DNA of 64,000 nucleotides from Bacteroidota bacterium (GTDB lineage: Bacteria; Bacteroidota; Bacteroidia; NS11-12g; UBA955): positions 124,001-188,000 of the forward strand of contig JAGXTF010000118.1 in assembly GCA_018333525.1 (NCBI GenBank). Direction: 5' to 3'. Position numbers and translations under genes: made by a program. The notes below the pieces were generated by a model. It was not told the origin of the DNA. It saw only the letters and a program-made list of their open reading frames with translations, and made no database searches. Below, piece after piece: positions 1-64,000 of the stretch. Every line of letters begins with the position of its first letter. Positions within the stretch are counted from its first letter, which is position 1.

Positions 1-365
1 TTTATGGTTTTTCCGATTGGATAATTTCTAATAAGGTCAGGATGAAAAATCAATAACCATCCATCGGGGTGCTCATTTTCGCTTTGGGTCGTTGATGCAA
101 TTTGGCCCGGTTCCATAAATGCTAAAACTCCTTCGTCAAAGTCGTAATAATTTTGACCATAACTGAACTTGCAATCAGAGTTATGCTTTATTGAAACTGT
201 GTAAAAATTCAATATTACTTTAACCGAATTCTCTATGGAAGATAAATGAACATCGCTATAATTTATCAAACTAACCAATGGGTGTTTAGGCTTTGGGACT
301 CCCATTAATTTATGCAATTCCGAAACAGAATTTATTTTAATGATTTTATTTTCTTTTGAACTCAT
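1..365 (-). CDS. AraC-family transcriptional regulator, N-terminal part (cut by window edge)
   Basis: About 121 residues are visible, starting from ATG at 363-365 and running off the left edge. The N-terminus (residues ~20-120) looks like the ligand-binding cupin-like half of AraC regulators: a 'PKHPLVSLI' stretch, then 'FMEPGQ' and 'GWLLIFHPDL', which are typical in Bacteroidota AraC proteins. The DNA-binding helix-turn-helix half lies outside the window. The start is 2 bases after the stop of the short-chain dehydrogenase, so the two are co-transcribed, and the regulator probably controls that reductase operon (inference). I am fairly sure of the family but cannot see the HTH. Confidence 0.75.
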   Translation of the reverse strand, partial: MSSKENKIIKINSVSELHKLMGVPKPKHPLVSLINYSDVHLSSIENSVKVILNFYTVSIKHNSDCKFSYGQNYYDFDEGVLAFMEPGQIASTTQSENEHPDGWLLIFHPDLIRNYPIGKTI

Positions 366-367
366 AG

Positions 368-1294
368 TCATTTAAAATTATAAATAATTTGGGTTAATTT
401 TTCAGAAACCTTCCACAGTTTTCCAGCTATCTCTTTTTCATAGGATTTGTGACTTGACTTTACCAATTCAGGGTATCCGCGCATTTCATTCATTTTGGTT
501 GGTCCAAAATATTCACCACCTGTTACACCTGTATCTGTTGCTGCTCTTAATATTGGTAATGTACCCATCTTAACGTTCTGTGCAAGTAAATTAGTAATTA
601 TGGCTTGAACAAAAAAACCTGTATGCCTTGTAAGATTTGTTTTTGTATAGCCTGGGTGAGCTGCAACAGCTGTAATGTCAATCTTGTTCGCTTTCAGTTG
701 TCTGTCTAATTCGTAGGCAAATAATAGGTTTGCTAGTTTGCTTTGAGTATAGGATATGTATTTGTTATATCCTTTATCAAAATTTAGGTCATCAAAATGA
801 ATATCGGGCTTTCCCATTTTTGCCTTGTGTTGTCCGCTTGACTGTATTGCTATACGAGAATTAGGTGTGCTTTTTAATAAGTCCAAAAGTAAACCAGTTA
901 GCAGGAAATGTCCTAAATGATTCGTTCCAAATTGAACTTCAAATTTTTGTTTGGTTAGTTCTCGTTTTACCGGAAACATAACTCCTGCATTATTTATGAG
1001 CACATCAAGTTGCTTATACTTCTTATGAAACTCTTCAGAAAATTTATGTATTGAAGCAAAGTCGGACAAGTCTAGTTGCATTAGATCTAACTTAGCAATA
1101 GCGTTTTCTTTTTTGATAAATGAAATTGCTTCATTACCACTTTTCAGGTTACGGGCAGTCATAACTACGTGAGCACCTTTACTGCTCAATACTTTTGTTG
1201 CTTCTAATCCAAGTCCACTATTTGCACCAGTAATGAGAATTGTTTTTCCCTGCTGTGAAGGAATCTCGTCTGCTGTCCAATTTCTTGTTGCCAT
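368..1294 (-). CDS. Short-chain dehydrogenase/reductase (SDR), oxidoreductase
   Basis: Classical SDR of 308 residues. Visible motifs are the cofactor loop TGANSGLG (22-29), NNAG (101-104), a Ser-Ser pair near 152-153, and the catalytic Tyr182-x-x-x-Lys186. The N-terminus 'NWTADEIPSQQGK' resembles the usual start of retinol-dehydrogenase-like SDRs. It likely reduces or oxidises a carbonyl/alcohol with NAD(P); the substrate cannot be told. The first 17 codons and the leader are duplicated about 1.1 kb upstream, where they are fused to a foreign DJ-1-like gene. The gene sits 21 bases after that gene's stop and 2 bases before the AraC regulator, so it is probably the middle gene of a three-gene operon. 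Confidence 0.9.
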   Translation of the reverse strand: MATRNWTADEIPSQQGKTILITGANSGLGLEATKVLSSKGAHVVMTARNLKSGNEAISFIKKENAIAKLDLMQLDLSDFASIHKFSEEFHKKYKQLDVLINNAGVMFPVKRELTKQKFEVQFGTNHLGHFLLTGLLLDLLKSTPNSRIAIQSSGQHKAKMGKPDIHFDDLNFDKGYNKYISYTQSKLANLLFAYELDRQLKANKIDITAVAAHPGYTKTNLTRHTGFFVQAIITNLLAQNVKMGTLPILRAATDTGVTGGEYFGPTKMNEMRGYPELVKSSHKSYEKEIAGKLWKVSEKLTQIIYNFK

Positions 1295-1312
1295 TTTTTA
1301 TATTTTTAATTA
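1251..1312. repeat. Direct repeat copy A (SDR leader plus first codons)
   Basis: 62 bases covering the ribosome-binding region and first ~14 codons of the SDR gene. It matches 2358-2420 with three substitutions and one base of length difference in a T run. The two copies flank the GC-rich DJ-1-like segment and define its ends. Confidence 0.9.
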
Positions 1313-1315
1313 CGG

Positions 1316-2401
1316 TTACTTACTCAGCTGCTTGCTGCTGGTGCGCCGGGCGGCTAGGGTGCTGGCGACGACGCTACGCAGTTTGGCAGTCTGCTGGTCG
1401 ATGGCCTGCGGGCCGTTGCCGGTAAGCAGTCGCACAGACGGCTCGTAGGCCAGTTTGGGGGCGGAGATATTGAAGGAAGTCGCAAGTGTGAAGCCAGCTT
1501 CCTTGATGGCCTTGTCGACGAAGAAGGAGAGTCGGGTCTTCTTGCCGGGGACGTGTGGGTAGAGGAACCGTAGTGCAAACAGCTCGCCGATTGTTGGGAC
1601 GGTCGAGATGGTGGCGGCGAGGAACGGGTTGTCGCCGACAAGGTAGGGGCTACCCTGCATGTCGACACGCTGCCTGGTGGAGGTCACCCCAACTGGTGCG
1701 TGACAGATCAGCGAGATGATGACCCCGTTTTCCCGGGCTAGGTGGAGGGTTTCGCCGAGCCACGGATTGTCATGGAAGTCGACCATGGGGGCGTGACCAC
1801 CTGGGGCGTGGATGAAGTCAAAGTCGGCGAAGGTAAAAGGGTCGGCCGGGTCGCGGTGACGCTGGACGAGTTCCTGCAGCGAGTGGAAAGTACCCTCGGG
1901 CAGCTTGTTGAGGCGGCGGATCAGTTCGGGGCGGTATTCAGCGAGCTCCGGCTCGCTGTTGGGCAATAGTTCGGAGATCGGGATCTTGCCTATGTGACGC
2001 TCCAGCAGCTGGACTTCCTGCTCACGGCGGGCCACCAACTCGGGGTAGCGCTGCCGGAAGCTGTTGACTTCGAACGAGTGGCGGCGCTGCTGCATTCGGA
2101 GTGGGATGGTCTTGGCACCGGTCTTCTCGATGGATTGCACAGACAGGGCCATGCCATTGATGTCTAGTTGAGGTGCGTTACCATCGGGAGTAACGAAGGT
2201 GAACTCGTAGTCGTTCTCGAACTCCTTAAGCACTTGTGCCATCTCAACCAGAAAGAACCCGGTCGAGATCGACTTGACGTCGGCCGGTTTGGTCAGCGGC
2301 AGCTGTCGGGCCGAAGAGATGATTATTAGTGCACGGCGCTTGGTGGTGGATTTCCTTTGCTGTGAAGGAATCTCGTCCGCTGTCCAATTTTTTGTTGCCA
2401 T
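1316..2401 (-). CDS. Chimeric DJ-1/PfpI-family protein (foreign, GC-rich) with SDR-derived N-terminus
   Basis: 361 residues. Residues 1-17 are a near copy of the start of the neighbouring SDR (MATKNWTADEIPSQQRK versus MATRNWTADEIPSQQGK). From about residue 20 the protein is a DJ-1/PfpI/Hsp31-like class I amidotransferase-fold protein: a first strand 'ALIIIS', the conserved acidic residue Glu53 in 'GFFLVE', PGGH (200-203), and the nucleophile elbow with Cys233-His234 in 'LICHAP'. Such proteins act as chaperones, glyoxalases or amidases; the activity here is unknown. The body is strikingly GC-rich (roughly 60% by eye) while the flanks are about 37-40%, which points to transfer from a high-GC bacterium. 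All nucleophile residues are intact, so it could be functional under the captured SDR promoter. Confidence 0.85.
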   Translation of the reverse strand: MATKNWTADEIPSQQRKSTTKRRALIIISSARQLPLTKPADVKSISTGFFLVEMAQVLKEFENDYEFTFVTPDGNAPQLDINGMALSVQSIEKTGAKTIPLRMQQRRHSFEVNSFRQRYPELVARREQEVQLLERHIGKIPISELLPNSEPELAEYRPELIRRLNKLPEGTFHSLQELVQRHRDPADPFTFADFDFIHAPGGHAPMVDFHDNPWLGETLHLARENGVIISLICHAPVGVTSTRQRVDMQGSPYLVGDNPFLAATISTVPTIGELFALRFLYPHVPGKKTRLSFFVDKAIKEAGFTLATSFNISAPKLAYEPSVRLLTGNGPQAIDQQTAKLRSVVASTLAARRTSSKQLSK

Positions 2402-2420
2402 TTTTTTAGGTTTTTAATTA
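2358..2420. repeat. Direct repeat copy B (now leader and N-terminus of the DJ-1-like gene)
   Basis: Second copy of the 62-63 base repeat at 1251-1312. Here it supplies the start codon (2401) and the first codons of the DJ-1-like chimera. It is probably the original SDR 5' end, since it lies next to the upstream operator-like dyad. Confidence 0.9.
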
Positions 2421-2452
2421 TGACACAAAGGTCAGAAACCTTAAAAGTGTCA
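2421..2452. promoter_or_regulatory. Operator-like element upstream of the DJ-1/SDR/AraC operon
   Basis: Nested inverted repeats: TGACAC (2421-2426) pairs with GTGTCA (2447-2452), and AAGGT (2428-2432) pairs with ACCTT (2438-2442). The same stretch also holds direct repeats GTCAGA (2431-2436 and 2449-2454), 18 bases apart, the kind of spacing AraC proteins use. It lies 20-50 bases upstream of the start at 2401, so it may be the site for the AraC protein at the window edge. This is inference from position and symmetry. Confidence 0.4.
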
Positions 2453-2505
2453 GAGTAGCCAATTCTCTGTATGTTGTATCCTAATCAAGGTTTTCCAGAT
2501 CATAG

Positions 2506-2680
2506 TTCTCCCCTGGTTGGTCTTTTTGAATTCTTGTGTATTTTTCAAATTCACTCAAACCTCGGTAAATTCATGAGACCAACCAGGCATTTTGGGAGAA
2601 TAAATTTGATTGGATTCATGGCGGTCGGTCTCACTCCGCTTCACTCCGCTTCACTCCGCTTCGCTTCGCAAAGACCAACC
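2506..2680. repeat. Twin-hairpin repeat sharing one 9-bp arm
   Basis: The arm GGTTGGTCT occurs at 2515-2523, inverted at 2576-2584, near-identically (GGTCGGTCT) at 2623-2631, and inverted again at 2672-2680. The first pair extends to 12 perfect bases (2512-2523 with 2576-2587), with outer arms TTCTCCC (2506-2512) and GGGAGAA (2594-2600). The second hairpin's loop carries three tandem copies of TCACTCCGCT (2631-2660). No coding sequence is present. Confidence 0.75.
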
Positions 2681-2699
2681 GTGTGAGAAATCATCTCAA

Positions 2700-2745
2700 A
2701 TCCCATTCGTGTTCATTCGTGTAATTCGTGGCTAATTATCTAAAG
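2700..2745. repeat. Dispersed phrase repeat related to the GxxExxY flanking sequence
   Basis: Contains 'TTCATTCGTGTAATTCGTGG', a variant of 'TTCATCCGTGTAATCCGCG' found downstream of the GxxExxY gene near 37486-37505. It is non-coding. The match is short but unlikely to be chance, given the same phrase order. Confidence 0.5.
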
Positions 2746-2747
2746 AA

Positions 2748-2772
2748 AAAAGGCCGCAATTTGCGGCCTTCT
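2748..2772 (-). terminator. Rho-independent terminator of the S46 peptidase gene
   Basis: Stem AAGGCCGCAA / TTGCGGCCTT, followed on the minus strand by a run of T. It lies about 30 bases past the stop of the S46 peptidase gene. Confidence 0.85.
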
Positions 2773-2799
2773 AAATATCATTTGTGGTTTAAGTGATTC

Positions 2800-4971
2800 T
2801 TATTTCACCAGGGTCAATTCATCTACAATATTTTTGGCACCGCCGAGTTTGTCGACGATGAAAAATACAAAACGAATATCTACGCTGATAGTGCGTTGCA
2901 TATCGGGCATGAACATAAAATCACTGCTGATAGCTTCGTAATTACCATCAAACGCAATACCGATCAGTTCACCGTTTCCATTGATTACAGGACTTCCGCT
3001 ATTGCCACCGGTAATGTCGTTGTTGCTCAGAAAACAGGTATGCAATTCGCCATCTTTATCGGCATACATTCCATAATCTTTTTTGCGAATTAAATCCAAT
3101 AATGCAGGAGGTGCATCAAATTCAAAATCACCGGGAACATATTTTTCCAAATATCCTTTTGCAGTGGTAAATGTTTTATTGTGCACACCATCGCGTGGGT
3201 CGTAATTCATAATGGTTCCATAAGTAAGACGCATGGTACCATTGGCATCCGGCGCCCAGGCCTTGTCGGGATTCATTTGAATTTGTGCATTCAAAAACAA
3301 GCGGTTAGCGCGCATCAATTTGGAATTGATATCATCATAAGTTGGTTTCAATTTTACGGTGATGATTTCATAATATTCATTTACAATTGCAAACAAAGGA
3401 TCTTTTGCAAGCTTGGATGCACTTGGCTTTTCGAGGAATTTCGCCATTTTTGCTATAGAAGAAAACATGGATTTATTCCATAGATATTCCGCTACTTTGT
3501 TATAATCTCTTTTGTATTTCACAACCAACTCATTCAGCAATGCCGGCAAATTGTCGTGGTTCAGATCTTCGGAAAGGTGTCGGATTACTTCGGCCAAAAC
3601 CTGCTTTTCAATCGGTGCATAAAAACCATGGAAACTGGCCACCAGATTTTCGGAAAGTTTTGCGGTCATCTCTTTTGCATCGGCTGCTTTGGTTTTGTCT
3701 TTCAGCAGGGTATTCAGTTCGCGCATACTAAAGGCATTCAGCATAGCCTGAGAATTTGCTACTCCGTCTCCGAAATACACCTGATACAAACCATATTCAT
3801 TTAACAGTCTGTAGGCTTCATCGTATAAACTGGTAACATCTCCATACACATCCCCTTTACCGGTTGCGCGTACCCACTTTTCAAAATCCAGTTCTGCCGC
3901 TTTTCTTTTTTCGTACAAACCGGGTCTGGAAAGATCGTAAGCTTCACCTTTGAATTTGTTCCAGTAGTTGCCTAATCCAGCGAGTTTGTCGCTGTATTGC
4001 AAACGCACGGATTTGTCTGCCTTCATGTATTTTTCATACACATCCATAATGTCGCGGCGCAATTGCACACGCATGGGGCGCTCTTTGCCACCGAGGTACT
4101 TAATACCTTCGCTGTAAGTATATCTGGTTGTGCGACCAGGATAACCCATAATCATGGCGAAATCGCCGTCCTGGGTGCCTTTCAGGCTTACCGGAAAGAA
4201 CTTTTCGGGCTTATAAGCCACATTGTTTGCGGCATAGTCGGAAGGTTTGTTGTTGGTTCCGGAATAAATACGGAACATAGAAAAATCGCAGGTATGTCTC
4301 GGCCAGCGCCAGTTATCGGTTTCGCCGCCAAATTTACCTACGTTTTCCGGAGGAGTACCTACCAAACGAATATCGCGATACACTTCGTAATACATGGCCA
4401 GGTATTGGTTTCCACCATAAAAAGAAGTAACCTCCACCACATAATTTCCTTTGTCTTCGCCAAGGGCATCTTTGAGTTCTTTGTTTAATTCCTGAAGTTT
4501 TTTCATCAGGGCTTCTGTTCTTTTTGCTTCATCGCCATTAATTGCAATGCCATCCAGCACTTTGCCGGTTACATCTTCAATTTTGCGCAAAAATCCGATG
4601 TTGAAGTTCGCAGGGCGCTCTTCGGCCATGGATTTGGCCCAAAAGCCGTTGGTGAGGATATTGTCTGCATCCGTGGAGAGTGCTGCAATAGCGCTGTAAC
4701 CACAGTGGTGGTTGGTAAGGAACAGGCCTTGTCCGCTGATTACTTCACCGGTGCAGAACATTCTGCCGGATTTTTGCATCAAACGCACCACACCGTCTTT
4801 TACGCTGGCTTTGTTGATGCTGTAAATGTCTTCAGCAGTGAGTTTCAATCCTGCGGCCTGCATGGGGTCCTGTATTTTTTGCAACAATACAAGTGGCCAC
4901 ATTCCCTCGTCGGCGCGCAGGCTGAAAAGCCCTGCACAGGCAACGATCAAACTAAGTATTCTTTTTTTCAT
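2800..4971 (-). CDS. S46-family dipeptidyl peptidase, DPP7-like
   Basis: 723 residues from ATG 4971; an upstream in-frame start at 5028 would add 19 residues before the signal peptide and is less likely. Signal peptide is residues 1-~20 (MKKRILSLIV...). S46 peptidases are chymotrypsin-fold periplasmic enzymes that cut dipeptides from peptide N-termini. The catalytic His lies in TNHHCGY (~88-89) and the Ser in GGNSGSP (Ser658). The residue 18 after that Ser sets P1 preference in the family: Gly gives hydrophobic preference (DPP7), Arg gives acidic (DPP11). Here it is Gly676 in 'FDGNYE', so DPP7-type hydrophobic specificity is expected. It would serve peptide and amino-acid nutrition. A strong terminator follows. 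Confidence 0.93.
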   Translation of the reverse strand: MKKRILSLIVACAGLFSLRADEGMWPLVLLQKIQDPMQAAGLKLTAEDIYSINKASVKDGVVRLMQKSGRMFCTGEVISGQGLFLTNHHCGYSAIAALSTDADNILTNGFWAKSMAEERPANFNIGFLRKIEDVTGKVLDGIAINGDEAKRTEALMKKLQELNKELKDALGEDKGNYVVEVTSFYGGNQYLAMYYEVYRDIRLVGTPPENVGKFGGETDNWRWPRHTCDFSMFRIYSGTNNKPSDYAANNVAYKPEKFFPVSLKGTQDGDFAMIMGYPGRTTRYTYSEGIKYLGGKERPMRVQLRRDIMDVYEKYMKADKSVRLQYSDKLAGLGNYWNKFKGEAYDLSRPGLYEKRKAAELDFEKWVRATGKGDVYGDVTSLYDEAYRLLNEYGLYQVYFGDGVANSQAMLNAFSMRELNTLLKDKTKAADAKEMTAKLSENLVASFHGFYAPIEKQVLAEVIRHLSEDLNHDNLPALLNELVVKYKRDYNKVAEYLWNKSMFSSIAKMAKFLEKPSASKLAKDPLFAIVNEYYEIITVKLKPTYDDINSKLMRANRLFLNAQIQMNPDKAWAPDANGTMRLTYGTIMNYDPRDGVHNKTFTTAKGYLEKYVPGDFEFDAPPALLDLIRKKDYGMYADKDGELHTCFLSNNDITGGNSGSPVINGNGELIGIAFDGNYEAISSDFMFMPDMQRTISVDIRFVFFIVDKLGGAKNIVDELTLVK

Positions 4972-5079
4972 TGGTTTTTCTGAAAATAGGGGTGCAAATA
5001 TCCAATTTTTAAGCCGATTCAGGGCCAAACTATGTCCAAAAAAAGGTGAATCTTATCGGAGAATAGGAATTAAACCGAA

Positions 5080-5787
5080 TCAGTTTGCCAATTGGCTGGC
5101 TACTTCGCGAATTTCAAAACAAATACGGGCAGTTTCTGCCTGAATTAATGGATGCGGGGTATTGGGCAATATACTGAGGGTGGCGTTGGGTATGGCTTTG
5201 AAAATATCCAATGTTTCGTCCATACTCACCATGCGATCGCGGTCGCCGAGCATAATGCGGCAGGGTTTGGAAATTCCCCGTACATTTTCTGCGCTGATAG
5301 GACTGGTTTGCCCGAGTTCATGCAAAAAACCGCCAATCTGAAATACCAGTTTTTGCCAGTGATCTGCGCCGTGAACTTGTTTTAAATTCTCTACAAATGC
5401 GGGCACTTTGCTTTGCATTTTCATAGGATCCAGCATGGAAATTTCTCTTGCTGCAATATCCGGATCCCAGTGCATTTTAGTCCCCAGAGTAATTGCTGCA
5501 TCTATGGTCGGATTTTCTTGCAACAAGCTGCACAGGGCGAGGTAACCACCCATGGAATGTCCGAAAACAATTAACCCGGAATCCCGATGGAAGTTCTGAT
5601 GAATAAAATTATTTAAAAAATTACACATGACCTCCACCGTCCAGGTACCGTCTACAAAAGCCTCCCCCTGATGCCCCGGGAAATTGAGACATTTTACATC
5701 AAAATCATCGGATAATGAATTGGATATATCCTGAAATTCCGTGGCGGAACCAAGCGCACCGTGAAGCAGAAGTATTTGGGTTTTCAT
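5080..5787 (-). CDS. Alpha/beta-hydrolase
   Basis: 235 residues with the alpha/beta-hydrolase pattern: HG oxyanion segment at residues 9-10, nucleophile elbow GHSMGG with Ser78, a late Asp in 'LGDRDRMVS' and His in 'NTPHPL'. The catalytic triad looks complete. It is a cytoplasmic esterase or lipase-like enzyme of unknown substrate (no signal peptide). Its ATG overlaps the pyrE stop by 4 bases, so it is translationally coupled behind pyrE. Confidence 0.85.
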   Translation of the reverse strand: MKTQILLLHGALGSATEFQDISNSLSDDFDVKCLNFPGHQGEAFVDGTWTVEVMCNFLNNFIHQNFHRDSGLIVFGHSMGGYLALCSLLQENPTIDAAITLGTKMHWDPDIAAREISMLDPMKMQSKVPAFVENLKQVHGADHWQKLVFQIGGFLHELGQTSPISAENVRGISKPCRIMLGDRDRMVSMDETLDIFKAIPNATLSILPNTPHPLIQAETARICFEIREVASQLAN

Positions 5788-6419
5788 TGTTTCCAGTTTA
5801 TGGGATCCTGAGCAAAGGACTTTACAATTTCCAGTTTATCGGCATTTAAATAGCCATGTTCCACGGCAACTTCTGCCAATACAGGAAAAGATGCAATGGT
5901 GTAAAAGGGCACATTTGCTTCTACAAATCGCTGTTTGGCATCTTCAAAACCATAAGTAAACAGGGCAACCAGCCCAATTACCTCCGCTCCTGCTTCGCGA
6001 ACCGCCTGTACAGCCTGCAAACTGCTTTTGCCGGTTGAAATAAGATCTTCTACCAAAAGCACTTTGGATCCGGCTACCAAATGGCCTTCAATCTGATTTT
6101 TCATGCCATGTTTTTTGGGCTCAGGCCGCACATAACAATTGGGAAGTCCCATTACATCTGCCATTAAAGCACCATGTGCAATGCCTGCCGTTGCGATTCC
6201 TGCAATTACTTCCGTCTGCGGAAAATACTGTCGGGCAAGGGCTGCAAGCTCATTTTTAACAAAAGTGCGCACTTCGGGAAATGACAAAACCATGCGGTTG
6301 TCGCAGTAAATGGGAGACTGAATTCCGCTGGTCCATGTAAAGGGATTGTCAGGGTTTAGTTTTACGGCATTTATTTCCAGAAGAAATTTCGCTAAATTTG
6401 CGGCTTTATTGGAGGACAT
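5784..6419 (-). CDS. pyrE: Orotate phosphoribosyltransferase
   Basis: 211 residues, the usual length for PyrE. It converts orotate and PRPP to orotidine 5'-phosphate in UMP synthesis. The PRPP-binding motif 'VLLVEDLISTGKSS' is intact, and the N-terminal 'NPFTWTSGIQSPIYCDNR' is diagnostic. The start codon at 6417-6419 overlaps the start codon of the divergent Nudix gene (bases CATG), so each gene's promoter lies inside the other. Downstream it is coupled to an alpha/beta-hydrolase. Confidence 0.97.
   Translation of the reverse strand: MSSNKAANLAKFLLEINAVKLNPDNPFTWTSGIQSPIYCDNRMVLSFPEVRTFVKNELAALARQYFPQTEVIAGIATAGIAHGALMADVMGLPNCYVRPEPKKHGMKNQIEGHLVAGSKVLLVEDLISTGKSSLQAVQAVREAGAEVIGLVALFTYGFEDAKQRFVEANVPFYTIASFPVLAEVAVEHGYLNADKLEIVKSFAQDPINWKQ
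6393..6400 (+). promoter_or_regulatory. Promoter -7 box (TAAATTTG) for the Nudix gene
   Basis: Perfect match to the Bacteroidota TAnnTTTG box, 17 bases before the ATG and inside the antisense of pyrE codons 7-9. No clear -33 element. Confidence 0.65.
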
Positions 6420-7065
6420 GGGGCCGCAAATCTATAAAATTTACTTCAATGAAGGTGCCCTGGTGATTGCCGAATCACCTGCCGCACTTAGCGGCCTGCC
6501 GAATCTGTATTATATTGGGGATGATGAACTGCATAAAAGTTTCAAAATTCTCACCAATGCGGAAATGGCGGGTAAGGTTTTGAATTTCGGGCTTATAAGC
6601 GAAGACCCCGAAGCAACTTTTCGCGAATTCATTGAAGACTATACTGTAATTCAGGCAGCTGGAGGATTGGTATTCAACAAAGAGAACCAATTACTTACTA
6701 TCAAGCGCAACGGACTTTGGGACATGCCCAAGGGCAAAATTGAAAAGCACGAAGACCAGCGTGCAGCCGCATTGCGCGAGGTGATGGAAGAAACAGGCCT
6801 GAACATGATTAATATTTCTGAAAAAGTGGGTGCCACCTACCATGCCTATTTTGAAGATGAAGCCACCATGCTGAAAGAAACGCATTGGTATTTTATGAAC
6901 AGCAGCGGTAAAGGCAAATTAAAACCCCAGGAAGAAGAGGGAATTTCCGAAGTAAAATGGGCCGATCTGGATTGGTTCAAAGGACCGGAGTTTACCACTT
7001 ACCAAAGCATTCGCGATATTGTATCCAAGGCTCTGGCGAACCAGCCTGTAGTTTCCGAAATTTAA
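6418..7065 (+). CDS. Nudix hydrolase
   Basis: 215 residues from ATG 6418, chosen because it follows GGAGG and because family members begin near 'YKIYFN'. The C-terminal two thirds form the Nudix domain. The Nudix box runs from 'GKIEKHEDQRAAALREVMEETGL' with the REVMEETG core, which binds a divalent metal and hydrolyses nucleoside-diphosphate-linked compounds. The N-terminal ~70 residues are a Bacteroidota-type extension. The substrate is unknown. It is head-to-head with pyrE and ends convergent with coaD, overlapping by 3 bases. Confidence 0.9.
   Translation: MGPQIYKIYFNEGALVIAESPAALSGLPNLYYIGDDELHKSFKILTNAEMAGKVLNFGLISEDPEATFREFIEDYTVIQAAGGLVFNKENQLLTIKRNGLWDMPKGKIEKHEDQRAAALREVMEETGLNMINISEKVGATYHAYFEDEATMLKETHWYFMNSSGKGKLKPQEEEGISEVKWADLDWFKGPEFTTYQSIRDIVSKALANQPVVSEI
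6427..6434 (-). promoter_or_regulatory. Promoter -7 box (TAGATTTG) for pyrE
   Basis: Perfect TAnnTTTG box read on the minus strand, 7 bases upstream of the pyrE start and inside codons 4-6 of the Nudix gene. It mirrors the box at 6393-6400: TTTGCGGC (6397-6404) and GCCGCAAA (6423-6430) form an inverted repeat around the shared start. Confidence 0.65.
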
Positions 7066-7547
7066 AAATTTCTTTTTACCGAGTCCACATTTACCGCTTC
7101 GGGTACAAAGGGCTTAAAATTTCCGCCATAAATAATCAAATCGCGCACAATGGTGCTGCTGATATAGGCCAATTCAGGAGAGGTAATACAAAAAATTGTT
7201 TCAATTCCGGCGTCCAGTTCCCTGTTTAGTTGGGCTATATGTGCTTCATAGTCGAAGTCACTTCCATTTCTAAGGCCTCTTAAAATATAACGGGCACTGC
7301 GTTCCTTGCAAAAGGCAACTGTTAGATCTGAGTAACTTGCAACTTCCACTTTAGGTTCCTTTTTAAATATTTCCCGTATCCAATTTTCGCGGTCTTCCAG
7401 TTCAAACAGGGTTTGTTTTTTGGTATTGACGCCAATTGCCACAATAATTTTATCAAACAGCGGCAGGCTTCGGTTGATGATGTCTACGTGACCTAGGGTA
7501 ATAGGATCAAAAGTTCCGGCGAATACAGCAATTTTATTTTCCGTCAT
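7062..7547 (-). CDS. coaD: Pantetheine-phosphate adenylyltransferase
   Basis: 161 residues, normal length. It transfers AMP to 4'-phosphopantetheine, the penultimate step of coenzyme A synthesis. The nucleotidyltransferase motif 'GTFDPITLGHVDII' (T/HxGH) is at residues ~11-24, and the second signature (normally ISST.R) is present as 'ISSTIVRDL'. It overlaps rsmD upstream by 4 bases and is last in the DUF3822-rsmD-coaD operon, an arrangement common in Bacteroidota. Confidence 0.96.
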   Translation of the reverse strand: MTENKIAVFAGTFDPITLGHVDIINRSLPLFDKIIVAIGVNTKKQTLFELEDRENWIREIFKKEPKVEVASYSDLTVAFCKERSARYILRGLRNGSDFDYEAHIAQLNRELDAGIETIFCITSPELAYISSTIVRDLIIYGGNFKPFVPEAVNVDSVKRNF

Positions 7548-8071
7548 GCGATTGAATTAGCGAAGATACTCAATGCAGAGCTACCCTGTTTTTTTGTTTC
7601 AACGGCATTGTGAAAAGCCATACCGGGGCGGTGTTCCAGAATCAGAATGCCATCCGGAGCCAGCTTTGGAATCAGTAATTCCGGTAATTGCAGCATTTGT
7701 TTTAAATCGTATGGAGGATCTGCAAAAATGATATCGAATTTTTCTTCCAGTTTTTGAATGAAAGAAAACACATCGGATTTTTGAATTTGCCAATTGTCTA
7801 TTTTTAAATTCGATTTTATTTCATTTTGAATTTTGATATTTTTAAAATCTCTGTCCACTGAAATTACAGATGCCGCGTTCCTGCTCAAAAATTCGAGGCT
7901 TACAATTCCGGAACCCGAAAATAAATCCAATACTTTTTGATCTTCTATTCCGCAGGAATGTTGCAGTTTATTAAACAGAGATTCCCGCATCATATCGGTA
8001 GTGGGGCGCACATGATCCGGAAAACCGGAAGAGATTTTGTAACCTTTTAAATGGCCACCTGTAATTCGCAT
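7544..8071 (-). CDS. rsmD: 16S rRNA (guanine-N2)-methyltransferase RsmD
   Basis: 175 residues. N-terminal 'MRITGGHLKG' and 'VRPTTDMMRESLFN' are hallmarks of RsmD, and the catalytic DPPYD motif and SAM-binding 'VLDLFSGSGIVSLE' are visible. It methylates a guanine in 16S rRNA of the small subunit. It overlaps coaD by 4 bases and DUF3822 by 25 bases, indicating coupled translation. Confidence 0.94.
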   Translation of the reverse strand: MRITGGHLKGYKISSGFPDHVRPTTDMMRESLFNKLQHSCGIEDQKVLDLFSGSGIVSLEFLSRNAASVISVDRDFKNIKIQNEIKSNLKIDNWQIQKSDVFSFIQKLEEKFDIIFADPPYDLKQMLQLPELLIPKLAPDGILILEHRPGMAFHNAVETKKQGSSALSIFANSIA

Positions 8072-8781
8072 AAAAGGAATTGGTGCATAAGGGAAGCCTC
8101 AGCTGCGTAGGGCGGATATTCTCCTGTAGTATAGGGCAATGTCATTTGCAAAGGTCGTATATCTGAAATAAATCTTTGAAATACCTTAAATAATTCCTGA
8201 ATTTGATTTCCCAATAATTCAAAATGTACTTTGCGAATATCCTGCCCTTGTAATTTTACTGCGGCCATAGCAAAATACAATACTTCCGAATCGTTGGATG
8301 CGTGGTATATGTTGGATAATACGCAATTTCCATCTCTGAAATATGCGAGCATGCAGCGTTTTCCATGAACCAGGATCTGCACATAATTTGCATGCAATTG
8401 GGCATTCTTTTTTGCAATAAAATAAAATGGATAAAATGCATGCACCTGATTTTCTTTTCCCGAAAATTGGATATTTAAATTTTCATCTGCGGCAATGGAT
8501 TGCATATTTCCGGTGAATTCCGGTGAAACCGTTCCCAGAAACAATTTGGGAACCAGATAAAATCCCGACTCAAAATCCATGGTGAACGCGGTGCCGGTTT
8601 CATTTACGGAAAGAGCATGTATGGAGGATTCCAGATGGTCGCTTTCTTCAATTACATGCAACAGCAAATTTTCTTCACGGTCACATACCATAGCCTGAAA
8701 GATGCCATCAGACTGATAACAAACCATGGAATTGTCGGCATTCCATTTTGCATTGCGATATTCCCAAAGCCTTACGGGCAT
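8047..8781 (-). CDS. DUF3822-family protein
   Basis: 244 residues from ATG 8781; a TTG three codons earlier is possible. The sequence and its place upstream of rsmD and coaD match DUF3822, a Bacteroidota family of unknown function. No signal peptide, membrane segment or catalytic motif is evident. The 25-base overlap with rsmD suggests a conserved operon. A GAACTTTG stretch (7 of 8 to TAnnTTTG) sits just upstream. Family assignment rests mainly on context. Confidence 0.7.
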   Translation of the reverse strand: MPVRLWEYRNAKWNADNSMVCYQSDGIFQAMVCDREENLLLHVIEESDHLESSIHALSVNETGTAFTMDFESGFYLVPKLFLGTVSPEFTGNMQSIAADENLNIQFSGKENQVHAFYPFYFIAKKNAQLHANYVQILVHGKRCMLAYFRDGNCVLSNIYHASNDSEVLYFAMAAVKLQGQDIRKVHFELLGNQIQELFKVFQRFISDIRPLQMTLPYTTGEYPPYAAEASLMHQFLLCELQVAI

Positions 8782-8843
8782 TGCGGACAAAGTTCATTAT
8801 AATTTGCCAAATGCCAAAGTCATTATAAATCTGGAGCATTGAC

Positions 8844-8851
8844 TATTTTTG
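8844..8851 (+). promoter_or_regulatory. Promoter -7 box (TATTTTTG) for the M1 peptidase gene
   Basis: Perfect TAnnTTTG match with only 4 bases between the box and the ATG at 8856, so the transcript should be nearly leaderless. Confidence 0.55.
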
Positions 8852-8855
8852 CCAA

Positions 8856-11800
8856 ATGCGTCCATACATCTTGATTTTACTGGCGATTACAAGCCAAATG
8901 GCACAGGCACAAAACACAGATTGGGCCATTGGGAATACCTATCGCAGCGAATCCAATGCATTATACTGGAAAAACAAATTGCCATATGAAGGCTATTGGC
9001 AGCAAGATGTATATTATAAAATATCTGCATCGCTAGACGATTCCGCAGAGGTAATTTCCGGAACGGAAACACTGAAATATTATAACAATTCGCCAAATAT
9101 TTTAAAGGAAGCGTATTTCCATTTGTATCAAAATGCAGTGCAACCGGGCTCATTGGTGGATGAATTGTACAATGAAAACAAAACCCCCCATACTTTTGGA
9201 CGTTATGAGAAACAAGGCCTGGGAACTCAAATTTTAAGCGCAACGGTGAATGGTGAATCTGTAATTCCTTCCATTCATTTTACCGTAATGAAATTGCCTT
9301 TGAACCAACCATTACAACCCGGAGACAGTGTGGAATTTTCGTTTACATTCAAAACATATTTTGATCGGGGTTCCATTCGCAGAAGAATGAAGGTGTATGA
9401 CCATCACGGGTTTAAACATTTCAACGGCGTGCATTGGTATCCCAGAATTTGTGTTTACGACAGAAAATTTTCCTGGGAAACCGCGCAGCATATGGAGCAT
9501 GAATTTTATGGAGATTATGGCGCATATGACGTGGAATTGAAATTACCCACACAATATATAAATGAAGCAACAGGAGTGCTTTTAAATCCAAATGAAACCT
9601 ATCCCGGTGACCTGAGGGGAAAGCTGGATATCAGCAACTTTCGGGAGAGATTACCCAATGACCAACCCCAATTAATTGCCCCTAAAGATGGTAAATATAA
9701 AACATGGCGATACCATGCAGACAATGTGCATGATTTTGCGTGGACTGCTGATCCAACTTACAGAATTGGAGAAGTGGTTTGGAATGGCATTCATTGCATT
9801 GCACTGGCTCAGGAACAGAATGCGTGGAAATGGCAGCCCTCCGCAACATTTGTGGCCAATGTGATTTCTACCTACAGCAAAGATTTTGGCATGTACGAAT
9901 ATCCCAAAATGGTTGCCGCAGATGCAGCAGATGGCATGGAATATCCCATGTTGACTTTGGATGGTGGAGAATACCCTGGACATCAGGGATTGATTGCACA
10001 TGAAGTAGGGCACAATTGGTTTTTTGGAATGATAGGCAGCAATGAAACCTATCGCGCCTCACTGGATGAAGGATTTACCCAATTTCTGACAGCATGGAGT
10101 ATGAAAAAACTCACCGGACAAAACCAAAGACCAAGTGAAATCGAATACAACACAAATTATTTTGGTTACCTGCGGGATGCTATAGACGGCATAGATCCCA
10201 CTTTAAACACCCATAGCGATGATTTTAACAATGCAATAGGACATGGTGGAGGATATGGACATGTGTATTATAAAACTGCAACCATGTTATACAATCTCGA
10301 ATATGTATTGGGAGATTCCATATTTAAAAAAGCCATGCAGGATTATGTGAAACAATGGAAGATTTGTCACCCTTATGCAGAGGATTTCCGCAACAGCATT
10401 ATTATGTCGGCGAATACGGATTTGAACTGGTTTTTTGATCAGTGGATGGAGACCAGTAAATATGTAGATTATGGAATTAAGAAAGTGAAAAAACTGAAAT
10501 CCGGAGAATATGATATCCAAATAAAAAGAAAAGGCGATATGATTATGCCTTTGGATTTGAGAATTTATTTAAAGGACGGGAGCAAATTCGACATGACAAT
10601 TCCTGTTTCCAATTACGCAAAACCGGGAAGCATTCATCCTACGCAACCCTGGCTGGGATGGGGTTTTTTGAATCCGGAATACGATTTGAAAATTAAATTA
10701 AATGCCGATATAAAAAATGTACAAATAGATCCCAGTGGAAGACTTGCAGATATTTATATGCCGGATAATTTATGGAAGCGAAAATTCAGATTGAATTTTG
10801 ACAAAGGCGTAGAAATTGCGCGTTACCATCGCGGTGGGTACAAGTATTTCTGGAGACCGGACCTTTGGTACAGCTATGCAGATGGATTGCGTGCAGGAGT
10901 AAAATTCAGCGGAAATTACGCTGCAAGAAAACATATTTTTAATGCGTATTTGTGGTATAATTCCGGATTATTATCTGGATTGGAATCTTTAGAAAACAGT
11001 GGTAAAATAACCACATTTCAAATGGAAAGCAATCGTTATAAACCTTCCTTTTCCTATCATTTTGATTATCAAAATTATTTGCGGAAAAATGGGGAAATTA
11101 AATTGCGAAGCAGCGCTATTGCCGGATCTCTGATCAACCAGGCAGGATGGGAGAAAGATGCTGGTAAGGGCAGATGGATCACCTATTTGAAACAAATGAA
11201 CAGCGGATATTATTATAAACCGTATTCACAATTATTTGGAGAATATAATTATCAAACGCCATTTTCTTATTTGCCAACGCAGCAATTTTGGAGCAACATG
11301 AGCAATATTTCTTTCAATTTAAAATACAAACGAAATTATCGCGCCATGCACAGCAATGGATTTTGGGAACTCGGCGGAAGAACCACAACGCCGTGGAGTG
11401 AAACCGTTTATGGATATGTGCAATTTACCTGGAACCAAAGCCGAAATGTAGGGAAGACCAATTTTCGCAGCAGGTATTTTTTGCAGGCGGGGCAAGGCAA
11501 AAATCCGGCAGCGGAAAGTATGCTTTATGCGGCGGGAGCAAATCCGGAGGAAATATGGGACAATAAATATGTGCGCGATTTGGGTATGATGAATATAAAT
11601 TCAAATGGATATCTGGCTAATGGTTATGGATCATTTCCTATTGCCATGGGTGGTGGTTTGAATTTGCGTGGATTTACAGGCTATCAGATTCCCCATAAAA
11701 ATGGAGATTCTATTTATTTGTTTTATCGCGGAAATTCCGGAACTGCTTTGAATGTGGAATGGGAATTCAGCAATCTTTTCAGTTTTGTTCCAAAAGTTAA

Positions 11801-12083
11801 AATGCTGAAATGCCAGGTTTACGCTTTTGGGGATGTCGGTTGTATCACCTATCCATCAGGAAGTAGGCTATTACAATCGGGTTTACTTGCCGATGCGGGT
11901 TTGGGATTTATTTTAAATATAAGCCATTGGCAAAATTTAATTCCTAAAAAACAACGCCCGGTATTAACTGGTGAAAAGCCGCTGATTATACGTGCAGATT
12001 TCCCATTATTTGTAAATGCTGTTCAAAGCGGAGAATCCAATTTGGCATTTCGCTGGTTACTTGCAATAGGTGCGGCATTCTAA
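8856..12083 (+). CDS. M1-family metallopeptidase with C-terminal outer-membrane barrel-like domain
   Basis: 1075 residues. Signal peptide ~1-19, then the gluzincin peptidase region: GMEYP at 360-364 in place of the usual GxMEN, zinc motif HEVGH (382-386), and third zinc ligand Glu405 exactly 18 residues further on. M1 enzymes are aminopeptidases. M1 proteins are usually 600-850 residues; here about 425 extra residues (from ~650) are rich in alternating aromatic/hydrophobic strands with short turns and end in '...AIGAAF'. This resembles a BamA/surface-antigen-like outer-membrane barrel with a terminal aromatic. I infer a peptidase tethered to the outer membrane. No downstream gene shares the operon. 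Confidence 0.88.
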   Translation: MRPYILILLAITSQMAQAQNTDWAIGNTYRSESNALYWKNKLPYEGYWQQDVYYKISASLDDSAEVISGTETLKYYNNSPNILKEAYFHLYQNAVQPGSLVDELYNENKTPHTFGRYEKQGLGTQILSATVNGESVIPSIHFTVMKLPLNQPLQPGDSVEFSFTFKTYFDRGSIRRRMKVYDHHGFKHFNGVHWYPRICVYDRKFSWETAQHMEHEFYGDYGAYDVELKLPTQYINEATGVLLNPNETYPGDLRGKLDISNFRERLPNDQPQLIAPKDGKYKTWRYHADNVHDFAWTADPTYRIGEVVWNGIHCIALAQEQNAWKWQPSATFVANVISTYSKDFGMYEYPKMVAADAADGMEYPMLTLDGGEYPGHQGLIAHEVGHNWFFGMIGSNETYRASLDEGFTQFLTAWSMKKLTGQNQRPSEIEYNTNYFGYLRDAIDGIDPTLNTHSDDFNNAIGHGGGYGHVYYKTATMLYNLEYVLGDSIFKKAMQDYVKQWKICHPYAEDFRNSIIMSANTDLNWFFDQWMETSKYVDYGIKKVKKLKSGEYDIQIKRKGDMIMPLDLRIYLKDGSKFDMTIPVSNYAKPGSIHPTQPWLGWGFLNPEYDLKIKLNADIKNVQIDPSGRLADIYMPDNLWKRKFRLNFDKGVEIARYHRGGYKYFWRPDLWYSYADGLRAGVKFSGNYAARKHIFNAYLWYNSGLLSGLESLENSGKITTFQMESNRYKPSFSYHFDYQNYLRKNGEIKLRSSAIAGSLINQAGWEKDAGKGRWITYLKQMNSGYYYKPYSQLFGEYNYQTPFSYLPTQQFWSNMSNISFNLKYKRNYRAMHSNGFWELGGRTTTPWSETVYGYVQFTWNQSRNVGKTNFRSRYFLQAGQGKNPAAESMLYAAGANPEEIWDNKYVRDLGMMNINSNGYLANGYGSFPIAMGGGLNLRGFTGYQIPHKNGDSIYLFYRGNSGTALNVEWEFSNLFSFVPKVKMLKCQVYAFGDVGCITYPSGSRLLQSGLLADAGLGFILNISHWQNLIPKKQRPVLTGEKPLIIRADFPLFVNAVQSGESNLAFRWLLAIGAAF

Positions 12084-12437
12084 GCGAGGTTTGAATTAAA
12101 GTTTTATTTCACATCAGGAAAGGAATCCTGATGTATGTTATAGATGATTTACCAGGAGTAGATTTGAATTCCTGTGCCAAATTCCCATCGTTCATGCAGA
12201 AAAATATTTTCATCAGCACATCCTTTCATTAACGATATTTTATTTATTCTGATGGGTTTGAATATTTTTCCATCGCCATGCGCTGTCTAAGGTGTTGTTG
12301 GTTTGGACTGAATACTGCCATGCTATGAATTTTGAATCTCCAGGATGTGGCATTAAGAAAATCTTAAAATTATGTTGGAATTAATTGTCCGGGGAAATCT
12401 AAAATGAATAACAACTGGAAACAAGCCAATATAAAAT
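12084..12437. other. Non-coding gap after the M1 peptidase gene
   Basis: No credible gene. A hairpin with arms ACATCAGGA / TCCTGATGT lies at 12111-12134, but it lacks a clear T run, so it may be an mRNA 3' end or a small repeat. Nothing else is recognised. Confidence 0.5.
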
Positions 12438-12469
12438 AAAAGAGGCCGGTGCTTGTACCGGCCTCTTTT
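12438..12469. terminator. Bidirectional rho-independent terminator
   Basis: Thirteen-base stem AAAAGAGGCCGGT / ACCGGCCTCTTTT around a 6-base loop, with A/T runs built into the stem ends. It serves the minus-strand OmpA gene and could also stop plus-strand transcription from the M1 gene. Confidence 0.85.
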
Positions 12470-12492
12470 ACTAGGTTATTGGACTCAAATAC

Positions 12493-14088
12493 TTAATAAG
12501 TATATGTCATGGAAATTTCTACACGTCTGTTGCGCGCTTTGTTGGAAGGAGTGGTGTTTGCAACAGCAGGTTTGGTTTCACCATAACCGGTTGCAATCAT
12601 TCTGTCTCTGGCAATTCCTTTTCCAACCAGATATTCTACAACTGCTTGAGCACGGCGCTGAGAGAGATCGAGGTTTTTGGCATCATCTCCGTCAGAATCG
12701 GTGTGACCATCAATAGCAACGTGTGCTTCCGGATAATCTGCAAGAATTTTAGCCAGTTGGTCCAGATCGTCAAATGATTCTGTTTTCAAAACATCTTTAT
12801 TGGTTTCAAAGAAGATATTTTTTGCAACGGTTGCAATCTGACGAATTACTTCCTGTTTGATTTCAGGACAACCATTGTTGGCAATGGTACCTGCTTTATC
12901 TACGCATTTGTCTTTGTGGTCATATACACCATCATTATCGCTATCGGGGCAACCTTCACCTTCTACAGTTCCAGCTTTCAACGGGCATTTGTCTTTTCTG
13001 TCTTCCAAACCGTCACCGTCACTATCGGGGCAACCGTTGAATTCTTTAGAACCTGCAACATTTGGACATTCGTCTTTACGGTCTTCGATTCCGTCGCCAT
13101 CGCTGTCAGGGCAACCATTGAATTCTGGTTTTCCAGCCACTTTCGGACACTGGTCTAATTTATCTTCTATACCATCATTATCGGTATCGGGGCAACCATT
13201 GTATTTGCGAAGACCCCAAACTTCAGGACATGCATCGTCTGCATCCCAGATACTATCATGATCGGTATCTGCATTGCAACCCACGCTGTCCACATAGTTG
13301 CGGTATTTTTCAGGAGTGTTTTTGCACAAGTCGTATTTGTCGCAAACACCATCTTCGTCTTTGTCTTTGCATTTGGTAGTTCCACCTTCACCAAAGATGT
13401 AGGTTATTCCAATTGCATGGTAGCCCCACATATCATTGGTTCTCCAAAGCTTATTTACGAGTGGATCAAAAGGATCTGTTCCGGCAGGGCTGTTTGCACC
13501 GTCCCAACGGTCATTCATGGTATAAGTTGCAGTCCAGGACCAACGGATTCCGATGTAATCGCTCAGATAAAAGCTTACACCTGCCCCGCCCTGAACCTGA
13601 GCACCGAAATCGGTGATATGGGTTTGTATTTCATTCAATGCCCCCCAGCGTATTTCCGAGTGCACATAATAACCACCAAAACCTCCATAAATAAATGGAG
13701 CAACACGAGCTTCCTCGCTTAACATGGCGCCGTTATTAAAACGGAATCTCGCACCGAAAGTAAGGTCAGCTGTATTTGCGCGAAAACTGGTGTATTTGGC
13801 CGGTTCAGGTCTCCAGTCCACAATACGGGAAAATCCTACATCACCTGCGCTGAAGTTCACCACTCCATCCAGGTAAGGATTTAACATATATCCGAAATTA
13901 ATACCACCACCCTGATAGATTGGTGCTCTCTGAAAGAACAATGAGGATCCGTGATCGCCGAGGTATTCACGCAAACCAAAGTTTGCTTCAATACACATCT
14001 TTCCATTCTGATTTTGAGAGTTTGCATTACTTATCCCGCATAAAACAACCAGGGACAATAATGCCTTAGCTAAGTAATCTTTTATCAT
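12493..14088 (-). CDS. OmpA-family outer-membrane protein with thrombospondin type 3 repeats
   Basis: 531 residues. Signal peptide ~1-24; residues ~30-235 a small outer-membrane barrel; ~250-400 calcium-binding TSP3 repeats (many 'DxDxDG' units such as 'CPDSDGDGIED'); ~415-531 an OmpA/MotB peptidoglycan-binding domain with 'HTDSDG', 'LSQRRAQAVVEYL' and 'NRRVEI'. It tethers the outer membrane to peptidoglycan. It is monocistronic, with its own promoter and terminator. Confidence 0.95.
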   Translation of the reverse strand: MIKDYLAKALLSLVVLCGISNANSQNQNGKMCIEANFGLREYLGDHGSSLFFQRAPIYQGGGINFGYMLNPYLDGVVNFSAGDVGFSRIVDWRPEPAKYTSFRANTADLTFGARFRFNNGAMLSEEARVAPFIYGGFGGYYVHSEIRWGALNEIQTHITDFGAQVQGGAGVSFYLSDYIGIRWSWTATYTMNDRWDGANSPAGTDPFDPLVNKLWRTNDMWGYHAIGITYIFGEGGTTKCKDKDEDGVCDKYDLCKNTPEKYRNYVDSVGCNADTDHDSIWDADDACPEVWGLRKYNGCPDTDNDGIEDKLDQCPKVAGKPEFNGCPDSDGDGIEDRKDECPNVAGSKEFNGCPDSDGDGLEDRKDKCPLKAGTVEGEGCPDSDNDGVYDHKDKCVDKAGTIANNGCPEIKQEVIRQIATVAKNIFFETNKDVLKTESFDDLDQLAKILADYPEAHVAIDGHTDSDGDDAKNLDLSQRRAQAVVEYLVGKGIARDRMIATGYGETKPAVANTTPSNKARNRRVEISMTYTY

Positions 14089-14123
14089 AGGTTTTGTAGT
14101 TCGATTTTGAGGGTTTAGGCCAA

Positions 14124-14131
14124 CAAATATA
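14124..14131 (-). promoter_or_regulatory. Promoter -7 box (TATATTTG) for the OmpA-family gene
   Basis: Perfect TAnnTTTG on the minus strand, 36 bases upstream of the start at 14088. Confidence 0.6.
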
Positions 14132-14201
14132 GGAAGTTCATTAGTAAAAAAAATTTTTTTACAAAAATTTGAATATTGGGATGGTGATGGGTTCCCTAAA
14201 A

Positions 14202-14645
14202 TTAATTATATATAAGGAGCAGGTTGCTGTTCTTTTGAATCTTGTACTGCGCCAAACGTCCTTTTGCGGGACCTGCAGTTGGAAATCCATTAAACAGAAA
14301 ACGACTGTCACAACAGGGATTGAACGTGTTTCCCAGATAAGTCCCGCATTTCAATTGCAGACTTTGAGAATCCACCCAAATATTAGAACATTCATTCATT
14401 GGCTGGTATGCACAGGTTCTTTCAAATGCATACCAATTGTCGTCATAATCATGGATAACAAGCACGCCTTTTACACCGCCTGTATAGTATCCAAATCCAC
14501 CTACCACAGTGAGGTGTTGGTTGGAGGGCAGATTTAAATCGATTGTTAAATTAACAGGTGCAGTTGGGATGCTTTCAGTAACATTGTTTTTGTTACATGA
14601 AAAAAAGATACAAATAGCAAAAAAAAGGCTATTCCTCATAATCAT
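14202..14645 (-). CDS. Rieske-like lipoprotein lacking the histidine ligands
   Basis: 147 residues from ATG 14645; a second ATG lies two codons later. A lipoprotein signal ends in 'FFSC' near residue 18. The C-terminal half follows the Rieske layout: 'TCAYQ' where C-x-H is expected, 'LKCGTYLGNTFNPCCDSRF' where C-x-x-H is expected, then 'GFPTAGPAKGRLAQY', which fits the usual G-P-A...L..Y ending. Cysteines are kept but both ligand histidines are absent, so a normal [2Fe-2S] Rieske cluster cannot form. It overlaps the stop of the hydroxyacyl-CoA dehydrogenase and ends that long operon. Fold assignment is by pattern only. Confidence 0.55.
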   Translation of the reverse strand: MIMRNSLFFAICIFFSCNKNNVTESIPTAPVNLTIDLNLPSNQHLTVVGGFGYYTGGVKGVLVIHDYDDNWYAFERTCAYQPMNECSNIWVDSQSLQLKCGTYLGNTFNPCCDSRFLFNGFPTAGPAKGRLAQYKIQKNSNLLLIYN

Positions 14646-15471
14646 AAAATCCTTTTCCGGTTTTTCGTCCGTGTCTGCCGGCATCCACCATTTGTTGCTG
14701 GATTCTGCTTGGACGAAATCGCGGTTCCTGATGGAATTGTTCGTACATCGATGATGTTACAGAAAAATTGGTTTCCACCCCTATCAAATCCATCAGCCGA
14801 AACGGCCCCAAACGAAAACCGGAAGCTTCACATAGTCTGTCAATAGCCTGAAATTCCGCAACATTTTCCTCTGCAATCTTTAATCCTTCCACATAATAAG
14901 GACGTGCCACGCGATTCACAATAAAGCCGGGTGCATCATTTGCATATACCGCATGTTTGCCAAGAGATACAGCCCAATTAAAAGCAATAGTTGCAACCTT
15001 TTCGCTGGTAGAAGCACCTTTAATTATTTCAACCAACTTCATCAATTGTGCTGGATTAAAAAAGTGGATTCCAACCAGGTTGGATGGATTTTTTAACCCC
15101 AAAGCAATTTGTGTTATGGGAATAGAAGAGGTATTGGTAGCATAAATAGTTTCAGCGCCGTTGATGTGTTCCAGTTTAGAAAACAATTCCCGCTTAATAT
15201 CCAATTTTTCCAAGGCAGCTTCCAAAATCAAATCTGCTTTCAGTTCATTCAGCTCTTTGGTAAATGACAATAATTTCAAAGCCTGGTCTTTGGCTTCTGA
15301 CAATAATTTGCCTTTAGCCACAGACTTTTCCATTTCACTTTCAATATATTTTTTGGACCGCTCCAAAGCGGCATCCTGAATATCGTACAATACAGTTTCA
15401 TAACCGGCCAGAATACTGCATATGGCAATTCCTGACCCCATAACACCTGACCCTGCAATTCCTGTTTTCAT
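14629..15471 (-). CDS. 3-hydroxyacyl-CoA dehydrogenase (3-hydroxybutyryl-CoA dehydrogenase type)
   Basis: 280 residues from ATG 15471, preferred because an earlier in-frame start would overlap the upstream gene. The NAD-binding 'GIAGSGVMGSGIA' sits at the N-terminus, 'ATNTSSIPIT' mid-domain, 'HFFNPAQLMKLVEI' holds the catalytic His, and 'DAPGFIVNRV' begins the C-terminal domain. It oxidises 3-hydroxyacyl-CoA with NAD in fatty-acid or butyrate metabolism. It is nine bases after the EnvC-like gene and overlaps the Rieske-like gene. Confidence 0.92.
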   Translation of the reverse strand: MKTGIAGSGVMGSGIAICSILAGYETVLYDIQDAALERSKKYIESEMEKSVAKGKLLSEAKDQALKLLSFTKELNELKADLILEAALEKLDIKRELFSKLEHINGAETIYATNTSSIPITQIALGLKNPSNLVGIHFFNPAQLMKLVEIIKGASTSEKVATIAFNWAVSLGKHAVYANDAPGFIVNRVARPYYVEGLKIAEENVAEFQAIDRLCEASGFRLGPFRLMDLIGVETNFSVTSSMYEQFHQEPRFRPSRIQQQMVDAGRHGRKTGKGFYDYEE

Positions 15472-15479
15472 ATCAGATT

Positions 15480-16760
15480 TTATTTTCCTGCCAGCCAATT
15501 TGCCGGATTTTGTTTAGACTGTCCTTTCCAAACCTGGAATTGCAAAATGGTTTTGCCTTCCTCATCTGTCCAAACCTTGCCCAGATTTTGTTTGCTACTC
15601 ACTGTCTGACCGCGGGATACATATACTTCGGTTAATCGGCTATAAACTGTGAAATATTCGCCATGATTGATTAAAACTGCTTTCTCCTGACCTGGAATAT
15701 TGATTACTGCAGCTACAGTACCTTTAAATACTGATCTGGCGGATCCTCCTTCATTGGTAGTAATATCCACTCCATTATTGATCAAGGTAATACCTGCCAA
15801 ATCCGGATGGGCGTGAACTCCGTATCCCTGTGAAATATATCCTCGTTCAACAGGCCAGGGCAAAACACCAGCATTTGCCGCAAAACTATTGCTTAATTCC
15901 CTGGCTTCTGGTGTCAGAGTTACCGTTCCCTGAGCTGCTGCAGCCGGTTTCTTGCCTGAAGATGCTGTTCTTGTAACGCCACCGGTAGGTTTTTTGCCGG
16001 TTTTAGCTGCCTGTGAAGCTGCTCTTTTTCGCGCTGCCTCAATTTCTCTGGCAATCATTCTGCTTATGGTGGCATTCAGTTTATTTACAGCTACTTCGTT
16101 TTTACGGATTTTCTTCCGCAATTGTGCCTCCTGACTAGTAAGGCTGCTCACCATTTTGGATTTTTCTCTTTTATCGGTATCCAGTTTATTTTTTTCACTC
16201 ACTTCATCTTTGAGCAAAAAATTCTTTTCCGTTTTGGTTTTTTGAAGGGCCATCAAACCACTGTTAACACTGTCTTTTTTCTCTTGTATTCTCTCAATCA
16301 AAAAGGAGCGGTACTCGGATAATTTCTTTAAATATTTAAGTCTTTTTATTGCCTGTCTGAAATTAGAAGAAGCAAAAACGAATGCGAGTTCATTGGCATT
16401 CTTCCTGGTTTTATAAGCTTTAATGATGGTTTTGTGCATTCGTAGCTTTTCTTCCACAAATAGTTTTTGCAATTCTGTGAGATGAAAATTGCGCACTTTT
16501 ATTTCTGCTTCTGTTTCGCCTATTTCTTCTTTTAAATTTCCTATTACTTCTTCCTGCCCTTTAATGATGACATTCAACGTGTTTAAATTATGCAGGGCCG
16601 CAGATTTTTTTGCACTGGTTTTTTTCAGAATATTCCGGGTGTATTCAATATCCTGTTGCATTTTTTTTCTTTTTTGTTCCAGTTGTTTTCTGGACTGGGC
16701 CTGTAATTGCAGGACAGATAACAGAAACAAAATCGATAGGTTGGCAATGCGTTTTATCAT
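15480..16760 (-). CDS. EnvC/NlpD-like murein hydrolase activator (degenerate LytM/M23 domain)
   Basis: 426 residues: signal peptide ~1-21, long coiled coil ~22-250 rich in K/E/L heptads, a basic Ser/Thr/Ala linker, and a LytM domain ~300-426. Active M23 enzymes need H-x3-D and H-x-H zinc sites; here the first His is Asn ('NNGVDI') and the last motif reads 'LQFQVWK', so zinc ligands are lost. As with E. coli EnvC, it most likely activates amidases for septal peptidoglycan splitting rather than cutting itself. It overlaps the DUF4292 gene by 4 bases. Confidence 0.88.
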   Translation of the reverse strand: MIKRIANLSILFLLSVLQLQAQSRKQLEQKRKKMQQDIEYTRNILKKTSAKKSAALHNLNTLNVIIKGQEEVIGNLKEEIGETEAEIKVRNFHLTELQKLFVEEKLRMHKTIIKAYKTRKNANELAFVFASSNFRQAIKRLKYLKKLSEYRSFLIERIQEKKDSVNSGLMALQKTKTEKNFLLKDEVSEKNKLDTDKREKSKMVSSLTSQEAQLRKKIRKNEVAVNKLNATISRMIAREIEAARKRAASQAAKTGKKPTGGVTRTASSGKKPAAAAQGTVTLTPEARELSNSFAANAGVLPWPVERGYISQGYGVHAHPDLAGITLINNGVDITTNEGGSARSVFKGTVAAVINIPGQEKAVLINHGEYFTVYSRLTEVYVSRGQTVSSKQNLGKVWTDEEGKTILQFQVWKGQSKQNPANWLAGK

Positions 16761-17557
16761 TTTTCTATTTCGTAGTCGGGAGGAACTACAAACGGATACG
16801 AAGGTATATATGCATCGGTGGCAGTTGTAAACTCAATATCCATGCGTACATTTTTTGCGTCACCAGTGGCCAGAATTACCATTTTTTCTGCGACGTCAAA
16901 AGCACCCGCATTTTTTAGACCGGTATAAGATGCCCGCAATTGTCGCAGGCTGTTGTTCTGCTGTACAAAAACACTATCCGGCATTGTATAGTTACGCGAG
17001 TAAATACCATTCAGTAATTGACCGTTAATGGCATAATGAAAGGCTTTGTTTTCATTCATCACATAGCTCATTTTATCATATAACGGATTGCTGAGGATTA
17101 AATTTTGCAATTCGCGAAGGCCAATTTCTGCACCCAGCAATTCTCCGAGTTGTTTGATACTGTATTGGGTATATTTTTTATTATACAAATCCAGCAACTT
17201 TACACTGTCTGCTGTTACTATTCCCTTCATCACCTGAATACCCAGTGCGGCCGAAACGGAAAACCAAATAATGCTGTCTTTTCTCATTCTCAAACTGACG
17301 TTAAATGAGAGATCCTGATCCACACCCGAATAATCCACAGCCATGCGTGAACTGAAATATTCCCATTCAATTCGTTTTAAGGAATCCACTTTATAGGTTT
17401 GATTTTTCAGGTTATTTTCCATGGAATCAAACAAATGCGAAATATTTAAAGAATCTTGTCTGTTTTGTATTTCCGCATCCCTCCTGGAGATATGTTTTCT
17501 GGATTTACATGAACCAAAAAATACCAATAAGGAAAATGAAATAATAAAGTATTTCAA
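16757..17557 (-). CDS. DUF4292 lipoprotein
   Basis: 266 residues with a lipoprotein signal 'LLVFFGSC' (Cys ~17). The rest is beta-rich and resembles DUF4292, which has a LolA/LolB-like shape in predictions; a role in outer-membrane or lipoprotein handling is inference. It lies between a TPR lipoprotein (7-base gap) and the EnvC-like gene (4-base overlap), the usual Bacteroidota order. Confidence 0.78.
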   Translation of the reverse strand: MKYFIISFSLLVFFGSCKSRKHISRRDAEIQNRQDSLNISHLFDSMENNLKNQTYKVDSLKRIEWEYFSSRMAVDYSGVDQDLSFNVSLRMRKDSIIWFSVSAALGIQVMKGIVTADSVKLLDLYNKKYTQYSIKQLGELLGAEIGLRELQNLILSNPLYDKMSYVMNENKAFHYAINGQLLNGIYSRNYTMPDSVFVQQNNSLRQLRASYTGLKNAGAFDVAEKMVILATGDAKNVRMDIEFTTATDAYIPSYPFVVPPDYEIEK

Positions 17558-17564
17558 AGTTTTT

Positions 17565-19259
17565 CTATTTAAAATTATTTAGTTTCTGTTGGAGTTGTGG
17601 TTTGTGATAACCACTATTCCAGGCCAGATTCCAATATTCCCGGGCTTTGGAATTATCATTTTTTAAAATGTAAATGTCACCCAGTAATTCGTAAATCTTA
17701 CCTGTTGGATCCGAACGAACTGCCTTATCCATGGTAATGATAGCTTTGTCCAACATGCCTGCTTTCATATACACATAACCCTGATAATAATAGAGCTGAA
17801 AATTCAAAGGTTGTAATTGCAGTGCCTGATCCACCCAGTTCACACAAGCTTCTTTCTTTTCATCGTGGAAAGAATAGGTATATGCCAACTCTGCCAACAC
17901 CAATGAGTTGTTTGGATATTGTTCATATAGCACTTGTAACAATTGCAACGCTTCCTCCTTTTTACCGGATAAATTCAAATAGCGGGCCATACATAACTTT
18001 AGTGGAATAATAGCATCGTCATCCACTGCAAAAGACAATCCAGTTTCAGCATAATTTTTAGCTGCAGCCCAGTCCTGCTGCCCTGTTGCAGCGCTAGCGG
18101 CTATGTAAAAAACTGTAGGGTTTGCCGGAAAAAGATCTAACATGGAATCTGCAGCATTGCGCATGGAAGTATAATTGGCCGTTCTGTCCAGACTTTCGGT
18201 ATAACGGGACCACACCTGAAAATCATTGTTAAACAGTGCAATGGTTTTTGCATAGGTTTCAGAGGCAAGCGAATAATTTGCTGAAGAAAAATACCAGTCT
18301 GCCAGAAACAACCAGGAGCGATGATCTCCGGAATGAATGGCAGTGAGTGTTATCAATGGCTCCCTGAGGCTGTCATAATAGGAATTGCCCGGTGCTTTAT
18401 TCAAAAACGGACCGAGGCAATTGTGTTTTTTCCATACATCCAAATGCGGGCTTTTTACTGCTATCTGGCAATGTTGCCACAATTCCTGTTTGCTGCCATA
18501 TTCCTGAAAATATTGGCATAATGAAAATAACAATTCGGGATTTTCCGGATCATTCGCCAGCAATTGTTTGTAGATTTTTGCGGATTCTTCCGGTTTTCCT
18601 GCATTGGAATATATTCCTGCAAGTTTCAGTTGGTATTGCTTTCTGTAAGGATATTTACGAATTAAATTTTGCCAGTCTGCAATGGCATCGTCGTATTTTT
18701 TTAATGCAATTCTGGCGTCTGTTCTCGCCTGAACGATGTCTTCTCGCAGACTAAAAGCCTTTTCCCACTGGTTGCAATGCAAAATTAAATTTTCAAACTC
18801 ACCGGCGTATTTATACATTTTTGCTGCATCGTCATAAAACGACCAATGCCCGGGATATTTTACTGCAAGGCGGTTGTAGAGTTTAGCTGCTTGGGAATAC
18901 TGCCGTGTATTTTTATACAAATCCGCTTCAAAAAGGGTGTAATAATAATTGGAAGTATCAGCCAATTCTGCTTTTTGAATATTTTCAAAAGCTGAGGTTT
19001 TATTTCCGGATTTTAATTCAATGCATGCCAGACGATAAAAGCCGGCAGCGGGTTTGGGACTTTTGGCTGCGAATTTGGCAAACATCTCTGCCGCCTCTTT
19101 GTAATTGCCGATCATATATAAATTTTCGGCACTGTAATACAATTCTTTTAATTCTTCGGAAATAACACCATTAGCAGAGGGAACAGTTTTTTTAATTCCA
19201 CGACAGGATGCAAAGCTCAGACCAACTGCCAGAATTGGCAAAAGTCCATACCACCTCAT
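17565..19259 (-). CDS. Tetratricopeptide-repeat lipoprotein
   Basis: 564 residues with lipoprotein signal 'GLSFASC' (Cys ~19). The body is made of helical TPR pairs (for example 'YNRLAVKYPGHWSFYDDAAKMY' and 'AYTYSFHDEKKEACVNWVDQAL'). It is likely a scaffold for envelope protein complexes. Its ATG overlaps the stop of the nucleotidyltransferase by 4 bases. No enzymatic motif. Confidence 0.85.
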   Translation of the reverse strand: MRWYGLLPILAVGLSFASCRGIKKTVPSANGVISEELKELYYSAENLYMIGNYKEAAEMFAKFAAKSPKPAAGFYRLACIELKSGNKTSAFENIQKAELADTSNYYYTLFEADLYKNTRQYSQAAKLYNRLAVKYPGHWSFYDDAAKMYKYAGEFENLILHCNQWEKAFSLREDIVQARTDARIALKKYDDAIADWQNLIRKYPYRKQYQLKLAGIYSNAGKPEESAKIYKQLLANDPENPELLFSLCQYFQEYGSKQELWQHCQIAVKSPHLDVWKKHNCLGPFLNKAPGNSYYDSLREPLITLTAIHSGDHRSWLFLADWYFSSANYSLASETYAKTIALFNNDFQVWSRYTESLDRTANYTSMRNAADSMLDLFPANPTVFYIAASAATGQQDWAAAKNYAETGLSFAVDDDAIIPLKLCMARYLNLSGKKEEALQLLQVLYEQYPNNSLVLAELAYTYSFHDEKKEACVNWVDQALQLQPLNFQLYYYQGYVYMKAGMLDKAIITMDKAVRSDPTGKIYELLGDIYILKNDNSKAREYWNLAWNSGYHKPQLQQKLNNFK

Positions 19260-20257
19260 GAGAAAGTGGAATAGTCCCCTATGCTGAATTCGTGGCTGTT
19301 TCCATCTAAAAGCACATGATTTCCAATCATACTGTTGCGCAAATTCATATTGCAGATTTTGCTGTTGTTTTGAATAATAGAACTCTGAATGGTGCTATTT
19401 TCAATAACGGTATTGTCTCCAATGGAAACATATGGTCCGATGGTGCTGCCTGTAATCTTAACATTTACACCAATAAAACAGGGTTCAATAATTTTGGTGC
19501 CGCCATTATATTGGGTATGATTCACTGCAAATAATTCCGGACGCGTATCCAACAATCGGTTGTTGGTATTCACTGTTGCATCCTTATTGCCGCAATCCCA
19601 CCACTCATCCACAGCACCGGTTACGAATTCCATGCCTTTGTTTTTCATGTTTTCAAGGGCATTTGTAAGTTGATATTCTCCTTTTTCCCGGATATCATTA
19701 TCAATAAGGTATTGCAATTCTGTTTGCAAGGTTTCGCCACTTTTGAAAAAATAAATACCAATGATGGCAAGATCGCTCACAAATTCGGCAGGCTTCTCAA
19801 TAAAATCGGTGATGGTGTTATTTTCGTTCAGTTTCACCACACCAAAGGAACTTGGATTGTCCACTTTGTGCACCCAGATTACGCCATCGTGGTTTTTATC
19901 CAAATGAAATTTGGCGCGAAACAATGTATCTGCAAAAGCTACAATTACATCGCCTTTTAAACATTCTTTGGCACATAAAATGGCATGTGCTGTCCCGAGT
20001 GCTTCTTCCTGGTAAAATATTCGCCCTTTGGCACCTACACTTTCAGCAATATGGATGAGTTGTTCCTCGGTTTCCTGTCCAAAGTATCCTGTTACAAATC
20101 CTATTTCGTCAATGGGTTCACCGCATACTTCGCTGATATCTTCTATCAGCCAGTGAACAATGGGTTTTCCGGCAACCGGTAATAAGGGCTTGGGAACTGT
20201 GAGTGTATGTGGTCTCATACGTTTGCCCATACCGGCCATTGGAATAATGAGTTTCAT
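19256..20257 (-). CDS. Sugar-nucleotide pyrophosphorylase (nucleotidyltransferase plus left-handed beta-helix)
   Basis: 333 residues. The N-terminal 'MAGMGKRMRPHTLTVPKPLLPVAGKP' is the nucleotidyltransferase signature (GxGxRxxPxT...KP). A hexapeptide-repeat tail (~245-325, 'TIGPYVSIGDNTVIENSTI') suggests a glucose-1-phosphate thymidylyl/uridylyltransferase-like enzyme. It would provide NDP-sugar for surface polysaccharide, fitting the flippase two genes upstream. Confidence 0.9.
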   Translation of the reverse strand: MKLIIPMAGMGKRMRPHTLTVPKPLLPVAGKPIVHWLIEDISEVCGEPIDEIGFVTGYFGQETEEQLIHIAESVGAKGRIFYQEEALGTAHAILCAKECLKGDVIVAFADTLFRAKFHLDKNHDGVIWVHKVDNPSSFGVVKLNENNTITDFIEKPAEFVSDLAIIGIYFFKSGETLQTELQYLIDNDIREKGEYQLTNALENMKNKGMEFVTGAVDEWWDCGNKDATVNTNNRLLDTRPELFAVNHTQYNGGTKIIEPCFIGVNVKITGSTIGPYVSIGDNTVIENSTIQSSIIQNNSKICNMNLRNSMIGNHVLLDGNSHEFSIGDYSTFS

Positions 20258-20353
20258 GCTTGTTTCTCTGCTTAAATCTTTTGCTCCTGAAAGGGTGCAA
20301 AATAAATAAATACTGATGAAATGATTGTTTCCTTATTGCTAAAGGCGTACAGA

Positions 20354-20788
20354 TTATTTGCCACTACTTCCGTAACCTCCGCTACCACGGCCTGTTTCAT
20401 TGAGAATATCTTCTGGCAACCAATTCACTGTTTCATGCCTTGCTACCACCATTTGAGCAATCCGGTCTCCGGGTTTAATTTCAAAATCCACATGGCCATG
20501 GTTGATGAGCAACACCTTGATTTCTCCGCGGTAATCCGCATCAATAGTGCCAGGGGAGTTTAAAACCGTAACCCCGTTTTTTAGCGCGAGTCCGCTGCGC
20601 GGCCTTATTTGCGCTTCGTAGCCTTCGGGTAATTCCACATACAAACCGGTAGGTATAAGTAGCCTTTCGCCCGGTGAAATGGAGATTTCGCCTTCCAGCT
20701 CGGCATGCAGGTCCATTCCGGCGCTCAGCGAAGTTTGATACTTTGGAAGTGGGTTATTGCCCGTGTTTCTGATTTTTACGTCTAGCAT
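20354..20788 (-). CDS. dut: dUTP diphosphatase
   Basis: 144 residues from ATG 20788, the normal dUTPase length. All five motifs are visible, including 'SAGMDLHA', 'RPRSGLALKNGV', 'GTIDADYRGEI' and the C-terminal 'RGSGGYGSSGK'. It hydrolyses dUTP to dUMP, keeping uracil out of DNA. Its start lies inside the 3' end of the flippase gene (35-base overlap). Confidence 0.97.
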   Translation of the reverse strand: MLDVKIRNTGNNPLPKYQTSLSAGMDLHAELEGEISISPGERLLIPTGLYVELPEGYEAQIRPRSGLALKNGVTVLNSPGTIDADYRGEIKVLLINHGHVDFEIKPGDRIAQMVVARHETVNWLPEDILNETGRGSGGYGSSGK

Positions 20789-22235
20789 TTTTTGAAGATT
20801 CCAGCATCCAAACCAACAACACAAAACCCGGAATTGCCAATATCGATAAAAAAGGGACTATTGAATGATATTCCGTAGCTACATATCCGAGTGCAATAGC
20901 GAAGAGGATGCTCAAAGTAATTTTGAATATGGGATAGGGTACCGGAAAATGTTTCTTTCCCAAAAAATAGCCCATGAACATTAAGGAAGCATATGCCGCC
21001 AAAGTTGTCCAGGCACTGGCAACAAAGCCAAATTTTGGAATTCCGTAGAAATTTCCCGCAAGGGTTATTCCCGCAGCAATTGCAGAAATAATCGCACCGG
21101 TTCCTGTTTTATTGTTCAGTTTATACCAGGTGCTTAAATTGTAATAAATACCCAAGCATAAATTGGCCAAAAGCAAAACAGGAACAATTGCAAGGCCATC
21201 CGCATTTTGAAAATACGCGGTATTTCTTATCAGCAAAGGTCCCAGCCAGGGCAACAATGCAATGGTTGCCACATAAATAAAACCACATACATATACAAAC
21301 CATTTTAAAATATATGCATAGGATTCTTTTGCATTTTCATGTTCAGAATGTTTGAAAAAAAATGGCTCCGCAGCAAAACGAAATGCTTGTACAAACAGTG
21401 TCATAATCATACTTAATTTGTAAAAAGCCCCGTAAATACCAGCCTGATAATCTCCTTGATTTGCAGGTAAAAGTTGCTTTAATAAAATTCTGTCAAGGGT
21501 TTCATTAATCATTCCGGCAAACCCTACAACCACCAGAGGGATGCTGTATTTCATCATTTTTTTAAACAAATCCCTGTCAAATCCTCCGCGCAACTTTTTC
21601 CATAAATTTCCAAAAAATGGTAAAATAATTAATGAAGAAACCAGATTGCTGATAAAAATATATTGTACCAGATTTTCAGAATTAAATATATTGTTCACCC
21701 AGGTATATCCGTGATTCAATAACCAGGGACATACCAAAATAAAAAATAAATTACAGAGAATATTTATACCGATATTCAACAAACGAATCCCTGCAAATTT
21801 CCAAGGTTTTTCATCGAATCGTAGCCATGCAAAAAACAGGGAACTTATGGCATCTGCACCCAGAATTGCGGCAAACCAAATGGCGTAATTCGGATGTTCC
21901 GGATAGCCGGCTTCATCCATAATAGGTTGCGAAAAGAGCAGGGAGAAAATAAATAGTAGCAGTCCGCTAAAACAAAGTGAAATGGTAGCGGTAGAAAATA
22001 CTTTTTCTGGGTGGTGGTTTTTTCTGGCGAAGTTGAAAAAGCCGGTTTCCATTCCATATGAAAAAATTACTGCTAAAAATCCTGCATAAGAGAATATCAC
22101 ATTTACTTCGCCATAGTCATCCACATTGGCCAGTTTTGCAGTGTACAAAGGCACCAGCAAAAAATTGAGGAAACGCCCCACCATGGTAGACAAACCATAT
22201 ACTGCGGTTTGCGATGCGAGTTTCTTCAGTACCAT
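20754..22235 (-). CDS. Oligosaccharide flippase / polysaccharide biosynthesis protein
   Basis: 493 residues with about 12-14 membrane helices (MVF/MATE superfamily, Wzx-like). The N-terminal 'LASQTAVYGLSTMVGRFLNFLLVPLYT' is typical. It translocates lipid-linked saccharides across the inner membrane. It is first gene of the long minus-strand operon to 14202. A TTCATTTG box (7 of 8) lies just upstream of the start. Confidence 0.9.
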   Translation of the reverse strand: MVLKKLASQTAVYGLSTMVGRFLNFLLVPLYTAKLANVDDYGEVNVIFSYAGFLAVIFSYGMETGFFNFARKNHHPEKVFSTATISLCFSGLLLFIFSLLFSQPIMDEAGYPEHPNYAIWFAAILGADAISSLFFAWLRFDEKPWKFAGIRLLNIGINILCNLFFILVCPWLLNHGYTWVNNIFNSENLVQYIFISNLVSSLIILPFFGNLWKKLRGGFDRDLFKKMMKYSIPLVVVGFAGMINETLDRILLKQLLPANQGDYQAGIYGAFYKLSMIMTLFVQAFRFAAEPFFFKHSEHENAKESYAYILKWFVYVCGFIYVATIALLPWLGPLLIRNTAYFQNADGLAIVPVLLLANLCLGIYYNLSTWYKLNNKTGTGAIISAIAAGITLAGNFYGIPKFGFVASAWTTLAAYASLMFMGYFLGKKHFPVPYPIFKITLSILFAIALGYVATEYHSIVPFLSILAIPGFVLLVWMLESSKNARRKNQKHGQ

Positions 22236-22303
22236 CGGTCACAAATGAAGTTTGTTTTTTTTTATTCTTTTGAAAGATTTATCCCGAAGCGGTGGAATAC
22301 CCG

Positions 22304-22329
22304 ACAAAAAAAGCGGGCCGAAGCCCGCT
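22304..22329 (-). terminator. Terminator of the sigma/barrel operon
   Basis: Stem AGCGGGC / GCCCGCT with a CGAA tetraloop (22312-22329), followed on the minus strand by seven T. It ends the ECF-sigma operon before the flippase operon begins. Confidence 0.88.
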
Positions 22330-22359
22330 GACCAAAAAGAAATGATAAGAAAATAAACC

Positions 22360-24042
22360 TTAGTTTTTAATTTTTATTCCTGAACCTCCGGCTTTAATCC
22401 CGGGGAAACTTCCTCGTCCACTGCGTCCACTGCTGCCGCCGGGATAATAACCGGGAGAAACACGGCTGGAGCCTCTGGTACGCTGGCGTTCCCATTGATC
22501 CACGGGTTTGGTGTGGTCAATATCAAAATAATTGCGGTTGCTGGTTTTGCCTGATTCGGAATTGTTATTACTGGTGTCTTGTCCTGCGGGGTTTTCAGTA
22601 CAGGAACAACGCACTTTAATATATTGGCTGGTGGTGGAATCATAGTAATAATATTCCTTATCCTGCGATACCTCTGTGCGATTTTCTTCCCGGTCATAAT
22701 CCTCTTCATAATCGTCCCACAGATCGAACAATACACCAAATTTAAACTGGTAATAAGCGGGTTGTAATTTTATGGTTTGCAACTTATAAGTAGCCAGCCC
22801 TCCGTCGAAATTGGATTTATCCAGATCGGCGATTTTGGTATCGGTGCCCGACATATATTCCACCCTGCCATCGAGTGAAACGTGCCTGCTAACGGCAAGG
22901 CGCAATCCCACTGCTCCGCCATACATAAAGCTGGCGGTAGTAAGTGCATTGGTGCGGGAATTGTTTTCGTAATCTGTTTTGTGGCTGTAGGATTCTGTGT
23001 ATTGGCTGGCAGCATAAATGCGTGGTCCGGCGAAAACATTTACGTAGGGTTTTAAAGGAAGCCTTCCGAATTCAAAATGACCGCGGGCAAAGAAATCAAA
23101 GCTATGCATGCTGAGCCTTGTATATCCGGAATCCTGGGAGGTGTTGTTTAATACCACACCGTATTTTTCTCCGCGTCCATAAAACTGCATTCCGAAATCC
23201 ATTCCCAAATAGGCTCCAAACCATTGGTTATCCAACAGGTTGGCCGACATGATTTGAAAATTAAATCCGGCCTGTTGTCTGCCGCTGTCCATTGCCAAAG
23301 GCTTTTCGGGATCCTGCATGGTAAAGTGAATGCCAATCCAGGGGCCTCTGAAATTTCCATAAGGGGTTGGGTTTTTCCCATTGGAATTGGAAGGTTTTTG
23401 TACTGCAGAAACGCCGCTGATTTTTGCGATATTATCAAAGCGGGTTGTTTGTTCGAGAGGTTTTGCTCCCACCACTGAAGTGGTGGGGTTAGTAGATTCT
23501 GCGTTGGTGGCATTGGCTAATGCATCGTTGCCTACCACTGAAGAGGTGGGGTTAGAAGGGGTTTCTTCCGATGAGGTTTTCGCGTTTTGTTTCAGTCCCA
23601 CTTCTGAAGTGGTGGAGTAGGAAGGGGATGCAGAAGAATTGGCTGTTTTTTTATCGCCCAGCCCTTCAGTGGTGGGGTTAAAGGTTGCAATATTTTCCGC
23701 GTCTTTAGAGTAATTATTCTCCGAATTTTTGTTTACAGAAATTTCAGTATTTGATTTTTTATTTTCTGTGGATTTTAATTCGGAATTGCTGTGGGTAAGA
23801 GCTGTATGGTTGTATTTGGCAAGGGTAAATACAGCTATAAGGGTGGTTAACATGGTGATTGTAATTAATGTGATTGTTGATTTTTTATTCTTTTGAAACC
23901 ATAAAACAAAGGGTCTTTTTTTGTCGGCTTTATCGAGAAGATTGCGCATATCTTCCCATGCCGCATCGTTGTATGGCATCTCAAATCCGCTCAGGTTTTC
24001 CCTGAACAAATCATCGGGCATATGTTGGTTTTCCTTGTTCAT
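22360..24042 (-). CDS. Putative trans-envelope anti-sigma-like protein with barrel-like C-terminus
   Basis: 560 residues. Residues 1-~50 are cytoplasmic and carry 'DLFRENLSGFEMPYNDAAWEDMRNLLD', a pattern I associate with anti-sigma-like heads in Bacteroidota; ~53-75 is one membrane helix ('LITITMLTTLIAVFTLA'); ~80-210 is a Ser/Thr/Asn-rich periplasmic linker with four ~8-residue repeats (N-P-T-T-S-V-V-G type); ~215-450 looks like a small outer-membrane barrel; the tail is Gly/Arg/Ser-rich. It overlaps the ECF sigma gene by 4 bases, so it is probably that factor's regulator, sensing the envelope. Function is inferred from architecture and context. Confidence 0.65.
   Translation of the reverse strand: MNKENQHMPDDLFRENLSGFEMPYNDAAWEDMRNLLDKADKKRPFVLWFQKNKKSTITLITITMLTTLIAVFTLAKYNHTALTHSNSELKSTENKKSNTEISVNKNSENNYSKDAENIATFNPTTEGLGDKKTANSSASPSYSTTSEVGLKQNAKTSSEETPSNPTSSVVGNDALANATNAESTNPTTSVVGAKPLEQTTRFDNIAKISGVSAVQKPSNSNGKNPTPYGNFRGPWIGIHFTMQDPEKPLAMDSGRQQAGFNFQIMSANLLDNQWFGAYLGMDFGMQFYGRGEKYGVVLNNTSQDSGYTRLSMHSFDFFARGHFEFGRLPLKPYVNVFAGPRIYAASQYTESYSHKTDYENNSRTNALTTASFMYGGAVGLRLAVSRHVSLDGRVEYMSGTDTKIADLDKSNFDGGLATYKLQTIKLQPAYYQFKFGVLFDLWDDYEEDYDREENRTEVSQDKEYYYYDSTTSQYIKVRCSCTENPAGQDTSNNNSESGKTSNRNYFDIDHTKPVDQWERQRTRGSSRVSPGYYPGGSSGRSGRGSFPGIKAGGSGIKIKN
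23468..23680. repeat. Four palindromic in-frame repeats inside the anti-sigma-like gene
   Basis: Near-copies of CCCACCACTGAAGTGGTGGG occur at 23468-23492, 23531-23555, 23597-23620 and 23658-23680, spaced 60-66 bases and always in frame. Each is largely self-complementary at DNA level and encodes an octapeptide like NPTTSVVG in the periplasmic linker. Confidence 0.85.
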
Positions 24043-24644
24043 GATTTCTCGCTTTTATGTTCCAGTTTTTGTTTGAGAATGCGTCTTGCTTCGGAGACAT
24101 GCCATTTGCTGGTGCCCGATGAAATGGAAAGTACTTTGGCGATTTCTTCATGTTTAAATCCTTCGATGGCATACATGTTAAAAACCAATCGGGTGGTATC
24201 GGGCAAATCGTGCAGCATTTTCAGCAGGTCTTTTGCATACAATTCCTGCAATGCATTTGCATTTACTCCAACCGTATCTTCCAGAACTTCGGTGAGGCTT
24301 TCTTCGCGGAATTTCACCCTGCTTCTTATTTTATCGATGATGGCGTTCCGGATGATGCGATAGATCCATCCTTCCAGATTGCTTTCACCCAGAAAGCTAT
24401 GCAGGTTTTGAAAAACCTTGAGAAACCCTGTGTTCAGCACTTCGCGTGCCTCGTCTTCATTCCCCAAATACCTCATGCAGGTTCCCATCATTCTTCCATA
24501 GTATTTGCGATAGAGCTGTTCCTGTGCCGCGCGGTTATTTTCCAGGCAACCTTGTACCATCAGAGACACTTCCGGAGTGAGTCCTTTTGTTACTTTGGTT
24601 TCAGCGGTTTCGCCAATCGATATGGAAGGTGATAAAACGTTCAC
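24039..24644 (-). CDS. ECF-type RNA polymerase sigma factor
   Basis: 201 residues. Region 2 (~40-105, 'LYRKYYGRMMGTCMRYLGNEDEARE...' and 'WIYRIIRNAIIDKIR') and region 4 (~145-195, 'LPDTTRLVFNMYAIEGFKHEEIAKVLSISSGTSKWHVSEARRIL') are clear. The N-terminal ~35 residues are an extension. It is co-transcribed with the downstream trans-envelope protein. The ~190-base leader contains a strong hairpin at 24748-24769. Confidence 0.93.
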   Translation of the reverse strand: MNVLSPSISIGETAETKVTKGLTPEVSLMVQGCLENNRAAQEQLYRKYYGRMMGTCMRYLGNEDEAREVLNTGFLKVFQNLHSFLGESNLEGWIYRIIRNAIIDKIRSRVKFREESLTEVLEDTVGVNANALQELYAKDLLKMLHDLPDTTRLVFNMYAIEGFKHEEIAKVLSISSGTSKWHVSEARRILKQKLEHKSEKS

Positions 24645-24747
24645 GGGGTATTCCGGTTTTGCGTTCTCAGAAGTAATGACGCAGCGAGATTCAAAATGGT
24701 TGGGGAGAGGTTGAAAATAAATACAATGTATTTCATGTTTACCCCCT

Positions 24748-24769
24748 TTATCGGCAGGGATGCCGATAA
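24748..24769. repeat. Hairpin upstream of the sigma gene
   Basis: Perfect 9-base arms TTATCGGCA / TGCCGATAA with a GGGA loop, about 105 bases before the ECF sigma start. There is no T run in the minus direction. It could be a REP-type unit or a leader element. Confidence 0.6.
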
Positions 24770-24834
24770 TACGGTTGAAAATATATTTGGTTACAAAGTA
24801 TTAGTCTGGGTTTTAGAGTTGAATAGAACTACTA

Positions 24835-25952
24835 TTAGTATTTTCTTCGATAGACTTCAACTCTACAAGGATATTTAAGCATATCTAATCTTGGACTTTT
24901 ACAACATTTTACCATGAACAATCCAAATTGTTGATCTTCGTAATATGCTATTTCGCCAGCTTTTAAAGTTTGGAGTAATTTATACAAATTGCCCGACCAG
25001 ATCTGATATTTAAAAAGTCGAGAGGTGTCTTGTTTTGATGCGGTAAACCAAAGCCCGGAATCCATGTATTGAACAAAGTCATCAGGATATTCGGTCAAGT
25101 GCAAAAGGTACTTTCTGGCTTTTGTTTTTATTTCTGAATCAATATTGCCTGAGTCATTTTTAAGAATGAAATACTGATATGAATAAACGGTATCCGTGAA
25201 TTTGGTACTCGGAGTTACAACCAATATATTAGAATCTGAATAACACCAAATGTTCGGTTTGTTTAATTTGAATTTATAGCTGTTAAGGTAAGTTGCTGAA
25301 TCAAAAAAGTCGATTTCCGAGTCAGAGAATTTATTACGCAGTCCTGATTCAAATCCATTTAATACAAATTTTGTAAGGTTTTCATTCTTTGACCCAGTAT
25401 AACATTTTCATTTGGGAAATCTGCTTTTGAAAGTGAGTCACTGATGCAATTATATTCAGCGACAGCAAGTGTGTCTTTAGGATTTTCATATGCAATCAGA
25501 TTGAGACCATCCTCAGACATAAAAGGGTTAATCTCAAAATTCCCCAATTTGAATTTTGAAATTTCATTTTGAAAAATAAATTCATTTGGATAATGTTTTC
25601 GCGCCATGAAATTTTCAACCTTTTTCGAATTTGGCAAGGTAGAGCGAAGCAACGTCAATCTCAAAGATTCAGGAAGTTTCGTATCTGATATTTTATAAAT
25701 AATTCTTTTATCAACAATATAGAAATTTGAAATAGTAAAAGTGTCTATTAATGGGTTGTTTAGGGAGTATCTTCGGTTTTCAAGCGGGTTATATATAAAC
25801 CCATGGTTTCTTTCCTTATACAGGAAACCTTCAGTTGGAAAACCTGAATATTGATGAGGTACTTGCAGACTAAATGTATCACTCTTAATTACCTGGGCGC
25901 TTAAACAAATTATTTTACTTACTAAAATGAGTGAACAAAAAATAAGCCTCAT
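24835..25952 (-). pseudogene. Secreted protein of unknown function, split by a frameshift
   Basis: An upstream reading frame from ATG 25952 (signal peptide 'MRLIFCSLILVSKIICLSAQ') ends at 25359. A second frame open from about 25400 to the stop at 24835 has no ATG at its start and continues the same composition. Inserting one G in the GGG run at 25393-25395 joins them into one protein of about 372 residues ('...NENVILGSKNENLTKF...'). I recognise no domain. Either a real disrupted gene or a one-base sequence error. A start at 26009 is unlikely because it would lie in the E1 gene. Confidence 0.7.
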
Positions 25953-25990
25953 AATAAAGAATGTAAAATTGCAAGATACAAATTTGAATT

Positions 25991-28393
25991 TTAAACCAGT
26001 GAAGGCCACCTATTCGGATCCACCTCATGCATCATCTGGTATATTTTCATAAATACCTCATCCGCACTGGGTTTTGAAAAATAATCCCCGTCGCTGCCAT
26101 AAGCTGGGCGGTGCGGCTTTGCGGTAATGGTGAGCGGCGCACTATCCAACCAGCGATATCCATTCTGGGTTTCCAAAACCTGTTGTAAAATATATGCAGA
26201 AGCACCACCCGGTACGTCTTCATCCAAAACTACCAGGCGGTTGGTTTCTTTCAAACTCTCGGCTATACTGTGGTTTAAATCAAACGGCAATAAGGTTTGC
26301 ACATCTATGATTTCCACGCGAATGCCATAATCAGCAAGCATATCTGCCGCTTCTGCGGCTATACGGCAACAACTTCCGTATGTAACCAAAGTGAGATCTT
26401 CGCCATAACGCAATACCTCGGCCTTGCCTAATGGCACGGTAAACGCCCCAATATTCTGGGGCATTTTTTCTTTTAATCTGTAACCGTTCAGGCACTCAAT
26501 TACGAGTGCAGGTTCATCGCTGCGAAGCAAAGTATTGTACATGCCTGCAGCCTGTGTCATATTTCTGGGAACACAAACGTACATGCCACGTACTGCATTT
26601 ATAATAGTTCCCATGGGACTTCCGCTGTGCCAGATGCCTTCCAGTCTGTGGCCTCTGGTGCGAATAATGATGGGAGTTTTTTGGCCACCCATGGTTCGGT
26701 ATTGCATGGTAGCAATATCATCGCTCATGGGTTCCAGAGCGTACAACAAATAATCCAGATATTGAATTTCGGCAATTGGGCGCAAACCGCGCATGGCGGC
26801 GCCAATTCCTTCACCGATAATACTCCATTCGCGAATACCTTTATCCGAAACCCGGAGTTCTCCGAATTTCTCCTGCAAACCGCTGAATCCCTGATTTACA
26901 TCTCCGATTTTTCCTACATCTTCCCCAAATGCAAAAACCCGGGGATCCCTGCTCATGTTGGCTTCAAAGCATGCGCGCACCACCTGATATCCATCGGCGG
27001 TTTCGTCTGTAAATATGGCGGGAATTTCTTCGATTTGTAACGCATTGGTTACAGAATTGCTATGCAAATTCCCATTGTAACGGTCGAAATTGAGTTGTTG
27101 AAATGCATGAAAATAATTTAATAATGGTGCGCGTAATTCTGCATTCATAGAGGTGGTAACGCGCAATGCCTGATGCACTGCATTTCCCAAATCTCTGCGA
27201 ATAGGTTCGGATATTGCCTGCAAACCTGCACTGATTTCTGCAAGTTCTGCAGTTTTAATTCCATGGGAAGAAATGGTATTTAATACGACACCAAATTCTT
27301 CTATTTCTTTTTTAATTGGATTCAGATAATCTACCCAGGCTTGTCTTTGGCAATTCTTCACATTGTTCAAAGATTCCTTTTCCATTGCGTCCAATTCTGA
27401 CTCTGTAGTGATATGATTTTCCAACAACCATTCACGCATTTTTTTGATGCAGTCGAAATCGGTTTCCCAGCCCAATCGTTCTTTAGTTTTATACCTCTCG
27501 TGGCTGCCACTGGTGCTATGTCCCTGAGGTTGGGTTACTTCGGTAACATGCACCAAAACAGGGGTATGTTTTTCGCGACAAATGTCTGCAGCGAGTTTGT
27601 ACACTTTGCATAATTCGGCATAATCCCAACCTTTTGCAGTGAGAATTTCCATTCCTTTTCCATTTTTATCGGATTTAAATCCTTTTAAAATTTCAGAAAT
27701 ATTTTCTTTGGTAGTTTGGTATTTTGCAGGTACAGAAATTCCGTAACCATCATCCCAAACACTCATAAGCATAGGCACCTGCATCACACATGCGGCGTTC
27801 ATGGTTTCCCAAAAAATACCTTCACTGGTGCTTGCATTCCCAATGGTTCCAAATGCGATTTCATTTCCCTGTTTGGAGAAATTTTCGAATGCATGCAATT
27901 CCGAATTTTCGCGGTACAATTTGCTTGCAACCGCAAGGCCAAGCAAACGGGGCATTTGACCGGCTGTTGGTGAAATATCTGCGGAGCAATTGGGTCTGTC
28001 TGTCTGCGGAAGCCATTCTCCATTTTCATCTAACAACCTGGTGGCAAAATGGCCGTTCATGCTTCTGCCGCCGCTTGCCGGTTCTTTTTCAATGGATGGA
28101 TTGGCATAAAGTTGCGCAAAAAACGCGGTAATCGTACTCATGCCCTTGGCGAACATGAAGGTTTGGTCGCGGTAATAACCACTGCGCCAGTCGCCATTTT
28201 CAAACACCCGGGCCATGGCCAGTTGGGCCACTTCTTTACCATCGCCAAAAATGCCAAACTTGGCTTTTCCGGTAAGTACTTCTTTTCGGCCGATCAGGCT
28301 GGCCTGACGGCTTTCATAGGCAACACGGTAATCCTGGAGCACTTCTTTTACGAAAGTCTCTCTGTCAATAGCTGCAATCCCGGTATCTGGCAT
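25991..28393 (-). CDS. Fused alpha/beta E1 component of a 2-oxoacid dehydrogenase complex
   Basis: 800 residues: residues ~1-400 are the E1-alpha half with the thiamine-diphosphate region ('TIGNASTSEGIFWETMNAACV...WDDGYGIS'), and ~455-800 the E1-beta half ('FGEDVGKIGDVNQGF', 'GEGIGAAMRG', 'YRTMGGQKTPIIIRT'). Usually these are two subunits; the fusion occurs in Bacteroidota. It decarboxylates a branched-chain 2-oxoacid or pyruvate and passes the acyl group to lipoyl-E2. No E2 or E3 gene is in the window. It has its own promoter. Confidence 0.93.
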   Translation of the reverse strand: MPDTGIAAIDRETFVKEVLQDYRVAYESRQASLIGRKEVLTGKAKFGIFGDGKEVAQLAMARVFENGDWRSGYYRDQTFMFAKGMSTITAFFAQLYANPSIEKEPASGGRSMNGHFATRLLDENGEWLPQTDRPNCSADISPTAGQMPRLLGLAVASKLYRENSELHAFENFSKQGNEIAFGTIGNASTSEGIFWETMNAACVMQVPMLMSVWDDGYGISVPAKYQTTKENISEILKGFKSDKNGKGMEILTAKGWDYAELCKVYKLAADICREKHTPVLVHVTEVTQPQGHSTSGSHERYKTKERLGWETDFDCIKKMREWLLENHITTESELDAMEKESLNNVKNCQRQAWVDYLNPIKKEIEEFGVVLNTISSHGIKTAELAEISAGLQAISEPIRRDLGNAVHQALRVTTSMNAELRAPLLNYFHAFQQLNFDRYNGNLHSNSVTNALQIEEIPAIFTDETADGYQVVRACFEANMSRDPRVFAFGEDVGKIGDVNQGFSGLQEKFGELRVSDKGIREWSIIGEGIGAAMRGLRPIAEIQYLDYLLYALEPMSDDIATMQYRTMGGQKTPIIIRTRGHRLEGIWHSGSPMGTIINAVRGMYVCVPRNMTQAAGMYNTLLRSDEPALVIECLNGYRLKEKMPQNIGAFTVPLGKAEVLRYGEDLTLVTYGSCCRIAAEAADMLADYGIRVEIIDVQTLLPFDLNHSIAESLKETNRLVVLDEDVPGGASAYILQQVLETQNGYRWLDSAPLTITAKPHRPAYGSDGDYFSKPSADEVFMKIYQMMHEVDPNRWPSLV

Positions 28394-28397
28394 GCTG

Positions 28398-28405
28398 CAA
28401 AATTA
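28398..28405 (-). promoter_or_regulatory. Promoter -7 box (TAATTTTG) for the E1 gene
   Basis: Perfect TAnnTTTG on the minus strand, 4 bases upstream of the ATG at 28393, so the mRNA would be nearly leaderless. Confidence 0.6.
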
Positions 28406-28551
28406 CGAAGTTATTGGCGGTAATTTCAAGCACTTCGGGATGGTAAGAAAAGGATCATATTTGCCAGGTATAGTGAAAAATGTATGAATGAAGGACCAAT
28501 CATTTAAAAAATTAGAGAAAACACACTACTAATTTACAAACGAGACAGTTA

Positions 28552-29628
28552 TTAATCTGAGCGCAATAATTGCCTGATTTCATATATCGCGGGTTGACTT
28601 AGTTTACCATAATGAGAATATACTATTTGATTTTGTGGATTTAACAAAATGGTAAAAGGGTATTGTTGTAGATTATCCAAAACTATGTTCGGGTTCTTTG
28701 GTTCGGTATATATGAATCCAGGAAGCTTGTCTTCAATTATGGGCAAATCACTTTTTGTGTAGTTTGGATCAATGATGCATATTTCAAGATCCGGAAATTC
28801 CGAATGCAATGTATCTAATTTTCTAAAATTTATCCAACAGGGTCCGCATGCTAAAAATGAAAAATCAATTACCCTGAATTTGCCTTCCTGAAAAGAAACC
28901 TGTTTCCCATTGCGCACATTCAAAAAGATGTTTTGGGTTATAAAATGTGAATCAGAAAAAGGGAAATCCCTGAATTGTATGTCTACATTTTTCTGCAATA
29001 CCATTACCAATTTTAAGGAATCAAATAATTTTTTGAATGTAATGGAATCTAATCTGACAAACTTAAAGTCATTGCGTTCAGTTCTATATACATCACGAGA
29101 GTTGTTTGGCAGTTGCTGCGTGATTTTAACTAAATTATTTTTATGCAAATCAAATTCATAAATGTCTGAATAATAGGATTCCTTGTTGATATTATTTTTG
29201 GATTTCAACGGAATGATATGTTCACTTTCAAGCGGAAAGTGGAATGGGAGTATAACCGGTGAAGGCAACCGTCTTTCAAGATAGAGCGGATTTGTGTTCA
29301 AGTACGAGCATGGACCAATTTCTGAAATATTATTTGTCTGACAAATAGTGTCATCATAAAATTCGTAGTACCGAGTTATAGCATTTTCTTTAGAGGAAAA
29401 AATAAATGCAGACTTTTTGTTTGTTCTGGCGTAAATCAGATCAATGAATTCAACTGATTGAAAAATATCATTTTTGTAATAGGTATTTGTATATTGAATC
29501 CTCCATCGACCATTGTTGAGAACGCTATCCAATGAAATCAATGTGCTTGCTAGATGGACAGACTGACAAGTACAGTTTAAGGAGAAACAAATAGAAATAA
29601 AGAAAAAAACGAATTTCGTTTTTATCAT
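28552..29628 (-). CDS. Secreted thioredoxin-fold protein (TlpA-like C-terminus)
   Basis: 358 residues. Signal peptide ~1-21 ('FVFFFISICFSLNCTCQ'). The first ~230 residues match nothing I know. The last ~130 form a thioredoxin-like domain with the redox motif CGPC in 'FLACGPCWINF', then 'YPFTILLNPQNQIVY', which carries the conserved cis-Pro region. Likely a periplasmic or membrane-anchored disulfide oxidoreductase. The spacing to neighbours suggests a single-gene unit. Confidence 0.75.
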   Translation of the reverse strand: MIKTKFVFFFISICFSLNCTCQSVHLASTLISLDSVLNNGRWRIQYTNTYYKNDIFQSVEFIDLIYARTNKKSAFIFSSKENAITRYYEFYDDTICQTNNISEIGPCSYLNTNPLYLERRLPSPVILPFHFPLESEHIIPLKSKNNINKESYYSDIYEFDLHKNNLVKITQQLPNNSRDVYRTERNDFKFVRLDSITFKKLFDSLKLVMVLQKNVDIQFRDFPFSDSHFITQNIFLNVRNGKQVSFQEGKFRVIDFSFLACGPCWINFRKLDTLHSEFPDLEICIIDPNYTKSDLPIIEDKLPGFIYTEPKNPNIVLDNLQQYPFTILLNPQNQIVYSHYGKLSQPAIYEIRQLLRSD

Positions 29629-29656
29629 AATCCTAATTAACGAATCAGATGTGATT

Positions 29657-29944
29657 TTATTTTGATTTCCTGCTTCTCAACCAATATGCCAAACCCAATC
29701 CCAAAATTGCACCACCAAAAATAGGCATCCAATAATTGGGCTTGCGGGCTTGTTTTACCTCATCCATTTTATTTCCGGCTTCATCTATTTTAGAGGAATC
29801 TTTGTTGCCCTGCATTTTTGATGTAAGCTTATCTGCAGTATCCATAGAAATTGCAACCGAATCCCCTGCTTTTAAAATGTTATAAGAGTCAGACCCCAGC
29901 GCCCAAAATATGAACAGAAAAACAACAATACTTTTTCGCATCAT
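29657..29944 (-). CDS. Small membrane protein of unknown function
   Basis: 95 residues from ATG 29944; a longer reading frame from 30214 would lie inside the upstream MBL gene, and a perfect TAnnTTTG box at 29946-29953 supports the short form. It has a signal peptide or first helix (~4-20), a charged Asp/Lys-rich middle, and a C-terminal membrane helix ('YWMPIFGGAILGLGLAYWL') with a basic tail. It is unrecognised beyond this layout. Confidence 0.65.
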   Translation of the reverse strand: MMRKSIVVFLFIFWALGSDSYNILKAGDSVAISMDTADKLTSKMQGNKDSSKIDEAGNKMDEVKQARKPNYWMPIFGGAILGLGLAYWLRSRKSK

Positions 29945-29945
29945 A

Positions 29946-29953
29946 CAAATATA
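29946..29953 (-). promoter_or_regulatory. Promoter -7 box (TATATTTG) for the small membrane protein
   Basis: Perfect TAnnTTTG directly in front of the ATG. It lies between the stop of the MBL-rhodanese gene and this gene and decides the short start. Confidence 0.55.
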
Positions 29954-29994
29954 ATGGATTCCAAATGACGAATTAATAGTCTGGTTTTCTGAAT

Positions 29995-31416
29995 TTACAA
30001 CAGGGTGGTTGGAGCCACATATTGTGTCAATGGCAATATTCCTGCTTTTTTCAAAGCACTGAATCCACCTTCCACATTGATGAGGTTTTGATATCCACGC
30101 GCTTTCAATATAGAAACGAAAATCATACTTCTGTAACCACCTGCACAATGCACGTAATATGGATTTTCGGCATTTATTTCTGCCATATTTTCGTTGATAT
30201 AATCCAGAGGACAATTTTCTGCAGAGATAATATGTTCACTTTCGAATTCGCTCTTTTTCCGAACATCGAGAATATTTACTTCGGGATATTCCTGATAAAC
30301 GGAAATGAATTTCTCTGGTGATACTGTTGGAATGGAATCCACCTCATTACCTGCGTTTTCCCAAGCTTCAAATCCCCCCTTTAAAAAGCCGATACAATTG
30401 TCAAAACCGACACGTGCAAGTCGGGTAATAATTTCTTTTTCTCTTCCGGGTTCTGCAACCAATAATATTTCCTGTTTCACATCAGGGACTAGTGTACCAA
30501 CCCAGGTTGCAAAGTTTCCATCAATTCCAATATTGATCGAATTCGGAATAAAACCCTGCGCAAAAATCTCTGGTACTCTGGTGTCAATTACCACTGCATC
30601 TGTTTCATTTGCTGCAGCTTCAAAAGCAATGGGAGAAAGAGCCTGCATCCCTTTCATCATTATTTTACCCATACTCTCATAACCTTGAATATTTAATAAA
30701 ACATTTTGCGGGAAATAGGAAGGAGGTTGGGTTAATCCATCCAATAATTCATGGATAAATTCTTCCCTGGATAAATTCGGACGCAATGCATAATTTACCT
30801 TTTTCTGGTGCCCTAATGTATCCGTGGTTTCGTTGCTCATATTTTTACCACAGGCACTGCCTGCGCCATGCCCGGGGTATACAATAAGGTGATCTGAAAG
30901 TGGAAGAATTTTATTTTGCAGGGAATCATACAAATGTGCGGCAAGTTTTTCCTGGGTGAGATCCGCGATAACATGTTGTGCCAAATCCGGTCTGCCTACA
31001 TCTCCAATAAAAAGGGTATCACCGGTAAATATTGCGGTTTCATTTCCCGCTTCATCTATCAGCAAATAGCAACTGGATTCCATGGTATGCCCTGGTGTGT
31101 GGATCACTTTGATTTTGGCATTTCCCAAAGTCAGGATTTCCCCATCGGCAGCTACTTTGGCATCAAATCCAGGTTTGGCAGTAGGTCCATACACAATGGT
31201 GGCACCTGTTTGCTCCGCCAAATCCAGATGTCCGGAAACAAAATCTGCATGAAAATGGGTTTCTAAAACATATTTTATTTTGGCATTATTTTTTTCAGCT
31301 CTTTCCACATAGGGACTGGTTTCGCGCAGTGGGTCAATAATTGCTGCTTCACCGTTGGATTCAATATAATAAGCACCGTGGGCAAGGCATCCGGTATAGA
31401 TTTGTTCTACTTTCAT
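29995..31416 (-). CDS. MBL-fold/rhodanese protein, CstB-like persulfide dioxygenase
   Basis: 473 residues from ATG 31416. Residues ~1-240 are an ETHE1-like metallo-beta-lactamase domain: 'THFHADFVSGH', 'HTPGHT', 'GDTLFIGDVGRPDL'. Two rhodanese domains follow (~265-365 and ~370-465). The first has no catalytic Cys; the second has it in 'VHCAGGYRS'. Proteins of this layout oxidise glutathione or low-molecular-weight persulfides and transfer sulfane sulfur during sulfide detoxification. A Crp/Fnr-like palindrome sits 44 bases upstream. Substrate is inference from the family. Confidence 0.87.
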   Translation of the reverse strand: MKVEQIYTGCLAHGAYYIESNGEAAIIDPLRETSPYVERAEKNNAKIKYVLETHFHADFVSGHLDLAEQTGATIVYGPTAKPGFDAKVAADGEILTLGNAKIKVIHTPGHTMESSCYLLIDEAGNETAIFTGDTLFIGDVGRPDLAQHVIADLTQEKLAAHLYDSLQNKILPLSDHLIVYPGHGAGSACGKNMSNETTDTLGHQKKVNYALRPNLSREEFIHELLDGLTQPPSYFPQNVLLNIQGYESMGKIMMKGMQALSPIAFEAAANETDAVVIDTRVPEIFAQGFIPNSINIGIDGNFATWVGTLVPDVKQEILLVAEPGREKEIITRLARVGFDNCIGFLKGGFEAWENAGNEVDSIPTVSPEKFISVYQEYPEVNILDVRKKSEFESEHIISAENCPLDYINENMAEINAENPYYVHCAGGYRSMIFVSILKARGYQNLINVEGGFSALKKAGILPLTQYVAPTTLL

Positions 31417-31459
31417 GTTCAATTTGATTGCAAAATTCCTGCAGAATCCATGCTAAAAC

Positions 31460-31475
31460 GGTGACAACAGTCACC
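31460..31475. promoter_or_regulatory. Crp/Fnr-type operator between MBL-rhodanese and ribBA
   Basis: Perfect palindrome GGTGAC-AACA-GTCACC, matching the GTGA-N6-TCAC core used by Crp/Fnr regulators. It lies 44 bases upstream of the persulfide-dioxygenase-like start, in the divergent gap. A Crp/Fnr gene is at 43187-43825. That it acts here is inference. Confidence 0.55.
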
Positions 31476-31584
31476 ATTTCTGAGGAACATATCTCAGGAA
31501 ACTCAGACATTCCGAAAAATTCAGCGAACTTTGCTGCTGAATTCAACAAATCCGAAATGGAATTGTTTTTTATGCATAATCCCA

Positions 31585-32781
31585 ATGAGTTTAAATAAAA
31601 TAGAAGAAGCTATAGAAGATATACGCCAGGGCAAAGTAGTGATTGTGGTAGATGACGAAAATCGCGAAAATGAAGGCGATTTCCTCACTGCAGCGAGAAA
31701 TGTCACTCCTGAAATGATTAATTTCATGGCACGCGAAGGCCGCGGTTTGATATGCGTACCATTGACCGAAGAACGGTGTGATCAACTTGGTTTGGATATG
31801 ATGGTTGGCAGAAACACAGCTACTCATGAGACAGCTTTTACGGTTTCTGTAGATCTCCTTGGACATGGATGCACGACAGGAATCAGCGCGCATGACCGCG
31901 CAAAAACAGTTCAGGCATTGATTAACCCCGAAATAAAACCGGAAGAATTGGGCCGACCAGGTCATATTTTCCCTTTAAAAGCAAAAACCGAAGGGGTAAT
32001 TCGCAGAGCCGGACATACAGAGGCAGCCATAGACCTGGCCAGACTTGCCGGGTTTGAACCTGCAGGTTGTATCGTAGAAATACTGAATGAAGATGGCAGC
32101 ATGGCCAGACTGGAAGATCTGAAACTGGTGGCAAAAAAATTCAACCTTAAAATTATTTCCATAGAAGATTTAATCAAATACCGTTTACAAAATGAGAGTC
32201 TCATACAGAGGGAAATTTCTGTGGAAATGCCTACCAAGTATGGAGATTTTGATCTGATTGCTTACAAACAAACCAATAATGGGCAAGAACATCTGGCGTT
32301 GATTAAAGGACAATGGGAAAAAGATGAACCGGTGCTGGTGCGCGTGCACAGCAGTTGCATGACCGGAGATATTTTTGGAAGTTGCCGCTGTGATTGCGGG
32401 GAGCAATTGCAAAAAGCCATGGAGCTGATTAACGAAGCGGGAAAAGGTGCGGTGATATACATGAACCAGGAAGGCAGAGGAATAGGTTTATTAAATAAAT
32501 TAAAAGCTTACAAATTGCAGGAATCCGGTTTGGATACCGTGGAAGCCAACCTGCAGCTGGGTTTTGGAATGGATGACAGAGACTATGGAGTTGGCGCACA
32601 AATCATCAGGGATCTTGGAATTTCCAAAATGAAATTGATGAGCAACAACCCCAAGAAGCGCACAGGACTGGTGGGTTATGGACTTGAAATTGTTGATAAT
32701 ATTCCGTTATTGGTAACTCCCAATCCGCATAACAGATCGTATTTAAATACGAAAAAGGAAAAGTTGGGGCATGTATTATAA
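31585..32781 (+). CDS. ribBA: Bifunctional 3,4-dihydroxy-2-butanone-4-phosphate synthase / GTP cyclohydrolase II
   Basis: 398 residues from ATG 31585; an earlier in-frame ATG at 31531 adds a non-homologous segment. The RibB half (~1-200) has '[12 protein letters not shown]' and '[13 protein letters not shown]'. The RibA half (~205-398) has the zinc cysteines in '[11 protein letters not shown]', and '[16 protein letters not shown]'. It supplies both riboflavin precursors. No FMN riboswitch is visible in the leader. Confidence 0.97.
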
Positions 32782-33050
32782 AGTGACCGAGTGACCAAGT
32801 AACCGAGTAAGAGAGTGACCGAGTGTTTAAGCAGTGGTCAGTTGTTTGTGTTCAGTGGTCAAGTAAAATGTAACGTTAAAAGTTTTGAATTTTCGGGACG
32901 GGTGTTTGAGATTCAACTGATCCTTAATATTTCTGATTCCCTATGTAGAGGATGCCAAGCTTATTTAATCAACGCATCATTTAAATAAAGCACATCCTCA
33001 AACATCCCACTTCTTACATCCCACTTCCCACATCTAACATCTCACTTCTC
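32782..33050. repeat. Intergenic stretch with two degenerate satellite-like repeats
   Basis: At 32782-32827 the phrase 'GTGACCGA' recurs with variation; at 32997-33050 'ACATCCCACTTC'-like units recur. Between them nothing is recognised. No gene. Confidence 0.6.
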
Positions 33051-33051
33051 C

Positions 33052-33059
33052 TATCTTTG
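33052..33059 (+). promoter_or_regulatory. Promoter -7 box (TATCTTTG) for the flavin reductase gene
   Basis: Perfect box followed by CCACATG, so the start codon is within 5 bases and the mRNA is probably leaderless or nearly so. Confidence 0.65.
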
Positions 33060-33063
33060 CCAC

Positions 33064-33906
33064 ATGGCTTTTCAAACCGTATCCCCATCAGAAATTCCGG
33101 TTCCCCAACTGCACCAATATTTGCTTGGAGCAATAGGTCCAAGGCCAATTTGTTTTGCCAGTACCATAGATAAAAATGGCAATCCAAATCTGGCACCTTT
33201 TAGTTTTTTCAATGTATTTTCTGCGAATCCCCCGGTAGTTGTTTTTAGTCCTGCGCGAAGCGGACGAGATGGCACCACCAAACACACACATGATAATGTA
33301 AAAGAAGTTGCAGAAGTGGTTGTGAACATTGTAAATTTTGAAATGGTGCAAAAAATGAATGTTGCAGCAGCGCCATGGGAAAAGGGAATCAATGAATTTG
33401 AAAAGGCAGGTTTTACCGCAATACCATCTGATTTAATTCGACCTTTTCGAGTTGCGGAATCCCCGGTACAAATGGAATGCAAAGTGTTGCGGGTGGAGGA
33501 ATTATCGGATAAAGGGAGTGGAGGAAATTTAATCATTGCAGAAGTAATTCGAATTCATATGAATGAAAATGTGTTGGACGAATCCGGGAAAATAGATCCA
33601 AGAAAAATGGATTTGGTTGGCAGAATGGGAGGGCCCTGGTATTGCCATGCCACACCGGAAAATATGTTTCAGTTGCCGCAGCCGATGTTCACTACTATTG
33701 GGTATGACCATTTGCCAGTGGCGATAAAAAAGAGCACAGTATTAAGTGCAAATGATATTGGGAGTATTGCAGGATTACAACATTTTCCGGATGCGGAAAA
33801 GATAGCAAATGTAAAGACAGAATTCGGGCAGACAGATATTGAAGTGACAGCGAAAACGCTGATTATAAAAGGGCAAATTGAAGATGCCCTTTGCTTATTT
33901 CTTTAA
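33064..33906 (+). CDS. Flavin reductase-like FMN-binding protein
   Basis: 280 residues. The split-barrel FMN-binding domain covers ~15-185: 'GPRPICFASTID', 'APFSFFNVFSANPPVVVFSP', 'VVNIVN', 'ESPVQMECKV'. These proteins reduce FMN or act as small flavin oxidoreductases. The C-terminal ~90 residues are an extension. Neighbouring ribBA makes the flavin precursor, but a functional link is only a suggestion. Confidence 0.85.
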   Translation: MAFQTVSPSEIPVPQLHQYLLGAIGPRPICFASTIDKNGNPNLAPFSFFNVFSANPPVVVFSPARSGRDGTTKHTHDNVKEVAEVVVNIVNFEMVQKMNVAAAPWEKGINEFEKAGFTAIPSDLIRPFRVAESPVQMECKVLRVEELSDKGSGGNLIIAEVIRIHMNENVLDESGKIDPRKMDLVGRMGGPWYCHATPENMFQLPQPMFTTIGYDHLPVAIKKSTVLSANDIGSIAGLQHFPDAEKIANVKTEFGQTDIEVTAKTLIIKGQIEDALCLFL

Positions 33907-33935
33907 ACCTGTAGCCAAATTTTAATAAAATTAAA

Positions 33936-34583
33936 TTGAAAAAATGGATTAGTTATATTTTTCCAATTACGCGTAAAGTTCAATCTGAATTTAGCGGTGA
34001 GTTGGAATTAACCACTTTCAATGGCAAAAAGGTACTGGATAGTGCCAATGCAAATTATTCATTTGGCACCTTGCAAAAATTATTGGAAAAAGGATTAAGA
34101 CAGGTAAATTTTGAGGAAGTAAATCAGGCTTTGGTGTTAGGCATGGGGGCAGGGAGTGTGATTGATTCACTCCGAAACAAATTCAGGTACAAAAAGAGCA
34201 TTGATGCTGTGGAATGGGATAAGGAAATTGTAAAAATTGCGGCAGAAGAATTTGAAATTGTAGAAGGAAAGGGTCTTAAAATATTTTTAGAGGATGCATT
34301 TGTTTTTATTCAAAATTGCAATAAGAAATATGATTTAATTATTGTTGATTTATTTATTGATTGCAAGGTTCCGGAACAATTTTATTCGGATATATTTTGT
34401 GAAAATCTGGCCAAAAGTTCCAATCGGAATGCTAAGTTGTTATTCAATTTGGGTTTGAATTCTGATGGGTACGAACAAGGTAAAAAAGTAGCGCATTATT
34501 TTTCTGAAAAACTGCATTGGAAATGCACGGTAAAAAATCGTGTAAATGGGACCAATACTCTTATGTATGCAACAAATGTTTGA
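33936..34583 (+). CDS. Spermidine-synthase-like methyltransferase-fold protein
   Basis: 215 residues with a TTG start at 33936, chosen because the protein then begins 'MKKWISYIFPIT', where related Bacteroidota proteins begin, and no ATG fits. The Rossmann core carries 'QALVLGMGAGSVIDSL' (SAM-binding loop), an acidic 'DAVEWDKEI' and 'YDLIIVDLFID'. It resembles spermidine synthase without the polyamine-binding signature. Substrate unknown. Confidence 0.78.
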   Translation: MKKWISYIFPITRKVQSEFSGELELTTFNGKKVLDSANANYSFGTLQKLLEKGLRQVNFEEVNQALVLGMGAGSVIDSLRNKFRYKKSIDAVEWDKEIVKIAAEEFEIVEGKGLKIFLEDAFVFIQNCNKKYDLIIVDLFIDCKVPEQFYSDIFCENLAKSSNRNAKLLFNLGLNSDGYEQGKKVAHYFSEKLHWKCTVKNRVNGTNTLMYATNV

Positions 34584-34673
34584 AAAACCGGCAACGAATT
34601 TTAGCGTATAATCAGGTATACGGTTGAAAAATAAATGCCGTGTGTTTCAAGGGTTATGGTCTAAATTGCAGGT

Positions 34674-36254
34674 ATGAAAATTCCAATGGTTGCATTATTA
34701 ATTCTATGCAACACAGGCATCTTGTTTTCACAAACAGAAACAAAACTTTCTTCGGGAATAGCTTTTGACGGAGAGCCAAATATGATGGCCAACCCGAATG
34801 ACCCCAGACAGATTACGGTTGCCTGGATGGGACTGGGATGGAATGGAAGCACAACTGTAATCACCATTCGAACCAGAAGCACCAGCGATGGAGGAAAAAC
34901 GTGGGGAGGCATTCAGAGTATCCCGCATTTTTCATCGGACTGGGGTTCGGCAGATCCTACCATGGCGTACCATAAAAGCGGCAAATTATATTTGGCTTAT
35001 ATCGACTATAGACAGGCCGAAGATTCAGGTGGTGTTTTTCTTTTTTCGAGTAACAATAATGGAGGTTCCTGGAATTATGAAAGTCAGATTATGGATGTGC
35101 AGGAATCGACTTCGAAATTGCCACTGGACCGTCCTTGGATTGCCGTGGATAACAGCGGTGGGAATAACGATGGGAGACTATTCATTACTACCAAACCGGC
35201 ACCGTGGATACCGGCGCCAAACCGCCCCTATTTTAAAATTTCAAAAGATGGGAAAAGTTGGAGTACATTTCGTTTTCTGGATACTGTAAATTACCTAACA
35301 GGCAATTTTATTCAGGCACCAATGGCTGCTCCATCCTGCACCAAAGACGGTAAATTTATTGCTGCATATCCTTCTTATGTAACCAGCCAAAGTGTTTATC
35401 CCAAATATTTTCTGGCAAAATCTTCCGATGGTGGAAATACATTTTCATACAGCGATTTATTGGTAAATCCGGGTAGTTCAGGTGATACCAATCTCAAAGC
35501 CGGATACCAGCTACTTGCAGACCCCTGGAATGCAAATCGCATTGCAATGATTAGGGTAGACAATACATTGGGCGATGCAGATATTGTGGTAAATGCAACT
35601 TGGAATCAGGGTATAAATTGGAATTCAAATGTGCGCGTGAATGACGATGCAACTGCCAACGGAGTGCTTCAGGATTTGCCCTGGGCCAGTTGGAGCAAAA
35701 ATGGCGAACTGGCAGTGTGCTGGCGCGACAGGCGAAATGGTTCAGGGACAGGTTTTGCTCAGAATGCAGATTGTTATTGTGCGGTGAGCACGGACAGCGG
35801 CAAATCTTTTGGAAATAATTTGAGAATGTCTGCACAAAGTGCAACATACAATAACATACTGACGCAAAATGGAAATGACTTTATGGGTTGCCATTTAAAT
35901 GGAGATACTTTATTGGCGGTTTGGGGCGATGTTCGCAGCAATAAACTGGAAATATGGTGTAGCAGTATTCGCTGGAAGAGTGCCACTAATACAGTAGAGA
36001 ACCTTTTGGCTTCGGAGAATTTATTTCAAATAAAAATTATACCCAATCCCACGTCGGAATATTTAAAAATAATGAGCAATTATACCCCGGATTATCCTCT
36101 ATATATCCTGGATAACCTAGGTAAAAAGATTGAGGAAATCAGCGAACCAATTGGAGATAAGTTATCCATACAAAATCTGAAAACCGGAATTTATTATTTA
36201 CATGGGTCGGTTAATGGAGTGACTTTTTCGGAGAAGTTTGAGGTAATGCGGTAG
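34674..36254 (+). CDS. Secreted BNR/sialidase-fold protein with T9SS type A sorting domain
   Basis: 526 residues. Signal peptide ~1-19. The middle is a beta-propeller with Asp-box motifs ('STSDGGKTW', 'SSDGGNTF', 'STDSGKSF'). The C-terminal ~75 residues ('IIPNPTSEYLKI...LGKKIEEI...GIYYLHG') form a T9SS type A sorting domain, so it is exported across the outer membrane and surface-attached or released. Catalytic arginines of true sialidases are not evident, so the activity is uncertain. Confidence 0.88.
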   Translation: MKIPMVALLILCNTGILFSQTETKLSSGIAFDGEPNMMANPNDPRQITVAWMGLGWNGSTTVITIRTRSTSDGGKTWGGIQSIPHFSSDWGSADPTMAYHKSGKLYLAYIDYRQAEDSGGVFLFSSNNNGGSWNYESQIMDVQESTSKLPLDRPWIAVDNSGGNNDGRLFITTKPAPWIPAPNRPYFKISKDGKSWSTFRFLDTVNYLTGNFIQAPMAAPSCTKDGKFIAAYPSYVTSQSVYPKYFLAKSSDGGNTFSYSDLLVNPGSSGDTNLKAGYQLLADPWNANRIAMIRVDNTLGDADIVVNATWNQGINWNSNVRVNDDATANGVLQDLPWASWSKNGELAVCWRDRRNGSGTGFAQNADCYCAVSTDSGKSFGNNLRMSAQSATYNNILTQNGNDFMGCHLNGDTLLAVWGDVRSNKLEIWCSSIRWKSATNTVENLLASENLFQIKIIPNPTSEYLKIMSNYTPDYPLYILDNLGKKIEEISEPIGDKLSIQNLKTGIYYLHGSVNGVTFSEKFEVMR

Positions 36255-36283
36255 GGATTGTGGATTGGAGATTTGTGCTTTTG

Positions 36284-37030
36284 TTGGTGTCAGCATCACG
36301 GATTAAGCGGATGGACGATTCGTGGTTCTGTAGGTGTCAGCATCACGGATTAAGCGGATGGAAAGATTAAGCGGATTATGGTTGTGGAAGGTTGAGATAT
36401 TTCAGGAATTAATGGGTGAGCAATGGAGGAAAATGGATTTCCATCTGAGTGTGTTGGAAAATTAAACGGATAATATTTATTATAATGTTTGGGGAAATGC
36501 AGGAATTTTTAAGTTTGTATGTTTTCTGCTTCAGTTGATGTCAGCATCACGGATTAAGCGGATGGAAAGATTAAGCGGATTATGGTTGTGGAAGGTTGAG
36601 ATATTTCAGGAATTAATGGGTGAGCAATGGAGGAAAATGGATTTCCATCTGCGCGTGTTGGAAAATTAAACGGATAATATTTATTATAATGTTCGCGAAA
36701 ATGTAGGAATTTTTAAGTTTGTATGTTTTCTGCTTCAGTTGGTGTCCGCATCACGGATTAAGCGGATTGATGGATGGCGCGGATTAGTTTAGTGGAAGGT
36801 GGAGATATTTCGGGGAATTAATGGGTGAGCAATGGAGGAAAATGGATTTCCATCTGAGCGTGTTGGAAAATTAAACGGATAATATTTATTATAATGTTCG
36901 CGAAAATGTAGGAATTTTTAAGTTTGTATGTTTTCTGCTTCAGTTGGTGTCCGCATTACAGATTAGACGGATTGATGGATGGCGCGGATTAGTTTAGTGG
37001 AAGGTGGAGATATTACAGGGAAATTGTACT
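36284..37030. repeat. Tandem array of ~204-bp repeats upstream of the GxxExxY gene
   Basis: Near-identical units begin at 36334, 36538 and 36742 (204, 204 and 215 bases), with a truncated fourth at 36957 and a short head copy at 36284-36330. Each opens with GTGTCAGCATCACGGATTA or a close variant, followed by 'AGCGGAT' phrases. Units 1 and 2 differ at only a handful of positions. No credible reading frame runs through them. Confidence 0.92.
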
Positions 37031-37063
37031 TGTGGGGATTAAGGTAAAAGGATAACACGGATT

Positions 37064-37447
37064 ATGGTGGCGTTAAAACATAGAGATATTACAGAAAGGA
37101 TTATTGGGGCAGCTTTTGAGGTACATAAATTTTTTGGGAATGGGTTTCAGGAGGTTATTTATCAAAGGGCACTGGCGTACGAATTTCATTGCGCCAAACT
37201 TAATTTTGCCAGAGAAATAGAACAGGAGATTTTTTATAAAAAGCTGAAGAAACCTATTGGAATAAGAAGGGCGGATTTTGTGGTAGAAGGAATTGTGATG
37301 ATAGAAATAAAAGCAGTAACCAGACTTGAGGATGTCCATCTGGCGCAGGCTTTAAACTATTTGAAAGCATACAAACTGGAAATTGGTTTACTCATCAATT
37401 TTGGATCGAAAAGCATGGAATTTAGAAGATTGATTTTAACACAATAA
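37064..37447 (+). CDS. GxxExxY protein (PD-(D/E)XK nuclease-fold family)
   Basis: 127 residues, the normal size. The name-giving motif is present as 'GNGFQEVIY' (G-x-x-x-x-E/x-x-Y region, ~28-36), then 'ADFVVEGIVMIEIKAV', the D...ExK nuclease-like core (~74-92), and 'QALNYLKAYKLEIGLLINFG'. The biological role of the family is unknown to me. The start lies in 'CGGATTATGG', the same phrase that occurs inside the upstream 204-bp repeats, and an inverted copy of the repeat head follows the stop. This suggests gene and repeats form one unit. Confidence 0.88.
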   Translation: MVALKHRDITERIIGAAFEVHKFFGNGFQEVIYQRALAYEFHCAKLNFAREIEQEIFYKKLKKPIGIRRADFVVEGIVMIEIKAVTRLEDVHLAQALNYLKAYKLEIGLLINFGSKSMEFRRLILTQ

Positions 37448-37470
37448 TCTCTGAATATTTGCATTAACAA

Positions 37471-37515
37471 AATCCGATTCATCCGTTCATCCGTGTAATC
37501 CGCGATCCTGACGCT
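37471..37515. repeat. Inverted copy of the 204-bp repeat head, downstream of GxxExxY
   Basis: Read on the minus strand this gives 'GTCAGGATCGCGGATTACAC' followed by 'GGATGAACGGAT', matching the repeat head 'GTCAGCATCACGGATTAAGC' + 'GGATGGA' upstream. It forms an inverted pair around the gene. Confidence 0.75.
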
Positions 37516-37553
37516 ACAATAACCAGAAATCCTGTTGTGAAAACACGGCAATG

Positions 37554-37582
37554 AAAAAAGCAGGATTCCTCCTGCCTTTTTA
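37554..37582 (-). terminator. Terminator of the dioxygenase/VWA operon
   Basis: Stem GCAGGA / TCCTGC with a short loop, followed on the minus strand by six T. It lies about 40 bases after the intradiol-dioxygenase stop. Confidence 0.8.
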
Positions 37583-37622
37583 TGTAAATAAAGTAAAAGA
37601 AATATAAGAAAAGGAACTATTT

Positions 37623-38228
37623 TTAATTCGAATCGGATAAATAAATTGGAAATTCTACCACCAGATTTCCATTGGTATCTTCAGGGAAAATTTGCAGGGT
37701 ACGCTCTTTGGCGGATTTGTTGGATGCCCATGGATCCTTATCTATGTGCGGATCTCCGGAGAAATAAATTTGCGAAATCAATTCCTTTTTTCCTGTGGCA
37801 GTAATTCTGAAATGAATATGAGAGGGGCGGTATAATGCGCCATTCAAATATTTACCAGGCAATATGGTTTTGAAGGAATACTCTCCTTTTTCATTCGTTT
37901 TTTGTGTGCCCCGGTGTTTGAAATCAGATGTATTATTATCATATTCTCCCTTTGTGTTGCAATGCCAGATCTCAATTACAGCGCCTTTTACAGCAGTTAC
38001 ACAATCTTTCCCATAAACTTTTCCTTTTATGGTAATTTCATTTCCTTCCAAACCTGCAAAAGTCAAGTCACTTCTTTCAGGTGCATTTTCGCGGTAAAAT
38101 GGTCCGAGAATATCGTTGGTAGTTTCGCAATCTCCTGTGAAATTATTTCCAGCGCGAAGGACTGATCCTACTGTACTTACAGAGAATGCGGCTAAAAGGG
38201 ATTGGCGAATAAAAATCTTTCTGTCCAT
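37623..38228 (-). CDS. Secreted intradiol ring-cleavage dioxygenase-like protein
   Basis: 201 residues with an N-terminal signal (~1-25; no twin arginine). The intradiol dioxygenase fold is visible: 'GKVYGKDCVTAVKGAVIEIWHCNTKGEYDN', 'HRGTQKTNEKGEYSFKTILPGKY', 'YRPSHIHFRI'. The iron ligands of the family (Tyr in 'GEYDN', Tyr in 'PGKY' region, His in 'PSHIH') appear present. Family members cleave catechols; export suggests action on external aromatics. It lies 1 base after the VWA gene stop, hence co-transcribed. Confidence 0.82.
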   Translation of the reverse strand: MDRKIFIRQSLLAAFSVSTVGSVLRAGNNFTGDCETTNDILGPFYRENAPERSDLTFAGLEGNEITIKGKVYGKDCVTAVKGAVIEIWHCNTKGEYDNNTSDFKHRGTQKTNEKGEYSFKTILPGKYLNGALYRPSHIHFRITATGKKELISQIYFSGDPHIDKDPWASNKSAKERTLQIFPEDTNGNLVVEFPIYLSDSN

Positions 38229-38229
38229 T

Positions 38230-39615
38230 TTATTTTTTAATCACTTTCGCCCTCATTTTATAATTGTCTGATTTCCCCTGTTTCAGCATTATTTTCTGAT
38301 TATATGCGGATTGCGATTTGAAATTGGTATTGTTTGCAGATTGAATGTGGTAAGTTTTAATAACTGTTGTATTGGTGATAAAATGGGTGGTATCCTGTAC
38401 AAATCCCAGGTACTTTACTGTGTGTATGGTATCCAGTAAAACTTTGGCTTTCTGTTCATTACCGAGTTCCATTTCACGCATTGCTGTTTCCATAATATCG
38501 TTCAATTCATAAGATTGTACTGCATTCCAAACTATTTTATTTTTGGTATTTTCAATTGCAATTTTATCTTGTTCATAGTGTAAAGAAAATTCCTTTTGAA
38601 ATTCTTTTTCAGCAGAAGTGTTGGCATCTGTATAGAGTATTTTACCGGTAAAATGAAATGCCTGTGCACCCATATTTTTTATCCGCAACTTGATCATCAC
38701 AGGTTTGGTTTCTTCTGCAATTACATTTCCGGCGTTTATTACCAGCGTACCGTTCTCCATGGAATAAGATGCTCCGTATACTTTTTCTACTTCCAGATTT
38801 TCTGAAGGCAAGGCAATTCGAATTTTAATATTTTGTGCAACGGTGCGCATCAGGCCCTGCATTTCAGCCGCCAACTGGGTGGTAATTTCATCGGGATTAT
38901 TTATAAAATAATAATTTCCATTTCCATATTCAGCCAGATTGGTCATCAGAGATTCGTTGTAATCTGCACCAATTCCAAAGGTGCTAAGGGAAATTCCTGT
39001 AGTTTGCAATTTGAGCTGCGCTTGTTTTTGTATCTCCATATTGTCGCTAATTCCGGTATTTGCCTGACCGTCGCTCAATAAAATTACCCGGTTTAGATCT
39101 TCTGCCTTGTAGTGGGTTTTGGCCTGATTAAATCCTTCCAACATTCCTGCACATAAATTGGTAGCCCCCCTCGGAAATAATTTATCAATTTCTTTAAGAA
39201 TGGAAGCCTTGTTTCCGGCAATGGTTGTGCTGTAAACCGGTGTGGAAATTTTGTCGTCATAATCCACCAAGGCAAAGTGATCACCGAGATGAAGGTTTTG
39301 AACCAGCATTTTAGCTGCCTGCTGCGCATATACAATTTTATTTCCACCCATGGAGCCGCTGCGATCTACAACCAATGCAATATTTAATGGCTTTCTCTGA
39401 GGTGTGTTATTTGCAACTCCACCGCGTAATTCGGTGTAGAGGTAAATAAATTTATCATCGTTTCCAAAGGCTTCGTTGTGGGTTCCCCAGGCAACGGAAA
39501 AAGAAGAATCACCGGCAAATGCCGGGAGTTCTGAATTTGTTTTGTCGGCGTTTTTGAGTGCTGGAGCAAGCATCAAAGTAAGTCCGAGAATAAAAATAAA
39601 AGATACTTTTTTCAT
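38230..39615 (-). CDS. Secreted von Willebrand factor A domain protein
   Basis: 461 residues. Signal peptide ~1-22. The VWA domain spans ~75-245, with the metal-ion site 'VVDRSGSMGGNK', 'RGATNL' and 'LLSDGQAN', which is complete. The C-terminal half is beta-rich and unassigned; the tail is basic. It probably mediates protein binding at the envelope. Cotranscribed with the dioxygenase-like gene. Upstream lie an inverted repeat (39619-39643) and two direct repeats (39664-39694). Confidence 0.88.
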   Translation of the reverse strand: MKKVSFIFILGLTLMLAPALKNADKTNSELPAFAGDSSFSVAWGTHNEAFGNDDKFIYLYTELRGGVANNTPQRKPLNIALVVDRSGSMGGNKIVYAQQAAKMLVQNLHLGDHFALVDYDDKISTPVYSTTIAGNKASILKEIDKLFPRGATNLCAGMLEGFNQAKTHYKAEDLNRVILLSDGQANTGISDNMEIQKQAQLKLQTTGISLSTFGIGADYNESLMTNLAEYGNGNYYFINNPDEITTQLAAEMQGLMRTVAQNIKIRIALPSENLEVEKVYGASYSMENGTLVINAGNVIAEETKPVMIKLRIKNMGAQAFHFTGKILYTDANTSAEKEFQKEFSLHYEQDKIAIENTKNKIVWNAVQSYELNDIMETAMREMELGNEQKAKVLLDTIHTVKYLGFVQDTTHFITNTTVIKTYHIQSANNTNFKSQSAYNQKIMLKQGKSDNYKMRAKVIKK

Positions 39616-39618
39616 GGT

Positions 39619-39694
39619 TTTTGAGAACGAAATTGTCTCAAAACACCATATTTAATTATCCAATTGAGTGAATGGTATTTTCCGTTGAGTGAAT
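39619..39694. promoter_or_regulatory. Operator-like repeats upstream of the VWA/dioxygenase operon
   Basis: Inverted repeat TTTTGAGA (39619-39626) / TCTCAAAA (39636-39643) just before the start, and direct repeats TTGAGTGAAT (39664-39673 and 39685-39694), 21 bases apart. Direct repeats about two helical turns apart are characteristic of LytTR-type response-regulator sites. No regulator is assigned. Confidence 0.4.
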
Positions 39695-39734
39695 ACGTCA
39701 GTTGCAGTTATCACTGCGTTTTCAGCAAACAGGA

Positions 39735-40181
39735 TCAGGAAAGCAATTTTTTTACGAGGTCGCTGATAAGTTTACCATCGGCCAACCCGGATAATTCTTT
39801 CATGGCAACCGGCATTACTTTGCCCATATCTTTCATACCCTGAGCGCCACTTCCGGAGATAATGGCCTGAATTTTTGCAGTTACTTCTTCTTCACTCATT
39901 TGTGCCGGTAAAAAAGTATTAATGATGTCCAGTTCTTCCTGTTCCTTATCTGCCAGATCGTTTCGGTTTTGTTGTCTGAAAATCTCAATGCTGTCTTTGC
40001 GTTGCTTGGCCAATTTTTGCAGCGACTTAATTCTAATTTCATCCGTAACCTCACCACCACCTTCTGCGGTTTCTAATAAAAGAAATGCACTTTTTATATT
40101 TCTCAAAGCACGCAAACGCGCTTCTTCTCTGGCTTTCATGGCATTTTTAATACCTTCGTTCACCTGATCAAACAAATTCAT
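39735..40181 (-). CDS. GatB/YqeY domain-containing protein
   Basis: 148 residues, normal for the YqeY family. 'MNLFDQVNEGIKNAMKAREEARLRALRNIKSA' and 'FLPAQMSEEEV', 'DMGKVMPV' are diagnostic. These are small helical proteins related to the tRNA-binding tail of GatB; the role is unclear. Own promoter at 40186-40193; monocistronic. Confidence 0.92.
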   Translation of the reverse strand: MNLFDQVNEGIKNAMKAREEARLRALRNIKSAFLLLETAEGGGEVTDEIRIKSLQKLAKQRKDSIEIFRQQNRNDLADKEQEELDIINTFLPAQMSEEEVTAKIQAIISGSGAQGMKDMGKVMPVAMKELSGLADGKLISDLVKKLLS

Positions 40182-40185
40182 AAGG

Positions 40186-40193
40186 CAAATTTA
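40186..40193 (-). promoter_or_regulatory. Promoter -7 box (TAAATTTG) for the YqeY-like gene
   Basis: Perfect TAnnTTTG on the minus strand, 4 bases before the start codon at 40181. Confidence 0.65.
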
Positions 40194-40327
40194 AGGTTTT
40201 TGTATTTAACCACTAAAACACATGCACACCGGCTTAATACCTACAACAAAAGGAAATACAAATGATGAAATAAAGATCTTTTTAATTCGGACAAATTTCC
40301 ATTCAAAAAATTTTGTATTACTAATCC

Positions 40328-40388
40328 CTCTAACCTTGCTTTCCTCGCTACTCTTGCTATCCTTGCTAACCTGCTATCCTTGCTTATC
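40328..40388. repeat. Degenerate satellite (CTTGCTATC-like units)
   Basis: Recurrent variants of 'CTTGCTATC' just after the nadK stop. No reading frame; similar in style to the satellites at 32.8-33.05 kb but with a different unit. Confidence 0.55.
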
Positions 40389-40389
40389 C

Positions 40390-41268
40390 CTAATTCCTCT
40401 TATCAAATCCCCAATTCAGTTTGTTTCTCAAAGTATCCAGGAAATTGTCGTTGGAAAGACGAATTAAATTTAAGCTGTGATCCGCTTTGCGAACAGCCAT
40501 TTGAGTTTCTACCGTAATGGATTCGCTTCGGGCATCCAAACTGGCCAGATAACTACTTGCACGACCTTCAATTTCAAATGACAAAACCACATCATCGCCG
40601 ACTACCACAGGTCTTACATTGAGGTTATGAGGGGCAATTGGAGTGATAATAAAAGTATCTGAATTCGGGAAAATAATTGGCCCTCCACAACTCAGGGAAT
40701 AACCTGTTGAACCTGTCGGTGTGGAAATAATCAGTCCATCGCTCCAATAGGTATTTAAAAATTCCCCGTTTAAATACGCATGTACCACAATCATGCTTGA
40801 GGTTTCTTTTTTATGAATTACAAAGTCGTTTAAAGCATAATTGTAATCGAAGATGGGATAAGATGTGTCCAGATGGAGCAAAGTTCTTTGGTCCAGGGTA
40901 TAATTCCCTTTTTTTATATCTTCTATGGCACGGTGAAGGTCCTGAACACCCAATCCTGCAAGAAACCCCAACCTACCGGTATTTAAGCCTAATACCGGCA
41001 CCCCGCTATCCCGAACCAGAGGCATGGTATCCAGTAAGGTTCCATCACCTCCAACACAAATCATGGCATCCAACATATAGTGGTCCTTATCCAGATGGTC
41101 GAATGCGCGCAATTGCAGGTTTGGGGCAATATGGATATGGACATAATCCACCAGGGATTGCGGACAGTGGATTTCATGCCCGCTTTCGGCCAGCGTGTTT
41201 ACCAGCGTGCTGAATCCGGATTCGTGTTTGCTGTCTCTTACCGATTTTGCATAAATGCCGATTTTCAT
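40390..41268 (-). CDS. nadK: NAD kinase
   Basis: 292 residues. 'GGDGTLLD' (73-80), 'NTGRLGFLA' and 'STPTGSTGYSLSCGGPI' are the conserved NAD-kinase motifs. It phosphorylates NAD to NADP. It is preceded by an Omp85-family gene only 3 bases upstream and is probably last in the folA-Omp85-nadK operon. Confidence 0.96.
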   Translation of the reverse strand: MKIGIYAKSVRDSKHESGFSTLVNTLAESGHEIHCPQSLVDYVHIHIAPNLQLRAFDHLDKDHYMLDAMICVGGDGTLLDTMPLVRDSGVPVLGLNTGRLGFLAGLGVQDLHRAIEDIKKGNYTLDQRTLLHLDTSYPIFDYNYALNDFVIHKKETSSMIVVHAYLNGEFLNTYWSDGLIISTPTGSTGYSLSCGGPIIFPNSDTFIITPIAPHNLNVRPVVVGDDVVLSFEIEGRASSYLASLDARSESITVETQMAVRKADHSLNLIRLSNDNFLDTLRNKLNWGFDKRN

Positions 41269-41271
41269 AAT

Positions 41272-42684
41272 TTAAAATGCATTTCTATAAGCAATATTAA
41301 AGAATCCCTGTTGCATTCTGTTGAAACTATATTCGGCGCGTATTAACGCGTTGTACCACATTACAAAATCCAAACCCAGCCCCGTGCCCACCTGCCATTG
41401 GGTATCCAGTGTATTGCCGCTGTTTTGAATGGGTGATGGAGAAAGAACTTTTCCCGCATCTGCAAATACATTGAACCAAATACTCAAAGGCAATTTTTTA
41501 TAAGCAGCAAATTTTTGACCACCAGCTAATGTAACTGTTCGGTTATATAAAATGGCTTTGCGCAATCCGGTTTTAAACAATACAAAACCCTGACCTTCGG
41601 CCACATAAGGTTCGTATCCACGAACATAATCCGAACCATAGCCAAGTTGTCGGGAATAATTATAGGGCAATGTTCCGGCGCTCCAACGCAAAGCACCATA
41701 TTTTACCCACACCAGATGTTTCACAAATTTTAAAGGAGTAAATGCACTATACCTCGCTCCAACTGATAATATAGTATTGCGCACGCCATGAGAATGCAAA
41801 TCATTATATCCAAATCCCACCCTGAGTAAATGTCCGTTTGTTGGGTAATGTCTTTGATCTCTGTGGTCTGAAATATATTCCACACCGCCATAAAAATCGT
41901 GCTGGAAGGTGTCCCTTAACATAAAATAAGAATTTGCGGAAATGATGCTGCTATCCACCGAAAGGAAAGCATAGCCCTGGGTAAATTCCAGACGATCGAA
42001 ATAATTCAGCCTTTTTTTTCCGGTTATTCTAATACCGTAATTTTTTTGAATTACCTGATTTTCCAATCTCAGAAATTGCAATTTATTATTCTCGGTTTTA
42101 TACCACAATTCATGATTGCTCCAAAAATAAGCCGCTCCGGAAAATGCCCATCCCGAGTGCCCTCTGGGGAATGGGGTGGCATACCCGACTTCAAATATCT
42201 GATTGAATCCAGCGATACAAGTAGCATAGGCACTGTGATTCTTTCCCATAATATTATTCCAGTGCAAGGTTCCTCCATATATCAAACGCTTTGGATCTCT
42301 GCTTTGCCACCATACATTAAAATTTCTGTCGGCCCATGACAGCCATGGATTTACCCACACGTAATATTTTTCTGTTACCGAAATAAACAGGGTATCATGA
42401 ATTAATTTGGCATTTACAAGGTTGAACAATTGCAAGCCACTGAGGCGATTTTGGGTGGTTTGAACCAATTCTGAGGGACAACAATAATTGTCGTTTTTAT
42501 GTGCCGGAATTTCTCGTAAAATAACGATGTTTTTGGTGCGTACATTTCCGGAAATCACCACCTCACGTATGACAAAACTGCTATCCTGCGCAAAGAGATT
42601 TTGCCCAAACATGAGCAACGTAAACGCGCAAAAAATATTAATGCCGGGCTTCAATATTTGCTTTCTCCAGAATCTGAAGATCAA
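41272..42684 (-). CDS. Omp85/BamA-TamA-like outer-membrane protein with one POTRA domain
   Basis: 470 residues. N-terminal signal ~1-32; one POTRA domain (~37-105, 'IREVVISGNVRTKNIVILREI'); then a barrel ~130-470. It contains the Omp85 loop motif VRGY in 'SDYVRGYEPY' and ends '...FNIAYRNAF'. BamA has five POTRAs and is about 800 residues, so this is a shorter relative, perhaps for export or insertion of specific proteins. The start overlaps the folA 3' end by 47 bases. Confidence 0.85.
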   Translation of the reverse strand: MIFRFWRKQILKPGINIFCAFTLLMFGQNLFAQDSSFVIREVVISGNVRTKNIVILREIPAHKNDNYCCPSELVQTTQNRLSGLQLFNLVNAKLIHDTLFISVTEKYYVWVNPWLSWADRNFNVWWQSRDPKRLIYGGTLHWNNIMGKNHSAYATCIAGFNQIFEVGYATPFPRGHSGWAFSGAAYFWSNHELWYKTENNKLQFLRLENQVIQKNYGIRITGKKRLNYFDRLEFTQGYAFLSVDSSIISANSYFMLRDTFQHDFYGGVEYISDHRDQRHYPTNGHLLRVGFGYNDLHSHGVRNTILSVGARYSAFTPLKFVKHLVWVKYGALRWSAGTLPYNYSRQLGYGSDYVRGYEPYVAEGQGFVLFKTGLRKAILYNRTVTLAGGQKFAAYKKLPLSIWFNVFADAGKVLSPSPIQNSGNTLDTQWQVGTGLGLDFVMWYNALIRAEYSFNRMQQGFFNIAYRNAF

Positions 42685-43153
42685 ATTCGTAGGCGTGTTT
42701 TTCGTCGATGGGATGGTGGATGGATGAAACCGTAACCCATTGGTTACCTAATTCTGGGAAAAAAGTATCGGCCTGGGGAAAGCTGCTTTGGATGCGTGTA
42801 AGATAGATGCGGTCTGCAATTTCCATGGATTGCTTGTATATTTCTCCTCCACCTATAATGAATATTTCTTTTTCACCTTGTTGGGCTGCAGATTCCAATG
42901 CTACATCCAATTGATGAAAGATTTCGAAACCTTCTACATTCAAATTGCTCTGACGTGTAACCACCAGGTTACGTCTTTTTTTGAGTGGTGCTCCAAGTGC
43001 TTCCATGGTTTTTCTTCCCATTACCACCGCATGTCCTTTGGTGTGGTTTACGAACCAGGTAAAATCATCGGGTAAATGCCATAACAATTGATTGGAACCT
43101 CCAAGTTCCATATTTTCTCCAACAGCAGCTATCAATGAAATTATCGGTGGCAT
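42638..43153 (-). CDS. folA: Dihydrofolate reductase
   Basis: 171 residues, the usual length. 'LLWHLPDDFTWF' carries the substrate-binding Asp, with 'VMGRKTMEALG' and 'IIGGGEIYKQ' binding NADPH. It reduces dihydrofolate for one-carbon metabolism. First in an operon with an Omp85-family gene and nadK; promoter at 43158-43165. Confidence 0.95.
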   Translation of the reverse strand: MPPIISLIAAVGENMELGGSNQLLWHLPDDFTWFVNHTKGHAVVMGRKTMEALGAPLKKRRNLVVTRQSNLNVEGFEIFHQLDVALESAAQQGEKEIFIIGGGEIYKQSMEIADRIYLTRIQSSFPQADTFFPELGNQWVTVSSIHHPIDEKHAYEFDLQILEKANIEARH

Positions 43154-43157
43154 TTTG

Positions 43158-43165
43158 CAAAGATA
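43158..43165 (-). promoter_or_regulatory. Promoter -7 box (TATCTTTG) for folA
   Basis: Perfect TAnnTTTG on the minus strand, 4 bases before the ATG at 43153. Confidence 0.65.
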
Positions 43166-43186
43166 AAAGGGAAAGACAAATTCATT

Positions 43187-43825
43187 TTATAAATCCAGAA
43201 TTTCGATGTGGTAACGGTGTAACACAATCTTCCCATCATCGGCCAGTTTTTTCAGCAATCGGGAAATCACCTCCCGGGATGAATTGAGTTCATTGGCAAT
43301 TTCCTGATGGGTAATTTTCAAGTCCCGTGTACCCATATTCTCGCTATGCCTCTTGAGATAAAATTCCAGTCGCTCGTCCATATTCCTGAATGCCACATGA
43401 TCCAGTGTTTGAAGCAATTCCATATAACGTTCGCGGTAATTATCCAGAACAAAATTGTTCCAGCTTTTAAATCGCGAAAACCATTGGTCCACTTCGCTCA
43501 CGGGCAATACTATAAGTTGGGTTGCCTGTACAGCGCGGGCGACAACCGGACTACTTTGCTGGCGCACGGCACAATTGATGGTGAGCGCGCAGGCTTGTCC
43601 GCTATGGAGGTAATACATAAAAAACTCATTGCCTTCATTGTCTTCCCGATATATTTTAACCAATCCGCTGTAGACCAATAATGTGGAATTCATAAATTGA
43701 CCGGTGCGTACGAGCACTTCACCTTCTTCCACTTGACGCAGGGTTCCGGCTTTTTGAATTTCGGTTACGAGCAATGGCTCGAGATTGGGGAAAGTATGTA
43801 CAATATCTAATGCCGGATCGAGCAT
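43187..43825 (-). CDS. Crp/Fnr-family transcriptional regulator with a paired-cysteine loop
   Basis: 212 residues. Cyclic-nucleotide-binding-like beta-roll ~15-125, and a Crp-type winged helix ~150-212 ('LKITHQEIANELNSSREVISRLLKKL'). The beta-roll holds 'GQACALTINCAV', with two Cys five residues apart, where cAMP-type regulators have no such pair. I recall similar Cys motifs in Bacteroidota Crp-like regulators linked to sulfur-handling genes, so thiol/persulfide or redox sensing is plausible but unproven. Co-transcribed 6 bases after the Usp gene. Confidence 0.88.
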   Translation of the reverse strand: MLDPALDIVHTFPNLEPLLVTEIQKAGTLRQVEEGEVLVRTGQFMNSTLLVYSGLVKIYREDNEGNEFFMYYLHSGQACALTINCAVRQQSSPVVARAVQATQLIVLPVSEVDQWFSRFKSWNNFVLDNYRERYMELLQTLDHVAFRNMDERLEFYLKRHSENMGTRDLKITHQEIANELNSSREVISRLLKKLADDGKIVLHRYHIEILDL

Positions 43826-43831
43826 GGATTT

Positions 43832-44620
43832 TTATTCGTTGCAGCACAAAATGGGAATGCCGAACTCATTGGTAAGCAAGGTTTCCAGATCTGCTTTACC
43901 AAATGAAATATCTGCCGGAGCAATTTCTGAAAGTGAACTGATAACTCCGATATGGTTTTCGGACGCATATTTTAATTGCTGTCTGCTATTTCCCACGCTC
44001 ATAACCGTTGCATCTTCCATCACATAAGTATAGGGAATATTTTCTTGGTTAAAATAATCTCTTGCATTGCGTGTATTTTCCAGTTGAATTTCATCCATAT
44101 CGGGTGTTTTGTCAATTTCATACTGAATAATTTGGGAGTGGAAAATTTTAGCGGCTTTTGCAGATTGTTCCATCTGTGTGCGATAACCGGGATGGGCGCT
44201 AACAGGTAGCATCAAATATTTCCATCCATGTTCAGAAGGCACCGTATTTTCCTGAACAACGAGGCAGGGAAATGGGATGGATTGAACCAATTTTAAAATA
44301 TGTGCCCCAAACAAATGCTGTTTAATTCCTTTGATTCCATGCGTTCCAACGACCACCAGATCCGGTGATAATTTTCGCATCAGGTGGGAAGAAACCTCCA
44401 GTAAATCACCAGTTCCTACAACTGCTTTGAATTCGGGCATTCCGGAAACAGTATTGGTAAACTGTTCTATTTCGTATTCCATTTTGGTGATATCGCCGGT
44501 TTCGGCCATAATATAGGCTACACACAACTCGGCACCGGTAGCTTTGGCAATAATTGCCGATTGTTTCAGAGCAATTTTGCATCCCTCTGTGAAATCAATA
44601 AATGCAACAATTTTATTCAT
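43832..44620 (-). CDS. Universal stress protein with two UspA domains
   Basis: 262 residues forming tandem UspA folds (~1-140, ~145-262). The first shows 'VVGTHGIKGIKQHLFGAHILKLVQSIPFPCLVV', the typical ATP-loop region. Probably a stress-linked nucleotide-binding protein. First in the usp-crp operon, promoter at 44638-44645. Confidence 0.87.
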   Translation of the reverse strand: MNKIVAFIDFTEGCKIALKQSAIIAKATGAELCVAYIMAETGDITKMEYEIEQFTNTVSGMPEFKAVVGTGDLLEVSSHLMRKLSPDLVVVGTHGIKGIKQHLFGAHILKLVQSIPFPCLVVQENTVPSEHGWKYLMLPVSAHPGYRTQMEQSAKAAKIFHSQIIQYEIDKTPDMDEIQLENTRNARDYFNQENIPYTYVMEDATVMSVGNSRQQLKYASENHIGVISSLSEIAPADISFGKADLETLLTNEFGIPILCCNE

Positions 44621-44637
44621 CTTGTGCTTGGGTGAAC

Positions 44638-44645
44638 AAAGCTAA
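44638..44645 (-). promoter_or_regulatory. Promoter -7 box (TAGCTTTG) for the usp-crp operon
   Basis: Perfect TAnnTTTG on the minus strand, 17 bases before the start at 44620. Confidence 0.6.
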
Positions 44646-44662
44646 TATTTTTAAGAGCCAAC

Positions 44663-45334
44663 TCAAAACATATATCTAAAACCCAGGCCTAGTATAAGCA
44701 TATGTGAATTGTCACTGGTTGGGAAAGTGAATATTGGCCGAGTTCCAAGGTGCAGGCTGCCATAAACAAATAACCGCTGATGGTAAATATTTCGTCCGAC
44801 ATCAAATGCGAGACGGAAATCTACAGAATTGGTGCGCAGTTTGCCATTTTCAATTATATGTACTTTTTCGGCAAAGGCAGGTGACTTCACTTTTTGATAT
44901 AAGGATACCGGTATTTGCAGCCCCACACGTAAAAACCAGTTTGCACCGGGTTTGAGATCAAAGCCAATTTTTGGTTGCACACTTATGGTTGGAATTCTGG
45001 TTGGCTTATAAGACCGGCTCACACTATCAAAAAATCTGGGGTCCACAGCATAGTCATGAAAACCCAGACCTATTGCTGCAAAAAGTCTTAACACCTTTTG
45101 GTTTCTGAATAAAATACCAAAATCTGATTGCCAGGTAAAGTTTCCATAATAAAAAGAATCGCCAAAATTGTTGTTTTTGCCCTGGGTCTGAAAATCGGCT
45201 GAGACATAATATTTCCTATTTTTTGTGGTATCAGTATTGGAGTAAGCAACGGAATTATGGATGAAAAAAAAAGAAAATAAAATGCAGAATATGACTGATT
45301 TTGTATTGCCAAAAAAATGATTCAAAAGGAGCAT
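44663..45334 (-). CDS. Small outer-membrane beta-barrel-like protein
   Basis: 223 residues. An N-terminal signal ends near residue 30 ('SVIFCILFSFFFIHNSVAYS'). The remainder alternates hydrophobic and polar residues with Tyr/Phe girdles ('WQSDFGILFR', 'LFVYGSLHLG') and ends in Phe, typical of small outer-membrane barrels. No specific family recognised. Confidence 0.65.
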   Translation of the reverse strand: MLLLNHFFGNTKSVIFCILFSFFFIHNSVAYSNTDTTKNRKYYVSADFQTQGKNNNFGDSFYYGNFTWQSDFGILFRNQKVLRLFAAIGLGFHDYAVDPRFFDSVSRSYKPTRIPTISVQPKIGFDLKPGANWFLRVGLQIPVSLYQKVKSPAFAEKVHIIENGKLRTNSVDFRLAFDVGRNIYHQRLFVYGSLHLGTRPIFTFPTSDNSHMLILGLGFRYMF

Positions 45335-45355
45335 AAATATACGAGCAAATTAATT

Positions 45356-45363
45356 TAAATTTG
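45356..45363 (+). promoter_or_regulatory. Promoter -7 box (TAAATTTG) for uvrB
   Basis: Perfect box only 5 bases before the proposed CTG start at 45369. Transcription starting 6-7 bases after the box would begin at or inside the start codon, so the mRNA would be leaderless. Confidence 0.6.
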
Positions 45364-45368
45364 TAATT

Positions 45369-47402
45369 CTGCCAAAGTTTAAAATTATATCACCATTCAA
45401 ACCCACCGGAGATCAGCCCGACGCAATAAGACAGCTGGTGGAAGGAATTGAAAACCATACGCGCTCACAAACCCTGTTGGGTGTTACCGGTTCCGGTAAA
45501 ACATTTACAGTTGCCAACGTAATTGAAAAAACCCAGAGACCTACATTGGTGCTTTCCCATAACAAAACACTGGTGGCACAATTGTATGGAGAATTCAGGC
45601 AATTTTTTCCGGAAAATGCAGTGGAATATTTTGTGAGTTATTACGATTATTACCAGCCTGAAGCCTATATTCCCAGCTCGAATACATACATTGAAAAAGA
45701 TTTGAATATCAATGATGAGATTGAAAAATTCAGATTGAAAACCATATCCTCTTTGTTGAGCGGAAGGAGGGACGTGATTGTGGTGGCTAGTGTAAGTTGT
45801 ATTTATGGTGCAGGAAATCCCAGCGATTTTGAAAATACCATTATTCGTGTTTCCGTAAAACAAAGTATCACCAGAAATACCCTGTTGTATAAATTGGTGG
45901 AGAGCTTGTACAGCAGAACCACCCTGGATTTCAAGCGAGGTACTTTTCGCGTAAAAGGGGAAACTGTAGATGTGAATCTGGCATATAATGATTTTGCATA
46001 TCGCATCATTTTTTTTGGAAATGAAATTGAAGAAATTTACAGTTTTGATCCGGTTACCGGCAATAAAATAGAAGGGTTGGAGGATATTGCAATTTATCCG
46101 GCCAATATTTACGTATCACCGCGAGACCGGTTGCAGGGTGTGATTCATGAGATACAGGACGACATGGTGGAACAGGTGGAATTTTTTAAAAAGAACCAGA
46201 GATTTTTGGAAGCAAAACGACTGGAAGAAAGGGTGACTTTCGATTTGGAAATGATGCGAGAACTTGGTTATTGCAGTGGTATTGAAAATTACAGCCGTTA
46301 TTTTGATCGCAGGCAACCGGGTACGCGTCCTTTCTGTTTGCTCGATTATTTCCCCAAAGATTTTTTACTGGTGGTGGATGAAAGCCACGTAACGGTTCCG
46401 CAATTGCGGGCCATGTATGGTGGTGACAGAAGCAGAAAAGTTAATCTGGTGGAATATGGATTTCGATTGCCCGCTGCGTTGGATAACCGGCCATTGCAAT
46501 TCGAAGAATTTTATAATGTGGTAAATCAGATTATTTATGTGAGCGCAACACCATCCGACTTCGAAATTCGCGAAAGTGAAGGGGTGGTAGTGGAACAATT
46601 GGTGCGCCCAACAGGATTGCTGGATCCGGAAATTGAAATTAGACCATGCGGAAATCAGGTGGATGATTTGATAGGAGAAATTGATGAGCGTGTAAAAATT
46701 GGCGATCGTGTTTTGGTAACTACTTTAACCAAAAGGATGGCGGAAGAACTCACCAAATATTTATTGCGATTGGGAGTAAAAGTGAGTTATATACACAGTG
46801 AAGTGAAAACGCTCGATCGCGTGGAAATATTGCGCAACCTGCGTTTGGGGACCATTGATGTGTTGATTGGTGTAAATTTATTGCGGGAAGGATTGGATTT
46901 ACCCGAGGTGAGTTTGGTAGCCATTTTGGATGCAGATAAAGAGGGCTTTTTACGCAGTCAGACATCTTTGGTTCAAACTATTGGAAGGGCAGCCAGAAAT
47001 GTTCGCGGCCGCGTAATTATGTACGCAGACCGCATTACAGAAAGTATGCGAAAAACCATTGAGGAAACAGACCGCCGCAGGGAAAAGCAGGTAGAATACA
47101 ATACGGAACATGGTATTATTCCGCTAACCGTAAAGAAAAGCAAAGAAGAAATTTATCGCGCTACCAGTATAGCAGATGCGAAGAAGGGAGATGAATATGC
47201 TGTAGCTTATGTAGAAGCTGAAGAATTTTCACTGGCTGCAGATCCTATTACCCAGTACATGGATAAAACGTCTTTACAAAAAGCGATTGTACAAACCGAA
47301 AAAGAAATGTACCGCGCTGCGAAAGAAATGGAATACATGGAGGCAGCGAGGTTGCGGGATGATCTGGAAGTGTTGCGCAAAAAGTTGGCGGATTTGGGGT
47401 AG
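45369..47402 (+). CDS. uvrB: Excinuclease ABC subunit B, non-canonical start
   Basis: 677 residues if read from CTG at 45369. Residues ~1-25 contain 'FKIISPFKPTGDQPDAI', the adenine-binding start all UvrB proteins need; then Walker A 'GVTGSGKTFT', 'DYYQPEAYIP', the helicase motif 'DESHVTVPQL', 'DLPEVSLVAILDADKEGF' and a C-terminal UVR motif ('EMEYMEAARLRDDLEVL'). It loads onto damaged DNA with UvrA and positions UvrC. The first GTG (45438) would remove the N-terminal motif. There is an in-frame stop upstream, and the only codons in between that might start are CTG (45369) or ATT (45366). Confidence 0.93.
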   Translation: MPKFKIISPFKPTGDQPDAIRQLVEGIENHTRSQTLLGVTGSGKTFTVANVIEKTQRPTLVLSHNKTLVAQLYGEFRQFFPENAVEYFVSYYDYYQPEAYIPSSNTYIEKDLNINDEIEKFRLKTISSLLSGRRDVIVVASVSCIYGAGNPSDFENTIIRVSVKQSITRNTLLYKLVESLYSRTTLDFKRGTFRVKGETVDVNLAYNDFAYRIIFFGNEIEEIYSFDPVTGNKIEGLEDIAIYPANIYVSPRDRLQGVIHEIQDDMVEQVEFFKKNQRFLEAKRLEERVTFDLEMMRELGYCSGIENYSRYFDRRQPGTRPFCLLDYFPKDFLLVVDESHVTVPQLRAMYGGDRSRKVNLVEYGFRLPAALDNRPLQFEEFYNVVNQIIYVSATPSDFEIRESEGVVVEQLVRPTGLLDPEIEIRPCGNQVDDLIGEIDERVKIGDRVLVTTLTKRMAEELTKYLLRLGVKVSYIHSEVKTLDRVEILRNLRLGTIDVLIGVNLLREGLDLPEVSLVAILDADKEGFLRSQTSLVQTIGRAARNVRGRVIMYADRITESMRKTIEETDRRREKQVEYNTEHGIIPLTVKKSKEEIYRATSIADAKKGDEYAVAYVEAEEFSLAADPITQYMDKTSLQKAIVQTEKEMYRAAKEMEYMEAARLRDDLEVLRKKLADLG

Positions 47403-48175
47403 GGTTTTCAATTCGTTTTTTTTGATTCACATGCATTAATGTAATTAAACCTGAAACGGTTGAATATGTATTTTTATATTAGGAATTTTATGGAATGCAA
47501 AAATTATCGTTGATTTATTTATGTTTAATACGGTGAATTTATTCAACCCCTTCGGGGTTGGTCTACCGCCCCTTCGGGGCTATTGAAGTTGAATCCCTTC
47601 GGGATTCTTAGGAACGTTTATTTGCAAAAGGGGAATCCCGAAGGGATTCAACATCCATAGAAAATGTGCATTTATGTAACCAACCCTGCAGGGGTTGAAT
47701 ATGGATTTTTGAATTTGATTTATTACGGGAAAGCGAAAAATTTTGTTAATATTATTTATCATAAAAATGGTCTATTTATTCAACCCCTTCGAGGTTGGAT
47801 TATCGCCCCTTCGGGGCTATTGAAGTTGAATCCCTTCGGGATTCTGAGGTACGTTTATTTGCAAAAGGGGAATCCCGAAGGGATTCAACATCCATAGAAA
47901 ACGTGAATTTATGCAACCGACCCTGCAGGGGTTGAATATGGAATTTTGAATTTGAGTTTTTACGGAAATCCAATTATTTCCGATTTCCGGCATTTAAAGG
48001 AAAACCAAAAAAAATTCGATGAAGCCGGAATGCAAACCAAATTATTACCCGCATCCTATTTTATAACAATTCCAACCGTTGCCGTTCTGCAGGTGAGCAA
48101 ATAATAGGGTAAAATGCATTTTCATAAAAAAAACAAGAACAAAAGGATAGAACCCTCTAATTTGCATAATATTAT
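47403..48175. repeat. Palindrome-rich direct duplication between uvrB and a membrane protein
   Basis: Two copies of a ~190-base unit (47540-47730 and 47777-47967, offset 237). Each copy carries five different short palindromes: CAACCCCTTCGGGGTTG, GCCCCTTCGGGGC, GAATCCCTTCGGGATTC, GAATCCCGAAGGGATTC and CAACCCTGCAGGGGTTG (first copy at 47544, 47568, 47591, 47633, 47681). A partial unit end precedes the first copy. No gene and no repeat-spacer regularity like CRISPR. 47968-48175 holds nothing recognised. Confidence 0.88.
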
Positions 48176-48592
48176 TTGACAGACCGCATTAAATACCTCA
48201 TCAGCTCTTTTTTCATCCATTCCATCTGGATTTCGCTGGTATTACTTGTATTGTTTTCAATGCTCGATACAGAAGAATATTCCGGAAAATGGTATGAAAG
48301 TTTACTTATTCATTTTTATCTATGGCCTTTTGTTTTATTCGGAAAATTGGTGGTTGTTCTGGCAGTAAGGCGGGGAGGATGGCAGGCATTGTCACCCGCT
48401 CTCCTGCTATTGAATCAGAGCATTCTTATTTTTGTGTTTTTTATTATTTCCATTCTGGCTTCGTGGAATGCAATGAACTCTGTGATTGCAACGGCAATTT
48501 TTGTTTGTGCCCAAACACCAATGGTTTTGTATTATCATATTTTCCGGAATTGGGCACTCAAAAAAGGGGAAATCAATAGAATAGATAATTAA
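48176..48592 (+). CDS. Small four-helix membrane protein of unknown function
   Basis: 138 residues with a TTG start; no ATG is available, so the start is uncertain. Four hydrophobic segments (~12-30, ~47-66, ~73-95, ~102-122). No motif recognised. Its end overlaps the convergent barrel gene by 20 bases. It might be a real inner-membrane protein of a family I do not know. Confidence 0.5.
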   Translation: MTDRIKYLISSFFIHSIWISLVLLVLFSMLDTEEYSGKWYESLLIHFYLWPFVLFGKLVVVLAVRRGGWQALSPALLLLNQSILIFVFFIISILASWNAMNSVIATAIFVCAQTPMVLYYHIFRNWALKKGEINRIDN

Positions 48593-49976
48593 AGCTAAAA
48601 CTAAAATTCTCGTTGAAATCGTGGTCGGAATTCCAATTGTTTTTCATGATATCTCTGTGATACGAAGTGGATAAACTTCCACGTAAAGCGAGATTCATAC
48701 TGGGTGAAAACCAGTGGTAGTATTGTGCCCTGGCTTGCATATTTAAATTTGCATCGATGGAATTGGGATCCACAAAAGAAGCAGCATTCAAACTTCCATC
48801 AATTCCGGTGGATATACTGTTTCTGGAATTTAAAAATCGTTGCCATTCAATACCGGCTTTGATTGCTGCATATGGATTGTGGCCATTGAATTCAGATGTG
48901 CTATATCCTGCAGAATAGGCCTGGCTGTGGTAGTTTTGCATAGCCTGGCCAATATTGAAACCATAATAATAATTCAATTGATTTTTTAATGAGACAGCCT
49001 GATTTACTGTACGCAATATATAAAGTGAAGAAAAGGCATGCAGGTGTTTATTCATGTAACTCAGGTGGTGTACCGAGGTGTCATATTGGTAAATATTATA
49101 GTAATAATAATACGAAGGGTTCAGGTTGATCCCATATTCCAATCGCTTGCCATGATAACGGGTATAATTATTGGCATAGAGGTAATGATCGTATAAAGTG
49201 GTGTAATAAGATGCATCCTTTTTCTTCAGCATGCCTGAATTTTGAAATGCACTGTCTAACATTTCCATTTGCCCGATGGTATTAAAACGAAAATCCATGA
49301 TACGGGTATTTCTGGTTTTAGTTAGTGCCTTGGCAATGGCATGCACATTTTCGTTGTTATAACTGCCTATAATGCCTTTTTTCTGCATGTCTGCGAGCCA
49401 GAACAATGCGAAGGACACATCGGAAACGTACTCCAGCCTTCCACGACCAAAGCCCAGATTCACATTTAAGGAGGTATACGAATTGTCGTAATTGTTGTAT
49501 TTCCAATTGGTGTTTACAGGGGTGTTTTTATCTCTGTTATGTCGGTCATTAATATTGGCTGTGATATCGTAGAAGAGAAATTTATTTGGAACTTTATAAA
49601 TGCGATTTTGAATATTGTAATACAAATATTCGTCGTAATTTTTGGAATTCCCTTCCCAAATTTTTTTATTGGTACTGCCATTAAACCCCAGCATCAGGGA
49701 GGTTGAATATTGGTTTCTATCGGTATTGGAGAGATAATACCGGTTTAACCCAAATGAAAGGTTTGCGTTTTGATTGGTAGTGTATTTTATATCGGATGTA
49801 TTACCGCGATAGTTATGGTCATATCCATAAAAGCCATTGCTTCCGTTTAAACTAAAACCGTAACGCCGATATTGCTGAAACCTGTATTTGTAATTCTGTA
49901 ACAATTCGGTTTCGTTTTGGGCATGCAGCGAGAATGCCATGCAGGCAAGGCCTGCGGTTAATAATGTTTTTTTCAT
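48573..49976 (-). CDS. Outer-membrane beta-barrel-like protein
   Basis: 467 residues. Signal peptide ~1-19 (MKKTLLTAGLACMAFSLHAQ). The rest is very rich in Tyr and Asn, in alternating strands ('YNNYDNSYTSLNVNLGFGRGRLEY', 'NFSFSFNYLFY' at the C-terminus), as in Bacteroidota outer-membrane barrels of about 18-20 strands. No plug or catalytic domain. Monocistronic; function unknown. Confidence 0.65.
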   Translation of the reverse strand: MKKTLLTAGLACMAFSLHAQNETELLQNYKYRFQQYRRYGFSLNGSNGFYGYDHNYRGNTSDIKYTTNQNANLSFGLNRYYLSNTDRNQYSTSLMLGFNGSTNKKIWEGNSKNYDEYLYYNIQNRIYKVPNKFLFYDITANINDRHNRDKNTPVNTNWKYNNYDNSYTSLNVNLGFGRGRLEYVSDVSFALFWLADMQKKGIIGSYNNENVHAIAKALTKTRNTRIMDFRFNTIGQMEMLDSAFQNSGMLKKKDASYYTTLYDHYLYANNYTRYHGKRLEYGINLNPSYYYYYNIYQYDTSVHHLSYMNKHLHAFSSLYILRTVNQAVSLKNQLNYYYGFNIGQAMQNYHSQAYSAGYSTSEFNGHNPYAAIKAGIEWQRFLNSRNSISTGIDGSLNAASFVDPNSIDANLNMQARAQYYHWFSPSMNLALRGSLSTSYHRDIMKNNWNSDHDFNENFSFSFNYLFY

Positions 49977-50100
49977 AAGGAGCAGCGATGGGCAAAGTCC
50001 AACATTAATGCCAAAGGTGAATTTTTACGGTTAATTGTAATAAGTGCATGTGGGCAAGGAAATAATGTTCTGTTTCTATTTTTTGACTTCGCACCCGCCG

Positions 50101-50350
50101 TTTTTGTTTAAGCGTTGGTAGTATGTATGTGTTAAAAGGAAATTTAAATTACAAATATTGCATTCTATGTTTATGGCCTGAACGACATCCATTTGTATGG
50201 CAACTATTCTTATTGTTTGTCATCATTTTTGCCTAGCCTTCGGCGCAAAAATGGACGCCAAACAATTTCATAAAATATTATTATTCCCTGGGCTAAAACC
50301 CCGGGCTAATAATATTTGACCCCTACGGTGTCATGCGTTACATTGAAAAT
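50101..50350. repeat. Nested hairpins and a palindromic dispersed repeat
   Basis: Arms TTGTTTG (50213-50219) / CAAACAA (50259-50265) enclose ATTTTTGC (50225-50232) / GCAAAAAT (50245-50252). Just after, 50270-50322 holds AATATTATTA / TAATAATATT arms around CCCTGGGC...GCCCGGGG. No gene. Confidence 0.65.
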
Positions 50351-50505
50351 TGGTGTTTCAATCCGAGCATATTAATGTGAAAACCGTTACCAATTTAACT
50401 CGCGAAAAAATCTCCGCAACCCGGAACGGCAAATTAGAACAATTGCGTACTAAAATAAGGAATCCATTAGCCTACCCGCAACGGTACATGCAAATGGATG
50501 GCACA

Positions 50506-50860
50506 ATGGAAACAAAGAAAACAAAATACAGAATGGATTCGACGGAGCACGGTGTAATTACCCGGTATAAAATTTATTAGAAAATATATGACCTATATTT
50601 CTACAATCGCTTTGTGTCTATAGTGGTTTTTGGTGCTCTTGAGTTGCGCAATTTGAATAAGAATAGAATCCTAGCGCCCAGAACGCCACCAGTCCGCAAT
50701 GGAACTGGCATGCGGAGGATCACCATGGACACAAAGAATACAAAATACAGAATGGATTCGATGGAGCACGGTGTAATTACCTGGTATAAAATTTAATTAA
50801 AATTATATGACCTATATTTATACAATCGCTTTGTGTTCTTAGTGGTTCTTTGTGCTTTTG
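50506..50860. repeat. Direct duplication of a ~136-base non-coding unit
   Basis: Copy 1 at 50506-50640, copy 2 at 50725-50860 (offset 219). Each opens with 'ACAAAGAAnACAAAATACAG' and ends with 'TTTGTGT..TAGTGG', which are partly complementary. The short reading frames through both copies differ only by amino-acid-changing substitutions, so I regard it as non-coding. Confidence 0.75.
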
Positions 50861-50919
50861 TGTTGAGAAATAGAGAAAGCTTATAAAACTATGGCCAAAA
50901 TATATGCCTGTAGCAGATA

Positions 50920-51810
50920 CTAAGGCAATGTCACTTCTTTCCTGCTCACCGCAGCTACATTGAAAAAACCTCCAACCGCACGTTTTTTCTGTTGGTTGAA
51001 ATTAAAAATATTGCTTCCAATATTGGTTGGTGGTGTTGCAAACAAGCCCCCGTTTTGGTTTTCACTGATAATCAGGTTGAGATAATAATAGGTTTCTAAA
51101 GTAATACTGTGAATTTCTACCCGCACTTTCGTACCGGTTTTTCCCGGATTCCCAAAATCATTAATGGCGCCGTATCGTATGGGCCAAATAAATTCACCGC
51201 CATCCTGGTTATTCGGAGTCTGGGTCATATCGTAGGCTAGATTAATATCGAAAACCCTATTGCGGAAAGTATCATTTACAAATGTTTTTATCCAATATGT
51301 ATTTCCATATCCCTTTAAATCATTTGCTTTTAATTCCACGTAATTTCCTTTTTTGAATCCAACCGTATTTCCGTCTTCAGCGGTGATGTGCAGGCTGTCT
51401 ATAGGAGCTGTGGGCTGCATTCTTGACAAACTGATTAGGGTATCACCACCTTCCACAACTATCAAAACATAATTGTGATCTACTGTAAATGTATCACCAG
51501 TAATTGCATTGGGTTTAAAGATATAATTGCCATTTCCGCTATCGCTGAAATTAAATATTTTCAAACCTCCGTTGGTTGTATCCACTATGGCAACTGTTGC
51601 GCCCTCTACTCCCGGCTCACTGCCGGATTTTGCAAAATATGGAATACTTTTCGTTAAACGAATCACCTGTTTTTCGGGCAAATTATTTACAAATGCATCT
51701 ACTATCAACCGCTCCGGACCTGGATCCACATTTACTTTGATTACATCTTCGCAAGCAGAAAATAAAACAATTGCGAAGAATAGATATGTTATTCTGAATA
51801 AATATTTCAT
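50920..51810 (-). CDS. DUF4249 lipoprotein, partner of a TonB receptor
   Basis: 296 residues from ATG 51810. Lipoprotein signal 'FAIVLFSACEDVIKVNVD' with the lipid Cys near residue 20. DUF4249 proteins occur beside TonB-dependent receptors in Bacteroidota and may be the surface-exposed cap of an uptake pair, like SusD with SusC. It begins 2 bases after the receptor's stop. The substrate is unknown. Confidence 0.85.
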   Translation of the reverse strand: MKYLFRITYLFFAIVLFSACEDVIKVNVDPGPERLIVDAFVNNLPEKQVIRLTKSIPYFAKSGSEPGVEGATVAIVDTTNGGLKIFNFSDSGNGNYIFKPNAITGDTFTVDHNYVLIVVEGGDTLISLSRMQPTAPIDSLHITAEDGNTVGFKKGNYVELKANDLKGYGNTYWIKTFVNDTFRNRVFDINLAYDMTQTPNNQDGGEFIWPIRYGAINDFGNPGKTGTKVRVEIHSITLETYYYLNLIISENQNGGLFATPPTNIGSNIFNFNQQKKRAVGGFFNVAAVSRKEVTLP

Positions 51811-51812
51811 TC

Positions 51813-54158
51813 TTATTTCCATTTAAAATTATATGAAACTGCAGGGATAAAACTTCCAATTACACTATACCGAATGGCTTCGTTACTCCCTTTATTCTGA
51901 TAATCTGTACTGAAATAAATGGAGAATGGATTTCGTCGGTTATACACATTATAACAGGAAATCACCCAGTTGCTTTCCCAGTGTTTCCTAGGTCTTCGGT
52001 TGTATGTAATGGAAAGATCTAACCTATGATACAATGGATTTCTAACGTTGTTTCGGGCATTGCTTCCGGCATCGGGCACGGTATATCCCTGCACGGTATA
52101 TTGCCCGGAATAAAATGTGGTTGGTGTTCCGCTACTCAACACAAAATTCGCGGCAAATGTGAACAAGGGATTTAATTTATAATTTGCCACTACATACACA
52201 TTATGGGTTCTGTCGAAACGGTTCGGATACCATTTATTGTCATTCACCCCATTTACTTTTCTCTCGCTTCTGCTCAAAGTATAACTCACCCAACCGGTAA
52301 ATTTTCCGCTGGTTTTTCTCAAATAAAATTCAGTTCCATACGCACGCCCAATGCCTGTGAGCAGGTCTCCTTCCAAAAATTCGTTGAGCAGCAAATTTGC
52401 ACCGTCCACATAATCCACCTGGTTTTTCATAGACTTATAATAGAATTCCACAGAAGTTTCAAATGCGGATTTTGCGCCAAAATTCTGAAACCAGCCTATG
52501 GTATACTGATCGGCTTTTTCAGGTAAAATATTATTGGTGGTAGGTTGCCAAACATCAAATGGAACGCTGGCTGCAGTATTGCTAATCAAGTGCAGATTTT
52601 GCACCATTCTGTTATAGCCGCCTTTTATGGATTTGTTTTTATCCAGCTCATATTTAAATCCAAATCGGGGTTCCAAATTGGTATACTGACTAATAATTTC
52701 ACCTGATTTATATTCCTTAACATGGTCTATAACCCGCCTGTCGCCTTCGTTTGCCGCAGGTTTATAATAATAAGCTTTGCCTTGTCCCATATACATAAAA
52801 TTACTCAGACGCAATCCCAAACGGTAAGAAAATTTACCGGATGGATTGTATTCTTCTGCGATATAAATGGCATTTTCCAAACCATATTTATCCGGTAAAC
52901 TAAAATCGGTTTTATCGCCTTTATTGGTTACCACCGCGCGCCCGGGCTTAAATACATAATAGGTACTTTGCCCACCAAACAAAATTTCGTGTTTGGAATT
53001 TGCGTAATAATTAAAGTCAGCTTTAGCGCTGTTATTTACAATATAACTCTGCCAGTTAAAGTTGGCATCCTTGGAAGAAAATTCAATATTGTAACGATAC
53101 CTGCTATAAAAATACGTGAAATTCCCGAAGAGTTTTTTGTTGAATACATGGTTCCACCTGCCAGTTATGGTGGAGTTTCCCCATTTCACACCAAAAGCAT
53201 TTTGCGCGCTGAAAGCATCATCACCAATGTAGGTAGAAATATAAAACTTATCGCGTTTGTAATTCCAATTCACCTTGCCGGTAAAATCATAAAAGTAAAA
53301 CTGGCTTTCTTTTAGATTTCCTTTCAGAAAAGGTTTTGCAAGTACATCAATATAACTTCTTCTGCCTGCAATCAAAAAACTCGCTTTGTTTTTCGCAATT
53401 GGTCCTTCAACTGTCAGTCTGCTAAAAATAGTACCAACACCGCCATTGGCCTGAAAATTCTGGTTGTTCCCATCTTTCATTCTCACATCCAGGGTGCTGC
53501 TCAAACGGCCTCCGTAATTGGCAGGTATTCCGCCTTTTACCAATTGCACATCTTTCACTGCATCGGGATTAAATATGGAAAAAAATCCAAATAAATGTGC
53601 TGAATTAAATACCGGTGCCTCATCCATTAAAACCAGATTTTGATCAATACCACCACCGCGAACATTAAATCCGGTGGCTCCCTCACCTACAGTAGTTACA
53701 CCGGGCAAAAGCTGTACGCTTTTAATTACATCGGCCTCGCCAAGAAATGCGGGAATTTCTCTGATGGTTTGACTGGTTATGGTTTGGGTGCTAATATCCA
53801 CAGTGCGCACATTGTCGTTTTTGCGTACGCGTATATCCACTGGTTTTATTTCGCGTGCCGAAGGCATTAAATAGAAATTAACCGAAGTGTCCTTGGCAAG
53901 AATAATAGTGAAAGTTCTTTCACTCATACCAGGCGCTGAAACCCTAAGCAAATGGGGAGTTCCGGCGCTTAATTCCAGACTGTAAAAGCCATAATTATTG
54001 GAATTGGACGCAATGTTAAATTCGGGGTTGTAAACGCGGGCATTGTGAATGCTCTCTCCATTTGTACTGTCTCGCACATAACCACTGATGCTGAATTTGG
54101 TTTGGGCCGAAAGATGAAATGCACATAGCAAAAACAGAAGGGGAAGATATTTTTTCAT
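51813..54158 (-). CDS. TonB-dependent receptor
   Basis: 781 residues. Signal peptide ~1-18; a carboxypeptidase-like regulatory (CarboxypepD_reg) domain ~22-105 ('FSISGYVRDSTNGESIHNARVYNPE'); plug ~120-230 ('GATGFNVRGGGIDQNLVLMDEAPVFNS'); then a ~550-residue barrel. TonB-box sequence is not obvious. Pairs with DUF4249 downstream for substrate uptake or sensing. Own promoter just upstream at 54169-54176. Confidence 0.93.
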   Translation of the reverse strand: MKKYLPLLFLLCAFHLSAQTKFSISGYVRDSTNGESIHNARVYNPEFNIASNSNNYGFYSLELSAGTPHLLRVSAPGMSERTFTIILAKDTSVNFYLMPSAREIKPVDIRVRKNDNVRTVDISTQTITSQTIREIPAFLGEADVIKSVQLLPGVTTVGEGATGFNVRGGGIDQNLVLMDEAPVFNSAHLFGFFSIFNPDAVKDVQLVKGGIPANYGGRLSSTLDVRMKDGNNQNFQANGGVGTIFSRLTVEGPIAKNKASFLIAGRRSYIDVLAKPFLKGNLKESQFYFYDFTGKVNWNYKRDKFYISTYIGDDAFSAQNAFGVKWGNSTITGRWNHVFNKKLFGNFTYFYSRYRYNIEFSSKDANFNWQSYIVNNSAKADFNYYANSKHEILFGGQSTYYVFKPGRAVVTNKGDKTDFSLPDKYGLENAIYIAEEYNPSGKFSYRLGLRLSNFMYMGQGKAYYYKPAANEGDRRVIDHVKEYKSGEIISQYTNLEPRFGFKYELDKNKSIKGGYNRMVQNLHLISNTAASVPFDVWQPTTNNILPEKADQYTIGWFQNFGAKSAFETSVEFYYKSMKNQVDYVDGANLLLNEFLEGDLLTGIGRAYGTEFYLRKTSGKFTGWVSYTLSRSERKVNGVNDNKWYPNRFDRTHNVYVVANYKLNPLFTFAANFVLSSGTPTTFYSGQYTVQGYTVPDAGSNARNNVRNPLYHRLDLSITYNRRPRKHWESNWVISCYNVYNRRNPFSIYFSTDYQNKGSNEAIRYSVIGSFIPAVSYNFKWK

Positions 54159-54168
54159 AAAAGCGTTG

Positions 54169-54176
54169 CAAAATTA
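54169..54176 (-). promoter_or_regulatory. Promoter -7 box (TAATTTTG) for the TonB receptor operon
   Basis: Perfect TAnnTTTG on the minus strand, 10 bases upstream of the start at 54158. Confidence 0.6.
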
Positions 54177-54215
54177 ATTGGGGGGAACGCGCCGTTAAAA
54201 CGGGTTCTACGAATA

Positions 54216-54241
54216 ACACTTAAAACCGATAAGTGTTTTTT
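54216..54241. terminator. Hairpin after gltA
   Basis: AACACTT / AAGTGTT arms with T run on the plus strand only. It lies 10-30 bases after the gltA stop, so it could end that gene or serve as an attenuating barrier; polarity makes it a weak minus-strand terminator. Confidence 0.4.
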
Positions 54242-54247
54242 CGGGGA

Positions 54248-55540
54248 TCAACTTCTCTGGTCAAAAAACAGAAATGGCCTTTCAGTTGGGCCGGTATAAA
54301 TCTGTCTTGGTCTTGCAATTGGCTGCTTGTCGTTGCGCATTTCCTGCCACTGTGCAATCCAGCCGGGCAGGCGACCCATTGCAAAAAGCACGGTAAAGAA
54401 ATCGGTTGGGAAGCCCATGGCACGGTAAATAATTCCGCTATAGAAATCCACATTTGGATACAATTTGCGTTCAACAAAATACGAATCTGTTAATGCAGCT
54501 TCTTCCAATTTTTTGGCAATTTCCAAAACCGGATCATGCACACCCAATTTGTTCAGCACATCATCACAGGTTTTTTTAATGATCTTGGCGCGCGGATCGA
54601 AATTCTTATAAACGCGGTGTCCAAATCCCATCAAACGGAAATTATCATTTTTGTCTTTGGCTTTATCTACCCACTTTTGAACGTTGCCACCATCTTCTTT
54701 AATCATTTCCAGCATTTCCAGCACTTCCTGATTTGCACCGCCATGTAATGGTCCCCAAAGTGCAGAAATTCCTGCGGAAACAGAGCAGTACAAGTTTGCA
54801 TTAGAACTGCCAACCATACGAACCGTGCTTGCCGAACAATTTTGTTCATGATCTGCATGCAAAATCATCAACTTATTCATGGCATCCACAATAATCGGAT
54901 CCGCAGTATAATCATCCATAGTAACCTGGCTAAAGGTCATGTTCAAATAATTGGAAACATAATCCAGATTGTTTTTGGGATATACAATTGGATGCCCGTT
55001 GCGCTTTTTAAATATCATGGCACAAATGGTTGGCATTTTAGCCATTAGTCGCAACATCGTGCGATTCACAGCATCCGTATCGCGGTGCGGATTTAAACTT
55101 TTGGGATAAAACAAACTCAGTGCACTGATCATGGATATCAGCTGCCCCATGGGATGGGATCCGGTAGGGAAAACCTTGAACATATTTTCCAAACCTTCAT
55201 TCACTAAAGTATGTTCGCGAATGGAATTATCGAAATCGGAAAACTCCTGGCGCGTGGGCAATTCACCATAAATGAGCAAATATGCCACTTCCAGAAAACT
55301 GGCTTTTTCTGCCAAATCTTCTATGGAATAACCGCGGTGGCGCAACAGGCCCACTTCGCCATCCAGAAAGGTAAGGGCACTCGTAGTTGCTCCCGTATTT
55401 TTATAACCAACATCCAGAGTAATATACCCGGTTTGATCTCTTAATTTGGTGATGTCAATGGCTTTTTCGCCTTCAGTTCCGGTAACCACTGGCAGTTCAA
55501 ATTCTTTGCCTTCCAGTGTGATTTTAGCATTTTCGGACAT
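54248..55540 (-). CDS. gltA: Citrate synthase
   Basis: 430 residues, type II length. It joins oxaloacetate and acetyl-CoA in the TCA cycle. Active-site regions are visible: 'ILHADHEQNCSAST' (first His), 'LWGPLHGGANQ' (second His) and 'GFGHRVYKNFDPRA' (third His), with catalytic Asp in 'YPNVDFYSGI'. Own promoter 30 bases upstream; monocistronic. Confidence 0.97.
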   Translation of the reverse strand: MSENAKITLEGKEFELPVVTGTEGEKAIDITKLRDQTGYITLDVGYKNTGATTSALTFLDGEVGLLRHRGYSIEDLAEKASFLEVAYLLIYGELPTRQEFSDFDNSIREHTLVNEGLENMFKVFPTGSHPMGQLISMISALSLFYPKSLNPHRDTDAVNRTMLRLMAKMPTICAMIFKKRNGHPIVYPKNNLDYVSNYLNMTFSQVTMDDYTADPIIVDAMNKLMILHADHEQNCSASTVRMVGSSNANLYCSVSAGISALWGPLHGGANQEVLEMLEMIKEDGGNVQKWVDKAKDKNDNFRLMGFGHRVYKNFDPRAKIIKKTCDDVLNKLGVHDPVLEIAKKLEEAALTDSYFVERKLYPNVDFYSGIIYRAMGFPTDFFTVLFAMGRLPGWIAQWQEMRNDKQPIARPRQIYTGPTERPFLFFDQRS

Positions 55541-55569
55541 TTTACAAGATGGTGTCTCTTAATTAACCG

Positions 55570-55577
55570 CAAAGCTA
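55570..55577 (-). promoter_or_regulatory. Promoter -7 box (TAGCTTTG) for gltA
   Basis: Perfect TAnnTTTG on the minus strand, 30 bases upstream of the start. Confidence 0.6.
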
Positions 55578-55653
55578 CCCGGATGGTTTGCCAAATGCAA
55601 GGGAATCGCGTTAAAATCTTGTGAACAATTGTTCCATTTCGGGGAAATGGATT

Positions 55654-55926
55654 TTAACTATCTGAATTCCTAGGTTGTTTCTCCAGTTCTGTAAATCCTT
55701 TGGCTGTTAAAATAAAGCGCACCCTTCGAATTTTATCCGCTTCGAACATGGAAACTTCCCTGCCGTTTTCATCCACCGGTTTTACATAGCGATAATGCCG
55801 CAGGTGTTTCACAATATCAATTACTACATTTCCCGAAAGCCCGGTCTCTGTAATTACAGAGTCCAGGGTTTCGGCATGCACCATGCATTTCAGCACTTTC
55901 AGTTCATCCGCTTTAATCTCGTACAT
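55654..55926 (-). CDS. Small winged-helix-like protein
   Basis: 90 residues from ATG 55926. An upstream start at 55944 would fall inside the perfect TACTTTTG box at 55942-55949, so I exclude it. The sequence 'DELKVLKCMVHAETLDSVITETGLSGNVVIDIVKHLRHYRYVKPVDENGRE...FILTAKG' follows a helix-turn-helix/wing layout as in MarR/PadR-like regulators. No closer family recognised. Confidence 0.65.
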   Translation of the reverse strand: MYEIKADELKVLKCMVHAETLDSVITETGLSGNVVIDIVKHLRHYRYVKPVDENGREVSMFEADKIRRVRFILTAKGFTELEKQPRNSDS

Positions 55927-55941
55927 GGCAGAAATATTCTG

Positions 55942-55949
55942 CAAAAGTA
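55942..55949 (-). promoter_or_regulatory. Promoter -7 box (TACTTTTG) for the winged-helix-like gene
   Basis: Perfect TAnnTTTG on the minus strand, 15 bases before the ATG at 55926. It decides the start of that gene. Confidence 0.6.
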
Positions 55950-55993
55950 AAGCGAAGTATAATTGTAGTATTGGAAAATTTTAAGAAAGGGAA

Positions 55994-57979
55994 TTAATTT
56001 CCTTTTCTATTTTTTTCCAGTTTGCGCAATTCTTTTTTATCCATTTCAAAAATGGATTTTAATTCCGCACTCAGGTCTAAAGATTCTTTTTTGTTTTTTG
56101 GAGCTTGCGCAAAATTGTTGGTAGTACTTGGTCCCGACATATCGCGACTTCTGTCGTTTTTGGGCTTGCTCCACTGGTTGCGTGCACCACCATTGCTGCT
56201 GCGGGTTTCCGGCCCTCTGGCCCCACTGTAAGGTCTGCTGTCTCCACCTCTGCGGTTGCGATCGCCACCACCACCCTGCGGGCGGTCGTTTCTGCCGCGG
56301 TATCCGCCGCCGCCGCGGTTATCTCCGCCGCGGTCGTTGCGTCCACTGCCTCTTCTCTCTCTTCCACCGCCATCGCGGTCTCTTCCGCTTTGCGCGCGCA
56401 ATTCTATTTGAGCCCTGCGTCCGTTGTAAGTAATATTTTCTTTAAATGCAGCCTGTATTTTTTCAACTGACGCTGCATTTACTTCCACAAAACTGTAACT
56501 GTTTTTTACATCCACCCATGGAATTTGCGCTTCGTCTATACCTGCTGTTTTTGCAACAAATTCTTTAATGGTTTGTTTGTTCAAACCATCCAGACTTCCA
56601 AGTGTAAGGAACATTTTAATTCCGCCACCATGGCTAAATTCCTCGTTATTGCCATAGGCATTTAAATCCGGAGAATTTCTGTAATAATCCAAAAAGCGAT
56701 TAAATTCTACAGAAATAAATCTGGTAATAATTTCTTCTCTGGAAAGCTCGCTTAACTCTTCATAAATCGCAGGCATAAATGGTTCAATATCGCTACGGTT
56801 TACATCTACATTATGCACTTTTTTTACCAAAGAAAGCAATTGATTTTCGCATACTTCATTGCCCAATGGCAGTTGCACGCGGGTAAAAGTGGTTTTTACC
56901 AGGCGCTCAATCATTTTAATGCGGCCAATTTCTTTCATATTTATCAGCACCATGCTCACGCCTTTTTTACCGGCGCGTGCGGTACGTCCACTTCTGTGCA
57001 AATAACTTTCCGGCTCATCAGGTAAAGAATAATGAATTACGTGTGTAACATCATCTACATCAATACCGCGAGCTGCTACATCAGTTGCAACCAGCAATTG
57101 CAGGCTGCGGTTTCTGTAGCGTTTCATCACCACATCGCGTTGTGCCTGGCTTAAATCACCATGTAAAGAATCGGCATTGTATCCGTCTTTAACCAGCATA
57201 TCGGCAATTTGTTGGGTTTCAATTTTGGTGCGGCAAAAAACTATTGCAAAAATATCGGGGTGAAAATCTGCAATTCTTTTTAAAGCCATGTATTTGTCGC
57301 GTGCGTGTACCACATAGTATACGTGCTCAATATTTTTATTGGTTACATTTTTTTCACCCGAAGAAACTTCTTTCGGATTGCGCATAAAATTGCGCGAAAT
57401 ATTCAGCACTTCATTGGGCATACTCGCGCTAAACAACCAGGTATTTTTGGTGCCGGGGGTGTAAGATAAAATGGTGTCCAGATCATCTCTGAAACCCATA
57501 TTCAACATTTCATCCGCTTCATCCAGAACTGCAATTTGCACATTTTCCAAAATGGTTTTGCGCTTTTGCATAATGTCTACCAAACGGCCGGGAGTGGCAA
57601 CCACTACCTGCACGCCGTCTTGTATTTGTTTCAATTGTCCCTGAATGCTGGCACCGCCATAAACCGCAACCACACCAAAGCCGGGCAAATGTTTGCCAAA
57701 GGCTTCCAGGTCGCGGGTAATTTGCATGCAAAGTTCGCGGGTAGGGCTCAGGATCAGGGCCTGAATGTGTCTTTTGCGTGTATCAATACGCTGCAGCAGT
57801 GGCAGGCCAAAAGCTGCGGTTTTTCCTGTACCGGTTTGTGCCAGCGCAACCAGGTCGGTAGGGCTTTCCAGTAATAGAGGAATAGATTGTAATTGTATCG
57901 GCGTTGGTGTTTCAAAGCCCAGTTCGGATACAGCACGAACCAGCTCCGGGGCCAGGCCCAGATTTTCAAATGTTGTCAT
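55994..57979 (-). CDS. DEAD-box RNA helicase with DbpA and RGG-rich regions
   Basis: 661 residues. Core ~1-370 with Q motif 'PTPIQLQSIPLL', Walker A 'AQTGTGKTAAFGLP', 'VLDEADEMLNMGF', 'SAS' and 'HRSGRTARAG'. A DbpA-like RNA-binding domain lies ~450-525 ('KMFLTLGSLDGLNKQTIKEFVAK'). The tail ~530-625 is Arg/Gly/Asp-rich (many RGG), typical of disordered RNA-binding regions, and the C-terminus is Lys/Glu-rich. CsdA/DeaD-like; a likely role is ribosome assembly or mRNA unwinding in the cold. Leader of ~100 bases with a hairpin suggests regulation. Confidence 0.94.
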   Translation of the reverse strand: MTTFENLGLAPELVRAVSELGFETPTPIQLQSIPLLLESPTDLVALAQTGTGKTAAFGLPLLQRIDTRKRHIQALILSPTRELCMQITRDLEAFGKHLPGFGVVAVYGGASIQGQLKQIQDGVQVVVATPGRLVDIMQKRKTILENVQIAVLDEADEMLNMGFRDDLDTILSYTPGTKNTWLFSASMPNEVLNISRNFMRNPKEVSSGEKNVTNKNIEHVYYVVHARDKYMALKRIADFHPDIFAIVFCRTKIETQQIADMLVKDGYNADSLHGDLSQAQRDVVMKRYRNRSLQLLVATDVAARGIDVDDVTHVIHYSLPDEPESYLHRSGRTARAGKKGVSMVLINMKEIGRIKMIERLVKTTFTRVQLPLGNEVCENQLLSLVKKVHNVDVNRSDIEPFMPAIYEELSELSREEIITRFISVEFNRFLDYYRNSPDLNAYGNNEEFSHGGGIKMFLTLGSLDGLNKQTIKEFVAKTAGIDEAQIPWVDVKNSYSFVEVNAASVEKIQAAFKENITYNGRRAQIELRAQSGRDRDGGGRERRGSGRNDRGGDNRGGGGYRGRNDRPQGGGGDRNRRGGDSRPYSGARGPETRSSNGGARNQWSKPKNDRSRDMSGPSTTNNFAQAPKNKKESLDLSAELKSIFEMDKKELRKLEKNRKGN

Positions 57980-57996
57980 TTTTTTTGTGTAAAAGG

Positions 57997-58090
57997 CTCC
58001 CGGGTTGAATTCTTCGATCCTTTGGTCTAACGACAGGGAAGCCGGGAGAAGGAAAAACTCGTTGCGGTAGGTTTTCGGGGTGCAAAGGTA
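57997..58090 (-). promoter_or_regulatory. Promoter and long structured leader of the DEAD-box gene
   Basis: A perfect TACCTTTG box at 58083-58090 is about 104 bases before the start at 57979, unusually far for this window. Between them, CCGGGAG (58042-58048) pairs with CTCCCGG (57997-58003), forming a long-loop hairpin in the predicted 5' leader. Cold-shock helicase genes often have such leaders. Confidence 0.45.
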
Positions 58091-58099
58091 AGGGTAATA

Positions 58100-58445
58100 T
58101 GTGGATAAACCGCAATGGTTTTGTTTTTTCTTTTGGCCGGTGGGTTTATGTTAGCGCTTTTCCGGCCATTCGCCATACTCCGCAATGCGCGTCTGCACGT
58201 GGTTGCGGCCCTTCCGCGGGCTTCCTGCCGGTCGCCTGCTCAGCGGCGCAACCACGGCGCCGCACCTCGCTGCGGTATTGGCTGCTGTCCGGGCGGTGGA
58301 ATACAGATAACGCCCCTACGGGGCTGGGGTGTGGTGTAGTAGGGGAAAGACAGCTATTGTGCCCCTATGGGGCTAAGATAGAGAGGAGGAAGTAAGCGTG
58401 TAAGGCTATCGCTCCTACGGAGCTAGAGATTGTGTGTCTTCCTGA
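58100..58445. repeat. GC-rich island with hairpin and three palindromic GCCCCTACGGGGC-type units
   Basis: The segment ~58140-58300 is markedly richer in GC than its surroundings. GTGGTTGCG (58199-58207) and CGCAACCAC (58247-58255) form a 9-base-arm hairpin. Downstream come GCCCCTACGGGGC, GCCCCTATGGGGC and GCTCCTACGGAGC variants (58313-58425). It has no convincing gene and looks like a dispersed non-coding repeat. Confidence 0.7.
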
Positions 58446-58805
58446 TTAGAAAGTATTGCGAATGGTGAATTTGGGTTTATTCATATTCATAAAGCGGAAA
58501 TTCCACATGCGCACGTAGCCGTAATTGGCATCGTATCGGTAAATGCGAATTAAATGGTTGTGGCGGTATTTGTAAATGGTTAATGATTCATGGTTTATTT
58601 TAAACGATTTGCCATTTAATTTTCCATGTCGGTATTTTTTAAATTCTTTTGTTTTATTTATGGTGTCTATAAATATTAATGTCCCGTTTTTTATTTTAGC
58701 CGTATCGGAATATGTAAATGGGGCTGGGCGGTATCGTTCTCTGGCGCAGGAGCATAGAATGGAAATAAATAAGAGAACATATACAAATTGAAATATCATT
58801 TTCAT
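58446..58805 (-). CDS. Small lipoprotein of unknown function
   Basis: 119 residues from ATG 58805. Lipoprotein signal 'FVYVLLFISILCSCARERY' (lipid Cys ~18-20). The mature part is basic and Tyr-rich with a 'GKLNGKSFKINHESLTIYKYRHNHLI' segment that hints at a MORN-like beta repeat, but I cannot assign a family. Alone in its transcription unit. Confidence 0.6.
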   Translation of the reverse strand: MKMIFQFVYVLLFISILCSCARERYRPAPFTYSDTAKIKNGTLIFIDTINKTKEFKKYRHGKLNGKSFKINHESLTIYKYRHNHLIRIYRYDANYGYVRMWNFRFMNMNKPKFTIRNTF

Positions 58806-58835
58806 TTGGGCTGAAACGCGGAAATAGCGTTTCAT

Positions 58836-59021
58836 TTCAAAAAATAGATATTTTAATAAATTGTGATAATGAAAATAATTTTAATAAATAATCATTTTCA
58901 TTGGAGCGGAAGGTAAATTGGCACAGCCAGGGATATGGATTGTGCCCCCACATGGCTGCCGGATATCACTCCTGAAAGGCTAGACATTTTGAAATTAAAT
59001 TATTTGAAATCAATGATGGTA
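58836..59021. other. Non-coding gap
   Basis: AT-rich, then a stretch with inverted 'GGATAT...' phrases around 58930-58970. No gene or clear regulatory element seen. Confidence 0.4.
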
Positions 59022-59489
59022 TCAGGAGGGACTTTCTATCAATTTCTTTATTTCAATTAAAATCGGATTCCATCCATCGCCATTGTTGTATACATCCTGG
59101 TAACGTTTTTCGCTATCTGCCGCATTTTCAAAGCCATCCTGCGTAACGGTTAGGGTGGTGGCACCATTTGAAAACGAAAGTTCGTAAGTTACATCCAAAT
59201 GATTTTCCGGTGTTTTTTCATATGGCGCATTGGGATCAATTACTGAATATTTCAGCTTTCTGTTTTTCTCTATTTCTAAAATATATCCACTTACAAAATC
59301 CATGGGTTTCCCTTCATACTCTCCGCGCCATAGCAAGGTGTCCCCTACATTCCAATTGCTTACGGTTTCGCAACCGAACATGTATATTTTGGTTTTTTCG
59401 GGATTTACCAATGCATCCCAAACCGTTCCCAAATCGGTCTGAATATCGATGCTGTTTTTTACTTCAAGTTTATTTGCTGAGCTGTTCAT
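59022..59489 (-). CDS. SRPBCC/AHSA1-family protein
   Basis: 155 residues. 'KNSIDIQTDLGTVWDALVNPEKTKIYMFG', 'GDTLLWRGEYEGKPMDFVSGYILEIEKNRKLKYS' and 'TLTVTQDGFENAADSEKRY' fit the activator-of-Hsp90-ATPase-like START fold. These bind hydrophobic ligands; the function here is unknown. Confidence 0.85.
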   Translation of the reverse strand: MNSSANKLEVKNSIDIQTDLGTVWDALVNPEKTKIYMFGCETVSNWNVGDTLLWRGEYEGKPMDFVSGYILEIEKNRKLKYSVIDPNAPYEKTPENHLDVTYELSFSNGATTLTVTQDGFENAADSEKRYQDVYNNGDGWNPILIEIKKLIESPS

Positions 59490-59547
59490 ATTAAGTTTTT
59501 AACAATTGTATAGCACCAATATAGAGGTATATATTGAAACGAAAAAA

Positions 59548-60090
59548 TTATTGGGGGGAGAAATATTTTTTGTGGGAAATGATATAAATGCGGTTCTTAG
59601 GGAAACCCTGATCCCGCCTGTCCTCTTGCAATTCAAAACCATTTTTTAATAGCAATTCAATGGAAGCCATATTTTCAAATTGGGTAAAAGCTTCAATTTC
59701 TTTCAAATGCAGAATTTCAAATCCGTATTGCAATACTGCTTTCAAAGCTTCATCCATGTATCCGTGTCGTTGAAATTCTGTGCGCATTTGGTATCCCAAT
59801 TCCGCAACAGTTCGGTCCGGTGAAAAATTCCAAAAACAAATATTACCCATTAATTCGGGATTCTCTTTTTTCTGCAATATCCAATAGGTGTTTTCTCCAA
59901 GTGCCGCACCTAAATTTATTTTCTCCAAATGGGCGTCTATGTCACTCATGTCCTTGGCCAGTGCTCGTTCTATGTACCGATTTCCCTGGGGATCGCTGCG
60001 CATGAGTAATAAATATTTCTTGTCGGCATCTATCAATCCGCGCAACAGCAGCCGTTTGGTTTTTAGAATTGGAACCGCCTTTACAGACAT
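59548..60090 (-). CDS. GNAT-family N-acetyltransferase
   Basis: 180 residues. RimJ/RimL-like layout: 'ILKTKRLLLRGLIDADKKYLL', 'ELMGNICFWNFSPDRTVAELGYQMRTEFQRHGYMDEALKAVLQYGFE' (acetyl-CoA-binding loop 'RTEFQRHGY') and 'NMASIELLLKNGFEL'. It probably acetylates an N-terminal or small amine; the substrate is unknown. Confidence 0.88.
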   Translation of the reverse strand: MSVKAVPILKTKRLLLRGLIDADKKYLLLMRSDPQGNRYIERALAKDMSDIDAHLEKINLGAALGENTYWILQKKENPELMGNICFWNFSPDRTVAELGYQMRTEFQRHGYMDEALKAVLQYGFEILHLKEIEAFTQFENMASIELLLKNGFELQEDRRDQGFPKNRIYIISHKKYFSPQ

Positions 60091-60120
60091 GTGGCGAAAT
60101 TAATATTGCGAATCGGCATT

Positions 60121-60157
60121 CATAAAAAAATCCGAAACCAAAGGTTCCGGATTTTTC
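60121..60157 (-). terminator. Terminator of the yceI gene (bidirectional)
   Basis: Stem AAATCCG-AACC / GGTT-CGGATTT with A and T runs on both sides, about 30 bases after the YceI stop. Confidence 0.8.
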
Positions 60158-60187
60158 TATGAAAAAGAATCTATATTTATTCGTATA

Positions 60188-60859
60188 TTATGGCTGTGCC
60201 TGTATTTTAATTTCCAGGGTAATGTCTTTGGAAACAATCCCATTTTTTGCAGTTTGTTGTGCTGCTTCTGTCAGGCTCATTTTTTCCTTGTCATAATTGA
60301 TACCCCAGTCCAGACGGTTAATGGTAACGTTTCCCTGAGCAACCAAACCGGCGTCGTTCACATCAATTTTCGCCGGGAAAACAATGTTTTTGGTTACATC
60401 ACGCAAGGTGAGATTTCCGTGAATGAGATGGGTATTTTCCCCTTCTTTTTTATCTTCAATTTGTGAGATCTCAAACTTCCCGGTTGGGAATTTTTCTACA
60501 TTAAAAAAATCATCAGATTTAAAATGACCTTCCAACATGCCTTTTTTTTCTGTATCCTCCAAATCGAGGTCCTTAATAGCATTCATGTCTAACAGGAAGT
60601 ATCCCGCTTTCAAAGTTCCATCTTCTACATGCAATTTGCCTTCTTTTAATCCTATGGTACCGAAATGTTCACCAATTCCTACCAACTTGGATCCTTTCCA
60701 TTTAATCTCACTTTTGCCGGCGTCTACCAGGTATTCGGTTGCAGCTTTTCCAGCTGCAGCTGCTTCGGCTTCTTTCCCCGCTTTGGTGGCATTGCTGCCG
60801 CAGGAGGCAGCCAGCAAGGCAACGCCAGCTGCTGCAATATTCAAAATGCTGTTCTTCAT
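60188..60859 (-). CDS. YceI-family lipoprotein
   Basis: 223 residues from ATG 60859; a TTG four codons earlier is less likely. Lipoprotein signal 'GVALLAASCGSN' (Cys ~20). An Ala/Glu-rich linker is followed by the YceI beta-barrel (~45-220, 'VDAGKSEIKWKGSKL', 'TGKFEISQIEDK', 'LTLRDVTKNIVFPAKI'), which binds polyisoprenoid-like lipids. Promoter immediately upstream and a terminator downstream; monocistronic. Confidence 0.9.
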   Translation of the reverse strand: MKNSILNIAAAGVALLAASCGSNATKAGKEAEAAAAGKAATEYLVDAGKSEIKWKGSKLVGIGEHFGTIGLKEGKLHVEDGTLKAGYFLLDMNAIKDLDLEDTEKKGMLEGHFKSDDFFNVEKFPTGKFEISQIEDKKEGENTHLIHGNLTLRDVTKNIVFPAKIDVNDAGLVAQGNVTINRLDWGINYDKEKMSLTEAAQQTAKNGIVSKDITLEIKIQAQP

Positions 60860-60868
60860 ATCTGTTTG

Positions 60869-60876
60869 CAAATATA
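60869..60876 (-). promoter_or_regulatory. Promoter -7 box (TATATTTG) for the yceI gene
   Basis: Perfect TAnnTTTG on the minus strand, 9 bases before the ATG at 60859. Confidence 0.6.
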
Positions 60877-61127
60877 TATTTGTTTAAACAAATAACGTGA
60901 CAACAATAATCAGAAATTTGTCAGAAATTTTCCGAAAAGCACTTTGGGAAGCTTTCAATGTGTTGAAATTGAAATACTTAATTCACTAAAAATAATTCTG
61001 TTAAGCGAACTCGCCAAAATACAATCAACAAACTGACTGAATTCATGAAAATACCGTAAATACCAGTAAACCAATTAGATAAAAATCTAAATAAATGAAA
61101 ACCCTCTCTGGTAGGGGGATTCAGCGT

Positions 61128-62648
61128 TTATCCAAAAGTTTCCGGCCGCATTTGCGGAAAAAACAATACTTCCTGAATACTGGGCTGGTTGGTGAGCATC
61201 ATGGTGAGGCGATCGATTCCCACTCCCAATCCGCTGGTCGGTGGCATCGCATATTCCAGCGCCCTTAAAAAATCCAGGTCCATGCTCATGGCTTCTTCAT
61301 CACCCCTTTCAGCAAGATGCAGCTGCTCTTCAAATCGCTCCCGCTGGTCCAGGGGATCGTTTAATTCCGTATAGGCATTGGCAATTTCTTTACCATTCAC
61401 ATAAAGTTCAAATCTCTCTACCAGTCCGGCTTTGCTGCGGTGTTTTTTGGTAAGCGGGCTCATTTCCAGCGGGTAATCCGTAATGAAGGTTGGCTGGATC
61501 AGGTGTTTTTCTGCACAGGTGCTAAAGATCTCGTCAATCAATTTCCCCTTGCCCATTTCTTTGGTAACTTCCACACCAATATTCTTTGCAATTTGTCCCA
61601 ATTCCGCCTCGCTTTTGCCTTCAATCTGAATTCCGCCATATTCTTCTATCGCCTCTGCCATGGTAAGTCTTCTGTAAGGTGCTTTAAATGAAACCTGATT
61701 TTCGCCAAACGTAACCATATGGTTTCCTGTTACATCCATGGCGCATTTCTCCAGCATCTCTTCTACAAAATCCATCATCCAGAAATAATCTTTATAAGCC
61801 ACATATATTTCCAGTCCGGTAAATTCCGGATTGTGGGTGCGGTCAATGCCTTCATTTCTGAAGTTTTTTGCAAATTCATATACTCCGTCAAACCCTCCAA
61901 CGATCAGCCTTTTCAAATACAATTCATTGGCAATTCGCAAGTACAATTGCATATCCAGAGCATTGTGGTGGGTTACAAAAGGTTTTGCAGCGGCACCTCC
62001 GTGAATGGGTTGTAAAATGGGAGTTTCCACTTCCAAATAACCCTTTTCATTAAACGTATCGCGCAGGCTTTGTACCACTTTGCTTCGGGCAATAAATATA
62101 TCCTTGATATGGGGATTTACTACCAAATCCACATAACGCATGCGGTATCTCGCTTCCGGATCGGTAAATGCGTCGTGTATGTTTCCATCCGCATCCTGCT
62201 TGGGCAGTGGCAAAGGATTCAAACATTTGGAAAGTAACTTCAGCGATGTAACATGTACACTGGTTTCGCCTGTTTGTGTAGTAAATACATAACCTTCTAT
62301 GCCAATAATATCTCCAATATCCAATAGTTTTTTGAAAACGGTATTGTACAGTTCTTTATCCTCATCCGGACATATTTCGTCGCGGTTTACATAAATCTGA
62401 ATGCGTCCGCTGCTATCCTGAATATTGGCAAAAGCCGCTTTACCCATTATGCGTTGGGTCATCAAGCGTCCGGCTAGAACTACATGCTTAAAGCCTTCCG
62501 GGTTGGATGGAAAATCGCGTTTGATATCCGCGGCATATGCATTAACGGGAAATAATTCAGGAGGAAAAGGGTCAATTCCAATCTCGCGCAATTGTTGCAA
62601 TTTCTGTCGCCTGATCAGTTGTTGTTCATTGAGGTCGTGGTCAAACAT
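61128..62648 (-). CDS. lysS: Lysyl-tRNA synthetase, class II
   Basis: 506 residues from ATG 62648; an in-frame start at 62723 would precede the promoter box. N-terminal OB fold (~40-150, tRNA anticodon binding) and class II core. Motif 2 is '[23 protein letters not shown]' and motif 3 '[13 protein letters not shown]'. It charges tRNA-Lys. Promoter at 62658-62665; monocistronic. Confidence 0.97.
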
Positions 62649-62657
62649 TTGGGGCCG

Positions 62658-62665
62658 CAAAGATA
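62658..62665 (-). promoter_or_regulatory. Promoter -7 box (TATCTTTG) for lysS
   Basis: Perfect TAnnTTTG on the minus strand, 9 bases before the ATG, followed by CGGCCCC as at the pyrE start. Confidence 0.65.
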
Positions 62666-62764
62666 AGAAAACGGTCAACTTGCAGCGCGTTTCGGGCATA
62701 CGAATTAAAAATGCCTTCCACACCGCGAATATTCGCCCTTAATAATTGCGATATTGCGGGCCAA

Positions 62765-63886
62765 ATGCGCAGAATTTTAGTATTGGTTTTCATCTGGATT
62801 TCAGTTGGCAATCTGTTTGGGAATATGGCTTACTGGGGCCCTCCAAAGGGAGATTTAAGCGGACAATTGTCTTCGGGTAACATTCGTATTCAACACGAAA
62901 TACTTACTGCTGATTTGCGCAAAATTTACCAAAATGAGATTTCTGTTTTTGCCACATATAAAATAATTTCCCAATCTCCTGAAGGAATTATCCGGTTTGT
63001 ATTTGTGGCCAGTGCACAAACCGGTGCAGCCCCTGAATTTATATTGGATAACAGGGTAATACCCGCAGCTGAGAAGCGATTCAGGATGATTCCATGGAAT
63101 GCAATCTCGAATAATTCCACAGCGGATACATTTATAGAATTTCTCCAAATACAGAAAAGCAATAGTGCCTCAACTCATTTGCATCTTCAGGAAACGCTAT
63201 TCATTTACGAATTGATGTTAACTCCAGGAAAGCATGATTTGAAGGTGGGGTACCATTGCAATCCGGTTATTTATGAAGACGACCTTCTGCGATATACTGC
63301 TTTTCCCTATTTTCTTGGAAACGAAAAAACGCGCCATTCTTATGACAGTATTTTTTTACAACTTTATTTGCCCGATTCCGTAAATTACAAGTGCAATTTT
63401 GATTTGACTAAATCCGGCGAATTCTATACCAGTCACAACATTGCAGGTTCTAAAGACAATCATTTGCTCGTTTCTTTATTCAGAGATGTACGAAAAGAAA
63501 TCCATGAAGGAAGAAAAAATGTGAAGTTAAAGTCTATCTTTTTTTTAGTAATACTTCAAATTTTGATTATGATTCTGATACACTGGTGGTTGAAAAAAGG
63601 AAGAAAAATGGCCTATCTTTTCATACCCGTTTTACCGGTAGCTATATTGGTAACTGCTGTTTTTCTGGGACTTTGGACAGAATATTACCGCGAGTATAAT
63701 TTAAAATACCGACCCTTCATACACGGAGATTTCGGCAAAGGATATTGGGCAATAGGCATGATGTTATTCACTTTCATACTTACATCCATTGCATACACGG
63801 CAATTGTTTTTGTTTATGGAACCATTGTAAAAAACAAAAAATACGATCTGTTGCATTACATTTCGAAGAGAAAATTAAAAGAATGA
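62765..63886 (+). CDS. Membrane protein of unknown function with large exported domain
   Basis: 373 residues from ATG 62765, which begins the signal peptide 'MRRILVLVFIWISVGNLFG'. Residues ~25-255 are a beta-rich exported domain with no recognised motif, then three membrane helices (~262-282, ~290-310, ~335-358) and a basic C-terminus. Its stop overlaps the next gene's ATG (ATGA), so both are co-transcribed. Confidence 0.65.
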   Translation: MRRILVLVFIWISVGNLFGNMAYWGPPKGDLSGQLSSGNIRIQHEILTADLRKIYQNEISVFATYKIISQSPEGIIRFVFVASAQTGAAPEFILDNRVIPAAEKRFRMIPWNAISNNSTADTFIEFLQIQKSNSASTHLHLQETLFIYELMLTPGKHDLKVGYHCNPVIYEDDLLRYTAFPYFLGNEKTRHSYDSIFLQLYLPDSVNYKCNFDLTKSGEFYTSHNIAGSKDNHLLVSLFRDVRKEIHEGRKNVKLKSIFFLVILQILIMILIHWWLKKGRKMAYLFIPVLPVAILVTAVFLGLWTEYYREYNLKYRPFIHGDFGKGYWAIGMMLFTFILTSIAYTAIVFVYGTIVKNKKYDLLHYISKRKLKE

Positions 63887-64000
63887 GTGATAAAGAAAAG
63901 GTATGGAAATTCTGTATGGACATGCTGTTGGAAAAACAAAAGGGAATTCAGCAGCTTATTGCCGATGCCCGCGCTGCTTCTAACAATGATACCAAAAGCA
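63883..64000 (+). CDS. GreA-like small protein, N-terminal part (cut by window edge)
   Basis: 39 residues are visible ('MSDKEKVWKFCMDMLLEKQKGIQQLIADARAASNNDTKS'). They match the start of the short GreA/GreB-like coiled-coil proteins often annotated as such in Bacteroidota, where 'AA..ETKSSAGDKYE' usually follows. Too little is visible for certainty. Confidence 0.45.
   Translation, partial: MSDKEKVWKFCMDMLLEKQKGIQQLIADARAASNNDTKS

Follow-up and report, generated by a model that had tools for sequence, protein, structure and literature searches.

Mosaic operons created by horizontal gene transfer, in which a foreign gene is placed in a resident operon and comes under its control, are already known, and the described proteins closest to the one analyzed here are those of the Hsp31/HchA type (E. 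coli Hsp31, SAV0551 and 1u9c). The locus is a mosaic operon of this known kind, with a foreign DJ-1 gene adjacent to and co-directional with genes of another origin; an additional distinction is that the start codon and first residues of this gene derive from its neighbor. It lies at one end of the window, i.e., the whole analyzed stretch of 64,000 nucleotides (positions 124,001 to 188,000 of contig JAGXTF010000118.1, referred to as C118, from a Bacteroidota bacterium), and offers a readable case of a high-GC gene made expressible in a low-GC bacterium via the start and first codons of an operon gene.

Features of the chimeric locus (window coordinates unless C118 is given)
Feature	Position	Strand	Remark
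AraC-family regulator, start (308 aa)	1..371	-	runs past the window edge to C118:123445
SDR oxidoreductase, PRK06197-type, second operon gene	368..1294	-	NCBIfam NF004846, 388 bits (cut-off 268)
SDR leader with initial codons, downstream (genuine) copy	1244..1306	-	
Chimeric ORF	1316..2401	-	17 SDR-derived residues, then a DJ-1/Hsp31-like body from ~residue 20
SDR leader with 17 initial codons, upstream copy	2351..2413	-	start of the chimera
Presumed operon promoter region	2414..2494	-	also conserved 5' of the L009 fusion
Hairpin GGTTGGTC...GACCAACC	2515..2584	.	beside the cluster
Hairpin element	2623..2680	.	its initial 20 nt are found again at C118:123333, beyond the far end of the cluster, as a direct repeat
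S46-type peptidase	2800..5028	-	native flank; convergent to comM in relatives that do not carry the cluster

A chimeric reading frame at the head of an operon

The chimeric frame (361 residues, beginning MATKNWTADEIPSQQ) and the SDR (beginning MATRNWTADEIPSQQ) have in common the N-terminus MAT[KR]NWTADEIPSQQ, so that the first ~17 residues of the former are a copy of the latter. Similarity to DJ-1 proteins starts at about residue 20, where MPTTKRRAL of the native homologues corresponds to QQRKSTTKRRAL in the chimera. The underlying direct repeat (1244–1299 versus 2351–2406) is 91% identical over 56 nt and reaches ~63 nt when extended, which is too short for phylogenetic dating of the duplication. 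In the first 2.6 kb, the longest exact repeat is 20 nt, compared to a maximum of 15 nt when the first 6 kb were Markov-shuffled 40 times, and a search of the genome found no further copies of the SDR-leader repeat. The kilobase at 1351 has a GC content of 60.2%, against a window mean of 40.5% (sd 3.1%) and 52.0% for the top kilobase elsewhere. A second GC peak of the window (52%) is located at 57351–58600.

The DJ-1 end and the SDR start are separated by 21 nt, and the SDR stop and the AraC start have 4 nt in common (ATGA); therefore, the three genes, all on the minus strand, are read as one operon. Their GC3 values are 0.77 for DJ-1, 0.26 for SDR and 0.32 for AraC. A sequence-only reading of this DNA had pointed out the flanking repeat with its GC-rich insert, the in-frame use of the SDR start by the inserted gene, and the AraC link; the first was confirmed and the other two were supported, the last by gene order and spacing, which make DJ-1 the first gene of an AraC-linked operon. 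The DJ-1 body has lost its own ATG. Its proposal that the 5' end of the SDR gene had been duplicated requires modification: the repeat and the first codons stand, but the upstream homology of the two copies covers merely the last ~12–18 nt before the ATG, and the fuller promoter region is present 5' of the DJ-1 copy only, not of the SDR copy.

Foreign origin of the DJ-1 gene and of the operon

The DJ-1 body is 80–88% identical to proteins of Agromyces, Promicromonospora, Streptomyces, Pseudoxanthomonas and a Rhodocyclaceae MAG; more distant homologues (45–50%) are found in Streptomyces, Gordonia, Brevibacterium and Clostridium. The donor-type homologues have a GC3 of 0.86–0.95. These matches, together with the GC3 of the body itself, support the earlier suggestion of a high-GC donor lineage. 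Among 56 family and order relatives the DJ-1 body is absent, save for one weak 51-residue match; among 345 genomes of the class a high-similarity body occurs only in one other Bacteroidetes MAG (G225, the same record as locus L009), and among 396 genomes of the phylum no third case was found at high similarity. The omega of the DJ-1 body against its relatives is 0.13–0.25, and therefore the sequence is under purifying selection. Taken together, the foreign origin and the in-frame start capture of the DJ-1 gene are well supported. A recent plasmid vehicle was considered and rejected: the plasmid search returned only homologues below 60% identity (46–52%; Agrobacterium, Staphylococcus, Streptomyces).

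The other two genes are foreign to the window genome as well, and the operon was acquired whole, as a ~3.1 kb unit. A PRK06197-type SDR at E<=1e-80 is present in none of the 56 family and order relatives. In one family member (G003) the genes for comM and the S46 peptidase converge and are separated by no more than tens of bases, and in another (G018) they are neighbors with one extra gene between them; in the window genome the AraC-SDR-DJ-1 cluster lies between them, with a direct repeat on both sides. This repeat is a 20-nt pattern (one degenerate base), the only exact matches of which in the whole genome are the two cluster flanks, within hairpins. Thus, capture of the DJ-1 gene by a local operon, as assumed in the sequence-only reading, is not supported, for its SDR and AraC genes were themselves acquired. 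The assertion that the captured gene was promoterless is unproven: in the homologues, DJ-1 is preceded by a ribosome-binding site of its own and begins with its own ATG, and what is left of that site (AAAGGAA) may sit at the junction.

Several other features of the surroundings were observed. The loop of one of the GGTTGGTC...GACCAACC hairpins at 2506–2690 contains a tandem repeat of 10 nt (TCACTCCGCT). Genes for tRNA are typical insertion sites of islands; none was found near the cluster in the window genome, and in L009 a tRNA-Leu (caa) gene at 5268–5354 immediately precedes the cluster. Upstream of the window, ~43 kb separate the two parts of a split comM, the N-terminal part ending at C118:79550 and the C-terminal part beginning at 122793. 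Large serine recombinases are encoded at 79507–81012, at one end of the split, and at 98068–99915, suggesting that the ~43 kb between the comM halves is an integrated mobile element.

A related fusion and the formation of the chimera

The order in L009 is: promoter region, SDR-start remnant MATKNWTTDDIPSQQGKTILNTG, DJ-1, SDR2, SDR, AraC. Its promoter region, SDR start remnant, DJ-1, SDR and AraC are thus shared with the window. Identity between the two loci is 86% for the SDR, 91% for AraC and 92% over 143 nt for the promoter and leader; the window promoter region is also 84% identical to the sequence 5' of SDR2 in L009. The L009 cluster differs in its longer SDR remnant (~25 codons versus 17), a signal-peptide-like start, the extra SDR2 and the donor-like sequence kept 3' of the DJ-1 stop, of which more remains than in the window. 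Because of the longer remnant and the retained 3' donor flank, the window fusion looks trimmed at both ends. The L009 spacer between the SDR remnant and DJ-1 matches no SDR or donor sequence, and no other PRK06197-type SDR was found in the order of G225. The signal-peptide-like start (MRKVLTLLTLIIM / MRKVLTLLTLIIMTTNTASYGQ; L009 5911–6003) follows the SDR remnant; if it functions as such, the L009 DJ-1 may be exported, unlike the protein of the window.

The synonymous divergence (dS) between the window and L009 is 0.745 for DJ-1, 0.41 for the SDR and 0.33 for AraC. Since the L009 arrangement is like that of the window in diverged sequence, the DJ-1 arrangement probably predates the divergence of the two clusters (SDR dS ~0.41), and the description of the event as recent is not sustained. 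The two DJ-1 bodies group with 99/99 support in a DNA tree. However, base composition may be behind this grouping, because codon positions 1+2 give weak support (67/91) and the third-position changes in common are at the level of chance (10 versus ~11 expected). On positions 1+2, four changes are shared versus ~0.7 expected. The two loci have their architecture in common, and a single origin is the inference we favor.

We consider it moderately probable that an SDR-AraC operon of Bacteroidota took up, at its head, a DJ-1/Hsp31-like gene of a high-GC donor lineage, adjoining or within the 5' end of an SDR gene, and that this preceded the divergence of the clusters of the window genome and L009. 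Later trimming would have produced the in-frame fusion of the window, in which translation would have to start at the SDR-derived ATG because the native DJ-1 ATG is lost. The window genome gained the DJ-1, SDR and AraC operon as one block, placed between its comM and S46 peptidase genes. The corresponding region reads GAAAGGAACAAGT[TC]ATGCCCACCACC in native donors of the L003/L004 type, CAGCAAAGGAAATCCACCACC in the chimera, CAGCAGGGAAAAACA in the corresponding SDR sequence and CAGCAAGGAAAA in L009; as this short motif suggests, the window sequence would result if the two were joined at the AAGGAA that they share and a small deletion then took the ATG. L009 represents a different stage of what is seemingly the same process, and the pair could allow its steps to be ordered.

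As to whether the repeat arose through duplication by insertion or from an upstream SDR copy that was mostly deleted, the L009 comparison leans toward later trimming. A specific form of trimming, compatible with the capture reading and given somewhat less than even chances by us, starts from an ancestral array of SDR copy, DJ-1 and SDR copy, in which most of the upstream SDR was deleted and its start thereby joined to DJ-1, perhaps at AAGGAA. In the Rhodocyclaceae MAG (L004), DJ-1 stands between an SDR and the start of another SDR of the same family, and the presence of SDR on both sides of DJ-1 makes such a deletion plausible; the remnant in L009, longer than that of the window, its greater 3' donor flank, and AAAGGAA before the junction, resembling the native ribosome-binding site of L003/L004, are also in agreement. 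Conversely, no Bacteroidota locus with two intact SDR copies around DJ-1 was found, the shared motif is short, and the second L004 SDR copy runs to the contig end and looks rearranged. It should be noted that the L004 DJ-1 (6001–7285) is without ~15 residues near the N-terminus, and that in the SDR after it, at the contig end, residue ~72 is followed directly by residue ~241; these gaps appear to be decay or assembly error.

Compared to this scheme, the explanation given in the sequence-only reading, in which a promoterless high-GC gene was inserted once and recently into the SDR start of this lineage and ~63 nt of the SDR 5' end were duplicated, is quite improbable. The clean flanking repeat, its single place in the genome and the still high GC are what one would see after such an event, but promoter, SDR start and DJ-1 follow one another in L009 as well, foreign origin applies also to the SDR and AraC, and the ~9% difference between the repeat copies is comparable to the ~11% divergence of SDR-AraC DNA between the genomes. 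Two independent DJ-1 captures by the same SDR operon in two Bacteroidota, or the substitution of one DJ-1 for another, are unlikely, yet deserve more weight: the DJ-1 dS is about twice that of the SDR and AraC, the fusion junctions are not alike, the signal-peptide-like start is restricted to L009, and the grouping on positions 1+2 is weak. However, the same promoter and SDR start precede DJ-1 in both loci, the excess of shared first- and second-position changes argues for common descent, and GC loss after capture could inflate the DJ-1 dS. A contaminant DJ-1 piece joined through the 63-nt repeat during assembly is an explanation that we hardly credit: the genome consists of 118 contigs with an estimated contamination of 3.8% and the junctions are located at repeats, but the ORF is intact and in frame, and the assembly of another organism has DJ-1 at the same place with different junctions. 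A broader idea, that the promoter and SDR start form a reusable expression head to which foreign genes were repeatedly joined in small mobile AraC operons, is prompted by the copies preceding DJ-1 and, more weakly, SDR2 in L009, and by the chimera in the window; we regard it as very doubtful.

Enzyme family, neighborhood and comparison with known proteins

The AlphaFold model of the chimera has a mean pLDDT of 84.5, with values below 50 for residues 1–18, and therefore the SDR-derived part is probably a loose tail, disordered over 18 residues and with no catalytic role. The model has the flavodoxin-like DJ-1 fold, its nearest solved folds in Foldseek being 1u9c, SAV0551 and E. coli Hsp31 (E to 3.5e-12; TM-score by target 0.63–0.77). 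E53, C233, H234 and E273 are invariant in 17 sequences, with C233 as the predicted nucleophile-elbow cysteine, aligned with the C-H of 1u9c and HchA, and E53 as the conserved acidic residue; the four fit a predicted Cys-His-acid site. Scores remain below the Pfam gathering thresholds (DJ-1_PfpI, 17.8 versus 26.6 bits; ThiJ_like, 26.6 versus 30 bits) and the HchA equivalog cut-off (NF003168, 22.2 versus 365 bits), and therefore the protein represents a divergent branch of the superfamily: it belongs to DJ-1/PfpI by fold and motifs and is not a member of either Pfam family. It is probably a cytoplasmic Hsp31-like enzyme of the predicted glyoxalase III/deglycase/amidase class.

Of 16 loci examined that encode full-length homologues, 13 have an SDR gene close to DJ-1 (L002–L009, L011, L012, L015, L016 and L018, not L010, L013 and L014), and TetR genes are near DJ-1 in L003 and L004. 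These neighbors and the fold suggest a reactive-carbonyl pathway. By analogy with the families, the cofactor-free Hsp31-like enzyme and the NAD(P)H-dependent reductase probably act on reactive carbonyls under AraC control. The titles and abstracts of the literature searched contained no account of the DJ-1/SDR pairing. The case points to a divergent Hsp31-like enzyme associated with SDR genes over several phyla.

The actinobacterial and proteobacterial homologues (L002–L008) resemble the window protein in the highly similar body and the SDR neighbor; they differ in the native MPTTKRR start, the absence of an SDR-derived N-terminus and, where a regulator was identified, in having TetR, not AraC. 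Likeness to the Hsp31/HchA type consists of the best structural matches, the PGGH and C-H motifs, and the conserved Glu, Cys and His, whereas the identity is ~13–18%, the Pfam cut-offs for both families are not reached, and the window protein has an extra helical stretch of ~100 residues, at about residues 86–183.
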